Source: Gemmatirosa kalamazoonensis (GTDB lineage Bacteria > Gemmatimonadota > Gemmatimonadetes > Gemmatimonadales > Gemmatimonadaceae). From it: a stretch of DNA of 64,000 nt. Positions 1-64,000 of this stretch are shown here, in pieces. The stretch spans positions 2,712,220-2,776,219 of the forward strand of contig NZ_CP007128.1 of assembly GCF_000522985.1 (NCBI RefSeq), read 5' to 3'. The stretch's first letter is position 1. Each line of letters starts with the position of its first letter. Both the position numbers and the translations under genes were made by a program. The notes below the pieces were generated by a model that was not told the DNA's origin, ran no database searches, and saw only the letters and a list, made by a program, of their open reading frames with translations.

Positions 1-1620
1 CTGTACGAGTCCGGGCTGTTCCGCTCCGCGCTCATCGACACCGCGGTCGCGACGGGGCCCGCGACGGGCCGCACCGTGTGCGCGCAGCAGGCCGCCGGCG
101 CGCCGACGCGCGCCGCGCCCGCCGCGGCGGCAGCGGGCCAGGGCGCGAGCGCGCCGCACGACAGCACGAAGAACGTCGTCGTGTGCGTGCTCGAGGGACA
201 GCTCCACGACGCGCGCGTGAGCGCCGGCTTCACGACGGCCGACTTCTTCGCGCTGCAGGCGAACTACACCGACAACTACTGGCTCGGCGGGCCGCGCCGG
301 CTGTCGATCAACGCGTCGGTCGGCAACCTCGGCGCGCAGCAGCTCAACGGCACGAAGCCGTTCTTCGACGTCTTCTCCACGCTGCCGGCGGGCGCGGCGC
401 GCGAGAGCCGCTACCTCGCGCCGACGTTCCAGCTCGGCGCGAACGTGCAGCAGCGGTGGTTCCGGTCGCCGCGGAACACGTTAGGCGGCGGCGTGTTCGG
501 GCAGCGGCGCTCGTCGCCCGGCATCTTCGTCGACCGCGGCTACGGCGCCAACCTCGCGTTCACGCGCGAGCTCACGACGCAGGTGCCGCTGAGCGCCACC
601 TATCGCTTCGAGATCAACCGCGTCGAGGCGGGCGAGGTGTACTTCTGCGTGAACTTCGGCGCGTGCGACTTCCCGACGATCGACGCGCTGCAGGGGCAGC
701 AGCGGCTGTCGCCGGCCGCGCTCACCGGCTCCATCAGCACCGCCGACAACCCGCTCGAGCCGACGAGCGGGTGGCTCGGGCGGCTGGAGCTGGAGCACGC
801 GTCGCGGGTGACGCTCAGCGACTACCGCTACAACCGCGTGTTCGGCTCGGGCTCGACGTACCTGCGGCTCGGCTGGCGGCGCTCGGTGCTCGCGTTCCGC
901 GCGCAGGCGGGATGGGTGAAGGCGCTCGCGAGCACGAACCAGGCGGTGGGCGTGTCCGGCGGCGACCCGGTGCTGCATCCCAGCAAGCGGATGTACGCCG
1001 GCGGCTCGCAGAGCGTGCGCGGCTTCGGCGAGAACGAGCTCGGGCCGCGCGTCCTCACCGTCGACCCGAACCTCATCCTCGGCCGCAAGATCGAGAAGGG
1101 CGACACCACGTACGCGTGCGGCGGCGGCGGCGTCACGCCGGCGGTGCTGCGGAGCTGCTTCCAGCAGCGCGGCGACTCCATCAGCGACCGCGACTTCATC
1201 GAGCGGCCGTTAGGCGGCACCACGCTCGCGTTGGGCAGCGTGGAGCTGCGCGTCCCGGTCTGGGGTCCGCTGCTCGCCGCCGTGTTCGTCGACGGCGCGA
1301 TCCTCGGTGAGAAGGCGCTCTCGGAGCTCGGCAAGGGCACGGGCGCGATCACGCCGGGGGTCGGCGTGCGCTACCTGTCGCCGGTGGGGCCGGTGCGCGT
1401 CGACATCGGGTACAAGCCGAAGCTCACCGAGCGGCTGCCGGTGTTCACGCAGCTCGACAGCCTCGGCACCCGGCGGCTGATCGACCTCACCGCGAACCGG
1501 GGGTGCTCGTCCGGCAACACGGCCGGATGCCGCGCCTTCCCGCTGCGCGAGAGCGCCAGCGCGCTGCGCCGCACGCTCGACCGACTCACGCTTCACCTCT
1601 CCATCGGGGAGGCGTTCTGA
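1..1620 (+). CDS. BamA/TamA-type outer-membrane beta-barrel protein (5' end cut off)
   Basis: The frame is open from the first base of the window, so the true start lies upstream; 539 residues are visible. The first codons read LYESGLFRSALID, which resembles the end of a POTRA domain. The rest looks like an Omp85 barrel: GGSQSVRGFGENELGP (about 1006-1053) matches the conserved VRGF loop of the BamA/TamA surface-antigen domain, GPVRVDIGY is a typical late strand, and the protein ends in Phe, the usual barrel signature. TamB starts inside its stop codon, which favours a TamA-like role in inserting outer-membrane proteins over an essential BamA. Several Cys residues in the loops (around 650-670 and 1120-1160) are unusual for such barrels. 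The family is secure; BamA versus TamA is an inference from the neighbour. Confidence 0.85.
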   Translation: MYESGLFRSALIDTAVATGPATGRTVCAQQAAGAPTRAAPAAAAAGQGASAPHDSTKNVVVCVLEGQLHDARVSAGFTTADFFALQANYTDNYWLGGPRRLSINASVGNLGAQQLNGTKPFFDVFSTLPAGAARESRYLAPTFQLGANVQQRWFRSPRNTLGGGVFGQRRSSPGIFVDRGYGANLAFTRELTTQVPLSATYRFEINRVEAGEVYFCVNFGACDFPTIDALQGQQRLSPAALTGSISTADNPLEPTSGWLGRLELEHASRVTLSDYRYNRVFGSGSTYLRLGWRRSVLAFRAQAGWVKALASTNQAVGVSGGDPVLHPSKRMYAGGSQSVRGFGENELGPRVLTVDPNLILGRKIEKGDTTYACGGGGVTPAVLRSCFQQRGDSISDRDFIERPLGGTTLALGSVELRVPVWGPLLAAVFVDGAILGEKALSELGKGTGAITPGVGVRYLSPVGPVRVDIGYKPKLTERLPVFTQLDSLGTRRLIDLTANRGCSSGNTAGCRAFPLRESASALRRTLDRLTLHLSIGEAF

Positions 1621-4600
1621 TGGCCACCGAACAGACGCCCACGCCCGACCACGCGCATCCGTCGCCGCCACGGCCGCACGCGCGCCACACCGGACGACGC
1701 GTGGCGGCGATCGTGCTCGGCAGCCTGTTCGCCCTCGTCGTGCTCGCGGTCGTCGCCGTGTTCGTGCTCACGAACACCGAGTGGGGACACGAGCAGATCC
1801 GCCGGAAGCTCATCGCGACACTCAACACGGGCGACCGGCGCGTCCACGTGGGGCGGATCAGCGGCAACCTGCTGAAGGGGCTCACGCTGCACGACGTCGC
1901 GATCACCGACTCCAGCGGCGCGCCGTTCCTCAAGGCCGACTCGGTACACACGGGCTACCAGGTGCGGCCGTTCTTCTCGAAGAAGATCGATCTCTCGCAC
2001 GTGCAGCTGTGGCGCCCGGTGCTCGTGCTCGACCGGCCGCCGCACGGCGTGTGGAACTGGGAGCGCATCTTCCCATCCGACACGACGAAGAAGGACACCA
2101 CGACGTCGACGGGCTTCGGCAGCTGGATCGTCCTGCACGACGTGCACGTGTACGACGGCGACGTGACGGTGCGCATCCCGTGGAACCCAGACTCGTCGCT
2201 CGCCGCCGCGTCGCGCGACAGCGCGATCAAGGTGGCGCTCGACACGACGTCGAAGTTCCGGCTGCGCGTGCGGCAGGTGCCTAACGGCTACCAGCAGGTC
2301 CAGTACTACCGGTCGCTCTACGGCGCGTTCCCGACGGTGAGCCTCGCGCAGCCCGGGCAGAAGGCGCGGCTCATCGCGGCCGACAGCCTGCGCGTGATCG
2401 CGTCGCCGTTCCGACCGCCCGAGGCGACGGTGACGCAGGCGCACGGCAACATCCGCCTCGACGCCGACTCGCTCTGGTTCCGCAACATGCAGGTGTGGAT
2501 GCCCGGTTCGTTCGCGGCGCTGAGCGGCAGCTACGGGCTGAAGACCGGAGGGCTCGACATCTCCGGCGACGCTCGGCCGGCGGCGCTGCACGACGTGCGC
2601 TTCCTCATGCCGGCGCTCCCCGACAGCGGCATCGCGACGAGCCGCTTCCACGTCTTCATGGGCGGCAGCGACACGTCGGTGTTCCGCTTCGCGGGCATGG
2701 ACCTGCGCTCGGCGCGCACGACGGTGCAGGGGGACCTCGGCTTCAGCTTCACCCCCGAGGTGCGGATCGACACGACGGACGTGCGGTTCGCCGGCCTCAC
2801 GACGACGATGCTGGAGGAGCTCGTGCCGGCGGCGAAGTCGCCGCGCCCGGGCACGCTGACCGGACGGCTGAAGGCCGACGGCACGCTCGCCGACCTCGCG
2901 CTCGACGGCGACGTGACGTTCGACGAGCCGCGCTCGGGACGGTCGCGCATCGTCGCCGACGGCGTGGTGGGCGCGTCCGACGGCGTCGTGCGCGCCCGGC
3001 ACCTCCAGGTGCGGCTCGCGCCGTTCCAGGTGGCGCTCGCGAAGATCTACGCACCGACGCTCCCCGTCGGCGGCACGGTGACGGGCCGGGCGACGGTGAA
3101 CGGCAGCACCACGTCGCGGCTCGACGTCACCGGGATGGACCTCACGCACGCCGACCGCGGGCAGATCTCGCGCCTCGTCGGCCGCGCCGCCGTCGCGATG
3201 AGCGGCTCGCCTAACGCGCCGCCTCCCATCCCGCCGCGTCGCACCGCGGGCGACGGCGCGGCGCCGGTGCTCGCGAGCGAGCGGGAACGCACGCGCGTGC
3301 GCGGGCGCACCGGCAATCCGTGGTTCGACGTCGACGTCGACGCGCGGCCGCTGTCGCTCGTCACGGTCGGGCGGTTCGCGCCGGCGATCGGGCTGCGCGG
3401 CAGCGCGCGCGGGCCGATCCGGCTGCGGGGCACGATGCGCGACTTCGCCGTGACGTCGGCGCTCGCGCTGAACGACGGCGGCCGCGTCTCGGTCGTCGGC
3501 CGGCTGGGCATGGGCGACGTGCCGACGTACGATCTGCGCACGCGTCTGGAGCTGTTCAACGCGAACGCCGTCGTCGCGAAGGCGCCGAGCACGTCGATCA
3601 CCGCGCGGGCCGACGTGAGCGGCCGCGGCAGCGACCCGAAGACGATGGTCGCGCGGCTCGACGCCGACGTCAGCACGACGCGCATCGACACGGTGGCGAT
3701 CGACAGCTCGCGCGCCCGGCTGCGCATCGCCGGCGGGCTGCTCACGGTCGACACGCTCGCCGTGCGCGCGCCGCAGACGCGCCTCGACATGCTCGGCACG
3801 TTCGGGCTCGTGGCGGGGCGCAGCGGCGAGCTGTCGTACCTCGCGCACGTCGACTCGCTCGCCGGGCTCGCGCGCTACATCCCGCATCTCACCGGCAAGG
3901 TCCAGCCGCGCCCGGCGATCCTCGCGGAGCGCGTGGCGGCCGCCCGCGCGGACTCCACGCGCAACGCGCAGCGCAACCAGGTGCGGCTCGCCGTCGGCGA
4001 GGCGACCATCCCGCGCATCGCGGTGGACACGCCGCAGACGATCGCGAAGGACTCGCTCGCCGGCGCGGTCTACGCCGCGGGCGTGCTGCGCGGCAACATC
4101 GAGGGCTTCGACGCGCGCGGCCGCGCCGGCGCGGTGAACCTCGTGGCGCTCGGCAACGCGGTGCAGCGCGCGCGGTTCGCGTACGCGGGCAACGCCATCC
4201 GCACGAAGCAGCAGACGTTCGCCGTCGCCGGCGTCGCCGACTCGCTCCTCGTGGGCGGCTTCGCGCTCGACTCGATCGACGTGCGCGCGTCGTACCGCGA
4301 GCCGGGCGGCAACCTCCAGCTCGCGGTGTGGCAGAACAAGGGGAGCGACGTGTCGGTACGCGCTGACTACGGCATCTATCCCGACCGCCGGGAGCTGCTG
4401 TTCGGCCGGCTCGTCATGCGCTTCGACACCACGTTCTGGGCCGGGACGCACCCGAGCGCCGTGCGATGGGGGCAGCCGGGCGTCGAGGTCGAGAACCTCG
4501 AGCTGACGAACGGCTACGGTGGCCGCATCTTCGTCGACGGTCGACTGCCCACCGGCGGCGCGGCGAACATGCGGCTGCAGGTGGAGAACTTCCAGGTCGC

Positions 4601-6461
4601 CGACGTCGTGGGGCTGCTGCAGAGCGACGTGCCGGTGCGCGGCCTCGCCGACGTCGACGCGAGCATCACCGGCCCGCTCACGGCGCCGATCATCCGCGCC
4701 ACCGCGGCGCTCGACAGCGCGAGCTTCCGCGGCACCGCGCTGCCGAGCCTCGCCGCGAACATCGACTACGCGAACCGGCGCCTCACCGGCCGCGCGCAGG
4801 CGCGCGGCAGTCTGCTCGCCGCGCTCGCGACGGCGCAGGGGAGCCGCGTCGCGGCGACGCAGCCGGACACCGGACGCACGCTGCTCGAGGTGACGGGCAG
4901 CCTGCCGATCAACCTCGCGCTCGAGGGCGTGACGGGACCGCGGCTCGCCGACGACGCGCCGCTCGTCGCCGACTTCCGCGCCGACTCGCTGCCGCTCGAC
5001 CTCGCGTCGCGCTTCACCGACGCGGTGGCCGAGGTGCGCGGGTCGGCGCGCGGCGCGGGCACGGTGCGCGGCACGATCAAGAAGCCGGAGATCGCCGGGC
5101 AGGTGAACCTCGTCGACGCCGGGTTCCGCGTGACGGCCGCGGGGATCCTGATGAAGGACGTGAACGGCGCGCTGCGGCTCAGAGGCGACACGGTCGTCAT
5201 CGACTCCATCGCCGGCCGCACCGATGGGCGCATCGCGCTGCACGGCGGCATCGGCATCAAGACGCTGTCCGCGCCGTCGTTCGACCTGCGCGTCACGGCG
5301 GACCGCGCGACGGTGCTCGACAACGAGATCGGCCGCATCAAGGCCGACGCGCAGATCGCGGCGTACGGTCCGTTCGACGGCGTGTTCGTGAGCGGCGGCG
5401 CGCGCGTGCTCGGTGGCGTGATCTACGTCCCCGAGTCGGACAAGAAGGAGGTCATCTCGTCCGGCGATCCCACCGTGTTCGCGGTGCTCGACACGACTCG
5501 GCTCGCGAACAAGGACCTCGTCGAGCAGCAGTCGCCGCTCCTCGCGAACCTGCGCACCGACGTGTACGTGGGCGTCGATCGCGACACGTGGGTGCGCTCG
5601 CGCGAGGCGAACGTGGAGGTGTACAGCGACGGCGACCTGCGCGTGCGCATGAACCGCGCGCAGCAGGCGGTCGTGCTCGACGGCATCGTGAACACCGACC
5701 GCGGGCAGTACACGTTCCTGAGCAAGCGCTTCCAGGTGAAGAGCGGCTCGGCCACGTTCATCGGCACGCAGGAGCTCGACCCGAACCTGCAGGTGGTGGC
5801 CGAGTACGAGGTGCCCAACGGCCGCCCGCCGCTCACCGTGCGGATCCTCATCGGCGGCACGCTCACCGCACCGCGCATCTCGCTGGAGAGCGACGCGCAG
5901 CCGCCGATCCCGCAGTCGGACCTCCTGAGCTACCTCGCGTTCGGGAGCAACACGGGACAGCTGCTGTCGTTAGGCTCCGGGTCGAGCGTGAGCTCGTCGT
6001 CGCCGAACAACGGCCTCGTGGGCACGACGGCGGCGCTCGCGCGCAAGCAGATCGCGAGCGTGGCGACGGGCGTCATCGTCGACCAGCTCGAGAGCAAGGC
6101 GGGGCGATCGCTCGGCGCGGACGTCTTCAACATCACGCCGGTGCCTGGGCTGCCCGACGAGTTCGCGGGCGGGAACCTCGGCGGTGGGCTCGAGCAGTTC
6201 GTGCGCGGCACGCAGATCGAGTTCGGCAAGTACTTCAACCGGCAGCTCTACGTCGCGTTCCAGGCGACGCCGGTGTTCTTCGAGGGGACGCCGCCGATCC
6301 CGGGCTTCGTGGTGCAGTACCGCTTCGCGCACCTGTTAGGCCTGCAGCTGGAGTCGAACTGGCAGCCGCGCTACTTCCTGCCGCCGCCGTCGCTCTCGCC
6401 GCAGACGATCGACCCGAAGAACGCGTTCGGGCTGTTCCTCGTCAGGAACTGGCGGTTCTGA
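1620..6461 (+). CDS. tamB: TamB-family translocation and assembly module protein (DUF490)
   Basis: This is a 1613-residue envelope protein. The ATG at 1620 overlaps the upstream TGA (TGATG) and follows a GGGGAGG Shine-Dalgarno, so I reject longer in-frame starts. One N-terminal membrane anchor (about residues 28-51) is followed by a very long, beta-rich, low-complexity AsmA-like repeat region. The C-terminal TamB/DUF490 domain includes GQYTFLSKRFQVKSG and later ITPVPGLPDE-type segments, and the protein ends NWRF. TamB proteins span the periplasm as a hydrophobic groove, partner an Omp85 barrel, and serve outer-membrane protein assembly or lipid transport. The preceding barrel gene supports this. 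Translational coupling with that gene is very likely. Confidence 0.93.
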   Translation: MATEQTPTPDHAHPSPPRPHARHTGRRVAAIVLGSLFALVVLAVVAVFVLTNTEWGHEQIRRKLIATLNTGDRRVHVGRISGNLLKGLTLHDVAITDSSGAPFLKADSVHTGYQVRPFFSKKIDLSHVQLWRPVLVLDRPPHGVWNWERIFPSDTTKKDTTTSTGFGSWIVLHDVHVYDGDVTVRIPWNPDSSLAAASRDSAIKVALDTTSKFRLRVRQVPNGYQQVQYYRSLYGAFPTVSLAQPGQKARLIAADSLRVIASPFRPPEATVTQAHGNIRLDADSLWFRNMQVWMPGSFAALSGSYGLKTGGLDISGDARPAALHDVRFLMPALPDSGIATSRFHVFMGGSDTSVFRFAGMDLRSARTTVQGDLGFSFTPEVRIDTTDVRFAGLTTTMLEELVPAAKSPRPGTLTGRLKADGTLADLALDGDVTFDEPRSGRSRIVADGVVGASDGVVRARHLQVRLAPFQVALAKIYAPTLPVGGTVTGRATVNGSTTSRLDVTGMDLTHADRGQISRLVGRAAVAMSGSPNAPPPIPPRRTAGDGAAPVLASERERTRVRGRTGNPWFDVDVDARPLSLVTVGRFAPAIGLRGSARGPIRLRGTMRDFAVTSALALNDGGRVSVVGRLGMGDVPTYDLRTRLELFNANAVVAKAPSTSITARADVSGRGSDPKTMVARLDADVSTTRIDTVAIDSSRARLRIAGGLLTVDTLAVRAPQTRLDMLGTFGLVAGRSGELSYLAHVDSLAGLARYIPHLTGKVQPRPAILAERVAAARADSTRNAQRNQVRLAVGEATIPRIAVDTPQTIAKDSLAGAVYAAGVLRGNIEGFDARGRAGAVNLVALGNAVQRARFAYAGNAIRTKQQTFAVAGVADSLLVGGFALDSIDVRASYREPGGNLQLAVWQNKGSDVSVRADYGIYPDRRELLFGRLVMRFDTTFWAGTHPSAVRWGQPGVEVENLELTNGYGGRIFVDGRLPTGGAANMRLQVENFQVADVVGLLQSDVPVRGLADVDASITGPLTAPIIRATAALDSASFRGTALPSLAANIDYANRRLTGRAQARGSLLAALATAQGSRVAATQPDTGRTLLEVTGSLPINLALEGVTGPRLADDAPLVADFRADSLPLDLASRFTDAVAEVRGSARGAGTVRGTIKKPEIAGQVNLVDAGFRVTAAGILMKDVNGALRLRGDTVVIDSIAGRTDGRIALHGGIGIKTLSAPSFDLRVTADRATVLDNEIGRIKADAQIAAYGPFDGVFVSGGARVLGGVIYVPESDKKEVISSGDPTVFAVLDTTRLANKDLVEQQSPLLANLRTDVYVGVDRDTWVRSREANVEVYSDGDLRVRMNRAQQAVVLDGIVNTDRGQYTFLSKRFQVKSGSATFIGTQELDPNLQVVAEYEVPNGRPPLTVRILIGGTLTAPRISLESDAQPPIPQSDLLSYLAFGSNTGQLLSLGSGSSVSSSSPNNGLVGTTAALARKQIASVATGVIVDQLESKAGRSLGADVFNITPVPGLPDEFAGGNLGGGLEQFVRGTQIEFGKYFNRQLYVAFQATPVFFEGTPPIPGFVVQYRFAHLLGLQLESNWQPRYFLPPPSLSPQTIDPKNAFGLFLVRNWRF

Positions 6462-6468
6462 GCTTGAA

Positions 6469-6534
6469 CCGCGGAGGACGCAGAGGAAACCAAGAGTGAA
6501 TTGGTATCCTCTGCGTCCTCTGCGTCCTCCGCGG
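6469..6534. terminator. Convergent hairpin between tamB and rho
   Basis: The 19-base arm at 6469-6487 (words gcggaggac, gcagagga) is perfectly complementary to 6516-6534. The right side carries one extra copy of the word tcctctgcg (from 6507). It lies between the converging tamB and rho genes and probably ends both transcripts, although no T-run follows. It belongs to the word-repeat hairpin family seen elsewhere in the window. Confidence 0.6.
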
Positions 6535-6544
6535 TCCAATAACC

Positions 6545-8455
6545 TCAGGCGTCGCGCAATCCGCTCAGCAGCCCGTCGTTCGACGTCGTGACGCCGATCC
6601 GCTTGATGAGCCACTCCATCGCGGCCGCCGGCGGCATCTGCTGCAGCCCGCGGCGCAGCACGTACACCGCGTCGAGCTGGTCGGGGCGGAACAGCTTGTC
6701 CTCGCGGCGCGTGCCCGAGGCGGGGATGTCGATCGCCGGGTAGATGCGGCGCTCGGAGAGCGAGCGATCGAGCTTGATCTCGCAGTTGCCCGTCCCCTTG
6801 AACTCCTCGAAGATCACGTCGTCCATCCGCGACCCCGTCTCGACGAGCGCGGTGCCGATGATGGTGAGCGACCCGCCGCCGTGCGACGGCGCGACCGCGC
6901 GGGCCGAGCCGAAGAACGCCTTCGGCTTCGCCATCGCCGTCGCGTCGAGACCGCCCGACAGCGTGCGCCCGATGCCGCGCTCGATCGTGTTGAACGCGCG
7001 CGCCATGCGGGTGATGGAGTCGAGCACGATGACGACGTCCTTGCCCAGCTCGACGAGCCGGCGCGAGCGCTCCATCACCATCTCCACGACCTCGCGGTGC
7101 CGCTCGGCCGGCATGTCGAAGCTCGACGCGACGACCTCGCCGTAGCCGCACGCCACCATGTCGCTGACCTCCTCGGGGCGCTCGTCGACGAGCAGCACGA
7201 GCAGCGCGGCCTGCGGGTGGTTCAGCGCGACGCCCTCCATGATCGCCTGGAGCAGCATCGTCTTGCCGCTGCGCGCCGGCGCCACGATGAGCGCGCGCTG
7301 CCCATAGCCGATCGGCGCGATGAGGTCGATGACGCGGCGCGTGATCTCCGGGCCGCCCTTCATCTTGCGCGTCTCGAGCGTGAGCTTGCGGTCGGGGTAC
7401 GTCGCCATGAGCGCCTGGAAGTCCGGGCGCTTCACCGCGGCCTGCGGCTCCTCGTCGTTCACCTTCGTGACCTCGACGACGCACATGCGGCCACGCTGGT
7501 CGCGACCGGCCATGACCTCGACCTTGTCGCCGGGCCGCAGCCCCCACTGCTTCATGACCGCCTGCGGCACGAACGGATCGCTCGGACCGGGCAGATAGCT
7601 GTTCACCGCCTGGCGAACGAACCCACCGTCGCGGCCGACGCCGAGCCAGCCCGCGAACGCGGTGTCGGCGGCGGTGACGACCGGCTGGCGATCGAACGGC
7701 TGCTGATCGCGCTGCCGGTTGCGCTGCCGGTTGCGGCGGCGCGAGTGGCGGTCGGGACGACCGCCGCGGTCGAAGCCACCCTGCTGGCCACCCTGTCGAT
7801 CGCTCTGGCGATCGCCCTGACGGTCGAAGCGCGGGCCGTTGCGCGGCTCGTTGCGGAAGTCGCGGCCGTTGCGGCCATCGCGCCCGTCGCGCCCATCGCG
7901 CCCTGGCTGGCGGCCCTCACGGGGCTCACGGGGCTCGCGCGGCTCGCGCGACTCGCGCGGCTCCCGAGTCTCGGGCACCTGCTCGGCGCGGCCCTCGCGC
8001 ACGGCGGGCGGCTCGCCGCGCGGCTCCGCGGGGGCAACCGGGAACGTCGCCTCTCCGGTGGGGGCGTCGCTCGCGTCGCTCGCCGCGCTCTCGGCGCGCG
8101 GGGCCTCGTCGCGGCGCTGGCCGCGTCCGCGGCGGCCGCGGCCCGGGCGGCGCGTGGCGCCGTTCTGCGCCGCACCCGCGAGGTCGGTCGGCGAGCCGAG
8201 GTCGACGTCCGGGTCGCCGCCGAAGCTCACCGTCTCGCTGAACACCGGGCGGGAGTCCGCGGGGGGCGCGGGTGGCTCCGTCGGCGCGGGGGCCGGGGCG
8301 GGAGCGGGAGCGGGAGACGGCACCGTCGCCGTGCCGGTCGACGGACCGGCGTCCGTATCATCGCGGTACGGATTGACTTCACCCACGGCGTCGGGCTGCG
8401 GCGTGGCGGATTGCCGGCCGCGGCCACGCCGGACGGGGCGGCGAGGTTCGTTCAT
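6545..8455 (-). CDS. rho: Transcription termination factor Rho
   Basis: This 636-residue RNA-dependent ATPase helicase releases transcripts. The C-terminal ~400 residues are typical Rho: an RNA-binding cold-shock-like domain, Walker A APARSGKT, Walker B region LLVLLVDERPEEV, and the VLDSITRMARAFN segment. Ahead of this sits an extension of ~230 residues that is disordered and very rich in Arg, Gly, Glu and Pro, with tandem PA, REP and GRDGRD repeats. Such insertions are known from Rho of high-GC bacteria, where they add RNA affinity. The start at 8455 (MNEPRRPVRRGRG) is preferred to a longer one at 8515, because the intervening residues look like read-through; neither has a clear Shine-Dalgarno. 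The gene is monocistronic and converges on tamB. Confidence 0.96.
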   Translation of the reverse strand: MNEPRRPVRRGRGRQSATPQPDAVGEVNPYRDDTDAGPSTGTATVPSPAPAPAPAPAPTEPPAPPADSRPVFSETVSFGGDPDVDLGSPTDLAGAAQNGATRRPGRGRRGRGQRRDEAPRAESAASDASDAPTGEATFPVAPAEPRGEPPAVREGRAEQVPETREPRESREPREPREPREGRQPGRDGRDGRDGRNGRDFRNEPRNGPRFDRQGDRQSDRQGGQQGGFDRGGRPDRHSRRRNRQRNRQRDQQPFDRQPVVTAADTAFAGWLGVGRDGGFVRQAVNSYLPGPSDPFVPQAVMKQWGLRPGDKVEVMAGRDQRGRMCVVEVTKVNDEEPQAAVKRPDFQALMATYPDRKLTLETRKMKGGPEITRRVIDLIAPIGYGQRALIVAPARSGKTMLLQAIMEGVALNHPQAALLVLLVDERPEEVSDMVACGYGEVVASSFDMPAERHREVVEMVMERSRRLVELGKDVVIVLDSITRMARAFNTIERGIGRTLSGGLDATAMAKPKAFFGSARAVAPSHGGGSLTIIGTALVETGSRMDDVIFEEFKGTGNCEIKLDRSLSERRIYPAIDIPASGTRREDKLFRPDQLDAVYVLRRGLQQMPPAAAMEWLIKRIGVTTSNDGLLSGLRDA

Positions 8456-8965
8456 GCAGCGAGAGGGTCGAGGTGATGGACGTCCACGAAGGGACCGGGC
8501 GCTTCCCGCGGGCATTCGCCCAGGAGCGCGTTAGGACGTGGCGCAGGTGCGTCTGAACGGCGTCCGCCAGAATGGAAGCACAGCGGATCGCGCGGCTGGC
8601 CGCGGGTGCTGCGACGTGCGGGGAGCGCTGTGCGCGTCGTCGTAGGGAGTGCGCCCCGAGCGCGGCGAATGCGCGGGCGAACCGTCTCGAACGACGCGAC
8701 TGCCTCGGGAGTCACACGGGGCGCGGGCGTTTCACGCGCGGTCCGATCGCGACCGCTGACGCCGCACTGGCTCGGGCGACCCGGCCACACCGTACGTCGG
8801 CGATCTGCTCGTCCCCGTGTCTCGGGGGGCCGCCGCGTGCGCTGGTGGCCAGCGACTATCGGTCTGCCGAAGGCACTACGAGTATCGCAACGGGCCGCGT
8901 GTCGCGCAACCCGGTCGTGTCTACTGGCGCGAACGGTGGTACCCCGGCGAGTTAAGTTCCGATCC
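8456..8965. other. 510-base divergent intergenic region
   Basis: This lies between the rho start and the TPR-protein start. I see no convincing coding sequence: the short open frames lack Shine-Dalgarno sequences and typical third-position GC. There is no RNA gene and no strong hairpin. The rho promoter must lie here. The only specific sequence is the TAAGTT box just upstream of 8966, listed separately. A GTTAGGA near 8530 is a one-base variant of the window-wide heptamer. Confidence 0.4.
8953..8958 (+). promoter_or_regulatory. -10-like TAAGTT box, leaderless start candidate
   Basis: TAAGTT is followed by 7 bases (ccgatcc) and then the ATG at 8966. No Shine-Dalgarno is present. This spacing would place the transcription start at or next to the A of the ATG. 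The same arrangement recurs at several other genes in this window. Confidence 0.45.
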
Positions 8966-9571
8966 ATGTCGACCCAGATTTCCGATCTCAGCGCGCAGGT
9001 CCACGACGCCGTCGCGCGCTACGACGCGACGCGTGACGCCGGCGCACTCGTCTCCCGCCTGCTCACGCTCGCCGCGGAGGCCGAGGGTGACGCCGGCGCC
9101 GAGGCGCTCCTCGCCGCGGCCGCGCCGTACCGCCAGATCCCCGAGGTGGCCGGCCCCCTCTACGAGCGCGTCGTCGCGCTCCGTCCCGACGACGCACAGG
9201 CGCTCGTCGTCCTCGGGAACGCGTACTGGCTCACCGGCCGCGGCCCGGAGGTGGTAGGGGAGCTGGCCACGCGCGCGATCGGCATCGATCCGACGAACCG
9301 TGGCGCGTGGCACATGTGGGCGCTGACCGAATCCGACCCGCGGCAGCGCACGCAGCGCTGGCTGCAGGTCACCCGCCGCTTCCCGCAGGACCAGCTCGCG
9401 AAGGCGCTCCTCGCCGACAACGCGGCGAGCCTCGCCGGCGCCGAGCACGACGACGAGGCGCTCGCCCTCGCGATCGCAACCTACGAGGAGCTGCACGCGT
9501 CTGCCGAGCACCCCGAGCAGCGCGCCGCGCTGGACCATGCCCTGAACACGCTGAAGGGGTGGAAGCTGTGA
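8966..9571 (+). CDS. Tetratricopeptide-repeat-like protein
   Basis: This is a 201-residue, predicted soluble protein with no signal peptide. The helical repeats PEVAGPLYERVVALRPDDAQ and the following ALVVLGNAYWLTG segment match the TPR consensus, with a further degenerate repeat near DPTNRGAWHMWAL. TPR proteins act as protein-protein scaffolds; nothing here identifies a partner. The ATG at 8966 is chosen because the TPR-like sequence begins soon after it and a -10-like box lies 7 bases upstream; the frame stays open further upstream without support. Its stop overlaps the GTG of the AhpD-like gene (GTGA), so the two are translationally coupled. Confidence 0.75.
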   Translation: MSTQISDLSAQVHDAVARYDATRDAGALVSRLLTLAAEAEGDAGAEALLAAAAPYRQIPEVAGPLYERVVALRPDDAQALVVLGNAYWLTGRGPEVVGELATRAIGIDPTNRGAWHMWALTESDPRQRTQRWLQVTRRFPQDQLAKALLADNAASLAGAEHDDEALALAIATYEELHASAEHPEQRAALDHALNTLKGWKL

Positions 9572-9930
9572 GCGAGGAGACGAAGGGGAGCTCGCTCGAG
9601 GAGTTCCGGCAGTTCCGCGAGCGCATGAACGCGGAGATCCTCGGCGAGAACAACCTCGTCGTGAACCGTTTCTTCGCGCTCGACGGCCGCGCCTACGAGG
9701 CGGGCGCGCTCGACGTGCGGACGAAGGAGCTCCTCGGCCTCGTCGCGTCGCTCGTGCTGCGGTGCGACGACTGCGTGACGTACCACCTCGTGCGCTGCGC
9801 CGAGGAGGGGGTGACGCGCCCGGAGATCTTCGAGGCGCTGTCGGTCGGCCTCATCGTCGGCGGCTCGATCGTGATCCCGCACATGCGGCGAGCGGTGGAT
9901 CGGTGGTCGGAGCTGGAGCAGAGGGCCTAA
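9568..9930 (+). CDS. AhpD-like carboxymuconolactone decarboxylase family protein
   Basis: This 120-residue protein starts at GTG 9568, inside the stop of the TPR gene. The sequence RCDDCVTYHL carries the AhpD-type CxxC (Cys66, Cys69) and the following His73, which in this family form the redox or proton-relay site. The helical fold and length agree with single-domain CMD proteins. Family members act as alkylhydroperoxidases or as lactone decarboxylases. The CxxC favours a thiol-redox function; substrate and partner are unknown. The final TAA is part of a GCCTAAC heptamer. Confidence 0.87.
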   Translation: MSEETKGSSLEEFRQFRERMNAEILGENNLVVNRFFALDGRAYEAGALDVRTKELLGLVASLVLRCDDCVTYHLVRCAEEGVTRPEIFEALSVGLIVGGSIVIPHMRRAVDRWSELEQRA

Positions 9931-9931
9931 C

Positions 9932-10013
9932 GGGACTCGGGACTCGGGACTCGGGACTCGGGACTCGGGGGGCACGAGTTCCGAGTCCCGAGTCCCGAGT
10001 CCCGAGTCCCGAG
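9932..10013. terminator. Word-repeat hairpin of GGGACTC units
   Basis: About five tandem GGGACTC units (9932-9969) face about four and a half GAGTCCC units (9981-10013), giving a ~33-base stem with a short loop. The hairpin lies between the converging AhpD-like and deacetylase genes and is a likely bidirectional terminator. It is not a CRISPR: there are no spacers, and the halves are inverted. Confidence 0.6.
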
Positions 10014-10017
10014 CCAC

Positions 10018-11049
10018 TCACTTCGCGACGAACCGGTTGTTCGTGGCGTCCAACCGTTCCAGGGTCTTCCGGATGTCGTCGCCGACCGCCTCGATGCGGG
10101 TGATGCTGTGCGGGTTGAACGCGGGGTCGTACGGGCTGCGCGTCGGGCCGCCGGAGACCTCCATCACGTCGTCGAACTTGTAGGTCACCGTCTTCTTGCT
10201 CTTCGGGTCCGTCCACGACCCGGACCAGGCGAGCGCGCGGTTCTTCGGCCAGATGCCGTACGGCAGCGCGAACGAGCGCACGCGGTAGCCGGGCACCGCG
10301 GAGTCGATCCCCATCACGTTCCGCGCGATCTGCTCCTGCACCACGGCGTCGGAGTACTTGTCGAGCCGAGCGTGCCAGAGCGTGTGCGAGCAGAGCTCGA
10401 AGCCCTGCTGGTTCAGCCACTGCACCTTCTGGAAGCGCCACGCCTTCTGTTGCCCTTTGAACTTCGGGCCGTCGCCGAAGAAGTTGTGGCCGGCGGCGCC
10501 GCCGTTCAGCATGCAGAACGTGCCCCGGTTCTTCCATCCGGGGTGCGACTTCGCGAAGTCGAGCCAGATGCCGACCCCGCTGTTCGGATCGATCTTGCCC
10601 GCCTCGCCGAGGTAGCTGAACTGCTCGGGCGACGCATCGTCGAACACGAACACGACGGGTGACATCCCGGGCGGCACGTCGCGGAAGTCCTTGTCGAGCA
10701 GCTGCGACATGTTGATCGGCCGATAGCCGCGCTTGTACACCTCCTCGAGATCCGCCTTGAAGCTGGCGACGGTCCGCGTGTACATCGCGTTCTTCTCGCC
10801 GCCGATGACGTGGTACTCGAGGACGGGAATGCGCCCGTTCAGGTTCGGCGCGCGACCGCCGCCGGGGGCCCCGGCGGACGACGCCGCCACCTCACCGCCT
10901 GCGGTGGTCGAGTCGGCGGTGGCCTGTCCGGGGGACGCGGCGCTGTCCCCGGTGGTGGCCGGCGCGCGGTGGGTGTCGCCCTTGGCGCAGGCGGCGAACG
11001 TGGCCGCGGCGAGCAGCGCGGCGGCGAGCGGAGCGGATCGACGAGACAT
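10018..11049 (-). CDS. Polysaccharide deacetylase family lipoprotein
   Basis: This is a 343-residue exported protein. The start at 11049 gives a clean lipoprotein signal ending in FAAC (Cys21); a longer start at 11124 would spoil it. A Ser/Thr/Ala-rich linker follows. The NodB-like domain then begins at RIPVLEYHVIGG, with FVFDDASPEQF as the first catalytic block (the usual form is TFDDG, here FDDA) and CSHTLWHARL as the metal-binding HxxxH block. NodB enzymes remove acetyl groups from cell-wall or surface glycans with a metal ion and a catalytic Asp. The lipobox suggests anchoring in the periplasm or outer membrane. The glycan substrate cannot be read from sequence. Confidence 0.85.
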   Translation of the reverse strand: MSRRSAPLAAALLAAATFAACAKGDTHRAPATTGDSAASPGQATADSTTAGGEVAASSAGAPGGGRAPNLNGRIPVLEYHVIGGEKNAMYTRTVASFKADLEEVYKRGYRPINMSQLLDKDFRDVPPGMSPVVFVFDDASPEQFSYLGEAGKIDPNSGVGIWLDFAKSHPGWKNRGTFCMLNGGAAGHNFFGDGPKFKGQQKAWRFQKVQWLNQQGFELCSHTLWHARLDKYSDAVVQEQIARNVMGIDSAVPGYRVRSFALPYGIWPKNRALAWSGSWTDPKSKKTVTYKFDDVMEVSGGPTRSPYDPAFNPHSITRIEAVGDDIRKTLERLDATNNRFVAK

Positions 11050-11186
11050 CTCTGGGAGCGGGGGGGTCGGAGCGTGGCGCCCGTGCGGGGCCGCGGGACT
11101 GGCTCTGGGCACGAGCCATTCCATCCGCCCGGAACGATAGCCGGTGCCCCGGGGTGCTGGCGTACCCTGTGCGTTAAGAAGTCGCC

Positions 11187-13358
11187 ATGCTGAACGAGCG
11201 CCTCGCGCGTCTTCGCGCGCGCCTGCGTCCCGATCCGGCGAACCCGCCGCGGCTCTGGATGCGCAAGCAGTGGCCGGGGCTGCTCGCCCTCGCCCTGGTC
11301 CTCGGCACGATCACGTTCGGGGACGTGTGGGTCGCGACGTGCGGACTCGAGGGCTGCCCGAGCGGCGCCGAGATTCGCGCGTTCCATCCAACGGAAGGCG
11401 GCCGCATCCTCGACCGCAACCGCACGGCGATGGGGCGGCTGCGCCTCGTGCGCCGGGTGAACGTGCCGCTCGCCCAGGTGCCGGTCCACGTACGGCAGGC
11501 GTTCATCGCCACCGAGGATCGCCGCTTCTACCAGCACCGCGGCGTCGACTGGCGCGGCGCGTTCCGCGCCGTCGGCGCGAACCTGCGCGCGGGCGGCGTG
11601 CGCGAGGGGTTCAGCACCATCACGATGCAGGTGGTGCGCAACACGTTCGCCGTCGAGCGGCAGGGCGAGCGCTCCGTGCAGCGCAAGCTGATCGAGCTGC
11701 GCCTGAGCCGCCTCATCGAGCGCGCGCTCACGAAGGACGAGATCCTCCAGCTCTACCTCAACGTCATCTACCTCGGCAACGGCGTGTACGGCGTGGAGGC
11801 GGCGAGCCGCGACCTGTTCGGCCGCAGCGTGAAGGACGTCACGCTCGCCCAGGCCGCGATGCTCGCCGCGCTGCCGAAGGGTCCGAGCGCGTACACGCCG
11901 CGGAAGGCGCCCGACCGGGCGCTGCGGCGCCGCAACCTCGTGCTCGCGCTCATGACGCGTGAGGGATACATCAACGCCGACCAGGCCCGCGGCGCGGCCG
12001 GCGAGCGGCTCGTCGTGAACAAGGAAGGGTGGCGCCCCGACTCGAAGACCGACTCGTACGCGCTCGACGTCGTGCGCGAGCTCGTCGACTCGGTGCGCGA
12101 TGCGCAGCACATCGAGTCGTACGACCTCACGGTGCTCACGACGCTCGACCTGAAGGCCCAGCAGGCGGCCGAGCGCGCGGTGCTGAAACGCGCGAACGCG
12201 ATCGGCTCGGTGACGGGACGGGCCGGCGCCGAGGGGGCGATGGTCGCGCTCGACCCGCGCACCGGCGATCTGCGCGCGCTCGTCGGTGGACGCGTGTACG
12301 AGCGCGGGAACTTCAACCGCGCCACCGACGCGCGGCGGCAGCCCGGCTCCGCGTTCAAGCCGTTCGTGTACGCCACGGCGCTCATGAGCGGCATGACGCC
12401 CGCGACCGAGATCGACGACGATCCGATCGAGGTGCAGATCGACCGCAACAAGGTCTGGCGCCCGTCGAACTACAACGACGAGTACCTCGGCCAGACGACG
12501 CTGCGCACCGCGCTCGCGCACTCGGCCAACGCGGCGACCGTGCGCGTGAGCCGATCGATCGGCGAGCCGCGCATCGTCGAGGTCGCGCACCGCAACGGCA
12601 TCACGAGCAAGCTCGATCCGGTGCCGTCGCTCGCCCTCGGCGCGGTGGAGGTGACGCCGCTCGAGCTGGTGACGGCGTACGCGCCGTTCGCGAACGGCGG
12701 CTATCGCGTCCGCCCGCGCATCGTGCTCGCGATCGCGACGAACGACGGCACGGTGCTGTGGACCGCGGACCCGCCGCAGCGCACGCCGGTGATGGAGGCG
12801 CGCGACGCGTTCCTGCTGACGTCGATGCTGCGCTCGGTGGTGGACGAGGGGACGGGGCGCGCGGTGCGCGATTACGGCGTCACGGGGCCGGTGGCGGGCA
12901 AGACGGGCACGACGAACAACGGCACCGACGTCTGGTTCGTGGGCTACACGCCGACGCTGATCGCCGGCTTCTGGTTCGGCTACGACGAGCCGCGCACGTT
13001 AGGCGGCGGCGCGTCGGGCGGCCGGCTCGCCGCGCCGGCGTGGGCGGAGTTCTACCAGACCGGCTGGAAGGAGAAGGGGCTCGACTGGGCGCCGCCGCCG
13101 GGCCTCGTGCGTCGCACGATCGACGCCGACAACGGCTACCTCGCCACCGAGTGGTGCCCGCGGGTGCGCGACGAGTGGTTCAAGGCCGGCACCGAGCCGA
13201 CCGGCTACTGCCCGATCCACACCTCGCCGCCCGTGGAGGCCGAGCCGCAGATCGACGAGACGCTGCCGAACGGCACGCTCCCGCAGGCGATCGAGAAGGC
13301 GGGGAAGAGCGTCGGCAGCAAGCTGTCGCGCGCGCTGAAGAAGATCTTCAAGTGGTGA
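11187..13358 (+). CDS. Class A penicillin-binding protein (PBP1A type)
   Basis: This 723-residue enzyme polymerises and cross-links peptidoglycan. It has a short cytoplasmic N-terminus and one membrane segment (about residues 30-50). The GT51 glycosyltransferase domain shows IATEDRRFYQHRGVD with the catalytic Glu, STITMQVVRN and LYLNVIYLGNGVYGVE. The transpeptidase domain has SAFK (Ser388), SAN (446-448) and KTGTTNNGTD (572 on), so both activities look intact. The tail is Lys-rich. The ATG at 11187 has a TAAGAA box 6 bases upstream and no Shine-Dalgarno. The 3' end overlaps the converging lipid-kinase gene by 11 bases. Confidence 0.95.
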   Translation: MLNERLARLRARLRPDPANPPRLWMRKQWPGLLALALVLGTITFGDVWVATCGLEGCPSGAEIRAFHPTEGGRILDRNRTAMGRLRLVRRVNVPLAQVPVHVRQAFIATEDRRFYQHRGVDWRGAFRAVGANLRAGGVREGFSTITMQVVRNTFAVERQGERSVQRKLIELRLSRLIERALTKDEILQLYLNVIYLGNGVYGVEAASRDLFGRSVKDVTLAQAAMLAALPKGPSAYTPRKAPDRALRRRNLVLALMTREGYINADQARGAAGERLVVNKEGWRPDSKTDSYALDVVRELVDSVRDAQHIESYDLTVLTTLDLKAQQAAERAVLKRANAIGSVTGRAGAEGAMVALDPRTGDLRALVGGRVYERGNFNRATDARRQPGSAFKPFVYATALMSGMTPATEIDDDPIEVQIDRNKVWRPSNYNDEYLGQTTLRTALAHSANAATVRVSRSIGEPRIVEVAHRNGITSKLDPVPSLALGAVEVTPLELVTAYAPFANGGYRVRPRIVLAIATNDGTVLWTADPPQRTPVMEARDAFLLTSMLRSVVDEGTGRAVRDYGVTGPVAGKTGTTNNGTDVWFVGYTPTLIAGFWFGYDEPRTLGGGASGGRLAAPAWAEFYQTGWKEKGLDWAPPPGLVRRTIDADNGYLATEWCPRVRDEWFKAGTEPTGYCPIHTSPPVEAEPQIDETLPNGTLPQAIEKAGKSVGSKLSRALKKIFKW

Positions 13359-14253
13359 CGCCGTCGCGCGGGTGCACCACGCGCACCGCGCCGCGCTCCA
13401 GCCGGTAGTGCAGCGGGGCGGGGAGCCGCACGAGCTCCCCGTCGATCGACACGTTGCCCCACTTGCGGCGCATCGTGACCGTGCACTCGTCGACGAGAAA
13501 CGCGTCGAGCGCGTCGCCGTGGGTGAGCGCGCGCACGCCGCGGAACAGCGCCCCGAACGCGAGCGCGGCGACGCTCGACGGCGTGTTCGCGCGCACGACG
13601 AGCACGTGCAGCGCGTGCGCTCCCGTCGGCATCCGCGCGCCGAGCCCGTTCGCCGCGCGCTCGAGCGCGCGTTCGCCGACGCCCACGAACAGCAGCGGCG
13701 TGCGATAGGTGCGCGCGATCCCGTCGCTCGTGCGGAACGCGACGACGAACCCGCGCAGCCCGGCCCACACGCGGATCGCCGCGACGACGCTCGCGAGGTG
13801 GTAGCCGAGCCGCCGCTCCAGCTGCTCGCGCGTGCGCACGAACAGCACGTAGAGGCCGACGGAGCTGGTGTTCAGCACTGCGCGGTCGTTCACGTACGCG
13901 AGGTCGACCGGCCGCACGTCGCCGGTGGCCGCGACGTCCAGCGCCGCGGGAAAGTCGCCGAGCGGGATGCCGATGTCGCGCGCGAAGTGGTTCAGCGTCC
14001 CGCCCGGAAGCACGGCCACCTCGAGCGGCGTCCCCGCCGCCGCGCCCGCGCCCTGCGCGATGGTGCCGTCACCACCGGCGACCGCGACGCGCGGCGTCCC
14101 ACGCGCCGCCTCGGCGCGCACGAGCTCCGCGAGTCGCTGTGGGTCCACCACGCGCAGGTCGAAGCGCGGGTCGGCCTCGAGCGCGGCGCGCACCTGCTCG
14201 GCGCTGCCGGAGCGTGGATTGACGAACGCGGGGATGCGGGCGGGAGAGGTCAC
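13348..14253 (-). CDS. Diacylglycerol kinase / YegS-like lipid kinase family protein
   Basis: This 301-residue predicted cytoplasmic kinase has the nucleotide-binding block VAVAGGDGTIAQGAG, matching the GGDGT motif of the DAGK catalytic domain. LPGGTLNHFARDIGIPLG follows, as is standard in YegS/DgkB/LCB5 relatives. The N-terminal FVNPRSGSAE is the usual first strand and loop. Members phosphorylate diacylglycerol or related lipids with ATP; the exact lipid is unknown. Its last 11 bases overlap the end of the penicillin-binding protein gene in the opposite direction. The 178-base gap upstream carries a diverged repeat shared with the region after gltD. Confidence 0.88.
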   Translation of the reverse strand: MTSPARIPAFVNPRSGSAEQVRAALEADPRFDLRVVDPQRLAELVRAEAARGTPRVAVAGGDGTIAQGAGAAAGTPLEVAVLPGGTLNHFARDIGIPLGDFPAALDVAATGDVRPVDLAYVNDRAVLNTSSVGLYVLFVRTREQLERRLGYHLASVVAAIRVWAGLRGFVVAFRTSDGIARTYRTPLLFVGVGERALERAANGLGARMPTGAHALHVLVVRANTPSSVAALAFGALFRGVRALTHGDALDAFLVDECTVTMRRKWGNVSIDGELVRLPAPLHYRLERGAVRVVHPRDGVTT

Positions 14254-14292
14254 GGCGCTGTGTTCACGGCGGTGGCGATGCTGCGCGATCGA

Positions 14293-14348
14293 TACGGCGC
14301 GATGAAGCGCTAGCAGTGTCTCACACCGCTCGACGGCGTCGTACCGCG
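14293..14348 (+). repeat. Diverged intergenic repeat, copy A
   Basis: This contains TACGGCGC, then after 17 bases GTCTCACACCG, then ACGGCG; the complement of 22923-22978 has the same blocks at the same spacing. A second shared block, GGCGATGCTGCGC, lies at 14274-14286. The repeat is non-coding and sits between the kinase start and the LOG-family stop. Confidence 0.45.
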
Positions 14349-14431
14349 CGGTTCAGCGATGCGGGCGTCGTTCGCGCCTCATCGCGCACTATCGCCAGCG
14401 CCGTACCGCCGGCGCAGAGCGCGGCGCCGTA

Positions 14432-15040
14432 TCAGGCTTCTTCCGTCGTCAGCCACCGCGTGGTCGCGGGCGCCTCGTACGCCGCGAGGCGCGCGAGCAG
14501 GCGGTCGGGCTGCTCCTCGACGACCAGCATCGCCCGGTGCGCGGGCCGCACGAACCCCTGCGTCACGAGGTGCTCGACCATCGCGAGCAGCGGGTCGAAG
14601 AAGCCGCCGACGTTGAGCAGGGCCACGGGCTTCGTGTGGATGCCGAGCTGCGCCCACGTCCACATCTCGAACAGCTCCTCGAGCGTGCCGGCGCCGCCGG
14701 GGAGCGCGACGAACGCGTCGGAGCGCTCGGCCATCAGCGCCTTGCGCTCGTGCATCGTGTCGACGACGAGCAGCTCGGTGAGCCCGGTGTGTCCCACCTC
14801 GCGCGACCAGAGTGGGCGCGGCATCACGCCGACGACGCGCCCGCCGTCGTCGAGCGCCGCGTCGGCGATGGCACCCATGACGCCGACGCGCGCGCCGCCG
14901 TAGACGAGCGCGACCCCCCGCCGCGCGAGCAGGCGGCCGAGGTCGCGCGCCGCGTCGACGTACGCGCCGTCGACGCCGGAGCTCGAGCCGCAGAACACGC
15001 AGACCGCAGACAGCCGGCGGGGAGACGGATCGGTAGGCAT
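14432..15040 (-). CDS. LOG-family protein (cytokinin-type phosphoribohydrolase fold)
   Basis: This 202-residue protein has a Rossmann-like fold. It begins VCVFCGSSSGVDGAYVDAA and carries the family signature PGGAGTLEELFEMWTW; an Arg/Lys-containing MHERKALM helix precedes it. These are the nucleotide-binding and catalytic motifs of the LOG/TIGR00730 family, which hydrolyse nucleoside 5'-monophosphates to base plus ribose 5-phosphate. Bacterial members are often annotated as lysine decarboxylases, wrongly. The start at 15040 is chosen because a -10-like TATCTT lies 7 bases upstream and the longer open frame looks like antisense noise. It diverges from the permease gene with a shared symmetric promoter region. 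Confidence 0.9.
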   Translation of the reverse strand: MPTDPSPRRLSAVCVFCGSSSGVDGAYVDAARDLGRLLARRGVALVYGGARVGVMGAIADAALDDGGRVVGVMPRPLWSREVGHTGLTELLVVDTMHERKALMAERSDAFVALPGGAGTLEELFEMWTWAQLGIHTKPVALLNVGGFFDPLLAMVEHLVTQGFVRPAHRAMLVVEEQPDRLLARLAAYEAPATTRWLTTEEA

Positions 15041-15043
15041 GGC

Positions 15044-15074
15044 GGGGAAGATAGTCACGCTATCTTGCCCCGCG
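15044..15074. promoter_or_regulatory. Symmetric divergent promoter with two TATCTT boxes
   Basis: TATCTT occurs on the plus strand at 15061-15066, 7 bases before the permease GTG. The mirror-image TATCTT is on the minus strand at 15048-15053, 7 bases before the LOG-family ATG. The flanking G/C blocks (gcgggg, ccccgc) extend the dyad. Both genes would be leaderless, and the dyad could also be a shared operator. Confidence 0.5.
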
Positions 15075-16438
15075 TGACCACGACCTCCTCTCCGGAAGGC
15101 GCCGGCTACGCGCGCCGCCTCGGGCTGTTCTCCGCGACGATGCTCGTCGTCGGCGGCATCATCGGCTCGGGGATCTTCCTCAATCCCGCGATCGTCGCGC
15201 GGCGCACGGGCTCCGCGGCGCTCACCCTCGGCACCTGGGCGCTCGGCGCGGTGATCGCGCTGCTCGGCGCGTTCATCTTCGCGGAGCTCGGGCGCCGGCG
15301 GCCGCACGTCGGCGGCGGGTACGCGTACCTGCGCGACGCGTTCGGGCCGCTGCCGGCGTTCCTGTACGCGTGGGCGCTGCTGCTCGCCATCGCCACCGGC
15401 GCGATCGCGGCGGTCGCGGTGACGTTCGCGAGCTACGCGGCGCCGCTGGTCGGCCTCGGCCCCGCGTCGGCGACGTGGCTCGCCGTGGCGCCGGTGGTCC
15501 TGCTCTCCATCGTGAACGTGCTCGGCGTCGAGCCGGGCGCGGCGACGCAGAGCGTGTTCACGGTGCTCAAGCTCGTCGCGTTAGGCGCGCTGCTCCTCGC
15601 CGCGGTGCTCGCGCCGCCGGGCGGGCTGCCGAGCCTCCCGACGCCGATCGCCGCCGCGCCGCTCGCGCCGCCGACGTCGTTAGGCGCCGCGCTGCTCGCC
15701 GTGAGCGCGGCGCTGGTGCCCGTGCTGTTCGCGTACGGCGGCTGGCAGCAGACGAACTTCGTCGCCGGTGAGCTGCGCGACCCCGAGCGCACACTGCCGC
15801 GCGCGCTGATCCTCGGCGTGCTGATCGTCGTCGTCGTCTACCTCGGCGCGAACGCGGCCTACCTGCGCACGCTCGGCGTGGCTGGGCTGGCCGCGAGCTC
15901 GGCGCCGGCGGCGGACACGATGAGCATCGTCGCGGGCGTTGCGGGGCGGCGGCTCATCGCGGCGGGGATCGCCGCGTCGACGTTCGGCTTCCTCGATCTC
16001 GTCATCCTCGTGACGCCGCGCGTGTACCAGGCGATGGCGCAGGACGGGCTGTTCTTCGCCGGCTTCGCGCGGCTGCATCCGCGGTGGCGCACGCCGGTGC
16101 TCGCGCTCGCGTTTCAGGGCGTCGTCGCGGTCGCGCTGATTCTCACGCGGAGCTACGGCCAGCTCCTCGATTGGGTCGTGTTCGCGGACTGGATCTTCTT
16201 CGGCACCACGGCGCTCACGCTCGTCGTGTTCCGGCGTCGCGATCGCCGCACGGGCGTCGCGGACGCGGGGTTCCGCGCGCCGCTCTACCCGGCGAGCGTC
16301 GCGCTGTTCGTGCTCGCCGCGGCGTACGTGGTGCTCGGCTCGGTGGTCTCCAATCCGGGCAACGCGCTGCGCGGCGCGCTGCTGCTGCTCGCGGGGGTTC
16401 CGGTCTTCCTGTTCTGGCGATCGCGCCGTGAGGGATGA
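15074..16438 (+). CDS. APC-family amino-acid permease
   Basis: This 454-residue inner-membrane transporter has about 12 hydrophobic segments. The first helix, MLVVGGIIGSGIFLNPAIV, holds the GxGIF substrate-binding break typical of the amino acid-polyamine-organocation superfamily. The later segment LFAYGGWQQTNFVAGELRDPERTLPRA matches the conserved helix 6 and the following loop of L-type and related exchangers. The GTG at 15074 leaves a short tail before helix 1; a later ATG would cut into that helix. No Shine-Dalgarno is visible, but TATCTT lies 7 bases upstream. The substrate cannot be told from sequence. A long hairpin starts at its stop codon. Confidence 0.9.
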   Translation: MTTTSSPEGAGYARRLGLFSATMLVVGGIIGSGIFLNPAIVARRTGSAALTLGTWALGAVIALLGAFIFAELGRRRPHVGGGYAYLRDAFGPLPAFLYAWALLLAIATGAIAAVAVTFASYAAPLVGLGPASATWLAVAPVVLLSIVNVLGVEPGAATQSVFTVLKLVALGALLLAAVLAPPGGLPSLPTPIAAAPLAPPTSLGAALLAVSAALVPVLFAYGGWQQTNFVAGELRDPERTLPRALILGVLIVVVVYLGANAAYLRTLGVAGLAASSAPAADTMSIVAGVAGRRLIAAGIAASTFGFLDLVILVTPRVYQAMAQDGLFFAGFARLHPRWRTPVLALAFQGVVAVALILTRSYGQLLDWVVFADWIFFGTTALTLVVFRRRDRRTGVADAGFRAPLYPASVALFVLAAAYVVLGSVVSNPGNALRGALLLLAGVPVFLFWRSRREG

Positions 16439-16559
16439 GGCGAGTGCTTCTGGGGATCCAAGGGCGATGAAAAGGATCTCGGGATAGGCTCACGGGTTCA
16501 GGCTCGAGCCCATCCAGAGATCCTGGAGATCGCCGTCGGATCCCCAGAAGTACTCGCCT
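16438..16559. repeat. 122-base imperfect palindrome after the permease gene
   Basis: Two 54-base arms (16438-16491 and 16506-16559) match in about 45 of 54 positions around a 14-base loop. The outer block cttctggggatcc is perfect, and all mismatches are internal. It starts on the last base of the permease stop. It could be a terminator, a processed RNA hairpin or a small non-autonomous palindromic element. No flanking direct repeats were seen. Confidence 0.6.
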
Positions 16560-16626
16560 CGGACCTTGTACCACCGTCGTACGAATCCGCCGCGATTCGT
16601 ACGATTCGGCAACAATCTCGATCCCA

Positions 16627-16656
16627 TTGCAGGAAGCGCCCGATCGCTGTTATGCT
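16627..16656 (+). promoter_or_regulatory. Sigma-70-like promoter of the glt leader
   Basis: TTGCAG (16627-16632), an 18-base spacer and TATGCT (16651-16656) form a good housekeeping promoter. The predicted start, near 16663, is about 25 bases before the leader peptide and 205 bases before gltB. The long leader agrees with attenuation control. Confidence 0.55.
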
Positions 16657-16687
16657 CGCTCCTGAGGAGACCAACGACGCCTGCCGC

Positions 16688-16783
16688 ATGACCAACGCCC
16701 AGCTTCGCGCCCGCCCGCTTCGCGCCCCGCGACTCCCGCGATTTATCGCGGCGATCGTCGTGGCAGTGCGAGTGCGTGTGTAG
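16688..16783 (+). CDS. Candidate 31-residue leader peptide ahead of gltB
   Basis: This is a short open frame, ATG at 16688 to TAG at 16783, encoding 31 residues. The N-terminal half is Arg/Leu/Pro-rich, and the C-terminal half reads FIAAIVVAVRVRV: five Val and two Ile in the last 12 residues. Runs of the regulating amino acid near the end of a leader peptide are the hallmark of ribosome-mediated attenuation in ilv/leu operons. A strong hairpin lies 30 bases downstream and gltB starts after it. A GAGGAG lies 19 bases upstream, rather far for a Shine-Dalgarno. The context is suggestive, but the peptide could be chance. If real, it would link glutamate synthase to Val/Ile or Arg supply. Confidence 0.4.
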   Translation: MTNAQLRARPLRAPRLPRFIAAIVVAVRVRV

Positions 16784-16813
16784 CGCGTTCGACGGGCGGC
16801 AGGTGCATGACCC

Positions 16814-16847
16814 AGAGCCCCTCCGAGCGCGCACTCGGCGGGGCTCT
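16814..16847 (+). terminator. Attenuator-like hairpin in the gltB leader
   Basis: AGAGCCCC-T-CCGAG (16814-16827) pairs with CTCGG-C-GGGGCTCT (16834-16847) across a six-base loop: 13 pairs with one mismatch. The next bases are T-richer (tcgcttgtc) but form no full T-run. It sits between the candidate leader peptide and the gltB start at 16868, the standard place for an attenuator. Confidence 0.5.
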
Positions 16848-19800
16848 TCGCTTGTCGAGGAGCGACGATGACCGGACTCCCCGAACGGCAGGGGCTCTAC
16901 GACCCGCGGTTCGAGCACGACGCGTGCGGCATCGGCTTCGTCGCGCACGTCGGCGGCGTCGCCTCGCACGACGTCGTCGCGCAGGCGCTGCGACTGTTAG
17001 GCAACATGGCGCACCGCGGCGGTGCCGGCTGCGATCCGTGCACCGGGGACGGCGCCGGCGTGCTGCTGCAGCTCCCGCACGCGCTGCTCGCCGCGTCCAT
17101 GGAGCCGCACGGCGTCACGCTGCCCGCGCCGGGGCGCTACGGCGTGGGCATGCTGTTCCTCCCGCAGGACGAGGCCGAGCGCCACGCGTGCGAGCTCGTG
17201 CTCGAGCAGGTCGTGGCCGAGGAGGGATGCGCAGTGCTCGGCTGGCGCGACGTGCCGTGCGCCGCCGAGCACATCGGCGACGTCGCGCGCCGCTCCGCGC
17301 CGGTGATCCGGCAGGTGTTCGTCGACGCGCGCCGCCACCTCGGACGCCGGGCGTTCGAGCGGCGGCTGTACATCATCCGCCGACAGGTGGAGAACGCGCT
17401 CGGCGCGCGCGGCGGCTTCTACGTCGCGAGCCTCTCGTCGCGCACGGTCGTGTACAAGGGGCTCGTCACGCCGGCGCAGCTCCCGCTGTTCTACACGGAT
17501 CTCGCCGACCCCCGCCTGGCGAGCGCGCTCGCGCTCGTGCACTCGCGCTTCTCGACGAACACGTTCCCCACCTGGGCGCGCGCGCACCCGTACCGCTTCC
17601 TCTGCCACAACGGCGAGATCAACACGCTGCGCGGCAACCAGAACTGGATGCGCGTGCGCGAGGGCAACATGCGGCCGGGCCGCTTCGGCGACGACCTGCA
17701 GAAGCTCTACCCGCTCGTCGGTGAGGACCAGAGCGACTCGGCGTGCGTCGACAACGTGCTCGAGTTCCTCGTGCAGGGCGGGCGCTCGCTGCCGCACGCG
17801 ATGATGATGCTCGTGCCGGAGGCGTGGGAGGGGAACCGGCAGATGGACCTCGACCGCCGCGGCTTCTACGAGTTCCACTCCGCGATGATGGAGGCGTGGG
17901 ACGGACCGGCGGCGATCGCGTTCACCGACGGTCGCCGCATCGGCGCGACGCTCGACCGCAACGGCCTCCGCCCCGGGCGCTGGCTCGTCACCGACGACGA
18001 CGTCGTGGTGCTCGCGTCGGAGGCGGGCGCGCTCGACGTGCCGCCGCAGCGCGTGAAGCAGCAGGGCCGGCTCCAGCCCGGCCGCATGTTCCTCGTCGAC
18101 ACCGGCGCCGGCCGCGTCATCACCGACGACGAGATCAAGCGTCGCGTCGCGTCGCGCCGCCCGTACCGCGCGTGGGTGGCGACGAACCGCGTCGGCATCG
18201 ACGAGCTGCCGGAGCCGCTCGCGCTGCCGCAGCCCGACGCCGCCGCGCTGCGCGAGCGGCAGGCCGCGTTCGGCTACACGGCCGAGGAGCTGCGCATGGT
18301 GCTCGCGCCGATGGCGACGAGCGGCGAGGAGCCGACCGGATCGATGGGGAGCGACACGCCGCTCGCCGTGCTCTCCGAGCGGCCGCAGCTCCTGTTCCGG
18401 TACTTCCGTCAGCTCTTCGCGCAGGTCACCAACCCGCCGATCGATCCGATTCGCGAGCAGCTCGTGATGTCGCTCGCGACGAACATCGGCCCGCGCGCGA
18501 ACCTGCACGGCGAGCATCCCGCCCAGGCGCGGCGCGTGCGCGTGAAGGGGCCGGTGCTCACGAACGCGCAGCTCGACAAGATCGCGAACATCGTCGACCA
18601 CCGGTTCCGCGCGAAGACGCTGCGCATGCTGTTCCCGGCGTCGGGCGGCGCGCGTGCACTGGCGCAGGCGGTCGAGGCGCTCTGCCGGCAGGCCGCGCAG
18701 GCGATCCGCGAGGGGCACACGCTGCTCATCCTCAGCGACCGCGGGGTGAGCGCCGACTGGGCGCCGATCCCGTCGCTGCTCGCGACGAGCGCGGTGCACC
18801 ATCATCTCATCCGCGAGAAGCTGCGCACCGAGGCGGGGCTCATCGTGCAGACCGGCGAGGCGCGTGAGGTCGCGCACTTCGCGCTGCTCATCGGCTACGG
18901 CGCGGGCACGGTGAACCCGTACCTCGCATTCGAGACGCTCACCGACCTGGCGCGCGGTGGCCAGCTGCCCGAGGGGCTCGACGAGGCGGCCGCGCACGCG
19001 AAGTACATCAAGGCGGTGGAGAAGGGACTGCTGAAGATCCTGTCGAAGATGGGGATCTCGACCGTGCAGTCGTACTGCGGCGCGCAGATCTTCGAGGCGT
19101 TAGGCCTCGGCCCGCGGCTCGTGGAGCGGCACTTCACGGGGACGCCGTCGCGCATCGGCGGCATCGAGATGCCCGAGGTCGCGGAGGAGACGCTGCGCCG
19201 CCACGCCGCGGCGTTCGGCCAGCTCGATACGCCGATGCTGGAGCCGGGCGGCGAGTACCACTGGCGCGTGCAGGGCGAGCACCATCACTGGAACCCGCGC
19301 ACGGTCGCCGCGCTGCAGCACGCCGCGACCGAGCGCAGCGCCGAGAAATACGAGCGGTTCGCCGAGCTCGCGAACGCCGAGGCGGCGCGCACCACGGTGC
19401 GCGGGCTGCTCGACTTCGCGGAGCGCGAGCCCGTCCCGCTCGACGACGTGGAGCCCGCGGCGAACATCGTGCGCCGCTTCGTCACCGGCGCGATGTCGTT
19501 CGGGTCGCTGAGCAAGGAAGCGCACGAGATGCTCGCGCACGCGATGAACCGCATCGGCGGGCGGAGCAACAGCGGCGAGGGGGGCGAGGAGCCGGAGCGC
19601 TACGGCACGGAGCGCAACAGCGCCATCAAGCAGGTGGCGTCGGCGCGCTTCGGCGTGACGGCCGAGTATCTCGTCAACGCGCGCGAGCTGCAGATCAAGA
19701 TCGCGCAGGGCGCGAAGCCCGGCGAGGGCGGCCAGCTGCCCGGCCACAAGGTGGACGCGACGATCGCGCGCACGCGCTACGCGACGCCGGGTGTGACGCT

Positions 19801-21428
19801 CATCTCGCCGCCGCCGCACCACGACATCTACTCCATCGAGGATCTCGCGCAGCTCGTCTTCGACCTGAAGAACGTGAACCCGCGCGCCGCCGTGTCGGTG
19901 AAGCTCGTGGCCGAGGTGGGCGTGGGCACGGTGGCCGCCGGCGTGGCGAAGGCGCGCGCGGATCTCATCGTCATCTCGGGCGACTCCGGCGGCACGGGCG
20001 CGTCGCCGCTGTCGTCCATCAAGCACGCCGGCATCCCGTGGGAGCTCGGGCTGGCCGAGGCGCATCAGACGCTCGTGCTGAACGACCTGCGCGGCCGCGT
20101 GCGTCTGCAGACCGACGGCCAGCTGAAGACCGGCCGCGACGTGGTGGTCGCCGCGTTGCTGGGCGCCGAGGAGTTCGGGTTCGCGACGGCGCCGCTCGTC
20201 GTCGGCGGGTGCGTGATGATGCGCAAGTGCCATCTCAACACGTGCCCCGTCGGCATCGCCACGCAGGATCCCGTGCTGCGCGCGAAGTTCAAGGGGCAGC
20301 CCGACCACGTCGTGGAGTACTTCTTCTTCGTGGCGGAGGAGGCGCGGCGCATCATGGCGCGACTCGGCTTCCGCCGCATGGACGACATGATCGGGCGCAC
20401 CGACGCGCTGCGGCCGGCGGATCTCGACGACCACTGGAAGGCGCGCACGCTCGACCTCTCGCCGCTGCTGTTCCAGCCGGCGGTCGCGCCCGACGCCGCG
20501 CGGCGCTACGCGTGCGAGTCGGTGGACCTCCTCGTCGGCGCGCTCGACCACGAGCTGATCGCCGCCGCGGGTCCCGCGCTCGAGTCGCGCGCGCCGGTGC
20601 GCGCGTCGTTCGACATCCGCAACCGCGACCGCAGCGTCGGCGCGATGCTCTCCGGCGAGATCGCGCGGCGCCTCGGCGGCGCGGGGCTCCCGGCGGACAC
20701 GATCCGCTTCCACTTCACCGGCTCGGCCGGGCAGAGCTTCGGCGCGTTCTGCGCGAGCGGCGTGACGCTGGTGCTCGACGGCGAGGCGAACGACCACGTC
20801 GGCAAGGGACTCTCCGGCGGTCGACTCGTCGTGCGCGCGCCGAGCGACGCGGGCTTCGACCCCGCGACGGCGACGCTCGTCGGCAACGTCGCCCTCTACG
20901 GCGCGACCGGGGGCGAGCTGTACGTCGCCGGCGGCGCGGGGGAGCGGTTCGCCGTGCGCAACAGCGGCGCCGTCGCGGTGGTGGAAGGCGTCGGCGACCA
21001 CGGGTGCGAGTACATGACCGGCGGCGTCGTGGTCGTGCTGGGCGGCACGGGGCGCAACTTCGCCGCCGGCATGAGCGGCGGCGTGGCGTTCGTGCTCGAC
21101 GACGACGGCACGCTCGCCGGCCGGTGCAATCTCGCGCTCGTGGAGCTCGAGCCGGCGGCGCGCAAGTCCGACCTCGCGCTCGTGCGGCGGCTCGTCAGGC
21201 AGCATCTGCGACACACCGGCAGTCAGCGCGCGCGGCGCATCCTGCAGGACTGGGATGCGGTGTCCGCGCGGTTCGTTCGCGTGATGCCGACGGAGTACCG
21301 GCGGGTGCTGGAGCAGCGCGAGCGCGAGGCGCGCGAGGGACGCGAGCGCGAGCGGCGCGCGCGCACGGCGGAGCACGAGGCGTTGGGCGCGGCGGCGGCG
21401 GAGCAACGACAGACGCGGAGGAGCGGCG

Positions 21429-22823
<1,395 letters not shown>

Positions 22824-22858
22824 CGACGGGAGCGGAACGGCGTTCCTTTCACGGCGCC

Positions 22859-22886
22859 GGCGCAGCATCGCCGGCGATGCTGCGCC
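22859..22886. terminator. 28-base perfect palindrome after gltD
   Basis: The 14-base arm ggcgcagcatcgcc is followed directly by its exact complement, with no loop, 36 bases after the gltD stop. It can form a hairpin that ends the gltBD message or a cruciform. Half of it, GGCGATGCTGCGC, also occurs at 14274-14286. Confidence 0.5.
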
Positions 22887-22922
22887 GTGACGCGCAAATA
22901 CCGTCGCATACCGCTCGACAGC

Positions 22923-22978
22923 GCAGCACGGCGCCGTTCGACGGTGTGAGACGCGGTTTGCGCAGCATGGCGCCGTAC
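22923..22978 (-). repeat. Diverged intergenic repeat, copy B
   Basis: On the minus strand it reads TACGGCGC, then GTCTCACACCG after 17 bases, then ACGGCG, in register with copy A at 14293-14348. Further gcgccgtacc words follow to about 23010. The region from 22824 to 23080 holds no gene. Confidence 0.45.
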
Positions 22979-23082
22979 CGCCCGCGCCGTACCGCCCGCG
23001 CCGTCACCGGCGCCGGCGCCGGCGACGGTGCCGTCCCGCTCGCACCGTTGCGTCGACGCCGCACCATGGGTCGATCGCACCA

Positions 23083-23110
23083 TTGCCAATTCCCCCGGCT
23101 GCCGTAACTA
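23083..23110 (+). promoter_or_regulatory. Sigma-70-like promoter of the PPC lipoprotein
   Basis: TTGCCA (23083-23088), a 16-base spacer and TAACTA (23105-23110) resemble a housekeeping promoter. The transcript would have a leader of about 70 bases with GGGAGGGG just before the ATG at 23189. Confidence 0.45.
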
Positions 23111-23188
23111 TGGCGTCCGAGGCGGTGCAGTCCCGCCTGCAAGACGGGCATCGTCGCGCCCGTCCCGATACCGTTGCCGGGAGGGGCC

Positions 23189-25474
23189 ATGAGAAGGGAT
23201 GCCACACGCCGCTGGCGGCTTGCGCTGGGGAGCGCGCTGCTGGCCGCCGCGTGTCAGGGAGGCGATTCGGTCGCGCCGCGCGTGCGCGCGCCCGCCACGC
23301 CGTCCATCGTCGCGGCGGCCACGGAAGACGATCCGTGCACCGTCGGCACGTCGATCGCCGTGAACCAGACGATCAACGGCTCGCTGCAGAGCACCGACTG
23401 CAAGCTCGACGACGGCAGCTACGCCGACATCTACGTCCTGAACGTCACCACCACGGCGACGATCCGGATCGACATGACGAGCGGCGTGTTCGACACCTAC
23501 CTGCTGCTCGCGAACTCGAACGGCGACGACCTCGGGCAGGACAACGACGGCGGCGGCGGCACGAACGCGCGCATGCAGCTCTCGCTCGGCCCCGGGCAGT
23601 ACTACATCCTCGCGAACTCGTATGCGCCCGGCGCGTTCGGCGCGTACACCATCAGCGTGACCGCGGTCGGCGGCACGAGCGGGAGCGGCAACGGCGGCGG
23701 CCCTGGCGGCACGACGTGCAGCACGACGCCGATCTCGCTGAACCAGCAGGCCAACGGCACGCTCTCGACGTCGAGCTGCCGCCTCACCGACGGCTCGCTC
23801 GCGAACGCGCACACGCTCTCGCTCACGTCGTCGACGACGGTGCAGATCGAGATGCGCTCCTCCGCGTTCGACGCGTACCTGATCCTCACCGACGCCACCG
23901 GCAACCTGATCACGCAGGACGACGACGGCGCCGGCGGCACGAACGCGCGCATCGTGCGCACGCTCGCGCCGGGGAACTACACCATCTGGGCGAACAGCGC
24001 GAGCACCGGCGCGACCGGCGCGTACACGCTCAACGTCACCGGCCTCACGTTCAACGGCGGCATCTCGTGCCAGTCGTCGCCGATCGGGCTCGGACAGACG
24101 GCGTCGGGCACGCTGTCGCAGACCGACTGCCGGCTCGACGACGGCAGCTACGCGCACCCGCACTCGCTGAAGGTCACGTCGTCCGCCACGGTGCAGATCG
24201 ACCTCCGCAGCTCGGCGTTCGACGCGTTCGTGCTCCTCACCGACGCCGGCGGCGCGCCGATCGCGAACGACGACAACAGCGGCGGCGGGACGAACGCGCG
24301 CCTCGTGCGCACGCTGGCCGCGGGCGATTACGTCGTCTGGGCGAACAGCAAGCAGGCCAACGCGACCGGCGAGTACACGCTGGTCATCACCGCCACGGCC
24401 GGCGGCGGCAGCTCCACGGGCGGCGGCACCTGCTCGTCGGGGAGCCTCGCGCTCGGCCAGACCGTCAACGGCACGCTGTCGCCGACCGGCTGTCGCCTGA
24501 ACGACGGCAGCTACGCGAGCCCGTACTCGTTCTCGCTCTCGGCCACGACGACGGTGCGCCTCGACCTGCGCTCGTCGGCGTTCGACGCGAACCTCATCCT
24601 CGCCGACGCCGCGGGCAACGTGCTCGCGCGCGACGACGACGGCGCCGGCGGCACCGACGCGCGCATCGTGCGCTCGCTTCCCGCGGGGCAGTACGTGGCG
24701 TGGGTGACGACGTACGCGGCCGGGGCGAGCGGTGCCTTCCAGCTCACGCTCGCCACGTCGAACTCCACGACGACCTGCTCCTCGGCGGCGACGATCACGC
24801 TCGGCGAGACCGCCAACGGGACGCTCGCGACGAGCGACTGCCAGATGTCCGGCGGCGCCTACGCCGACGCGTACTCGTTCACGATCCCGGCGGGTGCGAG
24901 CCGCAACGTGCAGCTCGACATGAGCAGCACGGCGTTCGACAGCTACGTCATCCTCACGAAGGCCGACGGCAGCATCGTCGCCGAGGACGACAACGACGGC
25001 GGCTCGGGCAACGCGCGCGTCCGCGTCGCGCTCGCCCCGGGGCAGTACGTGATCTACGCGACGAGCTACTCGCCGCAGGCCACCGGCGCCTACCAGCTCA
25101 TGCTGACGGCCAGCGGCAGCGGCGCCACGGAGCCGTGCACGCAGTCGCTGCCGCTCGCGCTCGGGCAGAACGTCTCGGGCGTGCTCGCCTCCACCGACTG
25201 CCGCATGTCGGACGGCTCGTTCGCCGACGTGTACGCGGTGGACATCGCGCAGCCGGTCTCGGTGCAGATCGATCTCAAGAGCACCGCGTTCGATCCGTTC
25301 CTCATCCTCACCGACGCCGGCGGCCGCCAGCTCGCGATGGACGACGACGGCGGCAGCGAGGGCTCGAACGCGCGCATCCGCACGAAGCTGGCGGCGGGGC
25401 GCTACTACATCTACGCGAACAGCTTCGGCGTCACGGGACGCGGCTCGTACACCCTCAGCCTCGTCGTCCGATGA
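23189..25474 (+). CDS. Lipoprotein with six tandem PPC-like beta domains
   Basis: This is a 761-residue predicted surface or periplasmic lipoprotein. The signal ends LLAAAC (Cys22), and GGGAGGGG precedes the ATG. After a short linker there are six consecutive repeats of about 110-120 residues. Each starts with Cys, has a second Cys about 20 residues later in a (D/S)C(K/R)L.DGS motif, then FD.YL.LTDA.G, an acidic DDDGGGGTNAR loop, and GQYYI.A.S...TGAYTL. This matches the bacterial pre-peptidase C-terminal (PPC) domain. Such domains usually flank secreted proteases; here no catalytic domain is present. The two Cys per repeat probably form a disulfide, and the acidic loop may bind Ca2+. Glycan binding or cell-surface scaffolding is possible but unproven. 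Confidence 0.8.
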   Translation: MRRDATRRWRLALGSALLAAACQGGDSVAPRVRAPATPSIVAAATEDDPCTVGTSIAVNQTINGSLQSTDCKLDDGSYADIYVLNVTTTATIRIDMTSGVFDTYLLLANSNGDDLGQDNDGGGGTNARMQLSLGPGQYYILANSYAPGAFGAYTISVTAVGGTSGSGNGGGPGGTTCSTTPISLNQQANGTLSTSSCRLTDGSLANAHTLSLTSSTTVQIEMRSSAFDAYLILTDATGNLITQDDDGAGGTNARIVRTLAPGNYTIWANSASTGATGAYTLNVTGLTFNGGISCQSSPIGLGQTASGTLSQTDCRLDDGSYAHPHSLKVTSSATVQIDLRSSAFDAFVLLTDAGGAPIANDDNSGGGTNARLVRTLAAGDYVVWANSKQANATGEYTLVITATAGGGSSTGGGTCSSGSLALGQTVNGTLSPTGCRLNDGSYASPYSFSLSATTTVRLDLRSSAFDANLILADAAGNVLARDDDGAGGTDARIVRSLPAGQYVAWVTTYAAGASGAFQLTLATSNSTTTCSSAATITLGETANGTLATSDCQMSGGAYADAYSFTIPAGASRNVQLDMSSTAFDSYVILTKADGSIVAEDDNDGGSGNARVRVALAPGQYVIYATSYSPQATGAYQLMLTASGSGATEPCTQSLPLALGQNVSGVLASTDCRMSDGSFADVYAVDIAQPVSVQIDLKSTAFDPFLILTDAGGRQLAMDDDGGSEGSNARIRTKLAAGRYYIYANSFGVTGRGSYTLSLVVR

Positions 25475-25512
25475 TGCGCCGCGCTCACACGACCCATCTC
25501 CAGGTGACCTCC

Positions 25513-25827
25513 ATGACGCTGCGGCTCTGCTGCCTCGCCGCGCTCACGCTCGCCGCCGCGCCGCTCGCCGCGCAGCAGCAGCCCGTCGCGCTCCGTCGGC
25601 TGCCGGCGAAGCACGCGACGCTCAAGATCGCCGCGCCGAGCGCTCCCGCCGTCGTGGCGGCGCCGAAGAGCGCCCGGACGCTGAAGGCCGCCGCGGGCGA
25701 TGCGCGGCTCGTCGTGGCGCCGACCGTCGCGCGCGAGCCGAAGCAGCGCGATCTCCTCGTCCGCGCGCCGGTGCCCGCGCCGCCCGACCTGCGCGGGCTG
25801 AAGGCGTCGAAGGCCGCGCGCCAGTAG
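25513..25827 (+). CDS. Small secreted protein of unknown function
   Basis: This is a 104-residue product. The start at 25513 gives a good signal peptide (LRLCCLAALTLAAAPLAA, then QQQ). In-frame ATGs at 25471 and 25474 overlap the stop of the PPC lipoprotein and would lengthen the N-terminus. The mature part is basic, Ala/Pro/Lys-rich and low in complexity, with repeated AAPK/APS and KAAA words; I recognise no domain. The tight coupling suggests co-expression with the lipoprotein and export to the same compartment. An 18-base-pair hairpin lies just downstream. Confidence 0.6.
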   Translation: MTLRLCCLAALTLAAAPLAAQQQPVALRRLPAKHATLKIAAPSAPAVVAAPKSARTLKAAAGDARLVVAPTVAREPKQRDLLVRAPVPAPPDLRGLKASKAARQ

Positions 25828-25867
25828 CGCGTCGGGCAGTCGGGCAGTCGGTCAGCCAGTCCGTCGC

Positions 25868-25907
25868 ACGAGCGCGGTCGGCGTCAGAGGACGCCGACCG
25901 CGCTCGT
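25868..25907. terminator. Perfect 18-bp convergent terminator hairpin
   Basis: Arm 25868-25885 (acgagcgcggtcggcgtc) is fully complementary to 25890-25907 around a four-base AGAG loop. It lies at the meeting point of the small secreted gene and the DUF1501 gene, and its inner part encodes the last residues and stop of DUF1501. No T-run is present. Confidence 0.65.
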
Positions 25908-27173
25908 CGCGTCGAACCCCGGGAAGATCCGATCGAGCTGCGTGGCGCCGAGGTGCTTGCGCGTGACTTCGGCGAACACCGCGCGGAAGTCGGTGGTGAG
26001 CGCGAGGTCGCGCCCCTCGTTCAGCTGCTCGGGCGCGAGCCCCGGCCAGCGGCCATGCACCTTGTGCCCGTGCACCGAGCCGCCGATGACGAACATCGTG
26101 CCGGCGTGCCCGTGGTCCGTGCCCCCGGTGCCGTTCTGCCGGGCCGTGCGTCCGAACTCCGACATCGTGAGGATCACGACGTCGTCCATCCGGTCGCCGA
26201 GGTCCGCGACGAGCGCGGAGATGGAGCGCGCGAGCTCGTCGAGCCGGTTCGCGAGCTGGCCGTTCGCGGCGCCCTGGTTCACGTGCGTGTCCCAGCCGCC
26301 GATGTCGGCGAACGCGATCTCGAGTCCCACGTCGGCCTTGATGAGCTGCGCGATCTGCATCAGCCGCTGGCCGAACTGCGTGCGCGGGTAGTCGGCCCCG
26401 TTCTGCGGCGCATACTGCTTGGGGTTGGCCGAGCGCAGGATCTTCATCGCCTCGAACATCTCGTTGCCCGCGCCGTGCACGAGGTCCGCGCTCCCGGTGC
26501 GGTACAGCGCCTCGAGGCGCGCCTCGGCGTCGCTGCCGCTCGCGCGGATCGTGAAGTCGTCGATGCTGCTCATCGCGACCGACGGGGCCGGGCCCTGCAG
26601 CACGCGCGGCGTCTGCGCGGTCATCGCGACGGCGCGGAACGGGTTGCCGTGGGCGTCCACCAATCCGTTAGGCGTGGCGTCCGTCGCGTGCGTCGCGCAG
26701 CCGGCCTCGCAGGTGCCGCGTACGGCGAGGTAGCGGTTGAGCCACCCGTCGTGCGTGTCCTTCCGGTCGGGCGTCGCCGTCTCCATGTAGTCCTGCGCGT
26801 CGAAGTGCGAGCGCGTCGCGCTCGGGCTCCCGACGGCGTGGATCGGCGCCAGCAGGCCACGGTCCCACAGCGGCTTCATCGGCGCGAGCGACGGGTGCAG
26901 GCCGAAGAAGCCGTCGAGGTCGATCGCGCCCTGCGGGCGTCCCGGCTGCGCGATGCCGATGTTCGGGCGCAGCTCGTAGTACGACCGGTCGCCGAACGGC
27001 ACCACCACGTTCAGCGCGTCGGCCGCGCCGCGCTGGAACAGGCAGATCAGCACCTTGCCGCGGCGCGTGCGCGTCAGGTCCTGCGCGAACACGGAGCGGC
27101 GCAGGAAGCTGGGGCTCAGCCCCATCGTCACGAGCGCCAGCGCGCCCGACTTCAGGAAGACTCGGCGTTGCAT
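25884..27173 (-). CDS. DUF1501 family exported protein
   Basis: This is a 429-residue protein. The N-terminus MQRRVFLKSGALALVTMGL is a twin-arginine type signal, so the folded protein is probably exported. The body has GKVLICLFQRGAADALNVVVP, DLDGFFGLHPSLAPM, a central Asp/His-rich stretch, and SEFGRTARQNGTGGTDHGHAG with VIGGSVHGHKVHGRWPG. These are the conserved blocks of the DUF1501 family, which has a sulfatase/alkaline-phosphatase-like fold. The biochemical role is unknown. It follows the DUF1800 gene with a 19-base gap. The pair is widely conserved together in Gram-negative bacteria, so it probably acts as a unit. Confidence 0.88.
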   Translation of the reverse strand: MQRRVFLKSGALALVTMGLSPSFLRRSVFAQDLTRTRRGKVLICLFQRGAADALNVVVPFGDRSYYELRPNIGIAQPGRPQGAIDLDGFFGLHPSLAPMKPLWDRGLLAPIHAVGSPSATRSHFDAQDYMETATPDRKDTHDGWLNRYLAVRGTCEAGCATHATDATPNGLVDAHGNPFRAVAMTAQTPRVLQGPAPSVAMSSIDDFTIRASGSDAEARLEALYRTGSADLVHGAGNEMFEAMKILRSANPKQYAPQNGADYPRTQFGQRLMQIAQLIKADVGLEIAFADIGGWDTHVNQGAANGQLANRLDELARSISALVADLGDRMDDVVILTMSEFGRTARQNGTGGTDHGHAGTMFVIGGSVHGHKVHGRWPGLAPEQLNEGRDLALTTDFRAVFAEVTRKHLGATQLDRIFPGFDATSAVGVL

Positions 27174-27192
27174 CTGGGTTCTCCGTTAGGCG

Positions 27193-29097
27193 TCAGCGCC
27201 GCTGGAACTCCGGCGCGCCGAGCGCGAGTCCGACGATCTGGGCGAGGCCGTTCAGCGGCGGCAGCTGGCCGATCACGGCGGGCTGCGCGCGCCCGGCACC
27301 CGGCTTGATCGCCTCACGCGCCGCGACCGCGGGGTCGGACGCGAGGCGCTCGGCGCGTCGCTCGGCACGACGGTCGTTCACCGGCGCGGGCGTCATCGTC
27401 ATCGCCGTCGTATCGGTGTCGGCCGAGTCGATCGCGGCCTGCGAGCCGGCGCGGGCGAGCAGTGGGTTCTCGCCGGAGACGAGCACCGCGCGCGTGTCGG
27501 GCGACACCGCGCCGCCGAACAGCGCGGCGACGACGCCGTCCACCTGCTGCTCGCGCGGCGCGCCGCGCAGCCTCGCCGCCACCGGCCACTCGCCGAGGCG
27601 CGCGCCGGGCAGCCGGTTCGCGGCGACGACGAGCCCGAAGTTGATCCGGTTGAGGATCGCGCCGGTGTTCATCCAGGCGTCGCCCGTCTCCGGGTAGCCG
27701 TTCGGGTCGGAGTGGCCGAAGATCGGCTCCCCCAGTCGCCCGATGAGCTGCGCCGTTCGGGGCGTCGTGTCGACCTGGGCGCCGAGCGCGCGCGCCGCGC
27801 TCACCACGAGCTCGAACGGCGACTTCACCTTCGCGCGGTAGGCGCTCTGCGAGAAGAACTCCGGCGACGTGACGATCGTGCGCAGCGTCTCGCGGATGTC
27901 GCCGTCGGTGCGCGTGAACGTCGCCGCCGCGCGCGCCACGAGCGCCGCCGACGGCGTGTCGCTCACGAACCGCCGCGCGAGCTTGTACGCGATGAACCGC
28001 GCCGTCGACGGGTGATGCGCGACGATGTCGAGCACCTCCTCGCCGTCCTCGACGCCGCGCCCGGCGGCGAGCTTGTGGCCGAGCACGACCTTCGCGTCGG
28101 CGTCGTGCGCCTCCGGCCGGAACACGAAGCCGCCGCCCTGCGCCGGCCCCTTGATCGACCACCCCGTGAGCGCGCGCGCGACCTCGATGACGTCCTTCTG
28201 CGTGTAGCCGCCGTCGACGCCGAGCGTGTGCAGCTCCATGAGCTCGCGCGCGTAGTTCTCGTTCAGCCCGCGCGGCCGCCGCTGCTGGAGCTGGGCGCCT
28301 AACTGCAGCGCGCGCTGCCGCTCCTCGGGCGTCATCCGGGCCAGCCGCCGCTGGAGCGCGAGCCGCTGCTGCGGCGCCAGCCCCCCGCCGCGGGGCGCGG
28401 CGCGCAGGGTCGTGTGCGTGCTGTCCGCGATGCTCTGGAAGTTGTCGAGGTACTGCAGCATCGCGTCACTGTGCGCTACCGCACCGAGCAGGTCGCGGAA
28501 CTTGCCGAGCGCGTTGGCGCGGATCGTCGCGTCGTACGCCGGCAGGTGGTATCGGATGCGGTCCTTGCCCGCGAAGACGTTGAAGTGGTTCTCCCAGAAG
28601 TCAGTCATGACCTCCTGGAGCTGCCGCTCGCTCGCCACCGCGCGCGCGACCTTCGCGGTCTGCAGCTCGCCGACGACGCGGTACGACTCGCGTCCGGCGG
28701 CGCGGATCCGCATCGAGTCCGCCGCGGTCATCGTGGACGACCGGAGCCGCGCGAGGAGCTGCCCCGGCGGCGGGTAGTCGCGCAGCAGCTCCGCGCCCGA
28801 CTTCGCGAGCACCGGGAAGCGCGCCGCGACGAGCGTCGCCGCGCTGTCGGGGAGCCGCTCCGGATGGAGCTGCTCGTCGATCCAGCGGTCGACGCCCATG
28901 GCGCGCACCCGCTCCGCGTCGCCCGGTCGCGGGCCGAACGTGAGGCGGTTGAGCGCCTGCATCACCTGCTGGTCGGCGGTGAGCTCGCGCGCCGCGACGC
29001 TCGCGGGCGACGGGGCGGGCGCGGTGGCGGGGTGGGACGGCGCGCACGCGCCGACGACGAGCGCGGTGAGGGCGATCGAAATTCTTCGGGAGGACAT
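27193..29097 (-). CDS. DUF1800 family lipoprotein
   Basis: This 634-residue protein starts at 29097 to give a lipoprotein signal ending VVGAC (Cys18). Two features mark the DUF1800 family: the early QALNRLTFGPRPGDAERVRAMG with DRWIDEQLHP, and the central FWENHFNVFAGKDR followed by NENYARELMELHTLGVDGGYTQKDV. It is large, mostly helical, and its activity is unknown. It is the upstream partner of the DUF1501 gene. A DUF1800-specific Arg/Gln-rich helical insert lies near 28290-28390. The gap between the two genes contains a GTTAGGC heptamer. I infer an exported two-protein system acting in the periplasm. Confidence 0.88.
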   Translation of the reverse strand: MSSRRISIALTALVVGACAPSHPATAPAPSPASVAARELTADQQVMQALNRLTFGPRPGDAERVRAMGVDRWIDEQLHPERLPDSAATLVAARFPVLAKSGAELLRDYPPPGQLLARLRSSTMTAADSMRIRAAGRESYRVVGELQTAKVARAVASERQLQEVMTDFWENHFNVFAGKDRIRYHLPAYDATIRANALGKFRDLLGAVAHSDAMLQYLDNFQSIADSTHTTLRAAPRGGGLAPQQRLALQRRLARMTPEERQRALQLGAQLQQRRPRGLNENYARELMELHTLGVDGGYTQKDVIEVARALTGWSIKGPAQGGGFVFRPEAHDADAKVVLGHKLAAGRGVEDGEEVLDIVAHHPSTARFIAYKLARRFVSDTPSAALVARAAATFTRTDGDIRETLRTIVTSPEFFSQSAYRAKVKSPFELVVSAARALGAQVDTTPRTAQLIGRLGEPIFGHSDPNGYPETGDAWMNTGAILNRINFGLVVAANRLPGARLGEWPVAARLRGAPREQQVDGVVAALFGGAVSPDTRAVLVSGENPLLARAGSQAAIDSADTDTTAMTMTPAPVNDRRAERRAERLASDPAVAAREAIKPGAGRAQPAVIGQLPPLNGLAQIVGLALGAPEFQRR

Positions 29098-29147
29098 CGG
29101 CGTGGCTCCGTGATGACACTCTTGGGACGACGCGCGCCCCGCGGCGT

Positions 29148-29153
29148 TAAGCT
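29148..29153 (+). promoter_or_regulatory. -10-like TAAGCT box before the GTG at 29162
   Basis: TAAGCT lies 8 bases upstream of the start codon, with no Shine-Dalgarno between them. This is the same arrangement as at 8953 and 56481, and the gene is a leaderless candidate. Confidence 0.45.
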
Positions 29154-29161
29154 TCGCACCC

Positions 29162-29623
29162 GTGAGCCGAGACGACACACTGCACACCGGACTGCGCGTG
29201 GCGGGGCTGGGGGCGGCGGCGACGACGGGCGCGCTGATCGGGTTCGGGGTGCGGCGCGGCGCACCGGTCGCCGTGCTCTCCGCGGCCGGCGACCGCCTTC
29301 GTGGGCTGCCGGCGTTCGTCGCGCCCGACCGCAGCCTGGGGCCGAGCGCCCTGTTGGGCCTCGCGCATCATCTCGCGCTCGTCATCGGCTGGGCGCTGCT
29401 GTTCGCGCTCGTCGCGGTGCCGATGCGCGGACCGCGTCGCGGTGCCGCCCGCGCGGTGCTCGCGGCGCTCGTCGCCACGGTGGCGGTGACCGCCGACGCG
29501 CTCCTGCCGTCATGGCTGTGTCTCAGCGCCGGCGTGGCGTCGGCGCCACAGCGTGCGCTGCTCGCGCTCGCGCTCGCGGCTTCGCTCCTCGCGGGAATGC
29601 CACTTGCCCAACAGAGCGAGTGA
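29162..29623 (+). CDS. Small membrane protein of unknown function
   Basis: This 153-residue protein starts at GTG 29162. It has about four hydrophobic segments (roughly residues 10-28, 60-85, 93-110 and 125-145), with Arg-rich connecting loops. I recognise no family. It diverges from the DUF1800 gene with a 64-base gap, stands alone, and may be leaderless. Confidence 0.6.
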   Translation: MSRDDTLHTGLRVAGLGAAATTGALIGFGVRRGAPVAVLSAAGDRLRGLPAFVAPDRSLGPSALLGLAHHLALVIGWALLFALVAVPMRGPRRGAARAVLAALVATVAVTADALLPSWLCLSAGVASAPQRALLALALAASLLAGMPLAQQSE

Positions 29624-29688
29624 GGGGCCGGGAATTTCCGCATCCGGCGAGTGATCGACACAGACGAACGTGACGGTTCGTAGGGGGT

Positions 29689-29714
29689 ACGGGTCATACA
29701 TGTAAGGGACCCGT
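29689..29714. promoter_or_regulatory. Inverted repeat ACGGGTC/GACCCGT
   Basis: ACGGGTC (29689-29695) and GACCCGT (29708-29714) flank an AT-richer 12-base centre (atacatgtaagg). It lies between two plus-strand unknown genes. It could end the first transcript or be an operator for the second. The CATACAT core could be a -10 element. Confidence 0.35.
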
Positions 29715-29868
29715 CACGCGGTCGGCACGAGTCGGTGACGTCGCTTGTCGGTCGGGCCGCGCGGTGGCGAGCGTGAGGTGCGTCACCGTTCGGGCCGACG
29801 AAGACGATCGGAGACCGGCGGCGGTCGCGTATGGGTGAAGAGACGACATGCTCCTAACCGGAGGACTC

Positions 29869-30447
29869 ATGGATTTCCTGGTATTGCTGGAGGAAGTCGC
29901 CGATCGCGCTCCGCCGTCGCCGCCGTTGGACGCGGTGCACGCGCCCGAGGGCGCGCCGCTCGCGCACGTGAACTCGGTGCCGTCGGCGTCGCCGTTCGAC
30001 GCCGCGCCGCGCGAGGTCGTCACGCTGTACGGGGCGGTCGACGCGCAGGCGCTCGCGCTCGCGCTGGCGGCCGCGTTCGAGGGGCGCCGCGTCGGCGGCG
30101 AGTCGGTCGGCACGATCCGCCACCTCGGCGTGTGGGCCGAGCGCGGTGCGGTCGGCGACGCGGCGTGGCGTGACCGGACGACCGGTCAGCTCATGACGCA
30201 GGATGTCGAGATCCCGTATCTCACGCTGTCCGAGACGGCGCGTCAGCTCCTCGCGGAGTGCGGCTCGCTCATCGGCCAGATGGTCGCGGGACTGTCCATG
30301 CCGGACTGGCCCGAGGGCGTCCGGCGCGCCATCAACTTCTCACTCGGCTACCCCGATCTCGCGCCCGCCACTCCCGGCGGCGTGGGCGCGGACGCGCTGC
30401 TCGATTCGCTGCGCGAAGCCGACGGGTACGACGTGGAGGGCGACTAG
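29869..30447 (+). CDS. Protein of unknown function
   Basis: This is a 192-residue protein. The ATG at 29869 is preferred to the one at 29848 because GGAGG lies 6 bases before it. There is no signal peptide. It is acidic, with an Ala/Pro-rich first third, a central RHLGVWAERGAVG segment and a helical C-terminus LLAECGSLIGQMVAGLSMPDWPEG. I recognise no domain. A very long hairpin follows the stop codon. Base composition is like its neighbours, so there is no sign of transfer. Confidence 0.55.
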   Translation: MDFLVLLEEVADRAPPSPPLDAVHAPEGAPLAHVNSVPSASPFDAAPREVVTLYGAVDAQALALALAAAFEGRRVGGESVGTIRHLGVWAERGAVGDAAWRDRTTGQLMTQDVEIPYLTLSETARQLLAECGSLIGQMVAGLSMPDWPEGVRRAINFSLGYPDLAPATPGGVGADALLDSLREADGYDVEGD

Positions 30448-30479
30448 CGAACTCTGACTAGTCCGAACTGAACGAGCTC

Positions 30480-30572
30480 AGCGCAGAGCGTGGAGCGCAG
30501 AGCGCGGAGAGGGGCTCCGAGAGCTGAATTCTCGGGGCCCCTCTCCGCGCTCTGCGCTCCACGCTCTGCGCT
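30480..30572. terminator. 36-bp perfect word-repeat hairpin
   Basis: Arm 30480-30515 (words gcgcagagcg, tggagcgcagagcg) is exactly complementary to 30537-30572, and the inner CCGAGA/TCTCGG adds six more pairs. It lies between two co-directional genes and probably terminates the upstream transcript. It is the longest perfect stem in the window. Confidence 0.65.
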
Positions 30573-30578
30573 TTCCCC

Positions 30579-30602
30579 TTGACGCTCCCGAACCCGGGAG
30601 CG
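30579..30602 (+). promoter_or_regulatory. TTGACG with adjoining 8-bp palindrome upstream of the EF-G-like gene
   Basis: TTGACG (30579-30584) is a good -35 element. CGCTCCCG-aacc-CGGGAGCG (30583-30602) overlaps it and fills the spacer. No matching -10 is clear. This could be a promoter with an operator, or the last hairpin of the terminator region. Confidence 0.35.
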
Positions 30603-30660
30603 ACGCTCAAAGGGAACACCCTCGGCACGTCACCCCGCGGTGAGGAGCAAGGAGCACACG

Positions 30661-32772
30661 ATGAAAGCCTACGCGAGTGCGGACATCAGAAACGTCGCTG
30701 TAGTCGGCCATGGCGCGAGCGGGAAGACCTCTCTCGTCGACGCCATGGCCTGGGCAGCGGGATCGAGCAAGCGACACGGCTCGGTCAAGGACGGTACGAG
30801 CCTCACCGACTTCACGCCAGAGGAGACGGAGCGCGGGTTCTCGATCACCCTCGGCTGCGCGTACGCCGAGTGGGAGGGCTGCAAGATCAATCTGCTCGAC
30901 ACCCCGGGATACCTCGACTTCCAGGGCGACGCGATCGCGGGACTCGCCGCGGCCGACGGCGCCCTGGTCGTCGTTTCGGCGACGTCCGGCGTCGAGGTGG
31001 GCACCGAGAAGATGTTCCACGAGGCGCTCCGCCGCAGCGACCCGGTGCTGTTCGTCGTCTCCATGATGGACAAGGAGCACGCGAACTTCGACACCATCTA
31101 TCGTCAGATCAAGGAGCGGCTCACGTCGAAGGTCATCCCCGTCGAGGTGCCGCTCGGCGAGGGCGTCGGCTTCCGCGGCGTGATGAACCTCTTCACGCAG
31201 AAAGCCTACGTCTACAAGCAGGGCACGAAGAGCGGCGAGTACGACGAGATCGACATCCCCGCCGACGCGCAGCCGCGCTTCGACCAGTACCGGCAGGAGC
31301 TCATCGAGGCCATCAGCGCCACCGACGACACGCTGCTCGAGCGCTACCTCGAGGGGGTCGAGATCGGGCGCGACGAGGCGATCGCCGGCATGAAGGAGGC
31401 GATGAAGCGCGAGGACCTCTTTCCGCTGTTCGCCGTCTCCAGCGACAGCATGATCGGCGTGCGCGCGCTCCTCACCGAGATCGTGCAGCTCATGCCCTCG
31501 GCGTTCGAGATGGAGGAGATCCACGCGTTCAAGGGCGCCGAGGGGAACAAGACCGTCGAGATCCACGCGCAGGACGACGCGCCGTTCGCCGCGCTGGTGT
31601 TCAAGACCCACGCCGAGCCGCACGTCGGCGACGTGTCGTACTTCCGCATCCTCTCCGGCAGCGTGGTGACCGGACAGGAGGTGTTCAACGCGACGCGCGA
31701 CGTCGTCGAGAAGCTGAATCACCTCGCGATCCCGTGCGGCAAGGAGCGCGTGGAGGTCGACCGGCTGCACGCCGGCGACATCGGGTGCGTCGCGAAGCTG
31801 CGCAACACGCACACGAACGACACGCTGTCGACGAAGGAGCACCCCGTTAGGCTCCCCCAGATCGACTTCCCGGAGCCGATCGTGCACTTCGCCGTGCACG
31901 CCACGTCGCGCGAGGCCGAGGAGAAGCTGCAGCAGGGGCTGCACCGGCTGCACGACGAGGATCCCACGTTCAGCGTGCAGTACGTGCCGGACACGCGCGA
32001 GACGGTCGTCGGCGGCATGGGCGAGCGGCACCTCGACGTGCAGCTCGCGCGGCTCAAGCGGAAGTACACCGCCACCGGCGAGCTGACGAAGCCGAAGATC
32101 GCCTACCGCGAGACGATCACGTCGAGCGACAAGGGCCAGGGGCGCCACAAGAAGCAGACGGGCGGCAAGGGACAGTTCGGCGACTGCTGGATCAAGATGG
32201 CGCCGCTGCCGCGCGGCGAGGGCTACCTGTTCGCCGACGAGATCGTCGGCGGATCCATCCCGTCCAAGTTCATCCCCGCGGTCGACAAAGGTGTGCAGGA
32301 AGCGTCCGCGCGCGGCGTGCTCGCCGGCTTCCCGCTCGTCGACTTCCGCGTGGAGCTCTACGACGGCTCGTACCACTCGGTGGACTCCAGCGAGCAGGCG
32401 TTCAAGATGGCGGGCATCCTCGCCTTCCGGACGGTGGCGCAGAAGTGCCGCCCGGTGCTGCTCGAGCCGCTCGACCAGATCGAGGTCACGACGCCCGACG
32501 CGTTCCTCGGCGACGTCATGGGCGACCTCTCCGGCCGTCGCGGCCAGATCCTCGGCACCGACTCCGCGTCGGACGGACGCGGCACGACGGTGCGCGCGAT
32601 CGTGCCGCAGGCCGAGCTGCACCTCTACGCGACGAACCTGCACTCGCTCACGCACGGTCACGCCACCTTCGCACGGCGCTTCCACGGCTACGAGCAGATG
32701 CCGCCCGACGCCGCGCAGAAGGTGATCACGGACCACGCGAAGGAGCGCGAGGAGGCGCTCGCCGAGGCATGA
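30661..32772 (+). CDS. EF-G-like translational GTPase (EF-G2 type)
   Basis: This 703-residue protein has the full EF-G layout: G domain, domain II, and III to V ending near the YEQMPPDAAQ segment. A Shine-Dalgarno AAGGAG precedes the ATG at 30661. The nucleotide motifs are unusual: G1 reads GHGASGKTS (residues 16-24) instead of AHIDAGKTT, the switch region is TPEETERGFSI, G3 is DTPGY, and the G4 position reads SMMDKE instead of NKMD. These changes are typical of the second EF-G paralogue (EF-G2), whose role in translocation is uncertain. Its stop overlaps the next start (ATGA). The canonical fusA must lie elsewhere. Confidence 0.85.
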   Translation: MKAYASADIRNVAVVGHGASGKTSLVDAMAWAAGSSKRHGSVKDGTSLTDFTPEETERGFSITLGCAYAEWEGCKINLLDTPGYLDFQGDAIAGLAAADGALVVVSATSGVEVGTEKMFHEALRRSDPVLFVVSMMDKEHANFDTIYRQIKERLTSKVIPVEVPLGEGVGFRGVMNLFTQKAYVYKQGTKSGEYDEIDIPADAQPRFDQYRQELIEAISATDDTLLERYLEGVEIGRDEAIAGMKEAMKREDLFPLFAVSSDSMIGVRALLTEIVQLMPSAFEMEEIHAFKGAEGNKTVEIHAQDDAPFAALVFKTHAEPHVGDVSYFRILSGSVVTGQEVFNATRDVVEKLNHLAIPCGKERVEVDRLHAGDIGCVAKLRNTHTNDTLSTKEHPVRLPQIDFPEPIVHFAVHATSREAEEKLQQGLHRLHDEDPTFSVQYVPDTRETVVGGMGERHLDVQLARLKRKYTATGELTKPKIAYRETITSSDKGQGRHKKQTGGKGQFGDCWIKMAPLPRGEGYLFADEIVGGSIPSKFIPAVDKGVQEASARGVLAGFPLVDFRVELYDGSYHSVDSSEQAFKMAGILAFRTVAQKCRPVLLEPLDQIEVTTPDAFLGDVMGDLSGRRGQILGTDSASDGRGTTVRAIVPQAELHLYATNLHSLTHGHATFARRFHGYEQMPPDAAQKVITDHAKEREEALAEA

Positions 32773-33599
32773 TCCGGGCTGCGTGGCTGCGTCGCTGCGT
32801 GGCTGCGTCGAGCTGCGTCCCCGCGCTCGCGCTCACGCAGCCACGCAGCGACGCAGCCGCGAAGGCGCAGTCGGTGCTGCGCGGCAACGTCGCCGCCGAT
32901 CCCGGGGACTCGCCGCTCGCCGGCGTGGAGGTGCTCGTGCCGGCGCTCGAGCGCAGCGCGCGCAGCGACAGCGCGGGCGACTTCGTGCTCGCCGGCCTCC
33001 CCGCCGGCCGCCACCGCGTGGTGCTGCGCAAGGTCGGCTACGGCTCCGCGATGTTCGACGTCACGGCGACGGGGAGCGACACGCTGCAGCGCGACGTGGC
33101 GCTCGTGCGGGCGGCGCAGGTGCTCGCCGCGGTCGACGTGAAGACGCCGGTCACGCCGGCGCGGCTCGCCGAGTTCGAGCGGCGGCGCGCCGCCGGCATC
33201 GGGCACTTCCTCACGACCGATGTGTTCGACGCCGACCCGGAGCGGACGCTCGCCTCGTTTCTCGTCGGGCGCGTCGCGGGGATCAACATCAAGCAGTACG
33301 CGCTCACCGGTGCGCTGCTCGTCGCCGGCGGGCGCGGCGAGGGCTCCGTGCTCGGCGTGGGCGCCACGCGCGCCGAGCCGTTCGACCCGAAGAGCCCCGT
33401 CGCCTGCTGGGCGAACGTCTACCTGAACGGCGTGAAGATCTACGCGACCGGCAGCCAGCAGACGGTGCCCAGCGTCGCGGCGTACTACGGCCGCGACGTC
33501 GCCGCGGTGGAGTACTACGCCGGCGGCGCGACGACCCCGCCGGAGTTCGGCGGCACGAGCGGGTCGTGCGGCACGCTGCTCATCTGGACGCGACGTTGA
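32769..33599 (+). CDS. Carboxypeptidase-regulatory-like exported protein with plug-like region
   Basis: This is a 276-residue product; the ATG at 32769 overlaps the stop of the EF-G-like gene. The first ~35 residues would act as a signal peptide but are encoded by a word-repeat hairpin (32785-32858), so the true start is uncertain. The middle matches carboxypeptidase regulatory-like beta-sandwiches (SPLAGVEVLVPALERSARS, then FVLAGLPAGRHRVVLRKVGY). The rest (DPERTLASFLVGRVAGINI to the end) resembles the plug domain of TonB-dependent receptors. It has no barrel. Such short proteins are common in Bacteroidota- and Gemmatimonadota-like genomes; function unknown. It is coupled to the next gene through TTGA. 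Confidence 0.65.
   Translation: MIRAAWLRRCVAASSCVPALALTQPRSDAAAKAQSVLRGNVAADPGDSPLAGVEVLVPALERSARSDSAGDFVLAGLPAGRHRVVLRKVGYGSAMFDVTATGSDTLQRDVALVRAAQVLAAVDVKTPVTPARLAEFERRRAAGIGHFLTTDVFDADPERTLASFLVGRVAGINIKQYALTGALLVAGGRGEGSVLGVGATRAEPFDPKSPVACWANVYLNGVKIYATGSQQTVPSVAAYYGRDVAAVEYYAGGATTPPEFGGTSGSCGTLLIWTRR
32785..32858. repeat. Word-repeat hairpin overlapping a gene start
   Basis: Arm 32785-32808 (words ggctgcgtcgct, gcgtggctgcgt) is exactly complementary to 32835-32858: 24 pairs. It has the same architecture as the intergenic hairpins but lies just after the EF-G-like stop and inside the first codons of the next gene. Confidence 0.6.
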
Positions 33600-35902
33600 G
33601 CGCGGTCGCGCGCGCCGCGCTCCTCGCCCTCCTCGCCCTCGCCTGCGCCCCGCGCGATCGGACGGCGGCCTCCGCGCCTAACGCGCCCGCCGTCGACGGA
33701 ACGCGACGCATGGCGGACACGCTCGCCGCCATCGCCGCGCGCGCGCGCACGAGCTCGGAGCCGAACCCGTTCCTCAACCGCGAGCGCGTCGCGTCGCTGC
33801 GCGGCCTCATCGCGTTCCGCACCGGGCGCGAGACGTTCAGCTACCGCAACTGGATCGCCGACGAGCTGCTGAAGGCGGGGCAGACGCGCGAGGCGATCGA
33901 CGAGATCAAGGCGCTGCTGCGCGACGCCGGCGAGACCGAGGACAGCGTCACCGCGTGGCGCAAGCCGGTGTTCGACCTCCTCGCGATCGCGAACCTGCGA
34001 CTCGGCGAGCAGGAGAACTGCCTCGCCAACCCCTCGGCGAACGTGTGCATCCTGCCGCTCGACGGCACGGCGCGCCACACGAAGCAGGACGGCACGCGCG
34101 AGGCGATCCGGCGCTACACGCAGATCCTGCATTACTTTCCCGACGACTACGGATCGCGCTACCTGCTGAACCTCGCGTGGCTCGCCGTCGGCGGCTATCC
34201 CGACAGCGTGCCGCCGCGCTTCCGCGTCCCGGGCCTCGCGCCGAGGCCTAACGACCCGTTCCCACGCTTTCCGAACGTCGCGCCCGCCGTCGGCCTCGCG
34301 GTCACCGGGCTCGCCGGTGGGCTCAGCATCGACGACTTCGACGGCGACGGCCTGCTCGACGTGTTCACGACGTCGTGGGGGCCTAACGATCCGGTGCACC
34401 TGTTCATCGCCGACGGGCGCGGCGGCTACGTCGACCGCGCCGCGGCGGCGGGGCTGAAAGGGATCGTCGGTGGGCTGAACACCGTGCACGCCGACTACGA
34501 CAACGACGGCGACGTCGACATCCTCGTGCTGCGCGGCGCGTGGCTCGGCGAGGACGGGAGGTATCCGCCGTCGCTGCTGCGCAACCGCGGTGACGGGACG
34601 TTCGAGGACGTCACGTTCGCCGCGGGGCTCGCGTCGTTCCACCCGTCGCAGACGGCCGCGTGGGCCGACTTCGATCGCGACGGGTGGCTCGACCTGTTCG
34701 TCGGCGCGGAGTCGGGCGTGCGGACCGGCGGGCCGTCGCACCGCTCGGAGCTGTACCGGAACAACCACGACGGCACGTTCACCGAGGTGTCGCACAAGGT
34801 CGGCATCGACCTCGACGACTTCGTGAAGGGCGCCGTGTGGGGCGACGTGAACAACGACGGCCTCCCCGACCTGTTCGTCTCGGTGTTCCTCGGGCCGAAC
34901 CGACTCTACGTGAACCGCGGCGGCCGGTCGATCGACACCTGGCGGTTCGAGGAGCAGGCCGCCGTCGCCGGCGTGCAGCGGCCGATCCAGTCGTTCCCCA
35001 CCTGGTTCTTCGACTACGACAACGACGGCTGGGACGACCTGCTCGTGCTGAGCTACGATCTCCGCACGCCGCTGCACGACATGGTCGCGCGCGAGATGCT
35101 CGGGAAGCCGCTCGTCGCCGTGCAGGCGGACGGCCGCACGGTGCCGTTCGAGCCGTCGCGCCTGTACCACAACCGCGGCGACGGCACGTTCGAGGACGTG
35201 ACGCGCGCGGCGGGGCTCGAGGACAAGGTGATGTTCGCGATGGGCAGCAACTTCGGGGACCTCGACAACGATGGATGGCTCGACTTCTACGTCGGCACGG
35301 GAAACCCCGACCTGCGGTCCGTCGTGCCTAACAGAATGTTCCACAACGTGGCCGGGCGACGGTTCGAGGAGGTGTCGCTCCCCGGCGGCTTCGCGCACAT
35401 CCAGAAGGGGCACCCGACCGCGTTCGCCGACCTCGATCGCGACGGCGACGAGGACGTGTTCATGGTGATCGGCGGCGCGTACCAGGGCGACACGGCGACG
35501 AGCGTGCTGTTCGAGAACCCCGGCTGGCCGAAGAACGCGTGGATCACGCTCTCGCTCGAGGGACGCGCGGCGAATCGCTCGGCGATCGGCGCGCGCGTCG
35601 AGGTCGTCGCCGTCGACGCGAAGGGCGCCACGCGTACCGTGCGGCGCACCGTCGGCACCGGCGGATCGTTCGGCTCCGGGAGCCTGCAACTGCACGTCGG
35701 TCTCGGCCCCGCGACGGCGGTGCGCACGGTGCGCGTCGTGTGGCCCGACGCCGCGCGCACCACCACCACCTACGAGAACCTCGCCGTCGACCGCGCGTAC
35801 CACATCGTGCAGGGCACGGCACCGGTGGCGCTCGATCGTCCGCCGGTGCCGTTCCGCGAGGCCGCGCTCGGCGCGCCGGTGGGCGCGCACGCGCACCCGT
35901 AG
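33596..35902 (+). CDS. FG-GAP/VCBS-repeat lipoprotein with ASPIC/UnbV C-terminus (CRTAC1-like)
   Basis: This 768-residue protein starts at TTG 33596, overlapping the preceding stop (TTGA), with a lipoprotein signal ending LALAC (Cys17). The first ~200 residues are helical and TPR-like (REAIDEIKALLRDAG, EAIRRYTQILHYFP). At least five FG-GAP/VCBS beta-propeller repeats follow, each with a Ca2+-binding loop such as DFDGDGLLD, DYDNDGDVD, DFDRDGWLD, DVNNDGLPD or DLDNDGWLD. The C-terminal ASPIC/UnbV-like region reads VRVVWPDAARTTTTYENL. These are extracellular adhesion or scaffold modules. It ends the three-gene EF-G-like operon, a surprising mixture of a GTPase and exported proteins. Confidence 0.88.
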   Translation: MSAVARAALLALLALACAPRDRTAASAPNAPAVDGTRRMADTLAAIAARARTSSEPNPFLNRERVASLRGLIAFRTGRETFSYRNWIADELLKAGQTREAIDEIKALLRDAGETEDSVTAWRKPVFDLLAIANLRLGEQENCLANPSANVCILPLDGTARHTKQDGTREAIRRYTQILHYFPDDYGSRYLLNLAWLAVGGYPDSVPPRFRVPGLAPRPNDPFPRFPNVAPAVGLAVTGLAGGLSIDDFDGDGLLDVFTTSWGPNDPVHLFIADGRGGYVDRAAAAGLKGIVGGLNTVHADYDNDGDVDILVLRGAWLGEDGRYPPSLLRNRGDGTFEDVTFAAGLASFHPSQTAAWADFDRDGWLDLFVGAESGVRTGGPSHRSELYRNNHDGTFTEVSHKVGIDLDDFVKGAVWGDVNNDGLPDLFVSVFLGPNRLYVNRGGRSIDTWRFEEQAAVAGVQRPIQSFPTWFFDYDNDGWDDLLVLSYDLRTPLHDMVAREMLGKPLVAVQADGRTVPFEPSRLYHNRGDGTFEDVTRAAGLEDKVMFAMGSNFGDLDNDGWLDFYVGTGNPDLRSVVPNRMFHNVAGRRFEEVSLPGGFAHIQKGHPTAFADLDRDGDEDVFMVIGGAYQGDTATSVLFENPGWPKNAWITLSLEGRAANRSAIGARVEVVAVDAKGATRTVRRTVGTGGSFGSGSLQLHVGLGPATAVRTVRVVWPDAARTTTTYENLAVDRAYHIVQGTAPVALDRPPVPFREAALGAPVGAHAHP

Positions 35903-35906
35903 ACGG

Positions 35907-38537
35907 TCAGGAGTCGCGCAGCGAGCGCACGGGGTCGAGCCGCGCGGCAGCCGCGGCGGGGAGCGTGCTGGCGAGCGCCGCGGAGAGGACGAGCACCAGC
36001 GCGACGGCGACGTACGTCGCGGCGTCCGTCGGTGCGACGCCGAACAGGATCCCGGCGAGGTAGCGCGACAGCGCGAGCGACGCCGCGGTGCCTAACGCCA
36101 CGCCCGCGCCGGCGAGCCGCACGCCACGTCCCACCACCCGGCCGAGGATCCTGCCGCGCCGCGCGCCGAGCGCGAGCCGCACGCCGATCTCGCGTGTCTG
36201 CTGGGCGACGCCGTAGGCGACGATGCCGTACACGCCGACGACGGCGAGCAGCAGCGCCGCGGCGCCGAACAGCGCGAACACCAGCGCGGTGAAGCGCGGC
36301 TGTGCGCCGGCGTCGGACACGAGGTCGGACAGCGGCTGCACGTCGGACACGGGGAGCGTGCGGTCGAGCGACCATACGGCGCGCCGCACCGCGTTCGCGA
36401 CGGCGAGCGGCTCGCCGGGCGTGCGCACGAGCAGCCACGTCGAGGGCCACGCGACCTGCTGGTACGACAGATACCTCGTCTCGCGCGGATCGCCCTCGAG
36501 GGTCTGATCGCGGATGTCGCCGACGACGCCCACGACCGTCCACGGTTTGCCGCCGACCAGAATCTGCTTGCCGAGCGGGTCCTCGCCCGGCCACACGTGG
36601 TCGGCCATGCGGCGCGAGATCACGAGGACCGTCGGCCCGCCGTCGACGTCGGTCTCGTCGACGAGTCGCCCGCGCAGGAGCGGCACCCCGAGCGCGGCGA
36701 AGTATGCCGGCGTGACGCTGCGCCAGTCGGCCTGGAGGAACGTGCCCGGCGTCTGCGGCCGCCCGACGACGGTGTACTCGATGCTCGTGCCCCCGCCGCT
36801 GAACGGAGCGACGTTGGTCGTCCCGGCCACGGTCACGCCGGGCACGGCGCTCACGCGCCGCACGAGCTCTCGGCGGAACTCGGTGATGCGGGCCGGCGTC
36901 GGGTAGCGATCGTCGGGGAGTCGGATCGATGCCGCGAGGACGTGGCCACCCTGGAAGCCGGTGTCGACGCGCGCGAGCCGCACGAAGCTCGTGCCGATCA
37001 GCCCCGCGCCGACGAGCAGCAGCGTGGTCATCGCGACCGACGCGATGATGAGCGTGGCGCGGACGCGTCCGGCCGCCGCCACGCGTGCGCCGCTGCGCAG
37101 CAGGTCGTGGAGGTTCGCACGCGACGCCTGCACCGCGGGCACGAGCCCGAACAGCAGCCCGGTGAGCATCGAGGCGACCACGCCGAACGTGAGGACACGC
37201 CAGTCGACGCGCAGCCCGTCGAGGCGCGGCACCGCGTCGGCAGCCGTCGCGCGCAGGGCGGGCACCACCGCGAACGCGAGGCCGATGCCTAACGCCGCGC
37301 CGCCGAGCGCGAGGACGATGCTCTCCGTGAGGAGCTGACGCACGACGCGCCCACGGCCCGCGCCGAGCGCGGCACGCAGCGTCGTGTCGCGCTGCCGCAC
37401 CGTGGCGCGGGCGAGCATGAGGTTGGCGACGTTCACGCACGCCATCAGCAGCAGCACGCCCACCGCGCCGAGCAGCACGAGCACGCGCGCGCGCAGGTCG
37501 GGCGCCACGAACCAGTCGGCGAAGCTCGCCAGCGTCACGCTCCAGTCGGCGTTCGACTTCGGGTACTCGCGCCCCAGCTCGAGCGCGATGCGGCGCATGT
37601 CGGCCGTCGCGCCGCCGAGCGTGACGCCGGGTGCGAGCCGCCCGACGACGCGCAACCGATGGTCGCCGCGCGACGTCGTCGGCGACGGCGCGAGCGGCAG
37701 CCACAGGTCGGTGCGCGCCGGGAAATCGAACGCTGCGGGCATGACGCCGACGATCGTGTACGGCGTGCCGTCGAGCATCAGCGGGCGCCCGACGGCGCCG
37801 CGGTCGCCGGCGAAGCGCCGCTGCCACAGTCCGTACGAGAGAATCGCGACGCGGCGCTCGCTCCCCGGCGCGCTCTCCTCGTCGGCGAAGCTCCGTCCGA
37901 GCAGCGGCGGCACGCCGAGCACGCGAAAGAGCGACGACGTGGCGGCCGCGCCGACGAGGCGCTCCGGCTCGCCGTCGCCGGAGACGCTGGGGGTCGTCAC
38001 GGTGTACGCCGCGAGCTCGGCGAAGCTCCGCGTGCGGGCGCGCCAGTCCAGGTAGTTCGGCTGCGACACGCCGAAGCGCGGGTCGACGGGCGTGGCCTCC
38101 CACACGCGCACCAGTCCCTCGGGCTGGCGGAACGGCAGGGGGCGCAGGAGCACCGCGTCGACGATCCCGAACACCGTCGTCGACGTGCCGATGCCTAACG
38201 CGATGGTGAGCGCGGCGACGGCGGTGAACGCGGGGTTCGCGCGCAGGTGCCGCAGCGCGTAGCGGGTGTCCTGCCGCAGCTCGGCCAGCCAGTCGGTGAG
38301 GCGCATGGCGCGGTCTCTCTCCCTGCCTAACGCGCGGCAGGCGGCGGTGATCTCCGCCACGTCGCCGAAGCGGCGGAGCGCCGCCTCGCGCGCGGTGGCC
38401 GGGTCCATCCCCTCGGCGATCAGCTCCGCGACGCGCATCTCGAGGTGGAACGCGACCTCGGCGTCCACCTCGCGCTCGACGGGGACGCGCCAGATGCGGG
38501 CGCGGAGCTGTCGCGTGAAGCGGCCGAGCGGCGGCAC
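35907..38537 (-). CDS. ADOP-family ABC transporter permease (MacB-like, duplicated)
   Basis: This 876-residue membrane protein starts at GTG 38537, 10 bases after the PadR stop. An ADOP-type cytoplasmic helical head (VEREVDAEVAFHLEMRVAELIAEGMDP) precedes the first membrane helix. Two MacB-like periplasmic domains and two FtsX-type permease domains follow, eight helices in all. The middle helix VLLGAVGVLLLMACVNVANLMLARA and the late VYGIVAYGVAQQTREIGVRLALGA are diagnostic. There is no ATPase domain, so an ATP-binding subunit must come from elsewhere. ADOP permeases occur mainly in Acidobacteria and Gemmatimonadota, usually with a PadR regulator, and may move lipoproteins or antimicrobials. The substrate is unknown. 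Confidence 0.9.
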   Translation of the reverse strand: MPPLGRFTRQLRARIWRVPVEREVDAEVAFHLEMRVAELIAEGMDPATAREAALRRFGDVAEITAACRALGRERDRAMRLTDWLAELRQDTRYALRHLRANPAFTAVAALTIALGIGTSTTVFGIVDAVLLRPLPFRQPEGLVRVWEATPVDPRFGVSQPNYLDWRARTRSFAELAAYTVTTPSVSGDGEPERLVGAAATSSLFRVLGVPPLLGRSFADEESAPGSERRVAILSYGLWQRRFAGDRGAVGRPLMLDGTPYTIVGVMPAAFDFPARTDLWLPLAPSPTTSRGDHRLRVVGRLAPGVTLGGATADMRRIALELGREYPKSNADWSVTLASFADWFVAPDLRARVLVLLGAVGVLLLMACVNVANLMLARATVRQRDTTLRAALGAGRGRVVRQLLTESIVLALGGAALGIGLAFAVVPALRATAADAVPRLDGLRVDWRVLTFGVVASMLTGLLFGLVPAVQASRANLHDLLRSGARVAAAGRVRATLIIASVAMTTLLLVGAGLIGTSFVRLARVDTGFQGGHVLAASIRLPDDRYPTPARITEFRRELVRRVSAVPGVTVAGTTNVAPFSGGGTSIEYTVVGRPQTPGTFLQADWRSVTPAYFAALGVPLLRGRLVDETDVDGGPTVLVISRRMADHVWPGEDPLGKQILVGGKPWTVVGVVGDIRDQTLEGDPRETRYLSYQQVAWPSTWLLVRTPGEPLAVANAVRRAVWSLDRTLPVSDVQPLSDLVSDAGAQPRFTALVFALFGAAALLLAVVGVYGIVAYGVAQQTREIGVRLALGARRGRILGRVVGRGVRLAGAGVALGTAASLALSRYLAGILFGVAPTDAATYVAVALVLVLSAALASTLPAAAAARLDPVRSLRDS

Positions 38538-38547
38538 GGCGCGTCCC

Positions 38548-38877
38548 TCAGTCGGCGTGGAGGATCTTGCCGACGGCCGCCGTGAACTCGTTCCACTGCG
38601 CGAGCTCCACGCGCAGCCGTGCACGCCCCGCCACGGTGAGCTTGTAGAGCTTCACCTCCCGGTTGTTCTCCGAGAGCCCCCACTCGGCGGCGATCCACCC
38701 CTTCTTCTCCATGCGGTAGAGGGCGGGGTAGAGCGCCCCCTCGCCGATGCGGAGCGCGTCGTCGGTGGTGGCCTGGATCCACCGCGCGATCGCGTAGCCG
38801 TGCCGCGGGCCCCACGAGAGCGTCTTGAGCACGAGCGTGTCGAGCGTGCCGTGCAGGAGCTCCGACGCGTCCGCCAT
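38548..38877 (-). CDS. PadR-family transcriptional regulator
   Basis: This 109-residue winged-helix repressor has the sequence LLHGTLDTLVLKTLSWGPRHGYAIARWIQ, then IGEGALYPALYRMEKKGWIAAEWGLSENNREVKLYKLT: the PadR DNA-binding domain with its GALYPAL recognition helix. The short C-terminal helix is the dimerisation arm. It is the first gene of an operon with the ADOP permease. A symmetric 34-base site lies just upstream and probably serves for autorepression. PadR proteins respond to small ligands; none can be named here. Confidence 0.93.
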   Translation of the reverse strand: MADASELLHGTLDTLVLKTLSWGPRHGYAIARWIQATTDDALRIGEGALYPALYRMEKKGWIAAEWGLSENNREVKLYKLTVAGRARLRVELAQWNEFTAAVGKILHAD

Positions 38878-38882
38878 GGGCG

Positions 38883-38944
38883 TACCTCGAGGATTGAGGC
38901 CTCAGTAGTCGAGGCATTATGCGGGCACGCGGGCAGGAGGGCAA
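38883..38944 (-). promoter_or_regulatory. PadR promoter and 34-bp operator candidate
   Basis: TACCTCGA (38883-38890) mirrors TCGAGGCA (38909-38916) around the central palindrome TGAGGCCTCA (38895-38904), all sharing one centre. On the minus strand, TTGCCC (38939-38944), 17 bases and CATAAT (38916-38921) give a strong promoter whose -10 touches the dyad. Binding by the PadR protein would block its own operon. Confidence 0.6.
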
Positions 38945-38999
38945 GAGGGCAGGAGCGTCCGAACCTCTCCTGCCCTCCTGCCCTCGTGCGCTCGTGCCC
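38923..38999. terminator. Word-repeat hairpin of GGGCAGGAG units (copy 1)
   Basis: Arm 38923-38955 (gggcaggag and gggcaagag words) pairs imperfectly with 38967-38999 around cgtccgaacct. It ends the thyX transcript and also holds the -35 element of the PadR promoter. It is a close relative of the hairpin at 57940. Confidence 0.6.
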
Positions 39000-39006
39000 T
39001 CTCGGT

Positions 39007-39756
39007 CTAGACCTTCCGGTACGTCACCCGCGCCGCCTCACGCCGATCGGCGGCCGTGTAGATCTCGAAGTCGGAGAAGAACGCCGGCGACTCCGTCTGC
39101 AGCAGACGGACGATCGCGACGGCGAGCCGACGGATCTCGAGCTCCGCGCCCTCGCTCGAGCGCATCTCGAGGATCGCGCGCCACGCGCGCACGTTCGCCG
39201 TGAAGACGATCTTCGTCTCCGTGCTGTTGGGCAGCACGCCGCGCGCGGCCTCGCGCGCCATCTTGCGGCGGTGGACCTTGTCGTCCACCCACTTGTAGCG
39301 GTCCATGAGCCGCTCGACGAGCGCGACGTACGAGGCCTGCGCGGCTTCCATCTGCGCGCGCCACGCCCCCTCGAGCTCCGCGTCGCCGACGATCGCCGGC
39401 GGCACCACGAAGTCGGCCACGCTCTCGTCCACGTAGCGCTGCGAGAGCTGGCTCATCGCCGTGCCGGCGCGGTGTCGCACGAGCTCGTGGGTGAGCGACC
39501 GGCTCACCCCCTCCAGCAGCAGCGAGTAGGTCGCGTGCTCGAGCACCGAGCCGTGCCCCTGCTTCTTGATGTTCTCCAGGTAGTCGGCGGTGGTGCGGCT
39601 CGCCGGGTTGCGCTGCGACATGTAGCACAACCGACCGGCGAACTCGGCGAGCCGCTCGCCGTGGGTGCTGTCGCCGAGCCACTGCACGGGAAGGTGCGAC
39701 GGCTCGACGAACTGCGGTCGCGCGATGAGAGTGACCTTCGGCTCGGTGTAGAACAT
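39007..39756 (-). CDS. thyX: FAD-dependent thymidylate synthase
   Basis: This 249-residue enzyme makes dTMP from dUMP using methylene-tetrahydrofolate and NADPH with FAD. The ThyX signature reads RHRAGTAMSQLSQRYVDES, with RHR at 94-96 and the Ser at 105, corresponding to RHRX8S. EHATYSLLLEGVSRSLTHELVRH ahead of it is typical. The C-terminal block ETKIVFTANVRAWRAILEMR also matches. The start at 39756 has no clear Shine-Dalgarno. A TATCTT box (39794-39799) right after the upstream stop would give it its own short leader. A hairpin follows the gene. Confidence 0.95.
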   Translation of the reverse strand: MFYTEPKVTLIARPQFVEPSHLPVQWLGDSTHGERLAEFAGRLCYMSQRNPASRTTADYLENIKKQGHGSVLEHATYSLLLEGVSRSLTHELVRHRAGTAMSQLSQRYVDESVADFVVPPAIVGDAELEGAWRAQMEAAQASYVALVERLMDRYKWVDDKVHRRKMAREAARGVLPNSTETKIVFTANVRAWRAILEMRSSEGAELEIRRLAVAIVRLLQTESPAFFSDFEIYTAADRREAARVTYRKV

Positions 39757-39799
39757 CGATGCGATGAGAGGGACGCGATGGCGTGGCGCGCGAAAGATA

Positions 39800-41449
39800 T
39801 CAGCCCGCCATCCCGCCGCGGAGCAGCTCGAGCCGGAAGCGCGCGTACTCGCGGCGGTCGGCCACCCGGTCGAGCGCCGCGCGCGCGTCCGCGGGGAGCG
39901 GGGGCAGCGAGCGGTCGTACTTCACGTCGTCGATCGGCGCCTGCCCAGGAAGCGCGACCTTCACGCCCGGGTTCAGGATCCCCTGCGGATCGAACGCGCG
40001 CTTCACCGCGGCGAACAGTGCGAGCGCATCGGCGTCCCACACGCGGTCGAGCAGCGGCGTGCGCAGCCGGCCGTCGCCATGCTCCCCGGACAGCGTGCCG
40101 CCGAGTCGCGCGACGAGCGCGGTGACCTCGTCGAGCAGCGCCGCGACGCGCGCGCGCCAGTCGGGGTCGCGCAGGTCGACGAGCGGGTTCACGTGCACGT
40201 TCGCGTCGCCCGCGTGGCCGAAGATCACGCCGCGGATGCCCTGCCGCGCGAGCGCCGCACGCACGCCGCGCACGTAGTCGGGGAGCCGATCCGGTGGGAC
40301 GGTGCCGTCCTCGATGAACTGCATGGACTTGAGCGACGGGTCGAGCCGCGAGAGGATGGGGCTTGCCGCGTGGCGCAGCGCCCACAGCGCGCGCTCGCCG
40401 GCCGCGTCGAGCGCCACCTGCACGTCGAGGGCGCCCGCCGCGCCTAACGCGTCGGCGAGCGCCCGCGCGGCGTCGCGCGCGCCGTCCACGCTCGCTCCCT
40501 CCAGCTCCACGAGAATCACCGACTCGGCGGCGTCGGGCACCGTGGGGAGCGCGTGCGCGTCGGCGTCGGTCGCGCCCGACGCGGCGACGTCGAGGAACGT
40601 GCGGTCGAGCAGCTCGCACGCGCTCGCCCCTGCGCCGCGCGCGAGCGCCGCGCCGGCCACCGCGCCCTCGAGCGTCGCGTACGCGGCGAGCACGCCGCTC
40701 GTCGCCGCCGGCGCCGGCGCGAGCGCGAGCTCCAGGCCCACGAACAGCGCCAGCGTTCCCTCGCTCCCGACGAGCAGGTCCACGAGGTCGCCGCTCGCGG
40801 CGTAGTCGGCGAGCGCGTACCCGCTCGACTCCTTGCGCACGGCGTGGCGCGGCACGTCGTTAGGCACGAGCGACGGCGCGACCTCGGCGAGAAATCGTCG
40901 CACCGGGGCCACGTCGGGCGGCGGCGCGCCGCGCCGCACCACGGCGCGCGAGCCGTCGGCGAACACGCAGTCCAGCGCGGCAACCCACCGCCGCGTCGCG
41001 CCGAAGCGCATCGTGCGCGCGCCGGCCGCGTTGGTCCCTGCCATCCCGCCTAACGTGCAGAACGGGCTGCTGGACGGATCGGGCGGGAACGTGAGGCCCA
41101 CCGCACGCGCCGCCGCCTCGACGGCACCGCGCACCGCGCCGGGCCCCACCGACACGCGCCGCGCCGCGACGTCCACCGCCCCGATCGCCGCGAGCCGCGA
41201 CAGGTCGACGACGACGCCCGCGCCCACGGCGCCCCCCGCCATGCCGCTCCCGGAGCCGCGCGGCACGAGCGGGGTGCCGGTCGTCGACGCCCACTGCACG
41301 AGCCGCTCGACGTCGGCCGCATCGCCCGGCACCGCGACCGCGGCCGGCACGCAGCGCGCGATGCCCGCGCCCTCGGCGTACACCGCGCGCGCCGGGAGGT
41401 CGTCGCGGAACGTGCCGCGGAAGTCGGCGGGAGGCGTCACGGTCGACAC
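39800..41449 (-). CDS. FAD-linked oxidase (GlcD / D-lactate dehydrogenase family)
   Basis: This 549-residue flavoenzyme starts at GTG 41449; a TAGATT box lies 6 bases upstream and no Shine-Dalgarno is present. The PCMH-type FAD-binding domain shows AVAVPGDAADVERLVQWA, PLVPRGSGSGMAGGAVG and DPSSSPFCTLGGMAGTNAAG. The C-terminal oxidase domain has IRGVIFGHAGDANVHVNPLVD and LGGTLSGEHGDGR, containing the metal/substrate His residues. The family oxidises D-2-hydroxyacids such as glycolate or D-lactate. No GlcE or GlcF subunit is adjacent, so a single-subunit D-lactate dehydrogenase is more likely than glycolate oxidase. Confidence 0.88.
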   Translation of the reverse strand: MSTVTPPADFRGTFRDDLPARAVYAEGAGIARCVPAAVAVPGDAADVERLVQWASTTGTPLVPRGSGSGMAGGAVGAGVVVDLSRLAAIGAVDVAARRVSVGPGAVRGAVEAAARAVGLTFPPDPSSSPFCTLGGMAGTNAAGARTMRFGATRRWVAALDCVFADGSRAVVRRGAPPPDVAPVRRFLAEVAPSLVPNDVPRHAVRKESSGYALADYAASGDLVDLLVGSEGTLALFVGLELALAPAPAATSGVLAAYATLEGAVAGAALARGAGASACELLDRTFLDVAASGATDADAHALPTVPDAAESVILVELEGASVDGARDAARALADALGAAGALDVQVALDAAGERALWALRHAASPILSRLDPSLKSMQFIEDGTVPPDRLPDYVRGVRAALARQGIRGVIFGHAGDANVHVNPLVDLRDPDWRARVAALLDEVTALVARLGGTLSGEHGDGRLRTPLLDRVWDADALALFAAVKRAFDPQGILNPGVKVALPGQAPIDDVKYDRSLPPLPADARAALDRVADRREYARFRLELLRGGMAG

Positions 41450-41510
41450 GCGCGAAATCTAGCGGAGGTCCTCGTGCGAGGTCCTCGCGCGCCCGTGGGG
41501 CGAGTATCTT
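41450..41510. promoter_or_regulatory. Divergent promoter region with TAGATT and TATCTT boxes
   Basis: On the minus strand TAGATT (41456-41461) lies 6 bases from the oxidase GTG. On the plus strand TATCTT (41505-41510), followed by tcgcg, probably starts a ~65-base leader of the squalene synthase gene. Confidence 0.4.
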
Positions 41511-41582
41511 TCGCGTCGGCCCGGCGCCCACTCGGGGACGCCGGGCCGCTGCGTTCCCGCCGCTCCCGCCGCTCCCACCGAC

Positions 41583-42668
41583 ATGCCGCTGCGCTCCTCG
41601 GGCTCCTCCGCGATCGCCGACGCGATCGTCCGGCGCGACGCCCGACGCTTCAGCGAGGCGATCCTCCCCCGGGTGTCGCGCACGTTCGCGCTCGGCATCC
41701 GCGTGCTGCCCGGCGCGCTCGGTCACGCCGTGCTCTCGGCCTACCTCGTCTGTCGCGTCGCCGACACCGTGGAGGACGCACCGGCGATGACGCCCGAGGA
41801 GAAGACGCCGCTGTTCGACGCGCTGCTGCGCTGCTTCGACGGGCCCGATGCGGCGGAATCGTTCCCGGCGCTCGCCGCCCGCGTCACCGGCGAGCCCGCG
41901 CACGTGGAGCTCGTCCGCCACGCCGACCTCGTGTTCGCGCACTTCCACGCGCTCCCGCCGCGCACGCGCGACGTCGTGAGGCGCTGGGTGACGGAGATGG
42001 TGCTCGGCATGCGGAAGTTCGTCGCGCGTTATCCCGACGGCATCCGCATCCGCACGATCGAGGAGTTCCGCGAGTACTGCTATTACGTCGCCGGCACGGT
42101 CGGGTATCTGCTCACCGATCTGTGGCACGAGCACGCGCCGTCGGTGGGGGCCGAGCGCTACGCGCGGCTGCGCGAGCGATGCCGGGCGTTCGCCGAGGCG
42201 CTGCAGACGGTGAACATCCTCAAGGACGTGGCGCACGACGCGCGCGTGGAGAACGCGATCTACGTCCCGGAGGAGCTGCTCCACGCGCACGGCAGCGCGC
42301 ACGCCACGCTACTCGATCCGGCGCGCGAGCCGGCGAACCGCGCGGCGCTCGATCGCCTCGTCGCGCTCGCCGCGTCGGACCTCGACGAGGCGCGCGACTA
42401 TCTGCTCCTGCTGCCGCGCCGCGCGTCGGCGATCCGGCTGTTCTGCCTGCTGCCGGTGCTGTTCGCGCAGGCCACGCTGCGCGAGCTCGCGCGCTCGTCG
42501 GCGATGCTGCGTCCCGGTGGCGGGGTGAAGATCTCGCGACGCGAGGTGCGCGCGCTGCTCGTCGCGTCGGTGCTGCTCGTGCGCAGCAACGCGGCCGTCC
42601 GCTGGCTGTTCGAGCGCGTTAGGCACGCCCCGTTCCCGCTGCGCGCCGCGGGACCGCGCAGCGCGTGA
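41583..42668 (+). CDS. Squalene/phytoene synthase family protein
   Basis: This 361-residue prenyltransferase condenses two prenyl diphosphates head to head. The first Asp-rich motif is VCRVADTVED (Asp61-Asp65), and the second is NILKDVAHD (about 211-219). YYVAGTVGYLLTDLW between them is the conserved Tyr/Gly block. The VADTVED form is closer to squalene synthase (farnesyl-diphosphate farnesyltransferase) than to phytoene synthase, so squalene for hopanoids or sterols is the likelier product. No hopanoid or carotenoid genes are adjacent, so this is an inference. A hydrophobic C-terminal segment may anchor it. The start at 41583 is the first ATG. Confidence 0.88.
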   Translation: MPLRSSGSSAIADAIVRRDARRFSEAILPRVSRTFALGIRVLPGALGHAVLSAYLVCRVADTVEDAPAMTPEEKTPLFDALLRCFDGPDAAESFPALAARVTGEPAHVELVRHADLVFAHFHALPPRTRDVVRRWVTEMVLGMRKFVARYPDGIRIRTIEEFREYCYYVAGTVGYLLTDLWHEHAPSVGAERYARLRERCRAFAEALQTVNILKDVAHDARVENAIYVPEELLHAHGSAHATLLDPAREPANRAALDRLVALAASDLDEARDYLLLLPRRASAIRLFCLLPVLFAQATLRELARSSAMLRPGGGVKISRREVRALLVASVLLVRSNAAVRWLFERVRHAPFPLRAAGPRSA

Positions 42669-42674
42669 GACGCG

Positions 42675-42701
42675 ACGGGGCGCCGGTGATCGGCGCCCCG
42701 T
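42675..42701. terminator. Convergent hairpin after the squalene synthase gene
   Basis: ACGGGGCGCCG (42675-42685) pairs perfectly with CGGCGCCCCGT (42691-42701) across gtgat. It lies between two converging genes and is a compact bidirectional terminator. Confidence 0.7.
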
Positions 42702-42707
42702 GTACGG

Positions 42708-43262
42708 TCAGATCTTCACCACGGCGGCGGCCCAGCCCGCGGGGTCCTTGTCCTCCTCGTGTAGCGTGTCGAGGTCCACCGCGATCCCCATCGCGTCGCG
42801 CTTGATCGAGTAGCGGTCCATGCCGCGCGTGGCGCGCCCCTCGATGAACGATCCGTCGGGCCGGTACTTCGACTTGTGCTTCGGGCACTGGAAGCGCTGG
42901 TCCGCCTCGAGCCACCGCAGCGCGGTGTTCTGGTGCGGGCACGAGAGCGCGAACGCGTACACCGCGTTCTGCCACCGGACGAGAATCACCTCGTTGTCGC
43001 GGTCGATCGACGCGCCGTCCTTCGCGGGAATGCCGTACATCCGCGCCGGCCCGCGCCGCGCGCGCGCGCGCGTGAACGCGAGCGGCGCGAGCGCGTCGGC
43101 GCGGCGCGCGCCGAGTCCGAGCAGCGCAGCGGCCACCGCGGCGGCCGACGTGCGGAGAAAGGCGCGGCGGTCGGGGTCGAGCGCGCAGCCGCCGCAGTCG
43201 GCGTGCTCGGTCGCGGCGTCGGTCGCGTGACCAGGAGCGTGATCGGGAGCGTGATCGGACAT
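42708..43262 (-). CDS. Rieske [2Fe-2S] protein with Tat signal
   Basis: This is a 184-residue electron carrier. After a His/Ala-rich leader (DHAPDHAPGHATD), DRRAFLRTSAAAVAAALLGLG is a twin-arginine signal or anchor, so the protein is exported folded. The Rieske motifs are SCPHQNTALRW and FQCPKHKSKY, giving Cys-x-His and Cys-x2-His ligands for the 2Fe-2S cluster. The leader also contains CGGC. It is last of three co-directional genes after two membrane proteins; no cytochrome b or c1 gene is nearby. The likely role is a membrane-attached redox subunit of a small quinol-type complex. The exact complex is unknown. Confidence 0.88.
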   Translation of the reverse strand: MSDHAPDHAPGHATDAATEHADCGGCALDPDRRAFLRTSAAAVAAALLGLGARRADALAPLAFTRARARRGPARMYGIPAKDGASIDRDNEVILVRWQNAVYAFALSCPHQNTALRWLEADQRFQCPKHKSKYRPDGSFIEGRATRGMDRYSIKRDAMGIAVDLDTLHEEDKDPAGWAAAVVKI

Positions 43263-43321
43263 CTGAGGCGACAGGGGATCGGCGTGACGCTCGTCGTACC
43301 CGGCGGACGGCGAGGGGTTCG

Positions 43322-43849
43322 TCAGACGTTGGTGAGGGCGACGCCGGCGAGCATCGTCACGAGCCAGAGCGCGCCGCTCGCGAGCGCCGTCGTGCGCAGA
43401 CGGCCCCAGCGCGCGAGGTCGCCGCCATCGCCATCCGACGCGCGGCGCAGCGCGGCCTCGGTGCGCGTCATGACGAGACCGTTCGCGAGCAGCAGCGCGA
43501 CGAGCGCCATCTTCACCCAGAACACGATCGAGACGGCGAACGTCTCGACGTCGGTGAGGAACAGCGCGACGCCGCTCATGAACAGGATGACGAGCGAGAC
43601 GATCACGACGCGGTGCGTGAGGCCGAGCTCCGCGAGCTGTCGCGCGCGCGTCGCCGCGTCGCCGCGCAGCGCACGTAGCGTCGCCCGATCGGCGGCGAGC
43701 GCGATGCCGCCGCCGATGACCAACGCCGCGACGTGCACGAACACCACCGCGGTCTCGAGCACCTTGGAGTCGGCGTACACGCTCTTCCACGGCTCCGCGA
43801 CGCGGGTCAACGTCTCGACGACGGAAGCCAGCGCGGGCAACGCGAGCAT
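43322..43849 (-). CDS. Four-helix membrane protein in the Rieske operon
   Basis: This is a 175-residue protein with four hydrophobic helices. The first, TAVVFVHVAALVIGGGIALA, and the second, LGLTHRVVIVSLVILFMSGVALFL, each carry a His that could be a heme ligand. KMALVALLLANGLVMTRTEAALR gives the third, and the last is ALASGALWLVTMLAGVAL. The pattern recalls small cytochrome-b-like or DUF2214-type proteins, but I cannot name a family. It starts 3 bases after the stop of the upstream gene. With the Rieske protein it may form a membrane electron-transfer unit. Confidence 0.6.
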   Translation of the reverse strand: MLALPALASVVETLTRVAEPWKSVYADSKVLETAVVFVHVAALVIGGGIALAADRATLRALRGDAATRARQLAELGLTHRVVIVSLVILFMSGVALFLTDVETFAVSIVFWVKMALVALLLANGLVMTRTEAALRRASDGDGGDLARWGRLRTTALASGALWLVTMLAGVALTNV

Positions 43850-43852
43850 GGG

Positions 43853-44587
43853 TCAGCGGTTCCGGATCTGGTTGATCCACATCATCACAGCACCCACCGT
43901 CGCCGGCGCCATCGATGCGAGCGCCACGTTGCGGTGCAGTCGCGCGTCGTCCACGCTGCCGCTGCGCGCGTTGCTCGCGACGAGCCCCGTCGCGGCGAAG
44001 CCGGCGTCGGAGGCGAGCATGAGGACCGCGTGCGCGACGCGCAGCTTGCGCCCCGCCTCCTGGTGGCGCGTCTCGTAGAGGTTCCAGACGCCGGTCACGG
44101 TGTTGATGGCGAACAGCGCCGCGACGCCGCCCGCCACCACCTGGTGCGCGGTGCGAGTGCTCGAGCCGACCGGGTTGTCGATCCCGCGCGCGAGGTCCTC
44201 GCGCGCGTTGAGCATCTTCTGGCCGAGGAGATATTCGGCCACGAACAGCGGCGGCATCGTGTAGCTCGCGACGCGGTGGATCGCGAGGCGCGTCGCGTAT
44301 GCGTCGCTCACCTCCACGGCGCGGCGGCGCGGGCGCGGCTGGGCCGAGTCGTCGGCGGCGCGAAGCGGCGTCGCGGCGGCCGGCTGAGCGACCGGTCCGG
44401 CGGCCGTGGGCGCCGACGCGGGCGCCGTGTCGGGCGACACGCGCGGGAGGTCGGACGCGCTCGTCGGCGCCTGCGCGCTCGCCGCGACGGCGGCGGCCGT
44501 GAGGAGGCCTAGCAATGTCACCAGCGGCTCCGTGGGAGAAGTGAGTTCGGCGGCCGGCATGGAACGCTCCGTCCGGCAACCATGCAC
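43853..44587 (-). CDS. Exported/membrane protein of unknown function, first gene of the Rieske operon
   Basis: This product is 244 residues long; an in-frame ATG at 44560 gives a tidier signal peptide ending in ASAQAP and may be the true start. A Ser/Pro/Ala-rich linker follows, then four hydrophobic segments beginning at RVASYTMPPLFVAEYLLGQ. HQVVAGGVAALFAINTVTGVWNLYETRH and KLRVAHAVLMLASDAGFAATGLV contain conserved-looking His residues. The alternation of His and helices resembles a cytochrome b561-like fold, which is only a guess. The operon order (this gene, the 4-helix protein, Rieske) suggests a three-part redox complex. Confidence 0.55.
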   Translation of the reverse strand: MHGCRTERSMPAAELTSPTEPLVTLLGLLTAAAVAASAQAPTSASDLPRVSPDTAPASAPTAAGPVAQPAAATPLRAADDSAQPRPRRRAVEVSDAYATRLAIHRVASYTMPPLFVAEYLLGQKMLNAREDLARGIDNPVGSSTRTAHQVVAGGVAALFAINTVTGVWNLYETRHQEAGRKLRVAHAVLMLASDAGFAATGLVASNARSGSVDDARLHRNVALASMAPATVGAVMMWINQIRNR

Positions 44588-44714
44588 GTACGTCTCTCCC
44601 TGGAAACACGCTGGGTGCGCGCATCCCTGAAGCCGGAGAGAGATCCGACGCCCTTCGTCCGGCGGAGTCGGCGCGACGGCGGACCTTTATTTCGGCCCCT
44701 CGTCCGCCGCGGGG

Positions 44715-45563
44715 TCAGCGCAGGGCGCGCCGCATCTCGTGCAGCACGTCGAGCAGCGGGGCGCCGCGCCCCGGCCCGAGCTCGCCGCGCTCGAGCTGGT
44801 CGAGCACGTGCTCGAGCGCCATCTGCACCCGTTCGGCCCGGGTGCGGTGGCCGCGGGCGAGCGCCCAGCCCACGCCGGCGCCGGCGAGCAGCGGCAGGGC
44901 GGCGATCGGCACGACCACGGCGAGCAGCGCGTGGGCGACGACGCCGACGCCGATCATGCCGGCCCCGGCGAGCGCGCCGCCCGTCGCCGCGACGCTGCCC
45001 GCCGTCAGCCGCTGCCGGCGGCCCCCGCTCAGGTCCGCGTCGAGCCGCACCAGCGTCTGCCCCTCGCCGGCGTCGGTCATCGTGAGCGCGAGCGCGGAGA
45101 GGCCGCGGAGGATGCGGGCCTCGTTGCCGCTCAGCCCGCGCTTGAGGTTTCCCACGAAGTCGCTCCGCGGCTCCCACAGCGTGCGCTCGCCGACGCGCCG
45201 CAGCACGCGGAGACACGCCTCGCGCTCCAGCCACGGCTCGAGCGTGCCGGCCACCTGCGCCGGCGCCCCGCGGACGATGCGCGCGGCGGAAACCGTCCCC
45301 GGTCCGGCGATGCGCGCCGCGAGCCCGTGCTCCTCCGGCAGCACGACGCGTGTCCGCTCCTCGGCGATGGCGCGACGCACGAGGTCGGGGGCGATCCCGG
45401 CCTCGCGCGCGACCTCGAGGACCTGCGCCTCGGTCAGCGCGCCGGTCTCCGGCGCCTCCGCCCCGGCGCCCTGCAGCTCGGCGGCGCGCGCGAGCACCCG
45501 CTCGACGGCGGCGCGATCGAGTGCGGGGCGGGCGGGGAGGGGCGGGCGGGGGTCGTTGGGCAT
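44715..45563 (-). CDS. Membrane protein of unknown function (282 residues)
   Basis: The start at 45563 has a TACATT box 6 bases upstream and no Shine-Dalgarno. The N-terminal ~60 residues form a helical, possibly DNA- or protein-binding domain (LTEAQVLEVAREAGIAPDLVRRAIAEER). A beta-rich middle follows (TLWEPRSDFVGNLKRGLSG, QTLVRLDADLSG). Two adjoining membrane helices come next (GGALAGAGMIGVGVVAHALL and VPIAALPLLAGAGVGWALA), with a charged C-terminal helix. I have no family name for it. It is a single gene between the Rieske operon and the lipoprotein operon. Confidence 0.55.
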   Translation of the reverse strand: MPNDPRPPLPARPALDRAAVERVLARAAELQGAGAEAPETGALTEAQVLEVAREAGIAPDLVRRAIAEERTRVVLPEEHGLAARIAGPGTVSAARIVRGAPAQVAGTLEPWLEREACLRVLRRVGERTLWEPRSDFVGNLKRGLSGNEARILRGLSALALTMTDAGEGQTLVRLDADLSGGRRQRLTAGSVAATGGALAGAGMIGVGVVAHALLAVVVPIAALPLLAGAGVGWALARGHRTRAERVQMALEHVLDQLERGELGPGRGAPLLDVLHEMRRALR

Positions 45564-45569
45564 GGCTGA

Positions 45570-45575
45570 AATGTA
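45570..45575 (-). promoter_or_regulatory. -10-like TACATT box, leaderless start candidate
   Basis: On the minus strand TACATT is followed by 6 bases and the ATG at 45563. No Shine-Dalgarno is present. Confidence 0.4.
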
Positions 45576-45581
45576 AGACGA

Positions 45582-45671
45582 GGCGGCGCTGAAACCTCGG
45601 CGCTGATACCCCGGCGCTCGTACGGCGGCACTGATGACGCGCGGCTTCAGCGCCGCCGTTTCAGCGCCGCC
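45582..45671. terminator. Word-repeat hairpin of GGCGGCGCTGAAAC units
   Basis: ggcggcgctgaaac (45582-45595) is exactly complementary to gtttcagcgccgcc (45658-45671). Related cggcgct and cttcagcgccgcc words lie between. It follows the lipoprotein gene, whose stop is at 45703, and probably terminates it. Confidence 0.45.
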
Positions 45672-45702
45672 GTTTCAGACCCGCCTCACCAGCGCCGCCC
45701 CA

Positions 45703-46848
45703 TCAGATCCCACCCAACACCACGTCGATCTGCTTCGCGAGCGCATCCGCGATCGGCTGCGGCAGCGGAAACGCCGCCGTCAGCGCCGCCACCGGGTCCC
45801 CGCCTGCCGACGCCCCCGCCGTCGCGAGGTAGTACCGCGCGTAGCCCGCGGCGAGGTCCGGTGCCGTCTTCTGGAGCAGCATCAGGCCGCCGCGCACCTG
45901 CGCCGCGCTCACGTAGCGGTCGGCGAGTCCGGCGCGCTGATCGGCCGGCGACACGTTGTCCGTCACGATCGGGCCGGCGGTCGACCCGACGAACTCGTGC
46001 ACCGCCGTGTACAGCGCCTCCGCGGCGGCTGCCGGCGACGACGGGAAGCTCACCGCGACCAGATTGCTGTTCGGCCCACCGCTCTGCGTCCGCCCCTCGC
46101 CGCCTAACGGAAGCGACGGCACGATCTCGCCGCCGCGCTGCTGGGTGTTCAGCAGGAATCGCTGCACGCGCGGGCCGAGTCGATCCCACTCCGACCGGAT
46201 CGCGGCGAGCGTCGCCGCGCGGTCGCGCTGCTGCGCCGCCCAGTAGTCGCGATAGAAGCGCGCGTACTCGTCGTCGAGCGCGCCGGCGAAGACGCGCAGC
46301 CACTCGCGGTCCGCCGGCGTGCGGAACACGTTCGCGAGGATGGCGATCGCGCGCGCCGTCTCCTGATCGCCGGCGCGCTGCGGGTTGCCGCCGCTCTGCA
46401 CCACGTAGTCGACGGCGCGGCGCAGCGTGTCCCACGACTCGAACGCGAACGGGACGAACTGGGCGTCGAGCGGAAGCGACGGGTTCACGCCGAAGCGCTC
46501 GCGCAACCGGTCGCGCTCCGCGTCGAGACGCGTCGTGACGCCCGCGCGCGTGCGCGTCGCGCGCATCTCGTCGCGATAGCCGCGTCGGAACAGCGGCACG
46601 CGCGCCGTGTCGTCCATGAGCATCGCGAGGCCGTGCAGCCACAGGTCCACGTGCTCGCGTGGACGCACGGTCCACGTCAGTCCCTGCGGCGCCGCGCTCG
46701 ACGCCGGCACCGGCAGGGGAGTCGTCGTGCTCGCGGGCGGTGCGCCGGCGCTCGACGAGCATCCGAACAGTACGAGGGCGCCTAACGCGGCGAGGGTGCG
46801 GGCCGCGCGGCGTCCGGTACGCGGCATCTCGGTGGCGACGATCGACAT
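45703..46848 (-). CDS. Lipoprotein of unknown function
   Basis: This protein is 381 residues from 46848; a second possible ATG at 46827 would give a shorter leader. The signal ends LVLFGC, a lipobox. The mature part is helical and Arg/Asp-rich, with a mid-segment FAGALDDEYARFYRDYWAAQQRD and EALYTAVHEFVGSTAGP. The HE pair recalls zinc peptidases, but there is no HExxH, so I do not call one. It ends with PQPIADALAKQIDVVLGGI. It follows the cytochrome c gene by 22 bases and is probably co-transcribed with it. Confidence 0.55.
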   Translation of the reverse strand: MSIVATEMPRTGRRAARTLAALGALVLFGCSSSAGAPPASTTTPLPVPASSAAPQGLTWTVRPREHVDLWLHGLAMLMDDTARVPLFRRGYRDEMRATRTRAGVTTRLDAERDRLRERFGVNPSLPLDAQFVPFAFESWDTLRRAVDYVVQSGGNPQRAGDQETARAIAILANVFRTPADREWLRVFAGALDDEYARFYRDYWAAQQRDRAATLAAIRSEWDRLGPRVQRFLLNTQQRGGEIVPSLPLGGEGRTQSGGPNSNLVAVSFPSSPAAAAEALYTAVHEFVGSTAGPIVTDNVSPADQRAGLADRYVSAAQVRGGLMLLQKTAPDLAAGYARYYLATAGASAGGDPVAALTAAFPLPQPIADALAKQIDVVLGGI

Positions 46849-46870
46849 GGCGAGTTCGAGAGCGGTTCGG

Positions 46871-47686
46871 TCACGGGCGGCGCGGCGCGGGGGGCGGCGG
46901 CGGCACGGTCGGCCGTCGCACGGGCGCCCGGGCAGCCGCGCCGGCGACGGGAGCATCCGCATTCACCGCGCCGGCAGCCGCGTCGGGCGGAGGAGGCACC
47001 GTCGGTCGCGGCACGGTGGTCGGCGCGGGTGCCTTCGGTGCCGGCACGCCGGCGTGCGCCGTGTCCGGCGTCGTTCCCGGCTGCGACAGCGTCCGCACGT
47101 ACGCCGCGAGACGTCGCACGTCCTCCGCCGACAGCTGCCCCGCGTACGACGGCATCGCGACCCGATAGCTCGGCGACGGTGGCGCCCCGCGGGTGATCAC
47201 CTGCGCGATCGCGGCCACCGATCCATCGGTGAGCCGTCCGGGGATGAGCCGCAGGCTGGGGCCGAGCCCCGGCGCGCCCTCGCCGATCGGACCGTGGCAG
47301 CCGACGCAGCGCCCCGTGCCGTGGTACACCGCGTCTCCGGCCACGCTGTCCGCGACCGTGACGACGTCGGTCGGCGTGCTGTCGATCGCGGCGGGCGCCG
47401 GCATCGGCGCGGTATCGAGCGCCGGGGCGTCCGACGCGCCGACGTGCGGCGCCACGCTCGACGCGAGCGTGCTGTCGTCCGGCAGCCGATCCGCGCCGCG
47501 TCGCCCGAACAGCGCGTCGGGCCCGGGCAGGAAGCCGAGGTACAGCGCGAGCCCGGCGCTCGCCGCCGCGACGATGCCGAGGAACGCGAGCGCGATCGGG
47601 ACGGCGCGGCTCCGCTTTCGTCCGCGCCTGGGGCGCCCACCGCTGCCGCGTGACCCACCGGACGCCGCGCGCCGCGGAGGGCTCAT
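46871..47686 (-). CDS. Membrane-anchored c-type cytochrome
   Basis: This 271-residue product starts at 47686, overlapping the stop of the zinc-ribbon gene (ATGA). An Arg/Gly-rich cytoplasmic tail precedes one membrane helix (about residues 29-52). A Pro/Ala linker follows, then one heme c site CVGCH (127-131) and a distal Met in the segment RVAMPSYAGQLS. The C-terminus is a Pro-rich repeat tail (VPRPTVPPPPDAA, VRRPTVPPPPPAP). The domain matches class I cytochromes of the cbb3/CccA type and faces the periplasm. No oxidase genes are adjacent, so the electron partner is unknown. Confidence 0.82.
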   Translation of the reverse strand: MSPPRRAASGGSRGSGGRPRRGRKRSRAVPIALAFLGIVAAASAGLALYLGFLPGPDALFGRRGADRLPDDSTLASSVAPHVGASDAPALDTAPMPAPAAIDSTPTDVVTVADSVAGDAVYHGTGRCVGCHGPIGEGAPGLGPSLRLIPGRLTDGSVAAIAQVITRGAPPSPSYRVAMPSYAGQLSAEDVRRLAAYVRTLSQPGTTPDTAHAGVPAPKAPAPTTVPRPTVPPPPDAAAGAVNADAPVAGAAARAPVRRPTVPPPPPAPRRP

Positions 47687-48465
47687 CGCGCGCCGGTGCC
47701 GAGCGCCGCGTCGTCCATCGCCCGTCCGCAGGTGATGCAGTAGTGCCACCCGACCTCGAGCTCCGTGCTGCACGCCGGGCAGTGCCTAACGGTCACGTTC
47801 TGGCCGCAGTGCGGGCAGTACGTCACCGGCCGTCCTTCGGGGAGCGCCTGGCCGCAGTAGCGGCACGGGCCTCCGATCGCCGTCGGGCCGGGGCGCGTCT
47901 CGTGCGACGACGGCGCGGGGATGTCACGCAGTGGCGCGGTCGCCGGCGGCGGCGTCTCCGGCATCGCGCCGGCGGGCGGCCACGATGCGTCGAGCTTCGG
48001 CGAGTCGAGCTTCAGCGAGTCGAGCGTCGGCGCCTCGAGCATCGGCGCCTCGAGCGTCGCCGTCTCGTCGCGCGGCGCATCGGCGCGCGGCGCATCGGCG
48101 CGCGGTGCCTCCGCGGTCGCGCCGGTCGTCGTCGCGCTGCCCGTCGTGCCGTTGGTCAGCGCGACCGTCGCGAGCGCGTGATCGCGCAGCACGGCGGCGT
48201 CGGGCTCCGGCGACGCGAGCGCGCGGCGGAACGCGTCCGCCACCGTCGGCTCGACGCGCAGGTAGCCTCGCTCCCCCGAGGCGAGGCGCATGAGCGCGAG
48301 CTCGTACTGTCGGGCCGACTCGAACCGCAGCGACGGACGGTTCGTGCGATACGGCACGAGGTGCTCCTGGATGTCGCCGAGCCGGAACGTGCGCTCCAGG
48401 AGGTGAGGGAAGCCGTCGCGGACGTTCGCGACGAGGCGTTCGTGGAGGCGATCGAGGTCGTCCAT
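47683..48465 (-). CDS. Double zinc-ribbon protein with repeat linker
   Basis: This is a 260-residue predicted cytoplasmic protein. The N-terminal ~80 residues are helical (LHERLVANVRDGFPHLLERTF). The linker has imperfect repeats of ADAPR, LEAP and LDS words. The C-terminus carries four CxxC knuckles, CRYC, CPHC, CPAC and CITC, forming two zinc ribbons. Such ribbons act as protein or nucleic-acid docking modules. It is the first gene of an operon with a cytochrome c and a lipoprotein. The function is not known. Confidence 0.65.
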   Translation of the reverse strand: MDDLDRLHERLVANVRDGFPHLLERTFRLGDIQEHLVPYRTNRPSLRFESARQYELALMRLASGERGYLRVEPTVADAFRRALASPEPDAAVLRDHALATVALTNGTTGSATTTGATAEAPRADAPRADAPRDETATLEAPMLEAPTLDSLKLDSPKLDASWPPAGAMPETPPPATAPLRDIPAPSSHETRPGPTAIGGPCRYCGQALPEGRPVTYCPHCGQNVTVRHCPACSTELEVGWHYCITCGRAMDDAALGTGAR

Positions 48466-48508
48466 GCGCGATCCGGTGGTGACGGAGCCGCGCGGGTCGG
48501 GCGCGGCG

Positions 48509-48688
48509 TTATGGGCCTACGCTGTCGGTCCTGTCGTCGATGGTCGATCGATACTTCCCGCGCGCCGCCGCCCCGGCGCGGTCCAGCACGCGCTCGACGA
48601 TCGTCTTGTCGTGCCTTCTCGCGTCCTTGTACCCGTAGCCGTAACCGATGGCGACGCCGACCGCGAGAATGAGCAGAGTCTTGACCAT
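48509..48688 (-). CDS. Small single-pass membrane protein
   Basis: This 59-residue protein has an N-terminal helix VKTLLILAVGVAIGYGYGY and a basic tail KDARRHDKTIVERVLDRA. The start at 48688 puts the helix directly after the first residues. Glycine-rich GYGYGY at the membrane edge is unusual. I recognise no family. It stands alone between the RNase HI-like gene and the zinc-ribbon gene on the same strand. Confidence 0.5.
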   Translation of the reverse strand: MVKTLLILAVGVAIGYGYGYKDARRHDKTIVERVLDRAGAAARGKYRSTIDDRTDSVGP

Positions 48689-48794
48689 TGGTGTCCAGGA
48701 ATGGGGGAAAGCCGCGGCGGCCCGCCGTTGGGCCACCTCCACGTCCCTGAACGACGCTCTGCCGGCAGGCCCGGCAACGCCGGCGTGACCCGCA

Positions 48795-49400
48795 TCACCG
48801 GCCGCCGAACGCCACCGCCGCTGGCGGGAACGGATCGACGACTCCGCGCAACGCCCCCTTCGCCTGTTGCGTCGACACCCATGCCTCGAACCCCGACGGC
48901 ACGAGGCCGCGCGACGCCGTGCGCTCCGCCGCCGCGCGCGTCGCGAGGAAGTTCGCGTACTCGTTCTGCGGATGCCCGTTGTGCCCGCGCACCCACCGCC
49001 ACGCGCATTGATGCGCCTCGACTTCCGCGACGGCCTCCTGCCACAGCTCGAGGTTCTCGATCGGACCCGTCTTCCGCGTCCAGTTGCGCTTCATCCACGA
49101 CGGCACCCACTGCGTCATGCCGTCGACGATGTACTTCGAGTCGCTCGTGAACACGACGCTGAACGTGTTGCCCTTGCGCGACAGTCCGCGGAACGCCTCG
49201 ATCACCGAGCGCAGGGCCATGCGGTTGTTCGTCGTGTCCGGCTCGCTGATCCAGTAGTCCCAGCGCAGGATCTCGCCGGTGCGCGGGTGCTTCCACTCGA
49301 CGAGCCCTCCCGCACCGCCCGGCGTCGCGCCGGCCCGACCGTTGCCGAGGCACGACTCGTCGGCGTACACCGCGACGAGCGGATGTGCCGCACCGCTCAC
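48795..49400 (-). CDS. rnhA: RNase HI-like protein lacking two catalytic acids
   Basis: This 201-residue protein starts at GTG 49400, overlapping the stop of the preceding small gene. The RNase H fold is clear: VYADESCLGNG, then TTNNRMALRSVIEAF, FTSDSKYIVDGMTQW, and WRWVRGHNGHPQNEYANFL. Compared with the E. coli enzyme, Asp10 (here 14), Asp70 (87) and His124 (140) are kept. Glu48 is replaced by Ala62 and Asp134 by Asn150. Gly11 is replaced by Glu15, next to the first Asp. RNase HI cuts RNA in RNA-DNA hybrids by a two-metal mechanism using these acids. Activity is therefore doubtful or altered. Confidence 0.82.
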   Translation of the reverse strand: MSGAAHPLVAVYADESCLGNGRAGATPGGAGGLVEWKHPRTGEILRWDYWISEPDTTNNRMALRSVIEAFRGLSRKGNTFSVVFTSDSKYIVDGMTQWVPSWMKRNWTRKTGPIENLELWQEAVAEVEAHQCAWRWVRGHNGHPQNEYANFLATRAAAERTASRGLVPSGFEAWVSTQQAKGALRGVVDPFPPAAVAFGGR

Positions 49401-49618
49401 TCCACCACCTCGAACCGCTCGATCTCGTCGATGTAGATGTCGAGGCGGTCGCCGGTGGTTGGATGGGTCGCCTCGATGATCTCGCGGCCCCCGGTGAGCC
49501 GCAGTCGTCGCGGCACGACGACGACCTCGCGCTTGCCCGAGCGAAGCACCGAGATGCGCTTGCCGTCGACGACCGCGCGCTCCAGCGCGTCGTACTGCTT
49601 CGTGGTGAAGATGCTCAT
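49397..49618 (-). CDS. Small protein coupled to the RNase HI-like gene
   Basis: This is a 73-residue, beta-rich, charged protein, with RISVLRSGKREVVVVPRRLRL and GDRLDIYIDEIERFEVVE as its best-defined segments. The ATG at 49618 has TAGCTT 6 bases upstream, though part of that box is the stop codon of the M20 gene. Its stop overlaps the GTG of the RNase HI-like gene. The tight coupling suggests a functional link with nucleic-acid metabolism; the family is unknown to me. Confidence 0.55.
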   Translation of the reverse strand: MSIFTTKQYDALERAVVDGKRISVLRSGKREVVVVPRRLRLTGGREIIEATHPTTGDRLDIYIDEIERFEVVE

Positions 49619-49627
49619 GCGCGAAAG

Positions 49628-50794
49628 CTAACACCACCGTGCGACGAGTTCCGCCAGCGCGGCGGTCGCGCGCTCGATCTCGTCGACGGGAACGTACTCG
49701 GTGTCGGCGTGCGCGAGCGCGATGTCGCCCGGGCCGAAGCACACCGCCGGGATCCCCGCGCCGTTCAGCAGCGCCGCGTCGGTCCACGCGCTCATCCCCT
49801 CGAGCGGCGTCGGCGGCTCGCCCACCGCGCCTAACGCGTCGACGAGCGCCCGCACGATCGGGGCGCCGGCCGCGACGTCGCTCGGCGGCTGCTCGAGATC
49901 GAGCGTCACGTCGGCGTCGAACGACGGGCGCCGCGCGCGTACGCGCTCGCACGCGGCGCGCACCTCGTGCAGCGGCGCGTCGGCCGACTCACCCGGAATC
50001 GTGCGCCGCTCCAGTCGCAGGACGCAGCGGTCGGGATACGTCGACAGCCCGCTCCCGCCGCCGATCAGCGACGCGTGCAGCGACGGCCGGCCGAGCAGCG
50101 GATGCGCCGTGCGGCGCGGCAGCTCCTCGGCGTCGAGCGCATCGAGCTCCGCGAGCAGCAGCCCCGCGTGGCGGATCGCGTCGACGCCGAGCTCCCAGCG
50201 GCTGCCGTGCGCCGCGTGGCCGCGCACGGTGACGGTGAGCCACGCGAATCCCTTGTGCGCGGGCATGACGCGCAGCCGCGTCGGCTCCGTGACGATCGCC
50301 GCGTCCGCGCGCACGCCGCTCTCCACGAGCGCGCGCGTGCCGAGGCTTCCGTATTCCTCGTCGGCGACCGCGGTCACGATCACCTCGCCGCGCAGCGCGC
50401 CGGCGTCGCGCGCGCGCACCGCCGCGGCGCACATCGCGGCGATCCCTCCCTTCATGTCCGCCGACCCGCGTCCCCACAGCCGCCCGTCGCGCGCCTCGCC
50501 GTCGAACGGTGCGTGCGTCATCCCGTCGGTTCCCACGACGTCGAGATGACCGTTCAGCAGCAGCGACCGTCCGCGCGCGACGCCGATCGGCGGCGCGAGC
50601 CGCGCGATCACGTTAGGCCGCCTGGGCGCCGCGTCGACCACCTCGACCGCGAAGCCCCATGCGCGCAGCACGTCCGCGAGCACGCGCGCGCACTCGCGCT
50701 CGCCCGGCGCGCCGGGGACGAGCGTCGGGTTGCGCGAGTCCACGCGCACGAGGGCCGCCGTTAGGCCGAGCGAATCGCCGGGTGCGATCGTCAT
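49628..50794 (-). CDS. M20-family peptidase (ArgE/DapE-like)
   Basis: This 388-residue zinc-dependent amidohydrolase contains LLLNGHLDVVGTDG with the first metal His/Asp, GRGSADMKGGIAAM with the bridging Asp, and TAVADEEYGSLGTRA with the catalytic Glu pair. The dimerisation (lid) domain follows with VRGHAAHGSRWELGVDA. The end contains GPGDIALAHADTEYVPVDEIE with the last His. It matches ArgE/DapE/carboxypeptidase G2 enzymes, which hydrolyse N-acyl amino acids or small peptides. Which substrate is used cannot be read here. It follows the GHMP kinase by 4 bases, so the two are co-transcribed. Confidence 0.88.
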   Translation of the reverse strand: MTIAPGDSLGLTAALVRVDSRNPTLVPGAPGERECARVLADVLRAWGFAVEVVDAAPRRPNVIARLAPPIGVARGRSLLLNGHLDVVGTDGMTHAPFDGEARDGRLWGRGSADMKGGIAAMCAAAVRARDAGALRGEVIVTAVADEEYGSLGTRALVESGVRADAAIVTEPTRLRVMPAHKGFAWLTVTVRGHAAHGSRWELGVDAIRHAGLLLAELDALDAEELPRRTAHPLLGRPSLHASLIGGGSGLSTYPDRCVLRLERRTIPGESADAPLHEVRAACERVRARRPSFDADVTLDLEQPPSDVAAGAPIVRALVDALGAVGEPPTPLEGMSAWTDAALLNGAGIPAVCFGPGDIALAHADTEYVPVDEIERATAALAELVARWC

Positions 50795-50798
50795 GCGC

Positions 50799-51815
50799 TC
50801 ACCGCGACTCGACGGTGACGCCGGCGCGGTCCACGGCGATCTCCACGAGGTCGCCGAGCGCCGCGACGGCGGCGCGCACCGCCTCCTCGCGCCCGTCCGC
50901 CGCGAGCGCCAGCACGCAGCCGCCGCCCGATGCGCCGAGCGCCTTCGCGCCGAGCGCGCCCGCCGCGTGTGCGCGCGCGATCACCTCGTCGATGCGCGCC
51001 GTCGGGATCCGGGGATGCAGCACGCGCTGGTGCGTCCAGTGCTCGGCCAGCAGTCGGCCGACGTCGTCCACGCGCGCCGCGACGAGCGCGTCCGCAATCT
51101 CGGCCGCGATCGCCTTCATGCGCGCGAGCGCAGACACCACGCGCGGCTCGCCCGACTGGTACGCGCCCAGCACGCCCGTGATCGTCTCGCCGGAGATGCG
51201 CGACTCGCCCGTGTAGACGACCACGCTCCGTCGCGCCATCGCGTCCAGCGTCGCGTCGGACACCGGCAGTCGCGTCACGCGCGTCGTGCCGCCCGCGTCG
51301 AAGTCGAGACGCAGCGCGCCGCCGAACGCGGCGGCGTAGTGGTCCTGCCGGCCGCCGGGGATCCCCGCGTCCTCCACCTCCACCGCGCGGCTCCATTCGG
51401 CCAGCGCCGCGCGCCGCGCGTCGTCGAGCGCATCGGCCGGCAGCTCGCCGCGCCACGAGGCGAGCGCCGCCGCCAGCGCGACCCCGGCCGCCGACGAGCC
51501 GCCGAGCCCCGCGCTGACCGGGAAGTCGCTCCACACGTCGACCGCGACGTCGCGTACGCCCGCGCGGTGCAGTGCGGCCGTCGCGAGCCCGGGCCGGCGC
51601 TCGTGCCGCCCCGTCGCGCGGAACGCGGTCGCGTCGTCGTCGCCGATGCGCACGGTCGCGTACCGGGCGATCGCGAGGTTGCACACGCACCCGCCGATCT
51701 CGTCGTGGTACGGCGGCACGTCGGTCCAGCCGCCGGCGAAGTCGAGTCGCGCGGGCGCGCGGGCCACCACGGTGCGCGTGCCCGCGCGCGGCGGAATGCT
51801 GGATGCGGCGTGCAT
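50799..51815 (-). CDS. GHMP-family sugar kinase (HddA-like)
   Basis: This 338-residue product starts at 51815. The N-terminal RAPARLDFAGGWTDVPPY matches the GRxDFxGGxTDxP block of HddA-type kinases and L-fucokinase relatives. SAGLGGSSAAGVAL is the ATP-binding GHMP motif. The C-terminal GAKALGASGGGCVLAL is motif 3. The family phosphorylates sugars such as D-glycero-D-manno-heptose 7-phosphate or fucose-related compounds. There are no heptose or fucose genes beside it, so the sugar is unknown. TAAGAT-like sequence lies about 20 bases upstream. It heads an operon continuing into the peptidase gene. Confidence 0.85.
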   Translation of the reverse strand: MHAASSIPPRAGTRTVVARAPARLDFAGGWTDVPPYHDEIGGCVCNLAIARYATVRIGDDDATAFRATGRHERRPGLATAALHRAGVRDVAVDVWSDFPVSAGLGGSSAAGVALAAALASWRGELPADALDDARRAALAEWSRAVEVEDAGIPGGRQDHYAAAFGGALRLDFDAGGTTRVTRLPVSDATLDAMARRSVVVYTGESRISGETITGVLGAYQSGEPRVVSALARMKAIAAEIADALVAARVDDVGRLLAEHWTHQRVLHPRIPTARIDEVIARAHAAGALGAKALGASGGGCVLALAADGREEAVRAAVAALGDLVEIAVDRAGVTVESR

Positions 51816-51923
51816 GATGGAGGTCGGGAGGCTGCGTAATCTTAGCGCACGAGCGGACTGCTGCGTGGGCGCGCCGCGGCATGCAGAGTGTGATCTCGGG
51901 CACGTTCGTTGCCCGCCACGCGG

Positions 51924-53483
51924 ATGATGCCCGACACGTCCCAGTATCTCGCCGGCCGCACGCTCATCCTCGTCTCGAATCGAGAGCCGTACGAGCACTT
52001 CCACGAGGAAGGCGCCGCCGGAGACGACGTGAAGGTGCGGCGTCCTCCGGGCGGTCTCGTCTCGGCGCTCGATCCCACCATGCGCTGCACGCACGGAACG
52101 TGGGTCGCGTGGGGTTCCGGCAGCGCCGACCGTGAGACGGCGGACGAGACCGGACGCCTGCAGGTGCCGCCCGAGAGCCCGGCCTACACGCTGCGCCGCG
52201 TCTGGCTCGACGACGCCGACGTCGACGGCTACTACCTCGGCTTCGCGAACAGCGCGCTCTGGCCGCTGTGCCACATGCTCCTGCAGCACTACGACATGCG
52301 TCAGGAGTACTGGGACCGATACGTCGCCGTGAACGAGCGCTTCGCCGATGCTGCCGCCGAGGAAGCGCGGCGCGCGCCGAAGGCGCCCGTCGTGTGGGTG
52401 CAGGACTATCACTTCGCGCTCGTGCCGTCGCTGCTGCGCCAGCGGCTCGCCGGCGAGCGGCGGCCGACGTTCATCCACCAGTTCTGGCACATCCCGTTTC
52501 CACCGCCGGACATCCTGCGGCTGCTGCCGACCGCGGCGTACACCGGCGTCATGCGCGGGCTACTCGGCAACGACCTGATCGAGTTCCACACCGACCGGTA
52601 CGCGCAGAACTTCCTCGATTGCGTCGACGAGTTCGTCCCCGAGTCGCGCGTGCACCGCGACGGGAAGCGCGTCCGACTCGGCGACCGCGACGTCAGCCTC
52701 GGCGTCTTCCCGATCAGCATCGACGTCGAGCAGTACGAGTCGCTCGCGCGCGGCCCGGATGGCGCGCAGAAGGCCGCCGAGCTGCGCGAGAAGTACGTGG
52801 CCGACGGTGGCTCTCTCGGCGTGTCGGTGGACCGCGTCGACTACACGAAGGGGATCCCGGAACGTCTGCGCGCGCTCGACCAGCTGTGGACCGAGGCGCC
52901 GGAGCTGCGGCGCAAGCTCACGTTCGTCGTCGTCGCCACACCGTCGCGCTCGGAGCTGCGCTCGTACAAGACGCTCGAGGAGGAGGTCGTCGCCGGCGTG
53001 AAGGCGATCAACGACAAGTTCGGCGAGGACGGGTGGACGCCGATCGTGCTGATCAACGAGAACGTCGACGCCGCCGGCCTCGCCAGCATCTATCGCGCGG
53101 GCGACGTGTGCCTCGTGTCGTCGCTCCAGGACGGGATGAACCTCGTCGCGAAGGAGTACATCGCCTGCAACGTCGACGAGCAGGGCGTGCTCGTGCTGAG
53201 CCGCTTCACCGGCGCGGCGGCGGAGATCGACGACGCGATCCTCATCAACCCGTTCAATGTCGACGGCGTCGTGGCCGGGCTGCGTCGTGCGGTGACGATG
53301 CCGCCGGAGGAGCGCCGCGCCCGCATGCAGCGTATGCGGCGTCAGCTTCACCGCGCGACGATCTTCGACTGGCTCGAGGCGATCCTCGCGCGCGTCGACG
53401 AGCTGGCGTCGTCGGCGACGGAGCTGCGCCCGGCCGCCGCGGAGCGCTCGACGCAGATGTCGGCCGAGCCCTCGGCGGCCTGA
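51924..53483 (+). CDS. otsA: Alpha,alpha-trehalose-phosphate synthase
   Basis: This 519-residue GT20 enzyme transfers glucose from a nucleotide sugar to glucose 6-phosphate, giving trehalose 6-phosphate. Two adjacent ATGs (51924, 51927) can serve as start. LILVSNREPYEH is the N-terminal substrate loop. FIHQFWHIPFPPPDILRLLP, SVDRVDYTKGIPERLRAL and SSLQDGMNLVAKEYIACN are the conserved nucleotide and acceptor sites. The usual GG-containing first loop is partly changed here. The phosphatase gene follows 8 bases after the stop. The pair supplies trehalose, a compatible solute, so stress control is likely, though no regulator is adjacent. Confidence 0.94.
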   Translation: MMPDTSQYLAGRTLILVSNREPYEHFHEEGAAGDDVKVRRPPGGLVSALDPTMRCTHGTWVAWGSGSADRETADETGRLQVPPESPAYTLRRVWLDDADVDGYYLGFANSALWPLCHMLLQHYDMRQEYWDRYVAVNERFADAAAEEARRAPKAPVVWVQDYHFALVPSLLRQRLAGERRPTFIHQFWHIPFPPPDILRLLPTAAYTGVMRGLLGNDLIEFHTDRYAQNFLDCVDEFVPESRVHRDGKRVRLGDRDVSLGVFPISIDVEQYESLARGPDGAQKAAELREKYVADGGSLGVSVDRVDYTKGIPERLRALDQLWTEAPELRRKLTFVVVATPSRSELRSYKTLEEEVVAGVKAINDKFGEDGWTPIVLINENVDAAGLASIYRAGDVCLVSSLQDGMNLVAKEYIACNVDEQGVLVLSRFTGAAAEIDDAILINPFNVDGVVAGLRRAVTMPPEERRARMQRMRRQLHRATIFDWLEAILARVDELASSATELRPAAAERSTQMSAEPSAA

Positions 53484-53491
53484 GCGCGCCC

Positions 53492-54277
53492 GTGGCCCGT
53501 CCGCCGAGCGCCGACGACCTCGCTGCGCTCGCCGACGCGTCGCCGCTCGTCGTGCTGCTCGACATCGACGGCACGCTGGCGCCGATCGCGCCGCGCCCCG
53601 AGGACGCGCGCGTGCCGGCCGAGACGCGGGCCGCGCTGCGTCGCCTCGCGACACGCCGCGACACCGTGGTGGCGATCCTCACCGGCCGCGTCGCGTCCGA
53701 CGCGCGCGGCATGGTGGACGCCGACGGCATGCTCGTCGTCGGCAACCACGGCGCCGAACGCATCGAGCCCGACGGGAGCGTGCGCGTGGACGAGGCGGTC
53801 GCGCCCTTCGAGGCGGCGCTCGCGCGCGCCGCGGCCGAGCTCACCGAGCGGCTGGCGCCGATCCCGGGCGTGCTCGTCGAGTTCAAGCGGTGGAGCCTCG
53901 CCGTGCACTACCGGCTCGCCGATCACGCGCGGCTCCCCCACATCACGTCCGTCGTCTCCGAGGTCGCGTCACGCGAGGGGCTGCGGCGTGGGGAGGGGAA
54001 GGAGGTGTTCGAGCTTCGCCCGCCTGCGGACGTGAACAAGGGCACGGCGGCGCTCGCGCTGCTCCGCCGGTTCGGCGCACCCGCGTCCGGCCGCGGCGTG
54101 CTGTTCGCCGGTGACGACGTCACCGACGAGGACGCGTTCCGGCGGCTCGCCGCGGAAGCGCCGGAGGCGTTCACCGTGCGGGTGGGGCCACCGGACGCGG
54201 AAACGGCGGCCAGGTTCGTCGTGGACGACCCGGCCGCCGTTCGCGTGCTGCTCGAGCGACTCGCGTCGCTCGGCTGA
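53492..54277 (+). CDS. otsB: Trehalose-phosphatase
   Basis: This 261-residue HAD-superfamily enzyme removes phosphate from trehalose 6-phosphate. The motif VVLLDIDGTLAPIA has the nucleophile and acid Asp pair. VAILTGR is motif II, the Lys in DVNKGTA fits motif III, and AGDDVTDEDAF is motif IV. GTG at 53492 is the first sensible start in frame; no Shine-Dalgarno is visible, so coupling to otsA is likely. Its stop lies 3 bases from the converging AKP-rich gene, with no room for a separate terminator. Confidence 0.92.
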   Translation: MARPPSADDLAALADASPLVVLLDIDGTLAPIAPRPEDARVPAETRAALRRLATRRDTVVAILTGRVASDARGMVDADGMLVVGNHGAERIEPDGSVRVDEAVAPFEAALARAAAELTERLAPIPGVLVEFKRWSLAVHYRLADHARLPHITSVVSEVASREGLRRGEGKEVFELRPPADVNKGTAALALLRRFGAPASGRGVLFAGDDVTDEDAFRRLAAEAPEAFTVRVGPPDAETAARFVVDDPAAVRVLLERLASLG

Positions 54278-54280
54278 CCG

Positions 54281-55045
54281 TCAGCGCTTCTTCGCGGCCT
54301 TCTTCGCGGGCTTGGCCGGCGCCTTGGCGGTCGCCTTCGAGGCGGCCTTCGCCGGCGCCTTCACGGCGGAGCCGGACTTCGCCGGGGCCTTCGCGCTTTT
54401 CGCGGCGGGCTTCGCGGGCGCCGCCTTCGCGGGGGCCTTCGCCGGTGCCTTGGCGGGCGCCTTCGCGGCAGGCTTCGCGGGCTTCGCCGGCTCCTTGTGC
54501 GGGACGGGCTTCGCCGGGGCCTTCGCGGCGGGCTTCGGCGCCTTCGGGGCGGGCGCCGGTGCGGGCGCTGCCGCGGCGGCCGGCTCGGGGGCGGGGGTCG
54601 GCGGCACGAGCGTGGGCGTCGGTGCGGGCGCGACCGGGGCGACGGCGACCGGCGCGGGCGGCGGCGGGGGCGGCGGCTCGGGCATCGGCGGCATGCCCGC
54701 GGGCTCCCAGCCGCCCGCCACGCGGCGCGCGTGTGCCTCTTCGGCCTCGCGCAGCAGCTTGTCGGCCTCCTCGGCCCCCATCTGACCGCGGCGAACCATG
54801 AACTGGAGCAGGTCGCGGGCGCTGTCGACCACGAAGCCGCTGATGCCCGACGCCGCATGAATCACGTCGCGCATCGCGCCGGCCATCTTGCTGCCTGCCT
54901 CTAGGCTGATCGCGTGCGCACGTGCCGCCAGCTCGGCCGCGGTGTCCCGCGGATCGGCTCCCCGGTGGCCGAGTCCGCGCTTCGGCGGGGTCGGCGTGCC
55001 CTCGGCCTTCGGCGTCTCTTCCATGCTCTGCGCCTTTTCCGCCAT
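54281..55045 (-). CDS. Phasin-like protein with histone H1-like AKP tail
   Basis: This 254-residue protein has an N-terminal half that is helical (ELAARAHAISLEAGSKMAGA, then ARDLLQFMVRRGQMGAEEAD), like phasin-type granule or PhaF N-termini with their RGxxxxEEAxKLL pattern. A Pro-rich linker (EPPPPPPPAPVAV) follows. The last ~100 residues are Ala/Lys/Pro repeats (KAPAKAPAKA and variants) ending AKKAAKKR, as in histone H1-like or AlgP/PhaF tails that bind DNA non-specifically. A PhaF-like role, linking storage granules to the nucleoid, is possible. No PHA genes are nearby. It has its own sigma-70-like promoter with a ~95-base leader. Confidence 0.7.
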   Translation of the reverse strand: MAEKAQSMEETPKAEGTPTPPKRGLGHRGADPRDTAAELAARAHAISLEAGSKMAGAMRDVIHAASGISGFVVDSARDLLQFMVRRGQMGAEEADKLLREAEEAHARRVAGGWEPAGMPPMPEPPPPPPPAPVAVAPVAPAPTPTLVPPTPAPEPAAAAAPAPAPAPKAPKPAAKAPAKPVPHKEPAKPAKPAAKAPAKAPAKAPAKAAPAKPAAKSAKAPAKSGSAVKAPAKAASKATAKAPAKPAKKAAKKR

Positions 55046-55143
55046 GATATGCTGCTCCGCTGGGGTCGGTCCCCATCGAAGTGTGAGGACAACCTTGTGG
55101 TCACGCGCCGCGCGCGGCGTCGCGATCTGAGTTCGCGCCGGTA

Positions 55144-55171
55144 AGTATATGATTTGTCACGCTCTACGCAA
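55144..55171 (-). promoter_or_regulatory. Sigma-70-like promoter of the AKP-rich gene
   Basis: On the minus strand TTGCGT (55166-55171), a 16-base spacer and TATACT (55144-55149) form a good promoter. The transcript starts near 55137, about 92 bases before the ATG at 55045. The leader holds a small GGGG-accga-CCCC hairpin. Confidence 0.6.
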
Positions 55172-55244
55172 GTTCGGACGAGTCCGGTGCGCAGCGCCGC
55201 ATGCGCCGTCGGCCGTGACACCATGACGCCATCATGAAAGAAGC

Positions 55245-56345
55245 ATGCTGCTAGACGGCGTCCGCGTGCTGGACCTGAGCCGCGTCCTGGCGGGTCCCTA
55301 CTGCACGATGATTCTCGGGGATCTGGGCGCCGACGTGCTGAAGGTCGAGCGTCCCGGCTCGGGAGACGAGACCCGCGAGTGGGGCCCGCCGTTCGACGCG
55401 CGGGGCGAGAGCGCCTACTACCTCAGCATCAACCGCAACAAGCTCGGCGTCACCGCCGACCTCTCGAGCGACGCCGACCGGGCGCGGATCCATGAGTGGA
55501 TGGGCGGCGCGGACGTCGTGGTCGAGAACTTCCGCGCCGGCACGCTGGAGCGATGGGGGCTCGGTGCCGCGGAGATGCTCCGCGCGCACCCGGCGCTGGT
55601 CTGGTGCACGATCTCGGGCTTCGGGGAAGGGAGCCGCCGTCCGGGCTACGACTTCGTGGTGCAGGCGGAGAGCGGCTGGATGGCCATCACCGGCGAGCCG
55701 GACGGCGAGCCGATTAAGGCCGGCGTCGCCGTGGTCGACGTCATGTGCGGCAAGGACGCCGCGCTCGGCATCCTCGCGGCGCTCGTCGGCCGCGGGCGCG
55801 GGGAGCTGCCGCCGGAGCGCCGGCACGTGCGGGCGTCGCTCGCCGCCAGCGCCACCGCGGCGCTCGTGAACGTCGCCCAGAACGTGCTCGTCGGCGGCCG
55901 GGATGCCGCGCGATGGGGGAACGCGCACGCGAACCTCGTCCCGTACCAGCTGTTCCACGCCGCCGACCGGCCGATCGTGATCGCCGTCGGAAACGACGGC
56001 CAGTGGCGCGCCTGCGCCGCCGCGCTCGGCCTGCCGGACCTCGCGGCCGACGAGCGGTTCGCCACGAACCCGGGGCGGCTGGCGCACCGCGCGGAGCTGG
56101 TCGCGATGCTGCAGGCGCGCGTCGCGTCGCGGTCGGCGGCCGAGTGGCTCGCGCGGCTCGACGCGGCCGGGGTGCCGGCGGGCGTCGTGAAGTCGGTACG
56201 GGAGGCGCTCGACGGCGCGGCCGCGTCGCCGCTGACCGGGGTGGCGCCGAGCGTTCCGGGCACCGTCCGCCGGCCGCCGCCGCGGCTGGGCGAGCACGAC
56301 GCGCTGGTCCGGGCGATGGGCTGGGAGGCGTTCCGCTCGGGTTGA
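55245..56345 (+). CDS. Class III CoA-transferase (CaiB/BaiF family)
   Basis: This 366-residue enzyme has the N-terminal block GVRVLDLSRVLAGPYCTMILGDLGADVLKVERPGSGDETREWGPPF (read in pieces: VLAGPYCT, LGADVLKVERP), which is the family signature. SINRNKLGVTADL and the catalytic-Asp region VAVVDVMCGKDAALGI (the Asp in VVDV) follow. Members move CoA between an acyl-CoA and a free acid through a mixed-anhydride intermediate. Substrate unknown. The ATG at 55245 has only a weak AAAGAAG upstream. It diverges from the AKP-rich gene and is followed by a sigma factor gene. Confidence 0.9.
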   Translation: MLLDGVRVLDLSRVLAGPYCTMILGDLGADVLKVERPGSGDETREWGPPFDARGESAYYLSINRNKLGVTADLSSDADRARIHEWMGGADVVVENFRAGTLERWGLGAAEMLRAHPALVWCTISGFGEGSRRPGYDFVVQAESGWMAITGEPDGEPIKAGVAVVDVMCGKDAALGILAALVGRGRGELPPERRHVRASLAASATAALVNVAQNVLVGGRDAARWGNAHANLVPYQLFHAADRPIVIAVGNDGQWRACAAALGLPDLAADERFATNPGRLAHRAELVAMLQARVASRSAAEWLARLDAAGVPAGVVKSVREALDGAAASPLTGVAPSVPGTVRRPPPRLGEHDALVRAMGWEAFRSG

Positions 56346-56480
56346 CCGAACGCCCCGGCGGTGCAACTGTAGCAGCCGCGCTCGGCGCGTTGTTACGTTG
56401 TCAAGGCCCCGTCGTCCATGCTTCGGAGGGCCTCGCCACGGGGTGCCCGAGCAGGGCTATCGACAGCGACGGCAATGGAT

Positions 56481-56486
56481 TAAGCT
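56481..56486 (+). promoter_or_regulatory. -10-like TAAGCT box of the ECF sigma gene
   Basis: TAAGCT lies 7 bases before the GTG at 56494, with no Shine-Dalgarno between. The hexamer is identical to the box at 29148. Confidence 0.45.
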
Positions 56487-56493
56487 CTCTGCC

Positions 56494-57060
56494 GTGAATA
56501 CCACGGTACCGGGGGCGGCCGTCGACCCGTCGGAAGCGGACCAGCAGGTCATAACGAGCGTGCTCGCGGGAAACCGTGAAGCATTCTCGGCTCTGATTCA
56601 CCGATACAGCGACCCGCTGTACCGGCATGCGTTGGGGATGACCGGCAGTCCGGACGTGGCGGAAGACATCCTCCAACAGTCGTTCATCAAGGCGTACAAC
56701 CACCTCGCCGAGGTACGTGGGCGCTTCGACGCCTGGCTGTTCCGGATCGTCGCGAATGGGTGCAAGGATTGGCTGAAGAACATCCGCCGCACCCACGTCA
56801 GCTACGACGAGGACGACCAGCCGTCAGCGTACGCGACACCGGACGAAGACCTCGATCGCACGGAGTTGCGGAGTGATCTGGACCGGGCACTCGGCTCGCT
56901 GGCGCCGAGTCTTCGCGAGGCCTTCGTGATGAAGCACGTCGAGGGGCGGTCGTACGAGGAGATGGCTGACCTGCTGGGCACGACAGTCGGCGCCTTGAAG
57001 ATGCGCGTGCATAGGGCGCGCGAGGCGCTCCAAGCTCTCCTGGAGGAGAAATACGCCTGA
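56494..57060 (+). CDS. ECF-type RNA polymerase sigma factor
   Basis: This 188-residue protein starts at GTG 56494. Region 2 contains ALIHRYSDPLYRHALGMTG with AEDILQQSFIKAY for core and -10 recognition. Region 4 is LAPSLREAFVMKHVEGRSYEEMADLLGTTVGALKMRVHRARE, the helix-turn-helix that reads the -35. Both are complete and typical of the RpoE-like class. The next gene begins inside its stop codon (TGATG) and looks like its anti-sigma factor, so the two form a regulatory pair. The regulon is unknown. Confidence 0.93.
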   Translation: MNTTVPGAAVDPSEADQQVITSVLAGNREAFSALIHRYSDPLYRHALGMTGSPDVAEDILQQSFIKAYNHLAEVRGRFDAWLFRIVANGCKDWLKNIRRTHVSYDEDDQPSAYATPDEDLDRTELRSDLDRALGSLAPSLREAFVMKHVEGRSYEEMADLLGTTVGALKMRVHRAREALQALLEEKYA

Positions 57061-57476
57061 TGGCCGACAACCTGTACCACTCCGACGGCGGGTCGGACGA
57101 CGTGCGCCTCCCCGAGATCGGGAACACGTCGCGGAACGCGCCGATGGCCGACCGGGAGGTGCCGCTCGAGGGCGGGCACCCGGCGCTGGCCGTTCAGCAG
57201 TGGCTCGACGGCGAGATCACCGAGACCGCCGCGCGCCGTGCGGACGTGCACGACGTGGAGCTCTGGCAGCGGATCAACGAGGAGGCCGAGCGGCGGCGCC
57301 GCATGGTCACCCCGTCGCCGGTGCTGGACCGCATCATGGCCGCGATCCCGCAGGCGGCGCCGGTCGAGCCGGTGTCGTTCTGGAAGCGCTCCGTGGCGCT
57401 GAACGCCACCGGGGCGATGGTCGCCGCGGCGGCGCTCCTGGCGCTCGGCATCGTCGTCGGGACGCTCCTGAAGTGA
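57060..57476 (+). CDS. Putative anti-sigma factor, single-pass membrane protein
   Basis: This 138-residue protein's ATG overlaps the sigma stop. The soluble N-terminal ~105 residues contain LAVQQWLDGEITETAARRADVHDVELWQRINEEAERRRRM, the helical pattern of short sigma-binding domains, without the HxxxCxxC zinc motif. One C-terminal helix (about 112-134; ALNATGAMVAAAALLALGIVVG) spans the membrane, and no periplasmic domain follows, so sensing would occur in or near the membrane. Its identity rests on position and shape. A strong terminator follows. Confidence 0.72.
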   Translation: MADNLYHSDGGSDDVRLPEIGNTSRNAPMADREVPLEGGHPALAVQQWLDGEITETAARRADVHDVELWQRINEEAERRRRMVTPSPVLDRIMAAIPQAAPVEPVSFWKRSVALNATGAMVAAAALLALGIVVGTLLK

Positions 57477-57481
57477 CGTGA

Positions 57482-57505
57482 CGGTGGGGCGGCGACGCCC
57501 CGCCG
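57482..57505 (+). terminator. Hairpin with GCGA tetraloop after the anti-sigma gene
   Basis: cggtggggcg (57482-57491) pairs with cgccccgccg (57496-57505), including one G-U pair, closed by a GCGA loop of the GNRA class. It lies 6 bases after the anti-sigma stop. The stronger terminator follows at 57524. Confidence 0.5.
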
Positions 57506-57523
57506 TGACGCTCGGCACGCCCG

Positions 57524-57550
57524 GGCCGGCCTCGGTTGAGGCCGGCCTTT
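57524..57550 (+). terminator. Intrinsic terminator of the sigma/anti-sigma operon
   Basis: GGCCGGCCTC (57524-57533) pairs perfectly with GAGGCCGGCC (57538-57547) across GGTT, followed by TTTCGT. This is the most classical Rho-independent terminator in the window. Confidence 0.8.
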
Positions 57551-57623
57551 CGTCGTGGCAGGGGGGTTGCTCTATGGCTGGGCGGCGCCGTGGCGGCGCC
57601 ACACCGACCCAGGAGCGACACCC

Positions 57624-57935
57624 ATGAAGCGACACCTGCTCAGCGTTCTCGCCGTCGCGGCCTTCGCGAGCTTCGCCGGCGCTCAGGAGAGGACTCCGGC
57701 CCAGAGCGATGCGAAGCCTGTGGCCAAGAGCACGATGAAGAAGAGCTCCAGGATGCACCGCACGACGTACACGTCGGCCGGCTCGATCGATCGCGGTGGC
57801 CCCGGCTACTCCGTGCACGCGGTCGCGCGCGACTACGCGCGGGCCGACGACACGCACGGCGACGATCTGTGGCGCCGCGAGCAGTTGATGGACGCGAAGT
57901 GCGGGAAGAGCCGCGAGCGCTGCGGCAAGCCGTAA
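57624..57935 (+). CDS. Small secreted protein of unknown function
   Basis: This 103-residue product starts at 57624, with AGGAG 8 bases upstream. KRHLLSVLAVAAFASFAGAQ is a clear signal peptide. The mature part is basic and polar (MKKSSRMHRTTYTSAGSI, then DDTHGDDLWRREQLMDAKCGKSRERCGKP). Two Cys near the end could form a disulfide. I recognise no domain. A word-repeat hairpin separates it from the converging lipoamide dehydrogenase gene. Confidence 0.6.
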   Translation: MKRHLLSVLAVAAFASFAGAQERTPAQSDAKPVAKSTMKKSSRMHRTTYTSAGSIDRGGPGYSVHAVARDYARADDTHGDDLWRREQLMDAKCGKSRERCGKP

Positions 57936-57939
57936 GACG

Positions 57940-58022
57940 AGGGCAGGAGGGCAGGAGCGCAGGAGGGCAGGAGAGTCCGAATCTCTCCTGCCCTCGTTTC
58001 GTGCCCTCCTGCCCTCTTGCCC
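57940..58022. terminator. Word-repeat hairpin of GGGCAGGAG units (copy 2)
   Basis: Arm 57940-57975 (gggcaggag words) pairs with 57983-58022 around tccgaat. Both the words and the loop (gtccgaa followed by ctctcctgccctc) are shared with the hairpin at 38923. It lies between converging genes. Confidence 0.65.
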
Positions 58023-59443
58023 TAGAAGTGAATCGCCCGTCCGAGGACGGCCAGCGCCGCCTCCTTCACCGTTTCCGACAGCGTCGGGTGCGAGTGCACG
58101 GTGACGCCGATGTCCTCGGACGCGCCGCGGTACTCGAACGCGAGCACGACTTCCTGGATCAGCTCCGAGACGTTCGGGCCGATCATGTGGCAGCCTAACA
58201 GCTCGTCGGTCTCCGCGTCGGCGATGAACTTCACGAAGCCGCTCGTCTCGCCCATCGTGCGCGCGCGGCCGTTCGCCGAGAACGGGAACTTGCCCGTCTT
58301 GTAGGCGCGACCGCTCGCCTTCACCTCGTGCTCGGCGAGACCCACGGTCGCGATCTCGGGCCACGTGTAGACGACCGACGGCATCGAGTGGTAGTGCATG
58401 TGCACCGGCTTGCCCGCGATCACCTCGGCGGCGATGACGCCCTCGTCCTCCGCCTTGTGCGCGAGCAGCTTGCCGCCCACCGCGTCGCCGATCGCGTACA
58501 CGGTCGGCACCGACGTACGCATCTGGTCGTCGACGACGATCTCGCCGCGCGTGCCGAGCGTGATCCCGAGCTTGCCCGCGTCGACGCCTAACAGCGCCGG
58601 CTTGCGGCCGACCGAGACGAGCACGTAGTCGGCCTCGAGGCTCTCCGCCTTGCCTTCCTTGTCGACGTGCACGACGACCGTGTCGCCCTTCCGGTCGGCC
58701 CCGGTGACGCGCGTGCCGGCGCGCAGCTCGAGCCCCTGCTTCGACAGGACGCGCGCGGCCTCCTTGATGACCTCCTCGTCGTTGCCGGGGAGGATCGTCG
58801 GCATCAGCTCGACGACGGTGACCTTCGCGCCGAGCCGGCGCCACACGGATCCGAGCTCGAGGCCGATCACGCCGCCGCCGATGACGACGAGATGCCTCGG
58901 CACCTGCGGGATCTTCAGCGCGCCGACGTTCGACAGCACGCGCTCCTCGTCGAACTTGAGGAACGGCAGCTCCACCGGAACGGAGCCCGTCGCGAGGATG
59001 ACGTTCTTCGCCGCGTACGTCGTGGTCGTGCCGTCGGCGCCGGCGACGTCGACGAGGTTCCCGGCGGCGCCGGCCTGGCGCAGCGTGCCGCGCCCCTTCG
59101 CCCACGTGACCTTGTTCTTCTTGAACAGGAACTCGACGCCCTTCGTGTTCTGCCCGACGACGTCGTCCTTGCGCTTCATCATCTGGGCGAGGTCCACCGT
59201 GACCCCGCCGACGTTCAGTCCGTGCTCCTTCGCGTGCTGCGTGATGAACTCGTAGTGCTCCGACGACTGCAGGAGCGCCTTCGAAGGAATGCAGCCGACG
59301 TTGACGCACGTGCCGCCGAGCGTCTTGTCCATCTCGACGCACACGGTGGAGAGCCCGAGCTGCGCGCAGCGGATCGCCGCGACGTATCCACCCGGGCCCC
59401 CGCCGATCACGACGACGTCGGCCTGCTGCTGACCGTTGGCCAT
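58022..59443 (-). CDS. lpdA: Dihydrolipoyl dehydrogenase (E3)
   Basis: This 473-residue flavoprotein reoxidises dihydrolipoamide with NAD+ for pyruvate, 2-oxoglutarate or glycine-cleavage complexes. VVVIGGGPGGYVAAI is the FAD site, and GGTCVNVGCIPSKALL holds the redox disulfide (Cys46, Cys51). HLVVIGGGVIGLELGSVW is the NAD site, TVYAIGDAVGG is the second FAD block, and VHSHPTLSETV carries the catalytic His-Glu pair. The start at 59443 (MANGQQQ) is right for the family. The gene is alone here; the E1 and E2 genes must lie elsewhere. Confidence 0.96.
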   Translation of the reverse strand: MANGQQQADVVVIGGGPGGYVAAIRCAQLGLSTVCVEMDKTLGGTCVNVGCIPSKALLQSSEHYEFITQHAKEHGLNVGGVTVDLAQMMKRKDDVVGQNTKGVEFLFKKNKVTWAKGRGTLRQAGAAGNLVDVAGADGTTTTYAAKNVILATGSVPVELPFLKFDEERVLSNVGALKIPQVPRHLVVIGGGVIGLELGSVWRRLGAKVTVVELMPTILPGNDEEVIKEAARVLSKQGLELRAGTRVTGADRKGDTVVVHVDKEGKAESLEADYVLVSVGRKPALLGVDAGKLGITLGTRGEIVVDDQMRTSVPTVYAIGDAVGGKLLAHKAEDEGVIAAEVIAGKPVHMHYHSMPSVVYTWPEIATVGLAEHEVKASGRAYKTGKFPFSANGRARTMGETSGFVKFIADAETDELLGCHMIGPNVSELIQEVVLAFEYRGASEDIGVTVHSHPTLSETVKEAALAVLGRAIHF

Positions 59444-59603
59444 TGCGTTTCTCGATTCGGGAATGGAGGTGCGACCGAAAGGTAGTCGAGGGGGGGAGGG
59501 GGTGATCCGGAGTCGCGGCTCGGGGGTATTCCGCTGGCGCCGTTCGCCGCGACGGCTCAAAGTGGGATTCCCACCGTCCGTCCACCGCGCCCCCCCCCGC
59601 CGC

Positions 59604-60161
59604 GTGGAGACTCCCGCGCACCAGCACGCGCTCGATCCCGTGGCCCGCGTCCGCGCGGGCGACGCCGCGGCGTTCGAGGCGCTGTTCCGCGCCCATTACG
59701 GCCCGCTGTGCGGCTTCGCCGAGCGATACGTCGGCTCGGCCGCCGTCGCCGAGGAGCTCGTGCAGGACCTGTTCGCCGACCTGTGGGCGCGGCGCGACAC
59801 GTGGACGCCGCTGTCGAGCGTGCGCGCGTACCTGTTCACCGCGGTGCGCAACCGCGCGCTGAATCTGCGCAAGCGCGACGCGCTGGAGCGGGACTGGAGC
59901 GAGCAGGAGGCGACGGCCGAGGTCCACGCGCTCCACCAAGACCCGCCGCGCGCCGACGCCGCGCTCGAGGCGGCCGAGCTGCACGCGCGGCTGGACGCCG
60001 CGATGGAGTCGCTCCCCGAGCGGTGCCGGCTCGTCATGCGCCTGCGCTGGCGCGAGCAGCTCGGCTACGCGGAGATCGCGGAGATCATGGGCATCTCGCC
60101 GAAGGGCGTGGAGAACCAGCTCGCGCGCGGCCTGAAGGCGCTGCGAGGGCTGCTCCGATGA
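59604..60161 (+). CDS. FecI-like ECF sigma factor
   Basis: This 185-residue protein starts at GTG 59604; the start is uncertain, since the frame is open further upstream. Region 2 is FRAHYGPLCGFAERYVGSAAVAEELVQDLFADLW, and region 4 is SLPERCRLVMRLRWREQLGYAEIAEIMGISPKGVENQLARGLKALRG. The pattern is that of the sigma factors of Bacteroidota-type sigma/FecR/TonB-receptor clusters. FecR and a receptor with an STN domain follow on the same strand, so this sigma factor very probably activates the receptor genes when the ligand binds. Confidence 0.92.
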   Translation: METPAHQHALDPVARVRAGDAAAFEALFRAHYGPLCGFAERYVGSAAVAEELVQDLFADLWARRDTWTPLSSVRAYLFTAVRNRALNLRKRDALERDWSEQEATAEVHALHQDPPRADAALEAAELHARLDAAMESLPERCRLVMRLRWREQLGYAEIAEIMGISPKGVENQLARGLKALRGLLR

Positions 60162-60212
60162 TCGTTCGCGCCGACGGTGTGGGGTTTCGGCGACGCCGGC
60201 TGTCATGAGGCC

Positions 60213-61259
60213 ATGACCCGAGAACCCGATCCGTCGATCGTCGACCGCTGGCTCGCCGGCGAGGCCACGCCCGACGACGAAAGCGCGCTGGGCGAGTGGA
60301 CCGCGGCCGATCCCGCGCGCGCGGCGTGGCTGGAGGCGCTGCGCGCCCGCGCGACGTCGCGGGAGCGCGCGTGGCACGTCGACGCCGCGTGGGCGCGCGT
60401 GGCGAACCGCACGACGCTGGCGACCGACGCGCCGCGCACGCTGCGCGTGGAGCGCGGCGGCGCGCGTCCGGCGCCGCGCCGCCTCGCGTGGGTGGGGCGG
60501 GCGGCCGCCGCCGCGGTGCTCGTCGTCGGGAGCGCGGCGGTGTGGCGCGTCGCGGGCTCGCGGGACGCCGTCGCGCCGACCGTGGCGAGCGCGCCGACGC
60601 GCGAGCTCGTCGCGCCGCGCGGGAGCCGAGCGGACGTGCGGTTGGCCGACGGTACGCACGTCGTGCTGAACGCCGGCAGCCGGCTGCGCTACGCGGACGA
60701 CTACGGCGCGCCGGGCGCGAAGCGCGAGGCGTGGCTCGACGGCGAGGGCTACTTCGAGGTGAAGCACGACGCGGCGCGCCCGTTCCGCGTGCACGCGCTG
60801 GGCGGCGTGGCCGAAGACCTCGGCACGCGGTTCGTCGTGCGCGCGTACCCCGAGCTCGCGCGCGTCGACGTGATGGTGGCGGAGGGACGCGTCGGGCTGC
60901 GGCGTGACACGACGGCGCGCGGCGACTCCGCGGTGCTCGGCGCAGGTCAGCTCGGGCGTCTGTCGCACGACGGCACGCTCACCGTGTCGCGCGCGCCGGC
61001 CGACGAGCGCTACCTCGCGTGGACCACGGGCGTGCTCGTGCTCGACGGCGAGCCGCTGCGCGACGCGCTGCCGCGGCTCGAGCGGCGGTACGACCTCACG
61101 ATCCGGCTGGCCGACGGCGCGTTAGGCGCGCGCCCGGTCGTGGCGCGCTTCCGCGACCAGCCCGCGGGCGAGATGCTCGACGCGCTCGCGCTCGCCCTCG
61201 GCGCGCGCTACGAGCGCCAGGGCCGCGTCGTGACGTTCCACGCGGCGGAGGTGCGCTGA
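60213..61259 (+). CDS. FecR-family anti-sigma regulator
   Basis: This 348-residue inner-membrane protein has an N-terminal helical region that binds the sigma factor (IVDRWLAGEATPDDESALGEWTAADPARAAWL). One membrane helix follows near AAAAAVLVVGSAAVW. The periplasmic FecR domain shows ELVAPRGSRADVRLADGTHVVLNAGSRLRY and GEGYFEVKHDAARPFRVHA, both typical. The C-terminal STN-like DUF4974 segment (LDGEPLRDALPRLERRYDL) ends the protein. It relays ligand binding at the receptor to the sigma factor. The ATG at 60213 is preferred to an upstream one. Its stop overlaps the receptor start. Confidence 0.92.
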   Translation: MTREPDPSIVDRWLAGEATPDDESALGEWTAADPARAAWLEALRARATSRERAWHVDAAWARVANRTTLATDAPRTLRVERGGARPAPRRLAWVGRAAAAAVLVVGSAAVWRVAGSRDAVAPTVASAPTRELVAPRGSRADVRLADGTHVVLNAGSRLRYADDYGAPGAKREAWLDGEGYFEVKHDAARPFRVHALGGVAEDLGTRFVVRAYPELARVDVMVAEGRVGLRRDTTARGDSAVLGAGQLGRLSHDGTLTVSRAPADERYLAWTTGVLVLDGEPLRDALPRLERRYDLTIRLADGALGARPVVARFRDQPAGEMLDALALALGARYERQGRVVTFHAAEVR

Positions 61260-63901
61260 TGCCTAACGCGATCCGTTCCATGATCGGCTGCGTCATCGCG
61301 ACCGTGGCGTGCCTCGCGAGCACCGTCGGCGCGCAGGGGACGAGCGCGCAACGCGAGACGACGTTCTCGCCGCTGCGCGCGGACGCGCCGCCGGCCGCCG
61401 TCGCGGTGCCGGTGACGCTCGTGCTGCGCGACGTGACGCTCGCCGCCGCGCTCGAGGCGATCGGCCGCGAGGCCGGCATCGGGCTCGTGTTCGACCGCAG
61501 CGCACCGGGGCTCGACCGGCGGGTGAGCGTTCGCGAGACGCGGGCGAGCGCCGCGGCGGTGATCGTGCGCGTGCTCGACGGGAGCGGGCTGCGCGCGCTC
61601 GTGTCGCCGACGGGGCAGGTGGTGATCGCGCCGCGGCCGCGATCGAGCGGCGGCGCCGCGGTGGGCGGCGCGGTGCGTGACTCGGCATCCGGGGCGCCGC
61701 TCGCCGGCGCGCGCGTGGAGCTCGTCGGCACGCGCTACGCGACGGTCTCGCGCGACGACGGCCGGTTCACGCTCGGTCGCGTGCCGGCCGGCGACTACGT
61801 GCTCTCGGTCGCGCAGATCGGCTTCCGGCCGGCGCGCGTGCCGCACGTCGTGGTCGACGACGCGGAGGCGAGCGCGATCGACGTCGCGATGCCGCGCGCG
61901 CCCGTGCCGCTGTCGTCGGTCGTCGTGACGCCCGGCCACTTCGGGCTGATGCAGCCGACGGTGGGCGCGCAGCAGACCATGACGCGCCAGCAGCTCGAGG
62001 GCGCGCCGCAGATCGGCGAGGACATCTTCCGCGCGATCACGCGCCTGCCCGGCATCGCGGGGAACGACCTCACCGCGCAATTCCATCTGCGTGGGGCCCC
62101 GCAGGACGAGCTGTACGTGTCGCTCGACGGCATGGAGCTGATCGAGCCGTTTCACCTGAAGGAGCTCGACAACGCGCTGTCCATCGTCGACGTGAAAGCG
62201 ATCGGCGGCGTCGACCTGACGAGCGGCGGCTTCTCGGCGGAGATCGGCGATCGGCTGACCGGCGTGCTCACCATGCGCTCGATCGAGCCGCGCACGGATC
62301 GCACGCACGTCTCGGCGGGGCTCAGCATCACGAACGCGCGGGTGAACGCCGATGGCGGGTTCGCGAAAGGGCGCGGAGGGTGGGTGCTCTCCGCGCGCCG
62401 CGGCTACGTGGACCTCGCGATGAAGTTCACGGACGCCACGGACGGGTTCAAGCCGCGCTACGGTGACGCGTTCGCGAAGGCGCAGTACGATCTGCCGTGG
62501 GGCGGGCGCGTCGCCGTGCACGGGCTCTGGGCCGCGGACGATCTCAACTTCGTGGACTCCACCGACAGCGCGGTGCGGAGCAGGTACCGCAGCGGCTATG
62601 CGTGGCTCACGTGGGACGACGGCGTCGGCGACCGGCTGCGCGCGCGTACCGTGCTCTCGACGTCGTCGCTGAGCTGGCGGCGCGGGGGACTCGACTTCAG
62701 CAGCCGGCGCGAGGCGCTGGCGAGCGTGGCCGACCGGCGGACGCACCACGCGTTAGGCGCGCGACAGGACTGGACGCTCGACGTGGCGCCGTGGGCGATG
62801 CTGCGGTGGGGCGGCGACGTGCGGCGCGAATCCGCGACGTACGACTACCTGGACTGGCGGCGCGATTACCGCGTGGACGCGACGCACACCGACGTGCGCT
62901 TCGTGTACGACAGCACGGTGTCGGCCGTCGCGCCCGACGGCACGCGTTACGGCGCGTACGTCTCGGCCCGCATGCGTGCGCGCGACGGGCTGCTCGCGGA
63001 GGTCGGCGTGCGCGACGACGGCGCGACGTGGGAGCGCGACCGCGCGATCAACCCCCGCGTGAATCTCTCGTGGACGCTGCGCACCGGCACGACGGTCCGC
63101 GCGGCGTGGGGCCGGTACTCGCAGGCGCAGGCGCTGTTCGGGCTGCAGGCCGGCGACGGCGCCCTGGACTTCGGGCCGATCGAGCGTGCGACGCAGCGAG
63201 TGCTCGGCATCGACCAGACGCTGCCGAAGCAGATGCGTCTGCGCGTGGAGGGCTACGACCGCCGCCTCGGCACCGTGCGGCCGCGCTGGGTGAACGTGGT
63301 CGGCGACATCGACGCGTTCCCCGAGGTCGGCTACGACCGCGTGCTGATCGCGCCGAGCGCGGCGCGCGCGCGCGGCGTGGAGCTGTTCGTGTCGCGCGAC
63401 GACGGGGCGCGGTTCGACTGGTCCGCGAGCTACGCGCTCGCGTCGGCCGTCGACGTGTTGGACGGCCGCGACGTGCCGCGCCCGGTGGACCAGCGCCACA
63501 CGCTGCGCGGCGACTGGTCCGTGCACCCGCTCACGAACCGCTGGCGCCTAACGGTCGCGGGGCTGTGGCATTCCGGCTCGCCCGCCACGCCCCAGTCGGT
63601 GCAGCTCGACACGGTGTACCGGGCGAACGGGTTCGACGTCTGGACGCGGTGGAGCGCGGGCGCGCTCGCGTCGGTGCGACTGCCCGCCTACCACCGGGTG
63701 GACGTGCGCTGGACCCGCTACTTCGATACCCGCCGGGGCCGCGTGTCGATGTTCGCGGAGGTGTTCAACCTGTTAGGCACCCAGAACGAGCGCAGCCTCT
63801 ACACGAACGTCGACTTCCGCGGCACGAACGCGACGTTCCAGCAGGGCACCAGCCACCAGGTGCCGCGCATCCCGACGCTGGGGGTCGCGTGGGAGTTCTG
63901 A
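61259..63901 (+). CDS. TonB-dependent receptor with STN and carboxypeptidase-regulatory domains
   Basis: This is an 880-residue outer-membrane receptor. Its ATG (61259) overlaps the FecR stop, and the first codons MPN contain a GCCTAAC heptamer. A signal peptide ends near VGAQG. The STN signalling domain (LVLRDVTLAAALEAIGREAGIG) comes next, then a carboxypeptidase-regulatory beta-sandwich (AVGGAVRDSASGAPLAGARVELVG). The plug follows (IGEDIFRAITRLPGIAGNDLTAQFHLRGAPQDE, with LDGMELIEPFH). A beta-barrel runs to the terminal Phe. STN plus FecR plus sigma factor is a surface-signalling design: the ligand triggers transcription of its own uptake system. The ligand is unknown. Confidence 0.93.
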   Translation: MPNAIRSMIGCVIATVACLASTVGAQGTSAQRETTFSPLRADAPPAAVAVPVTLVLRDVTLAAALEAIGREAGIGLVFDRSAPGLDRRVSVRETRASAAAVIVRVLDGSGLRALVSPTGQVVIAPRPRSSGGAAVGGAVRDSASGAPLAGARVELVGTRYATVSRDDGRFTLGRVPAGDYVLSVAQIGFRPARVPHVVVDDAEASAIDVAMPRAPVPLSSVVVTPGHFGLMQPTVGAQQTMTRQQLEGAPQIGEDIFRAITRLPGIAGNDLTAQFHLRGAPQDELYVSLDGMELIEPFHLKELDNALSIVDVKAIGGVDLTSGGFSAEIGDRLTGVLTMRSIEPRTDRTHVSAGLSITNARVNADGGFAKGRGGWVLSARRGYVDLAMKFTDATDGFKPRYGDAFAKAQYDLPWGGRVAVHGLWAADDLNFVDSTDSAVRSRYRSGYAWLTWDDGVGDRLRARTVLSTSSLSWRRGGLDFSSRREALASVADRRTHHALGARQDWTLDVAPWAMLRWGGDVRRESATYDYLDWRRDYRVDATHTDVRFVYDSTVSAVAPDGTRYGAYVSARMRARDGLLAEVGVRDDGATWERDRAINPRVNLSWTLRTGTTVRAAWGRYSQAQALFGLQAGDGALDFGPIERATQRVLGIDQTLPKQMRLRVEGYDRRLGTVRPRWVNVVGDIDAFPEVGYDRVLIAPSAARARGVELFVSRDDGARFDWSASYALASAVDVLDGRDVPRPVDQRHTLRGDWSVHPLTNRWRLTVAGLWHSGSPATPQSVQLDTVYRANGFDVWTRWSAGALASVRLPAYHRVDVRWTRYFDTRRGRVSMFAEVFNLLGTQNERSLYTNVDFRGTNATFQQGTSHQVPRIPTLGVAWEF

Positions 63902-64000
63902 AGTCGGCGCTCGCCGTCGCGGTTGGCCTCGCGGGGTGCCGCGGCACCGTGCCGACGCAGCCCGCCACGCCCGCCGCGTCGCTCGCCGAGTTCGAGGGGC
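63889..64000 (+). CDS. Lipoprotein, start only (cut by the window end)
   Basis: GTG at 63889 overlaps the last 13 bases of the receptor gene. The 37 visible residues begin with KSALAVAVGLAGC, a lipobox with Cys17, and continue into a Thr/Pro/Ala linker. It is probably the partner lipoprotein of the receptor, as in SusD- or DUF4249-type pairs, but nothing of the mature domain is visible. Confidence 0.6.
   Translation, partial: MGVLKSALAVAVGLAGCRGTVPTQPATPAASLAEFEG

Follow-up and report, generated by a model that had tools for sequence, protein, structure and literature searches.

An LC9-type (DEDN) RNase HI in Gemmatirosa kalamazoonensis, with a relocated glutamate beside the first aspartate and a changeable fourth active-site position among its relatives

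The window analyzed here is a stretch of 64,000 nucleotides from the genome of Gemmatirosa kalamazoonensis (contig NZ_CP007128.1, positions 2,712,220 to 2,776,219 of the forward strand). It carries a complete and genuine rnhA-type gene, which is listed in Table 1 together with its active-site codons and its conserved neighbor. The gene product matches the Pfam profile PF00075 (RNase_H) over profile positions 4-140 of 141 (E=1.2e-28; 100.5 bits, cut-off 25.8). This is its sole Pfam match at E values up to 1, and the RNase HII profile PF01351 gave no match in the same search. Against NF001236, the NCBIfam equivalog of typical RNases HI, the protein scored 125.8 bits, below the cut-off of 160. 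An AlphaFold2 model (pLDDT 90.8) has the RNase H fold; a Foldseek search with this model returned PDB 4ibn first (TM 0.89), and the 50 best PDB matches listed were RNases HI or mutants, variants and chimeras thereof. The same entry was the best match in a PDB sequence search (E=1.8e-75, with the runner-up at 4.9e-28). The genome is reported to be 100% complete. An earlier sequence-only reading of this DNA had proposed to look for a second RNase H gene in the genome; the search yielded no other RNase HI, either by PF00075 or by NF001236, and one RNase HII gene (G000:C2:4426882-4427421), which carries an Asp-Glu pair in the motif GIDEVGRGP.

Table 1. Position in the window of the RNase H gene, its active-site codons and the conserved upstream reading frame.
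Feature	Position	Strand	Remarks
rnhA-type gene, RNase HI of LC9 (DEDN) type	48795..49400	minus	201 aa, GTG start; Pfam, PDB, predicted fold
Asp14 and relocated Glu15 codons (E. coli Asp10, Gly11)	49356..49361	minus	GAC GAG; invariant 180/180
Ala62 codon (E. coli Glu48)	49215..49217	minus	GCC; invariant 180/180
Asp87 codon (E. coli Asp70)	49140..49142	minus	GAC
His140 codon (E. coli His124)	48981..48983	minus	CAC
Asn150 codon (E. coli Asp134)	48951..48953	minus	AAC; relatives with DE..A..D: N 144, D 31, H 4
73-aa ORF, conserved neighbor	49397..49618	minus	directly upstream, 4-base overlap with RNase H gene

The proposed coupling of the RNase H gene to a 73-residue gene is real: the overlap with the RNase H start consists of the four bases GTGA. 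A copy of this small reading frame lies upstream on the same strand at 78 loci, 77 of them among the 116 loci that have at least 400 upstream bases, and mostly within about 40 bases. Its product (consensus QYDALERAIxDGRRIxVxRRGTExVVIPxRLxLxGGRExIEARHPTTGDxLTLYLDE) has no Pfam or NCBIfam match and no PDB match by profile. Farther upstream, a peptidase of the M20 family was found at 53 of the 62 loci with sufficient sequence. On the other side of the gene, positions 47683-48465 of the window (minus strand) encode a protein of 260 aa whose C-terminal part is a double zinc ribbon (PF12773); most related loci have it close to the RNase H gene. The surroundings of the RNase H gene are an ordinary conserved gene cluster.

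Alignment with E. coli RNase HI, for which the stretch from the PDB match was used with the wild-type Asp written at position 134, pairs D10 with D14, G11 with E15, E48 with A62, D70 with D87, H124 with H140 and D134 with N150. The site alignment is unambiguous, as the motifs YADESCLGN, TNNRMAL, SDSKY and GHNGHPQNEYAN are ungapped. Alignment and codons thus agree with the substitutions that had been read from the sequence (Glu15, Ala62 and Asn150, with the counterparts of Asp10, Asp70 and His124 kept), and the typical DEDD set (Asp10, Glu48, Asp70, Asp134) is incomplete in the window protein at A62 and N150. Overall, the two proteins are 39% identical and have in common the fold, D10, D70, H124, the TNNRM motif and the Trp-rich substrate-binding segment. 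Among 180 related sequences of the clade described below, D14, E15, T57, N58, A62, D87, S88, Y90 and three Trp residues are invariant. Sequencing error or chance is excluded, because E15 and A62 occur in 180/180 and N150 in 144/180 of these sequences.

The best match, 4ibn, is LC9-RNase H1, a metagenome-derived enzyme (Nguyen et al., FEBS Lett 587:1418-1423, 2013) whose PDB title reads 'LC9-RNase H1, a type 1 RNase H with the type 2 active-site motif'. It is 62.6% identical to the window protein over 190 residues, both proteins share a C-terminal extension, and at all six positions it has the same residues (D, E, A, D, H and N), its N159 corresponding to N150 of the window protein. In the tree, both proteins are nested in one clade, with support of 99/88 for a set of 14 rows that contains the two; within the clade, LC9-RNase H1 belongs to another sub-branch than the window protein. 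The source of LC9 is very probably a member of the Gemmatimonadota, because the tree places it inside the sequences of this phylum; its nearest row is 74% identical. RNase HII (RnhB, PF01351) resembles the window protein in the Asp-Glu pair that ends the first strand. However, it is a separate family; the window protein matches PF00075 only, and the common Asp-Glu arrangement looks convergent.

A PF00075 match was present in 195 of 200 sampled genomes of the phylum, nearly always once per genome. We classified 196 locus sequences together with the window protein, LC9 and E. coli RNase HI. A full D..A..D core was present in 180 sequences, and in every one of them the first Asp is followed by Glu and the helix has Ala. 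In all 13 typical sequences these two positions are occupied by Gly and Glu; intermediates with both Glu residues or with neither were absent from the classified sequences. At the fourth site, the 180 sequences comprise 144 with Asn, 31 with Asp, four with His and one that ends before the site. The Ala and/or the Asn is also retained in three more sequences whose N-terminus is truncated or misread. The swap seems to be a trait of one class within the phylum, because the readable members of another class (family code f10) carry a divergent RNase HI-like protein with the typical motif; three of the weak PF00075 matches of the f10 class were absent from the classification scan.

A few loci of the phylum depart from this picture. 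In L134, L135, L136 and L137 (from another class and, in the case of one family, f8, from within the class), the only RNase HI-like proteins are short and distant ones with typical D-G / E / D motifs, and the fourth acid is aligned in one of the four. Inside the class, the sole PF00075 match of locus L003 (genome G164) is a very divergent RNase HI with the typical motif and a branch length of 3.6, which points to replacement or contamination.

Searches of two other phyla and of viral contigs and a peptide-pattern scan revealed one case outside the phylum, L041; the scan covered 84,980 species and retained the best 80 loci, so that rarer or more divergent cases are possible. L041 lies on a contig labeled Candidatus Kuenenia stuttgartiensis (a Planctomycetota-labeled MAG) and encodes a DEDN RNase HI that is 65% identical and nested among Gemmatimonadota sequences; the contig is probably mis-binned. 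The DNA pattern for D-E-S-C-L-G-N, which recovers 167 of 178 known cases, was found in 0/77 genomes of the phylum of the Nitrospinota locus. Its occurrences in 2/398 genomes of the phylum of the Pseudomonadota locus were both short chance peptides. Spread by phages or plasmids was also considered and rejected: the search for close relatives revealed none on viral contigs, and phages and plasmids gave no match at 60% identity or more.

Trees were built with the trait columns taken out. One branch separates the Glu/Ala sequences from the typical ones (SH-aLRT 97 with 109 rows; 100/100 with 75 rows), and the two-site swap has a single origin. At the fourth site, parsimony requires about 15 changes between N, D and H, of which the starred branches alone force 9 to 10, and a single Asn clade is rejected by the AU test (p = 2e-6). 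Close relatives differ here, as with the Asp of L155 beside the His of L172; these two, L067 and others of the same clade have His or Asp in place of Asn. It had been suggested that the Ala/Asn/Glu combination might define a clade. Glu and Ala do so, but the full combination is no clade marker, because the fourth site switches repeatedly. Residue differences between members with Asn and members with Asp look like shared ancestry. It is likely that, after the second catalytic Glu had been relocated next to the first Asp, the fourth ligand was free to evolve: within one class it would have changed between N, D and H no fewer than 9 to 10 times (parsimony: 15), with no change in the other three carboxylates. 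The outcomes include natural D-E, A, D, D sites, in which an RNase HI fold carries a set of four acids resembling that of RNase HII. No description of this lability was found in the literature searched, and the 2013 LC9-RNase H1 paper may contain one.

We read the window protein as an RNase HI of the LC9/DEDN lineage in which the Glu of helix A is replaced by the Glu after the first Asp, with a probability of roughly 0.93. The support comes from the sequence, the predicted fold, the invariance and single origin of the swap and the sole genomic copy. The sequence-only reading had first proposed a different view, in which the replacement of two of the four canonical acids at the E. coli positions leaves an RNase HI fold that is catalytically dead and can bind RNA/DNA hybrids but not cut them. 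This is hardly credible. The lost Glu is made good by the Glu beside the first Asp in 180/180 sequences, a homologue with the same site is described in its PDB title with a type 2 (RNase H2-type) active-site motif, and the genome, like nearly all others sampled in the phylum that have a PF00075 match, has this single RNase HI gene only. Conservation is strong in the motifs that mark an active enzyme, and the dead-enzyme reading is rejected because the Glu is relocated and invariant and a homologue has been solved. That reading's second proposal, rearrangement of the metal site, is supported; such a site had already been published for LC9-RNase H1.

Alternatively, the enzyme might be active but Mn2+-dependent, or have the specificity of RNase HII and cut at single ribonucleotides. 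The Asp-Glu pair is placed as in RNase HII, and E. coli RNase HI mutants at Glu48 and/or Asp134, including E48A/D134N (PDB 1wsg), have been studied with Mn2+ (Tsunaka 2005). Nevertheless, we consider this very unlikely, as the genome has an RNase HII of its own and the protein has the scaffold, His loop and Trp-rich substrate-binding segment of an RNase HI. LC9-RNase H1, too, reportedly resembled RNase H1 in its enzymatic properties, and mutational analysis is said to have put its second catalytic Glu on strand 1 beside the first Asp. A dedicated complex with the 73-residue protein as obligate partner, in place of a stand-alone RNase HI, appears unlikely as well, despite the 4-base overlap and the immediate upstream, same-strand copies at 77/116 loci: about one third of the adequate loci have no detectable copy (divergent ones were possibly missed), LC9 RNase H was crystallized alone, and co-transcription by itself is no proof of a complex. 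The window gene thus encodes an ordinary RNase HI of a member of the Gemmatimonadota, probably an active one, and its product is another member of the known DEDN type rather than a dead enzyme.

How the rearranged LC9-type site may work can be proposed from the E. coli enzyme, where metal B is tightly bound by Asp10 and Glu48, and metal A is loosely held by Asp10, Asp134 and the main-chain carbonyl of Gly11 (PMC8900815). Glu15, on strand 1 directly after the first Asp, would take the place of Glu48 at metal B, and Asn150 (Asp or His in relatives) may suffice at the looser metal A site. The enzyme would serve in ordinary housekeeping, e.g., in the removal of hybrids and primers, with single ribonucleotides left to the RNase HII of the genome. 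Positions 48 and 134 are already explored by mutation in E. coli RNase HI, as the PDB holds structures of D134N and of E48A/D134N with Mn2+.

The rearranged site itself is known, and the new point is a modest one, namely that the fourth ligand switched repeatedly while the core with its relocated Glu stayed invariant. Judged by the canonical columns alone, almost an entire bacterial class would seem to have an inactive RNase HI, and the present analysis would correct the reading of a living enzyme as dead. The lineage offers a natural Asn/Asp/His series on a fixed D-E-D core for testing the fourth ligand of two-metal nucleases, and its D-E, A, D, D sites, if the proposed release of this ligand is true, would be a natural test of the ligand's contribution.
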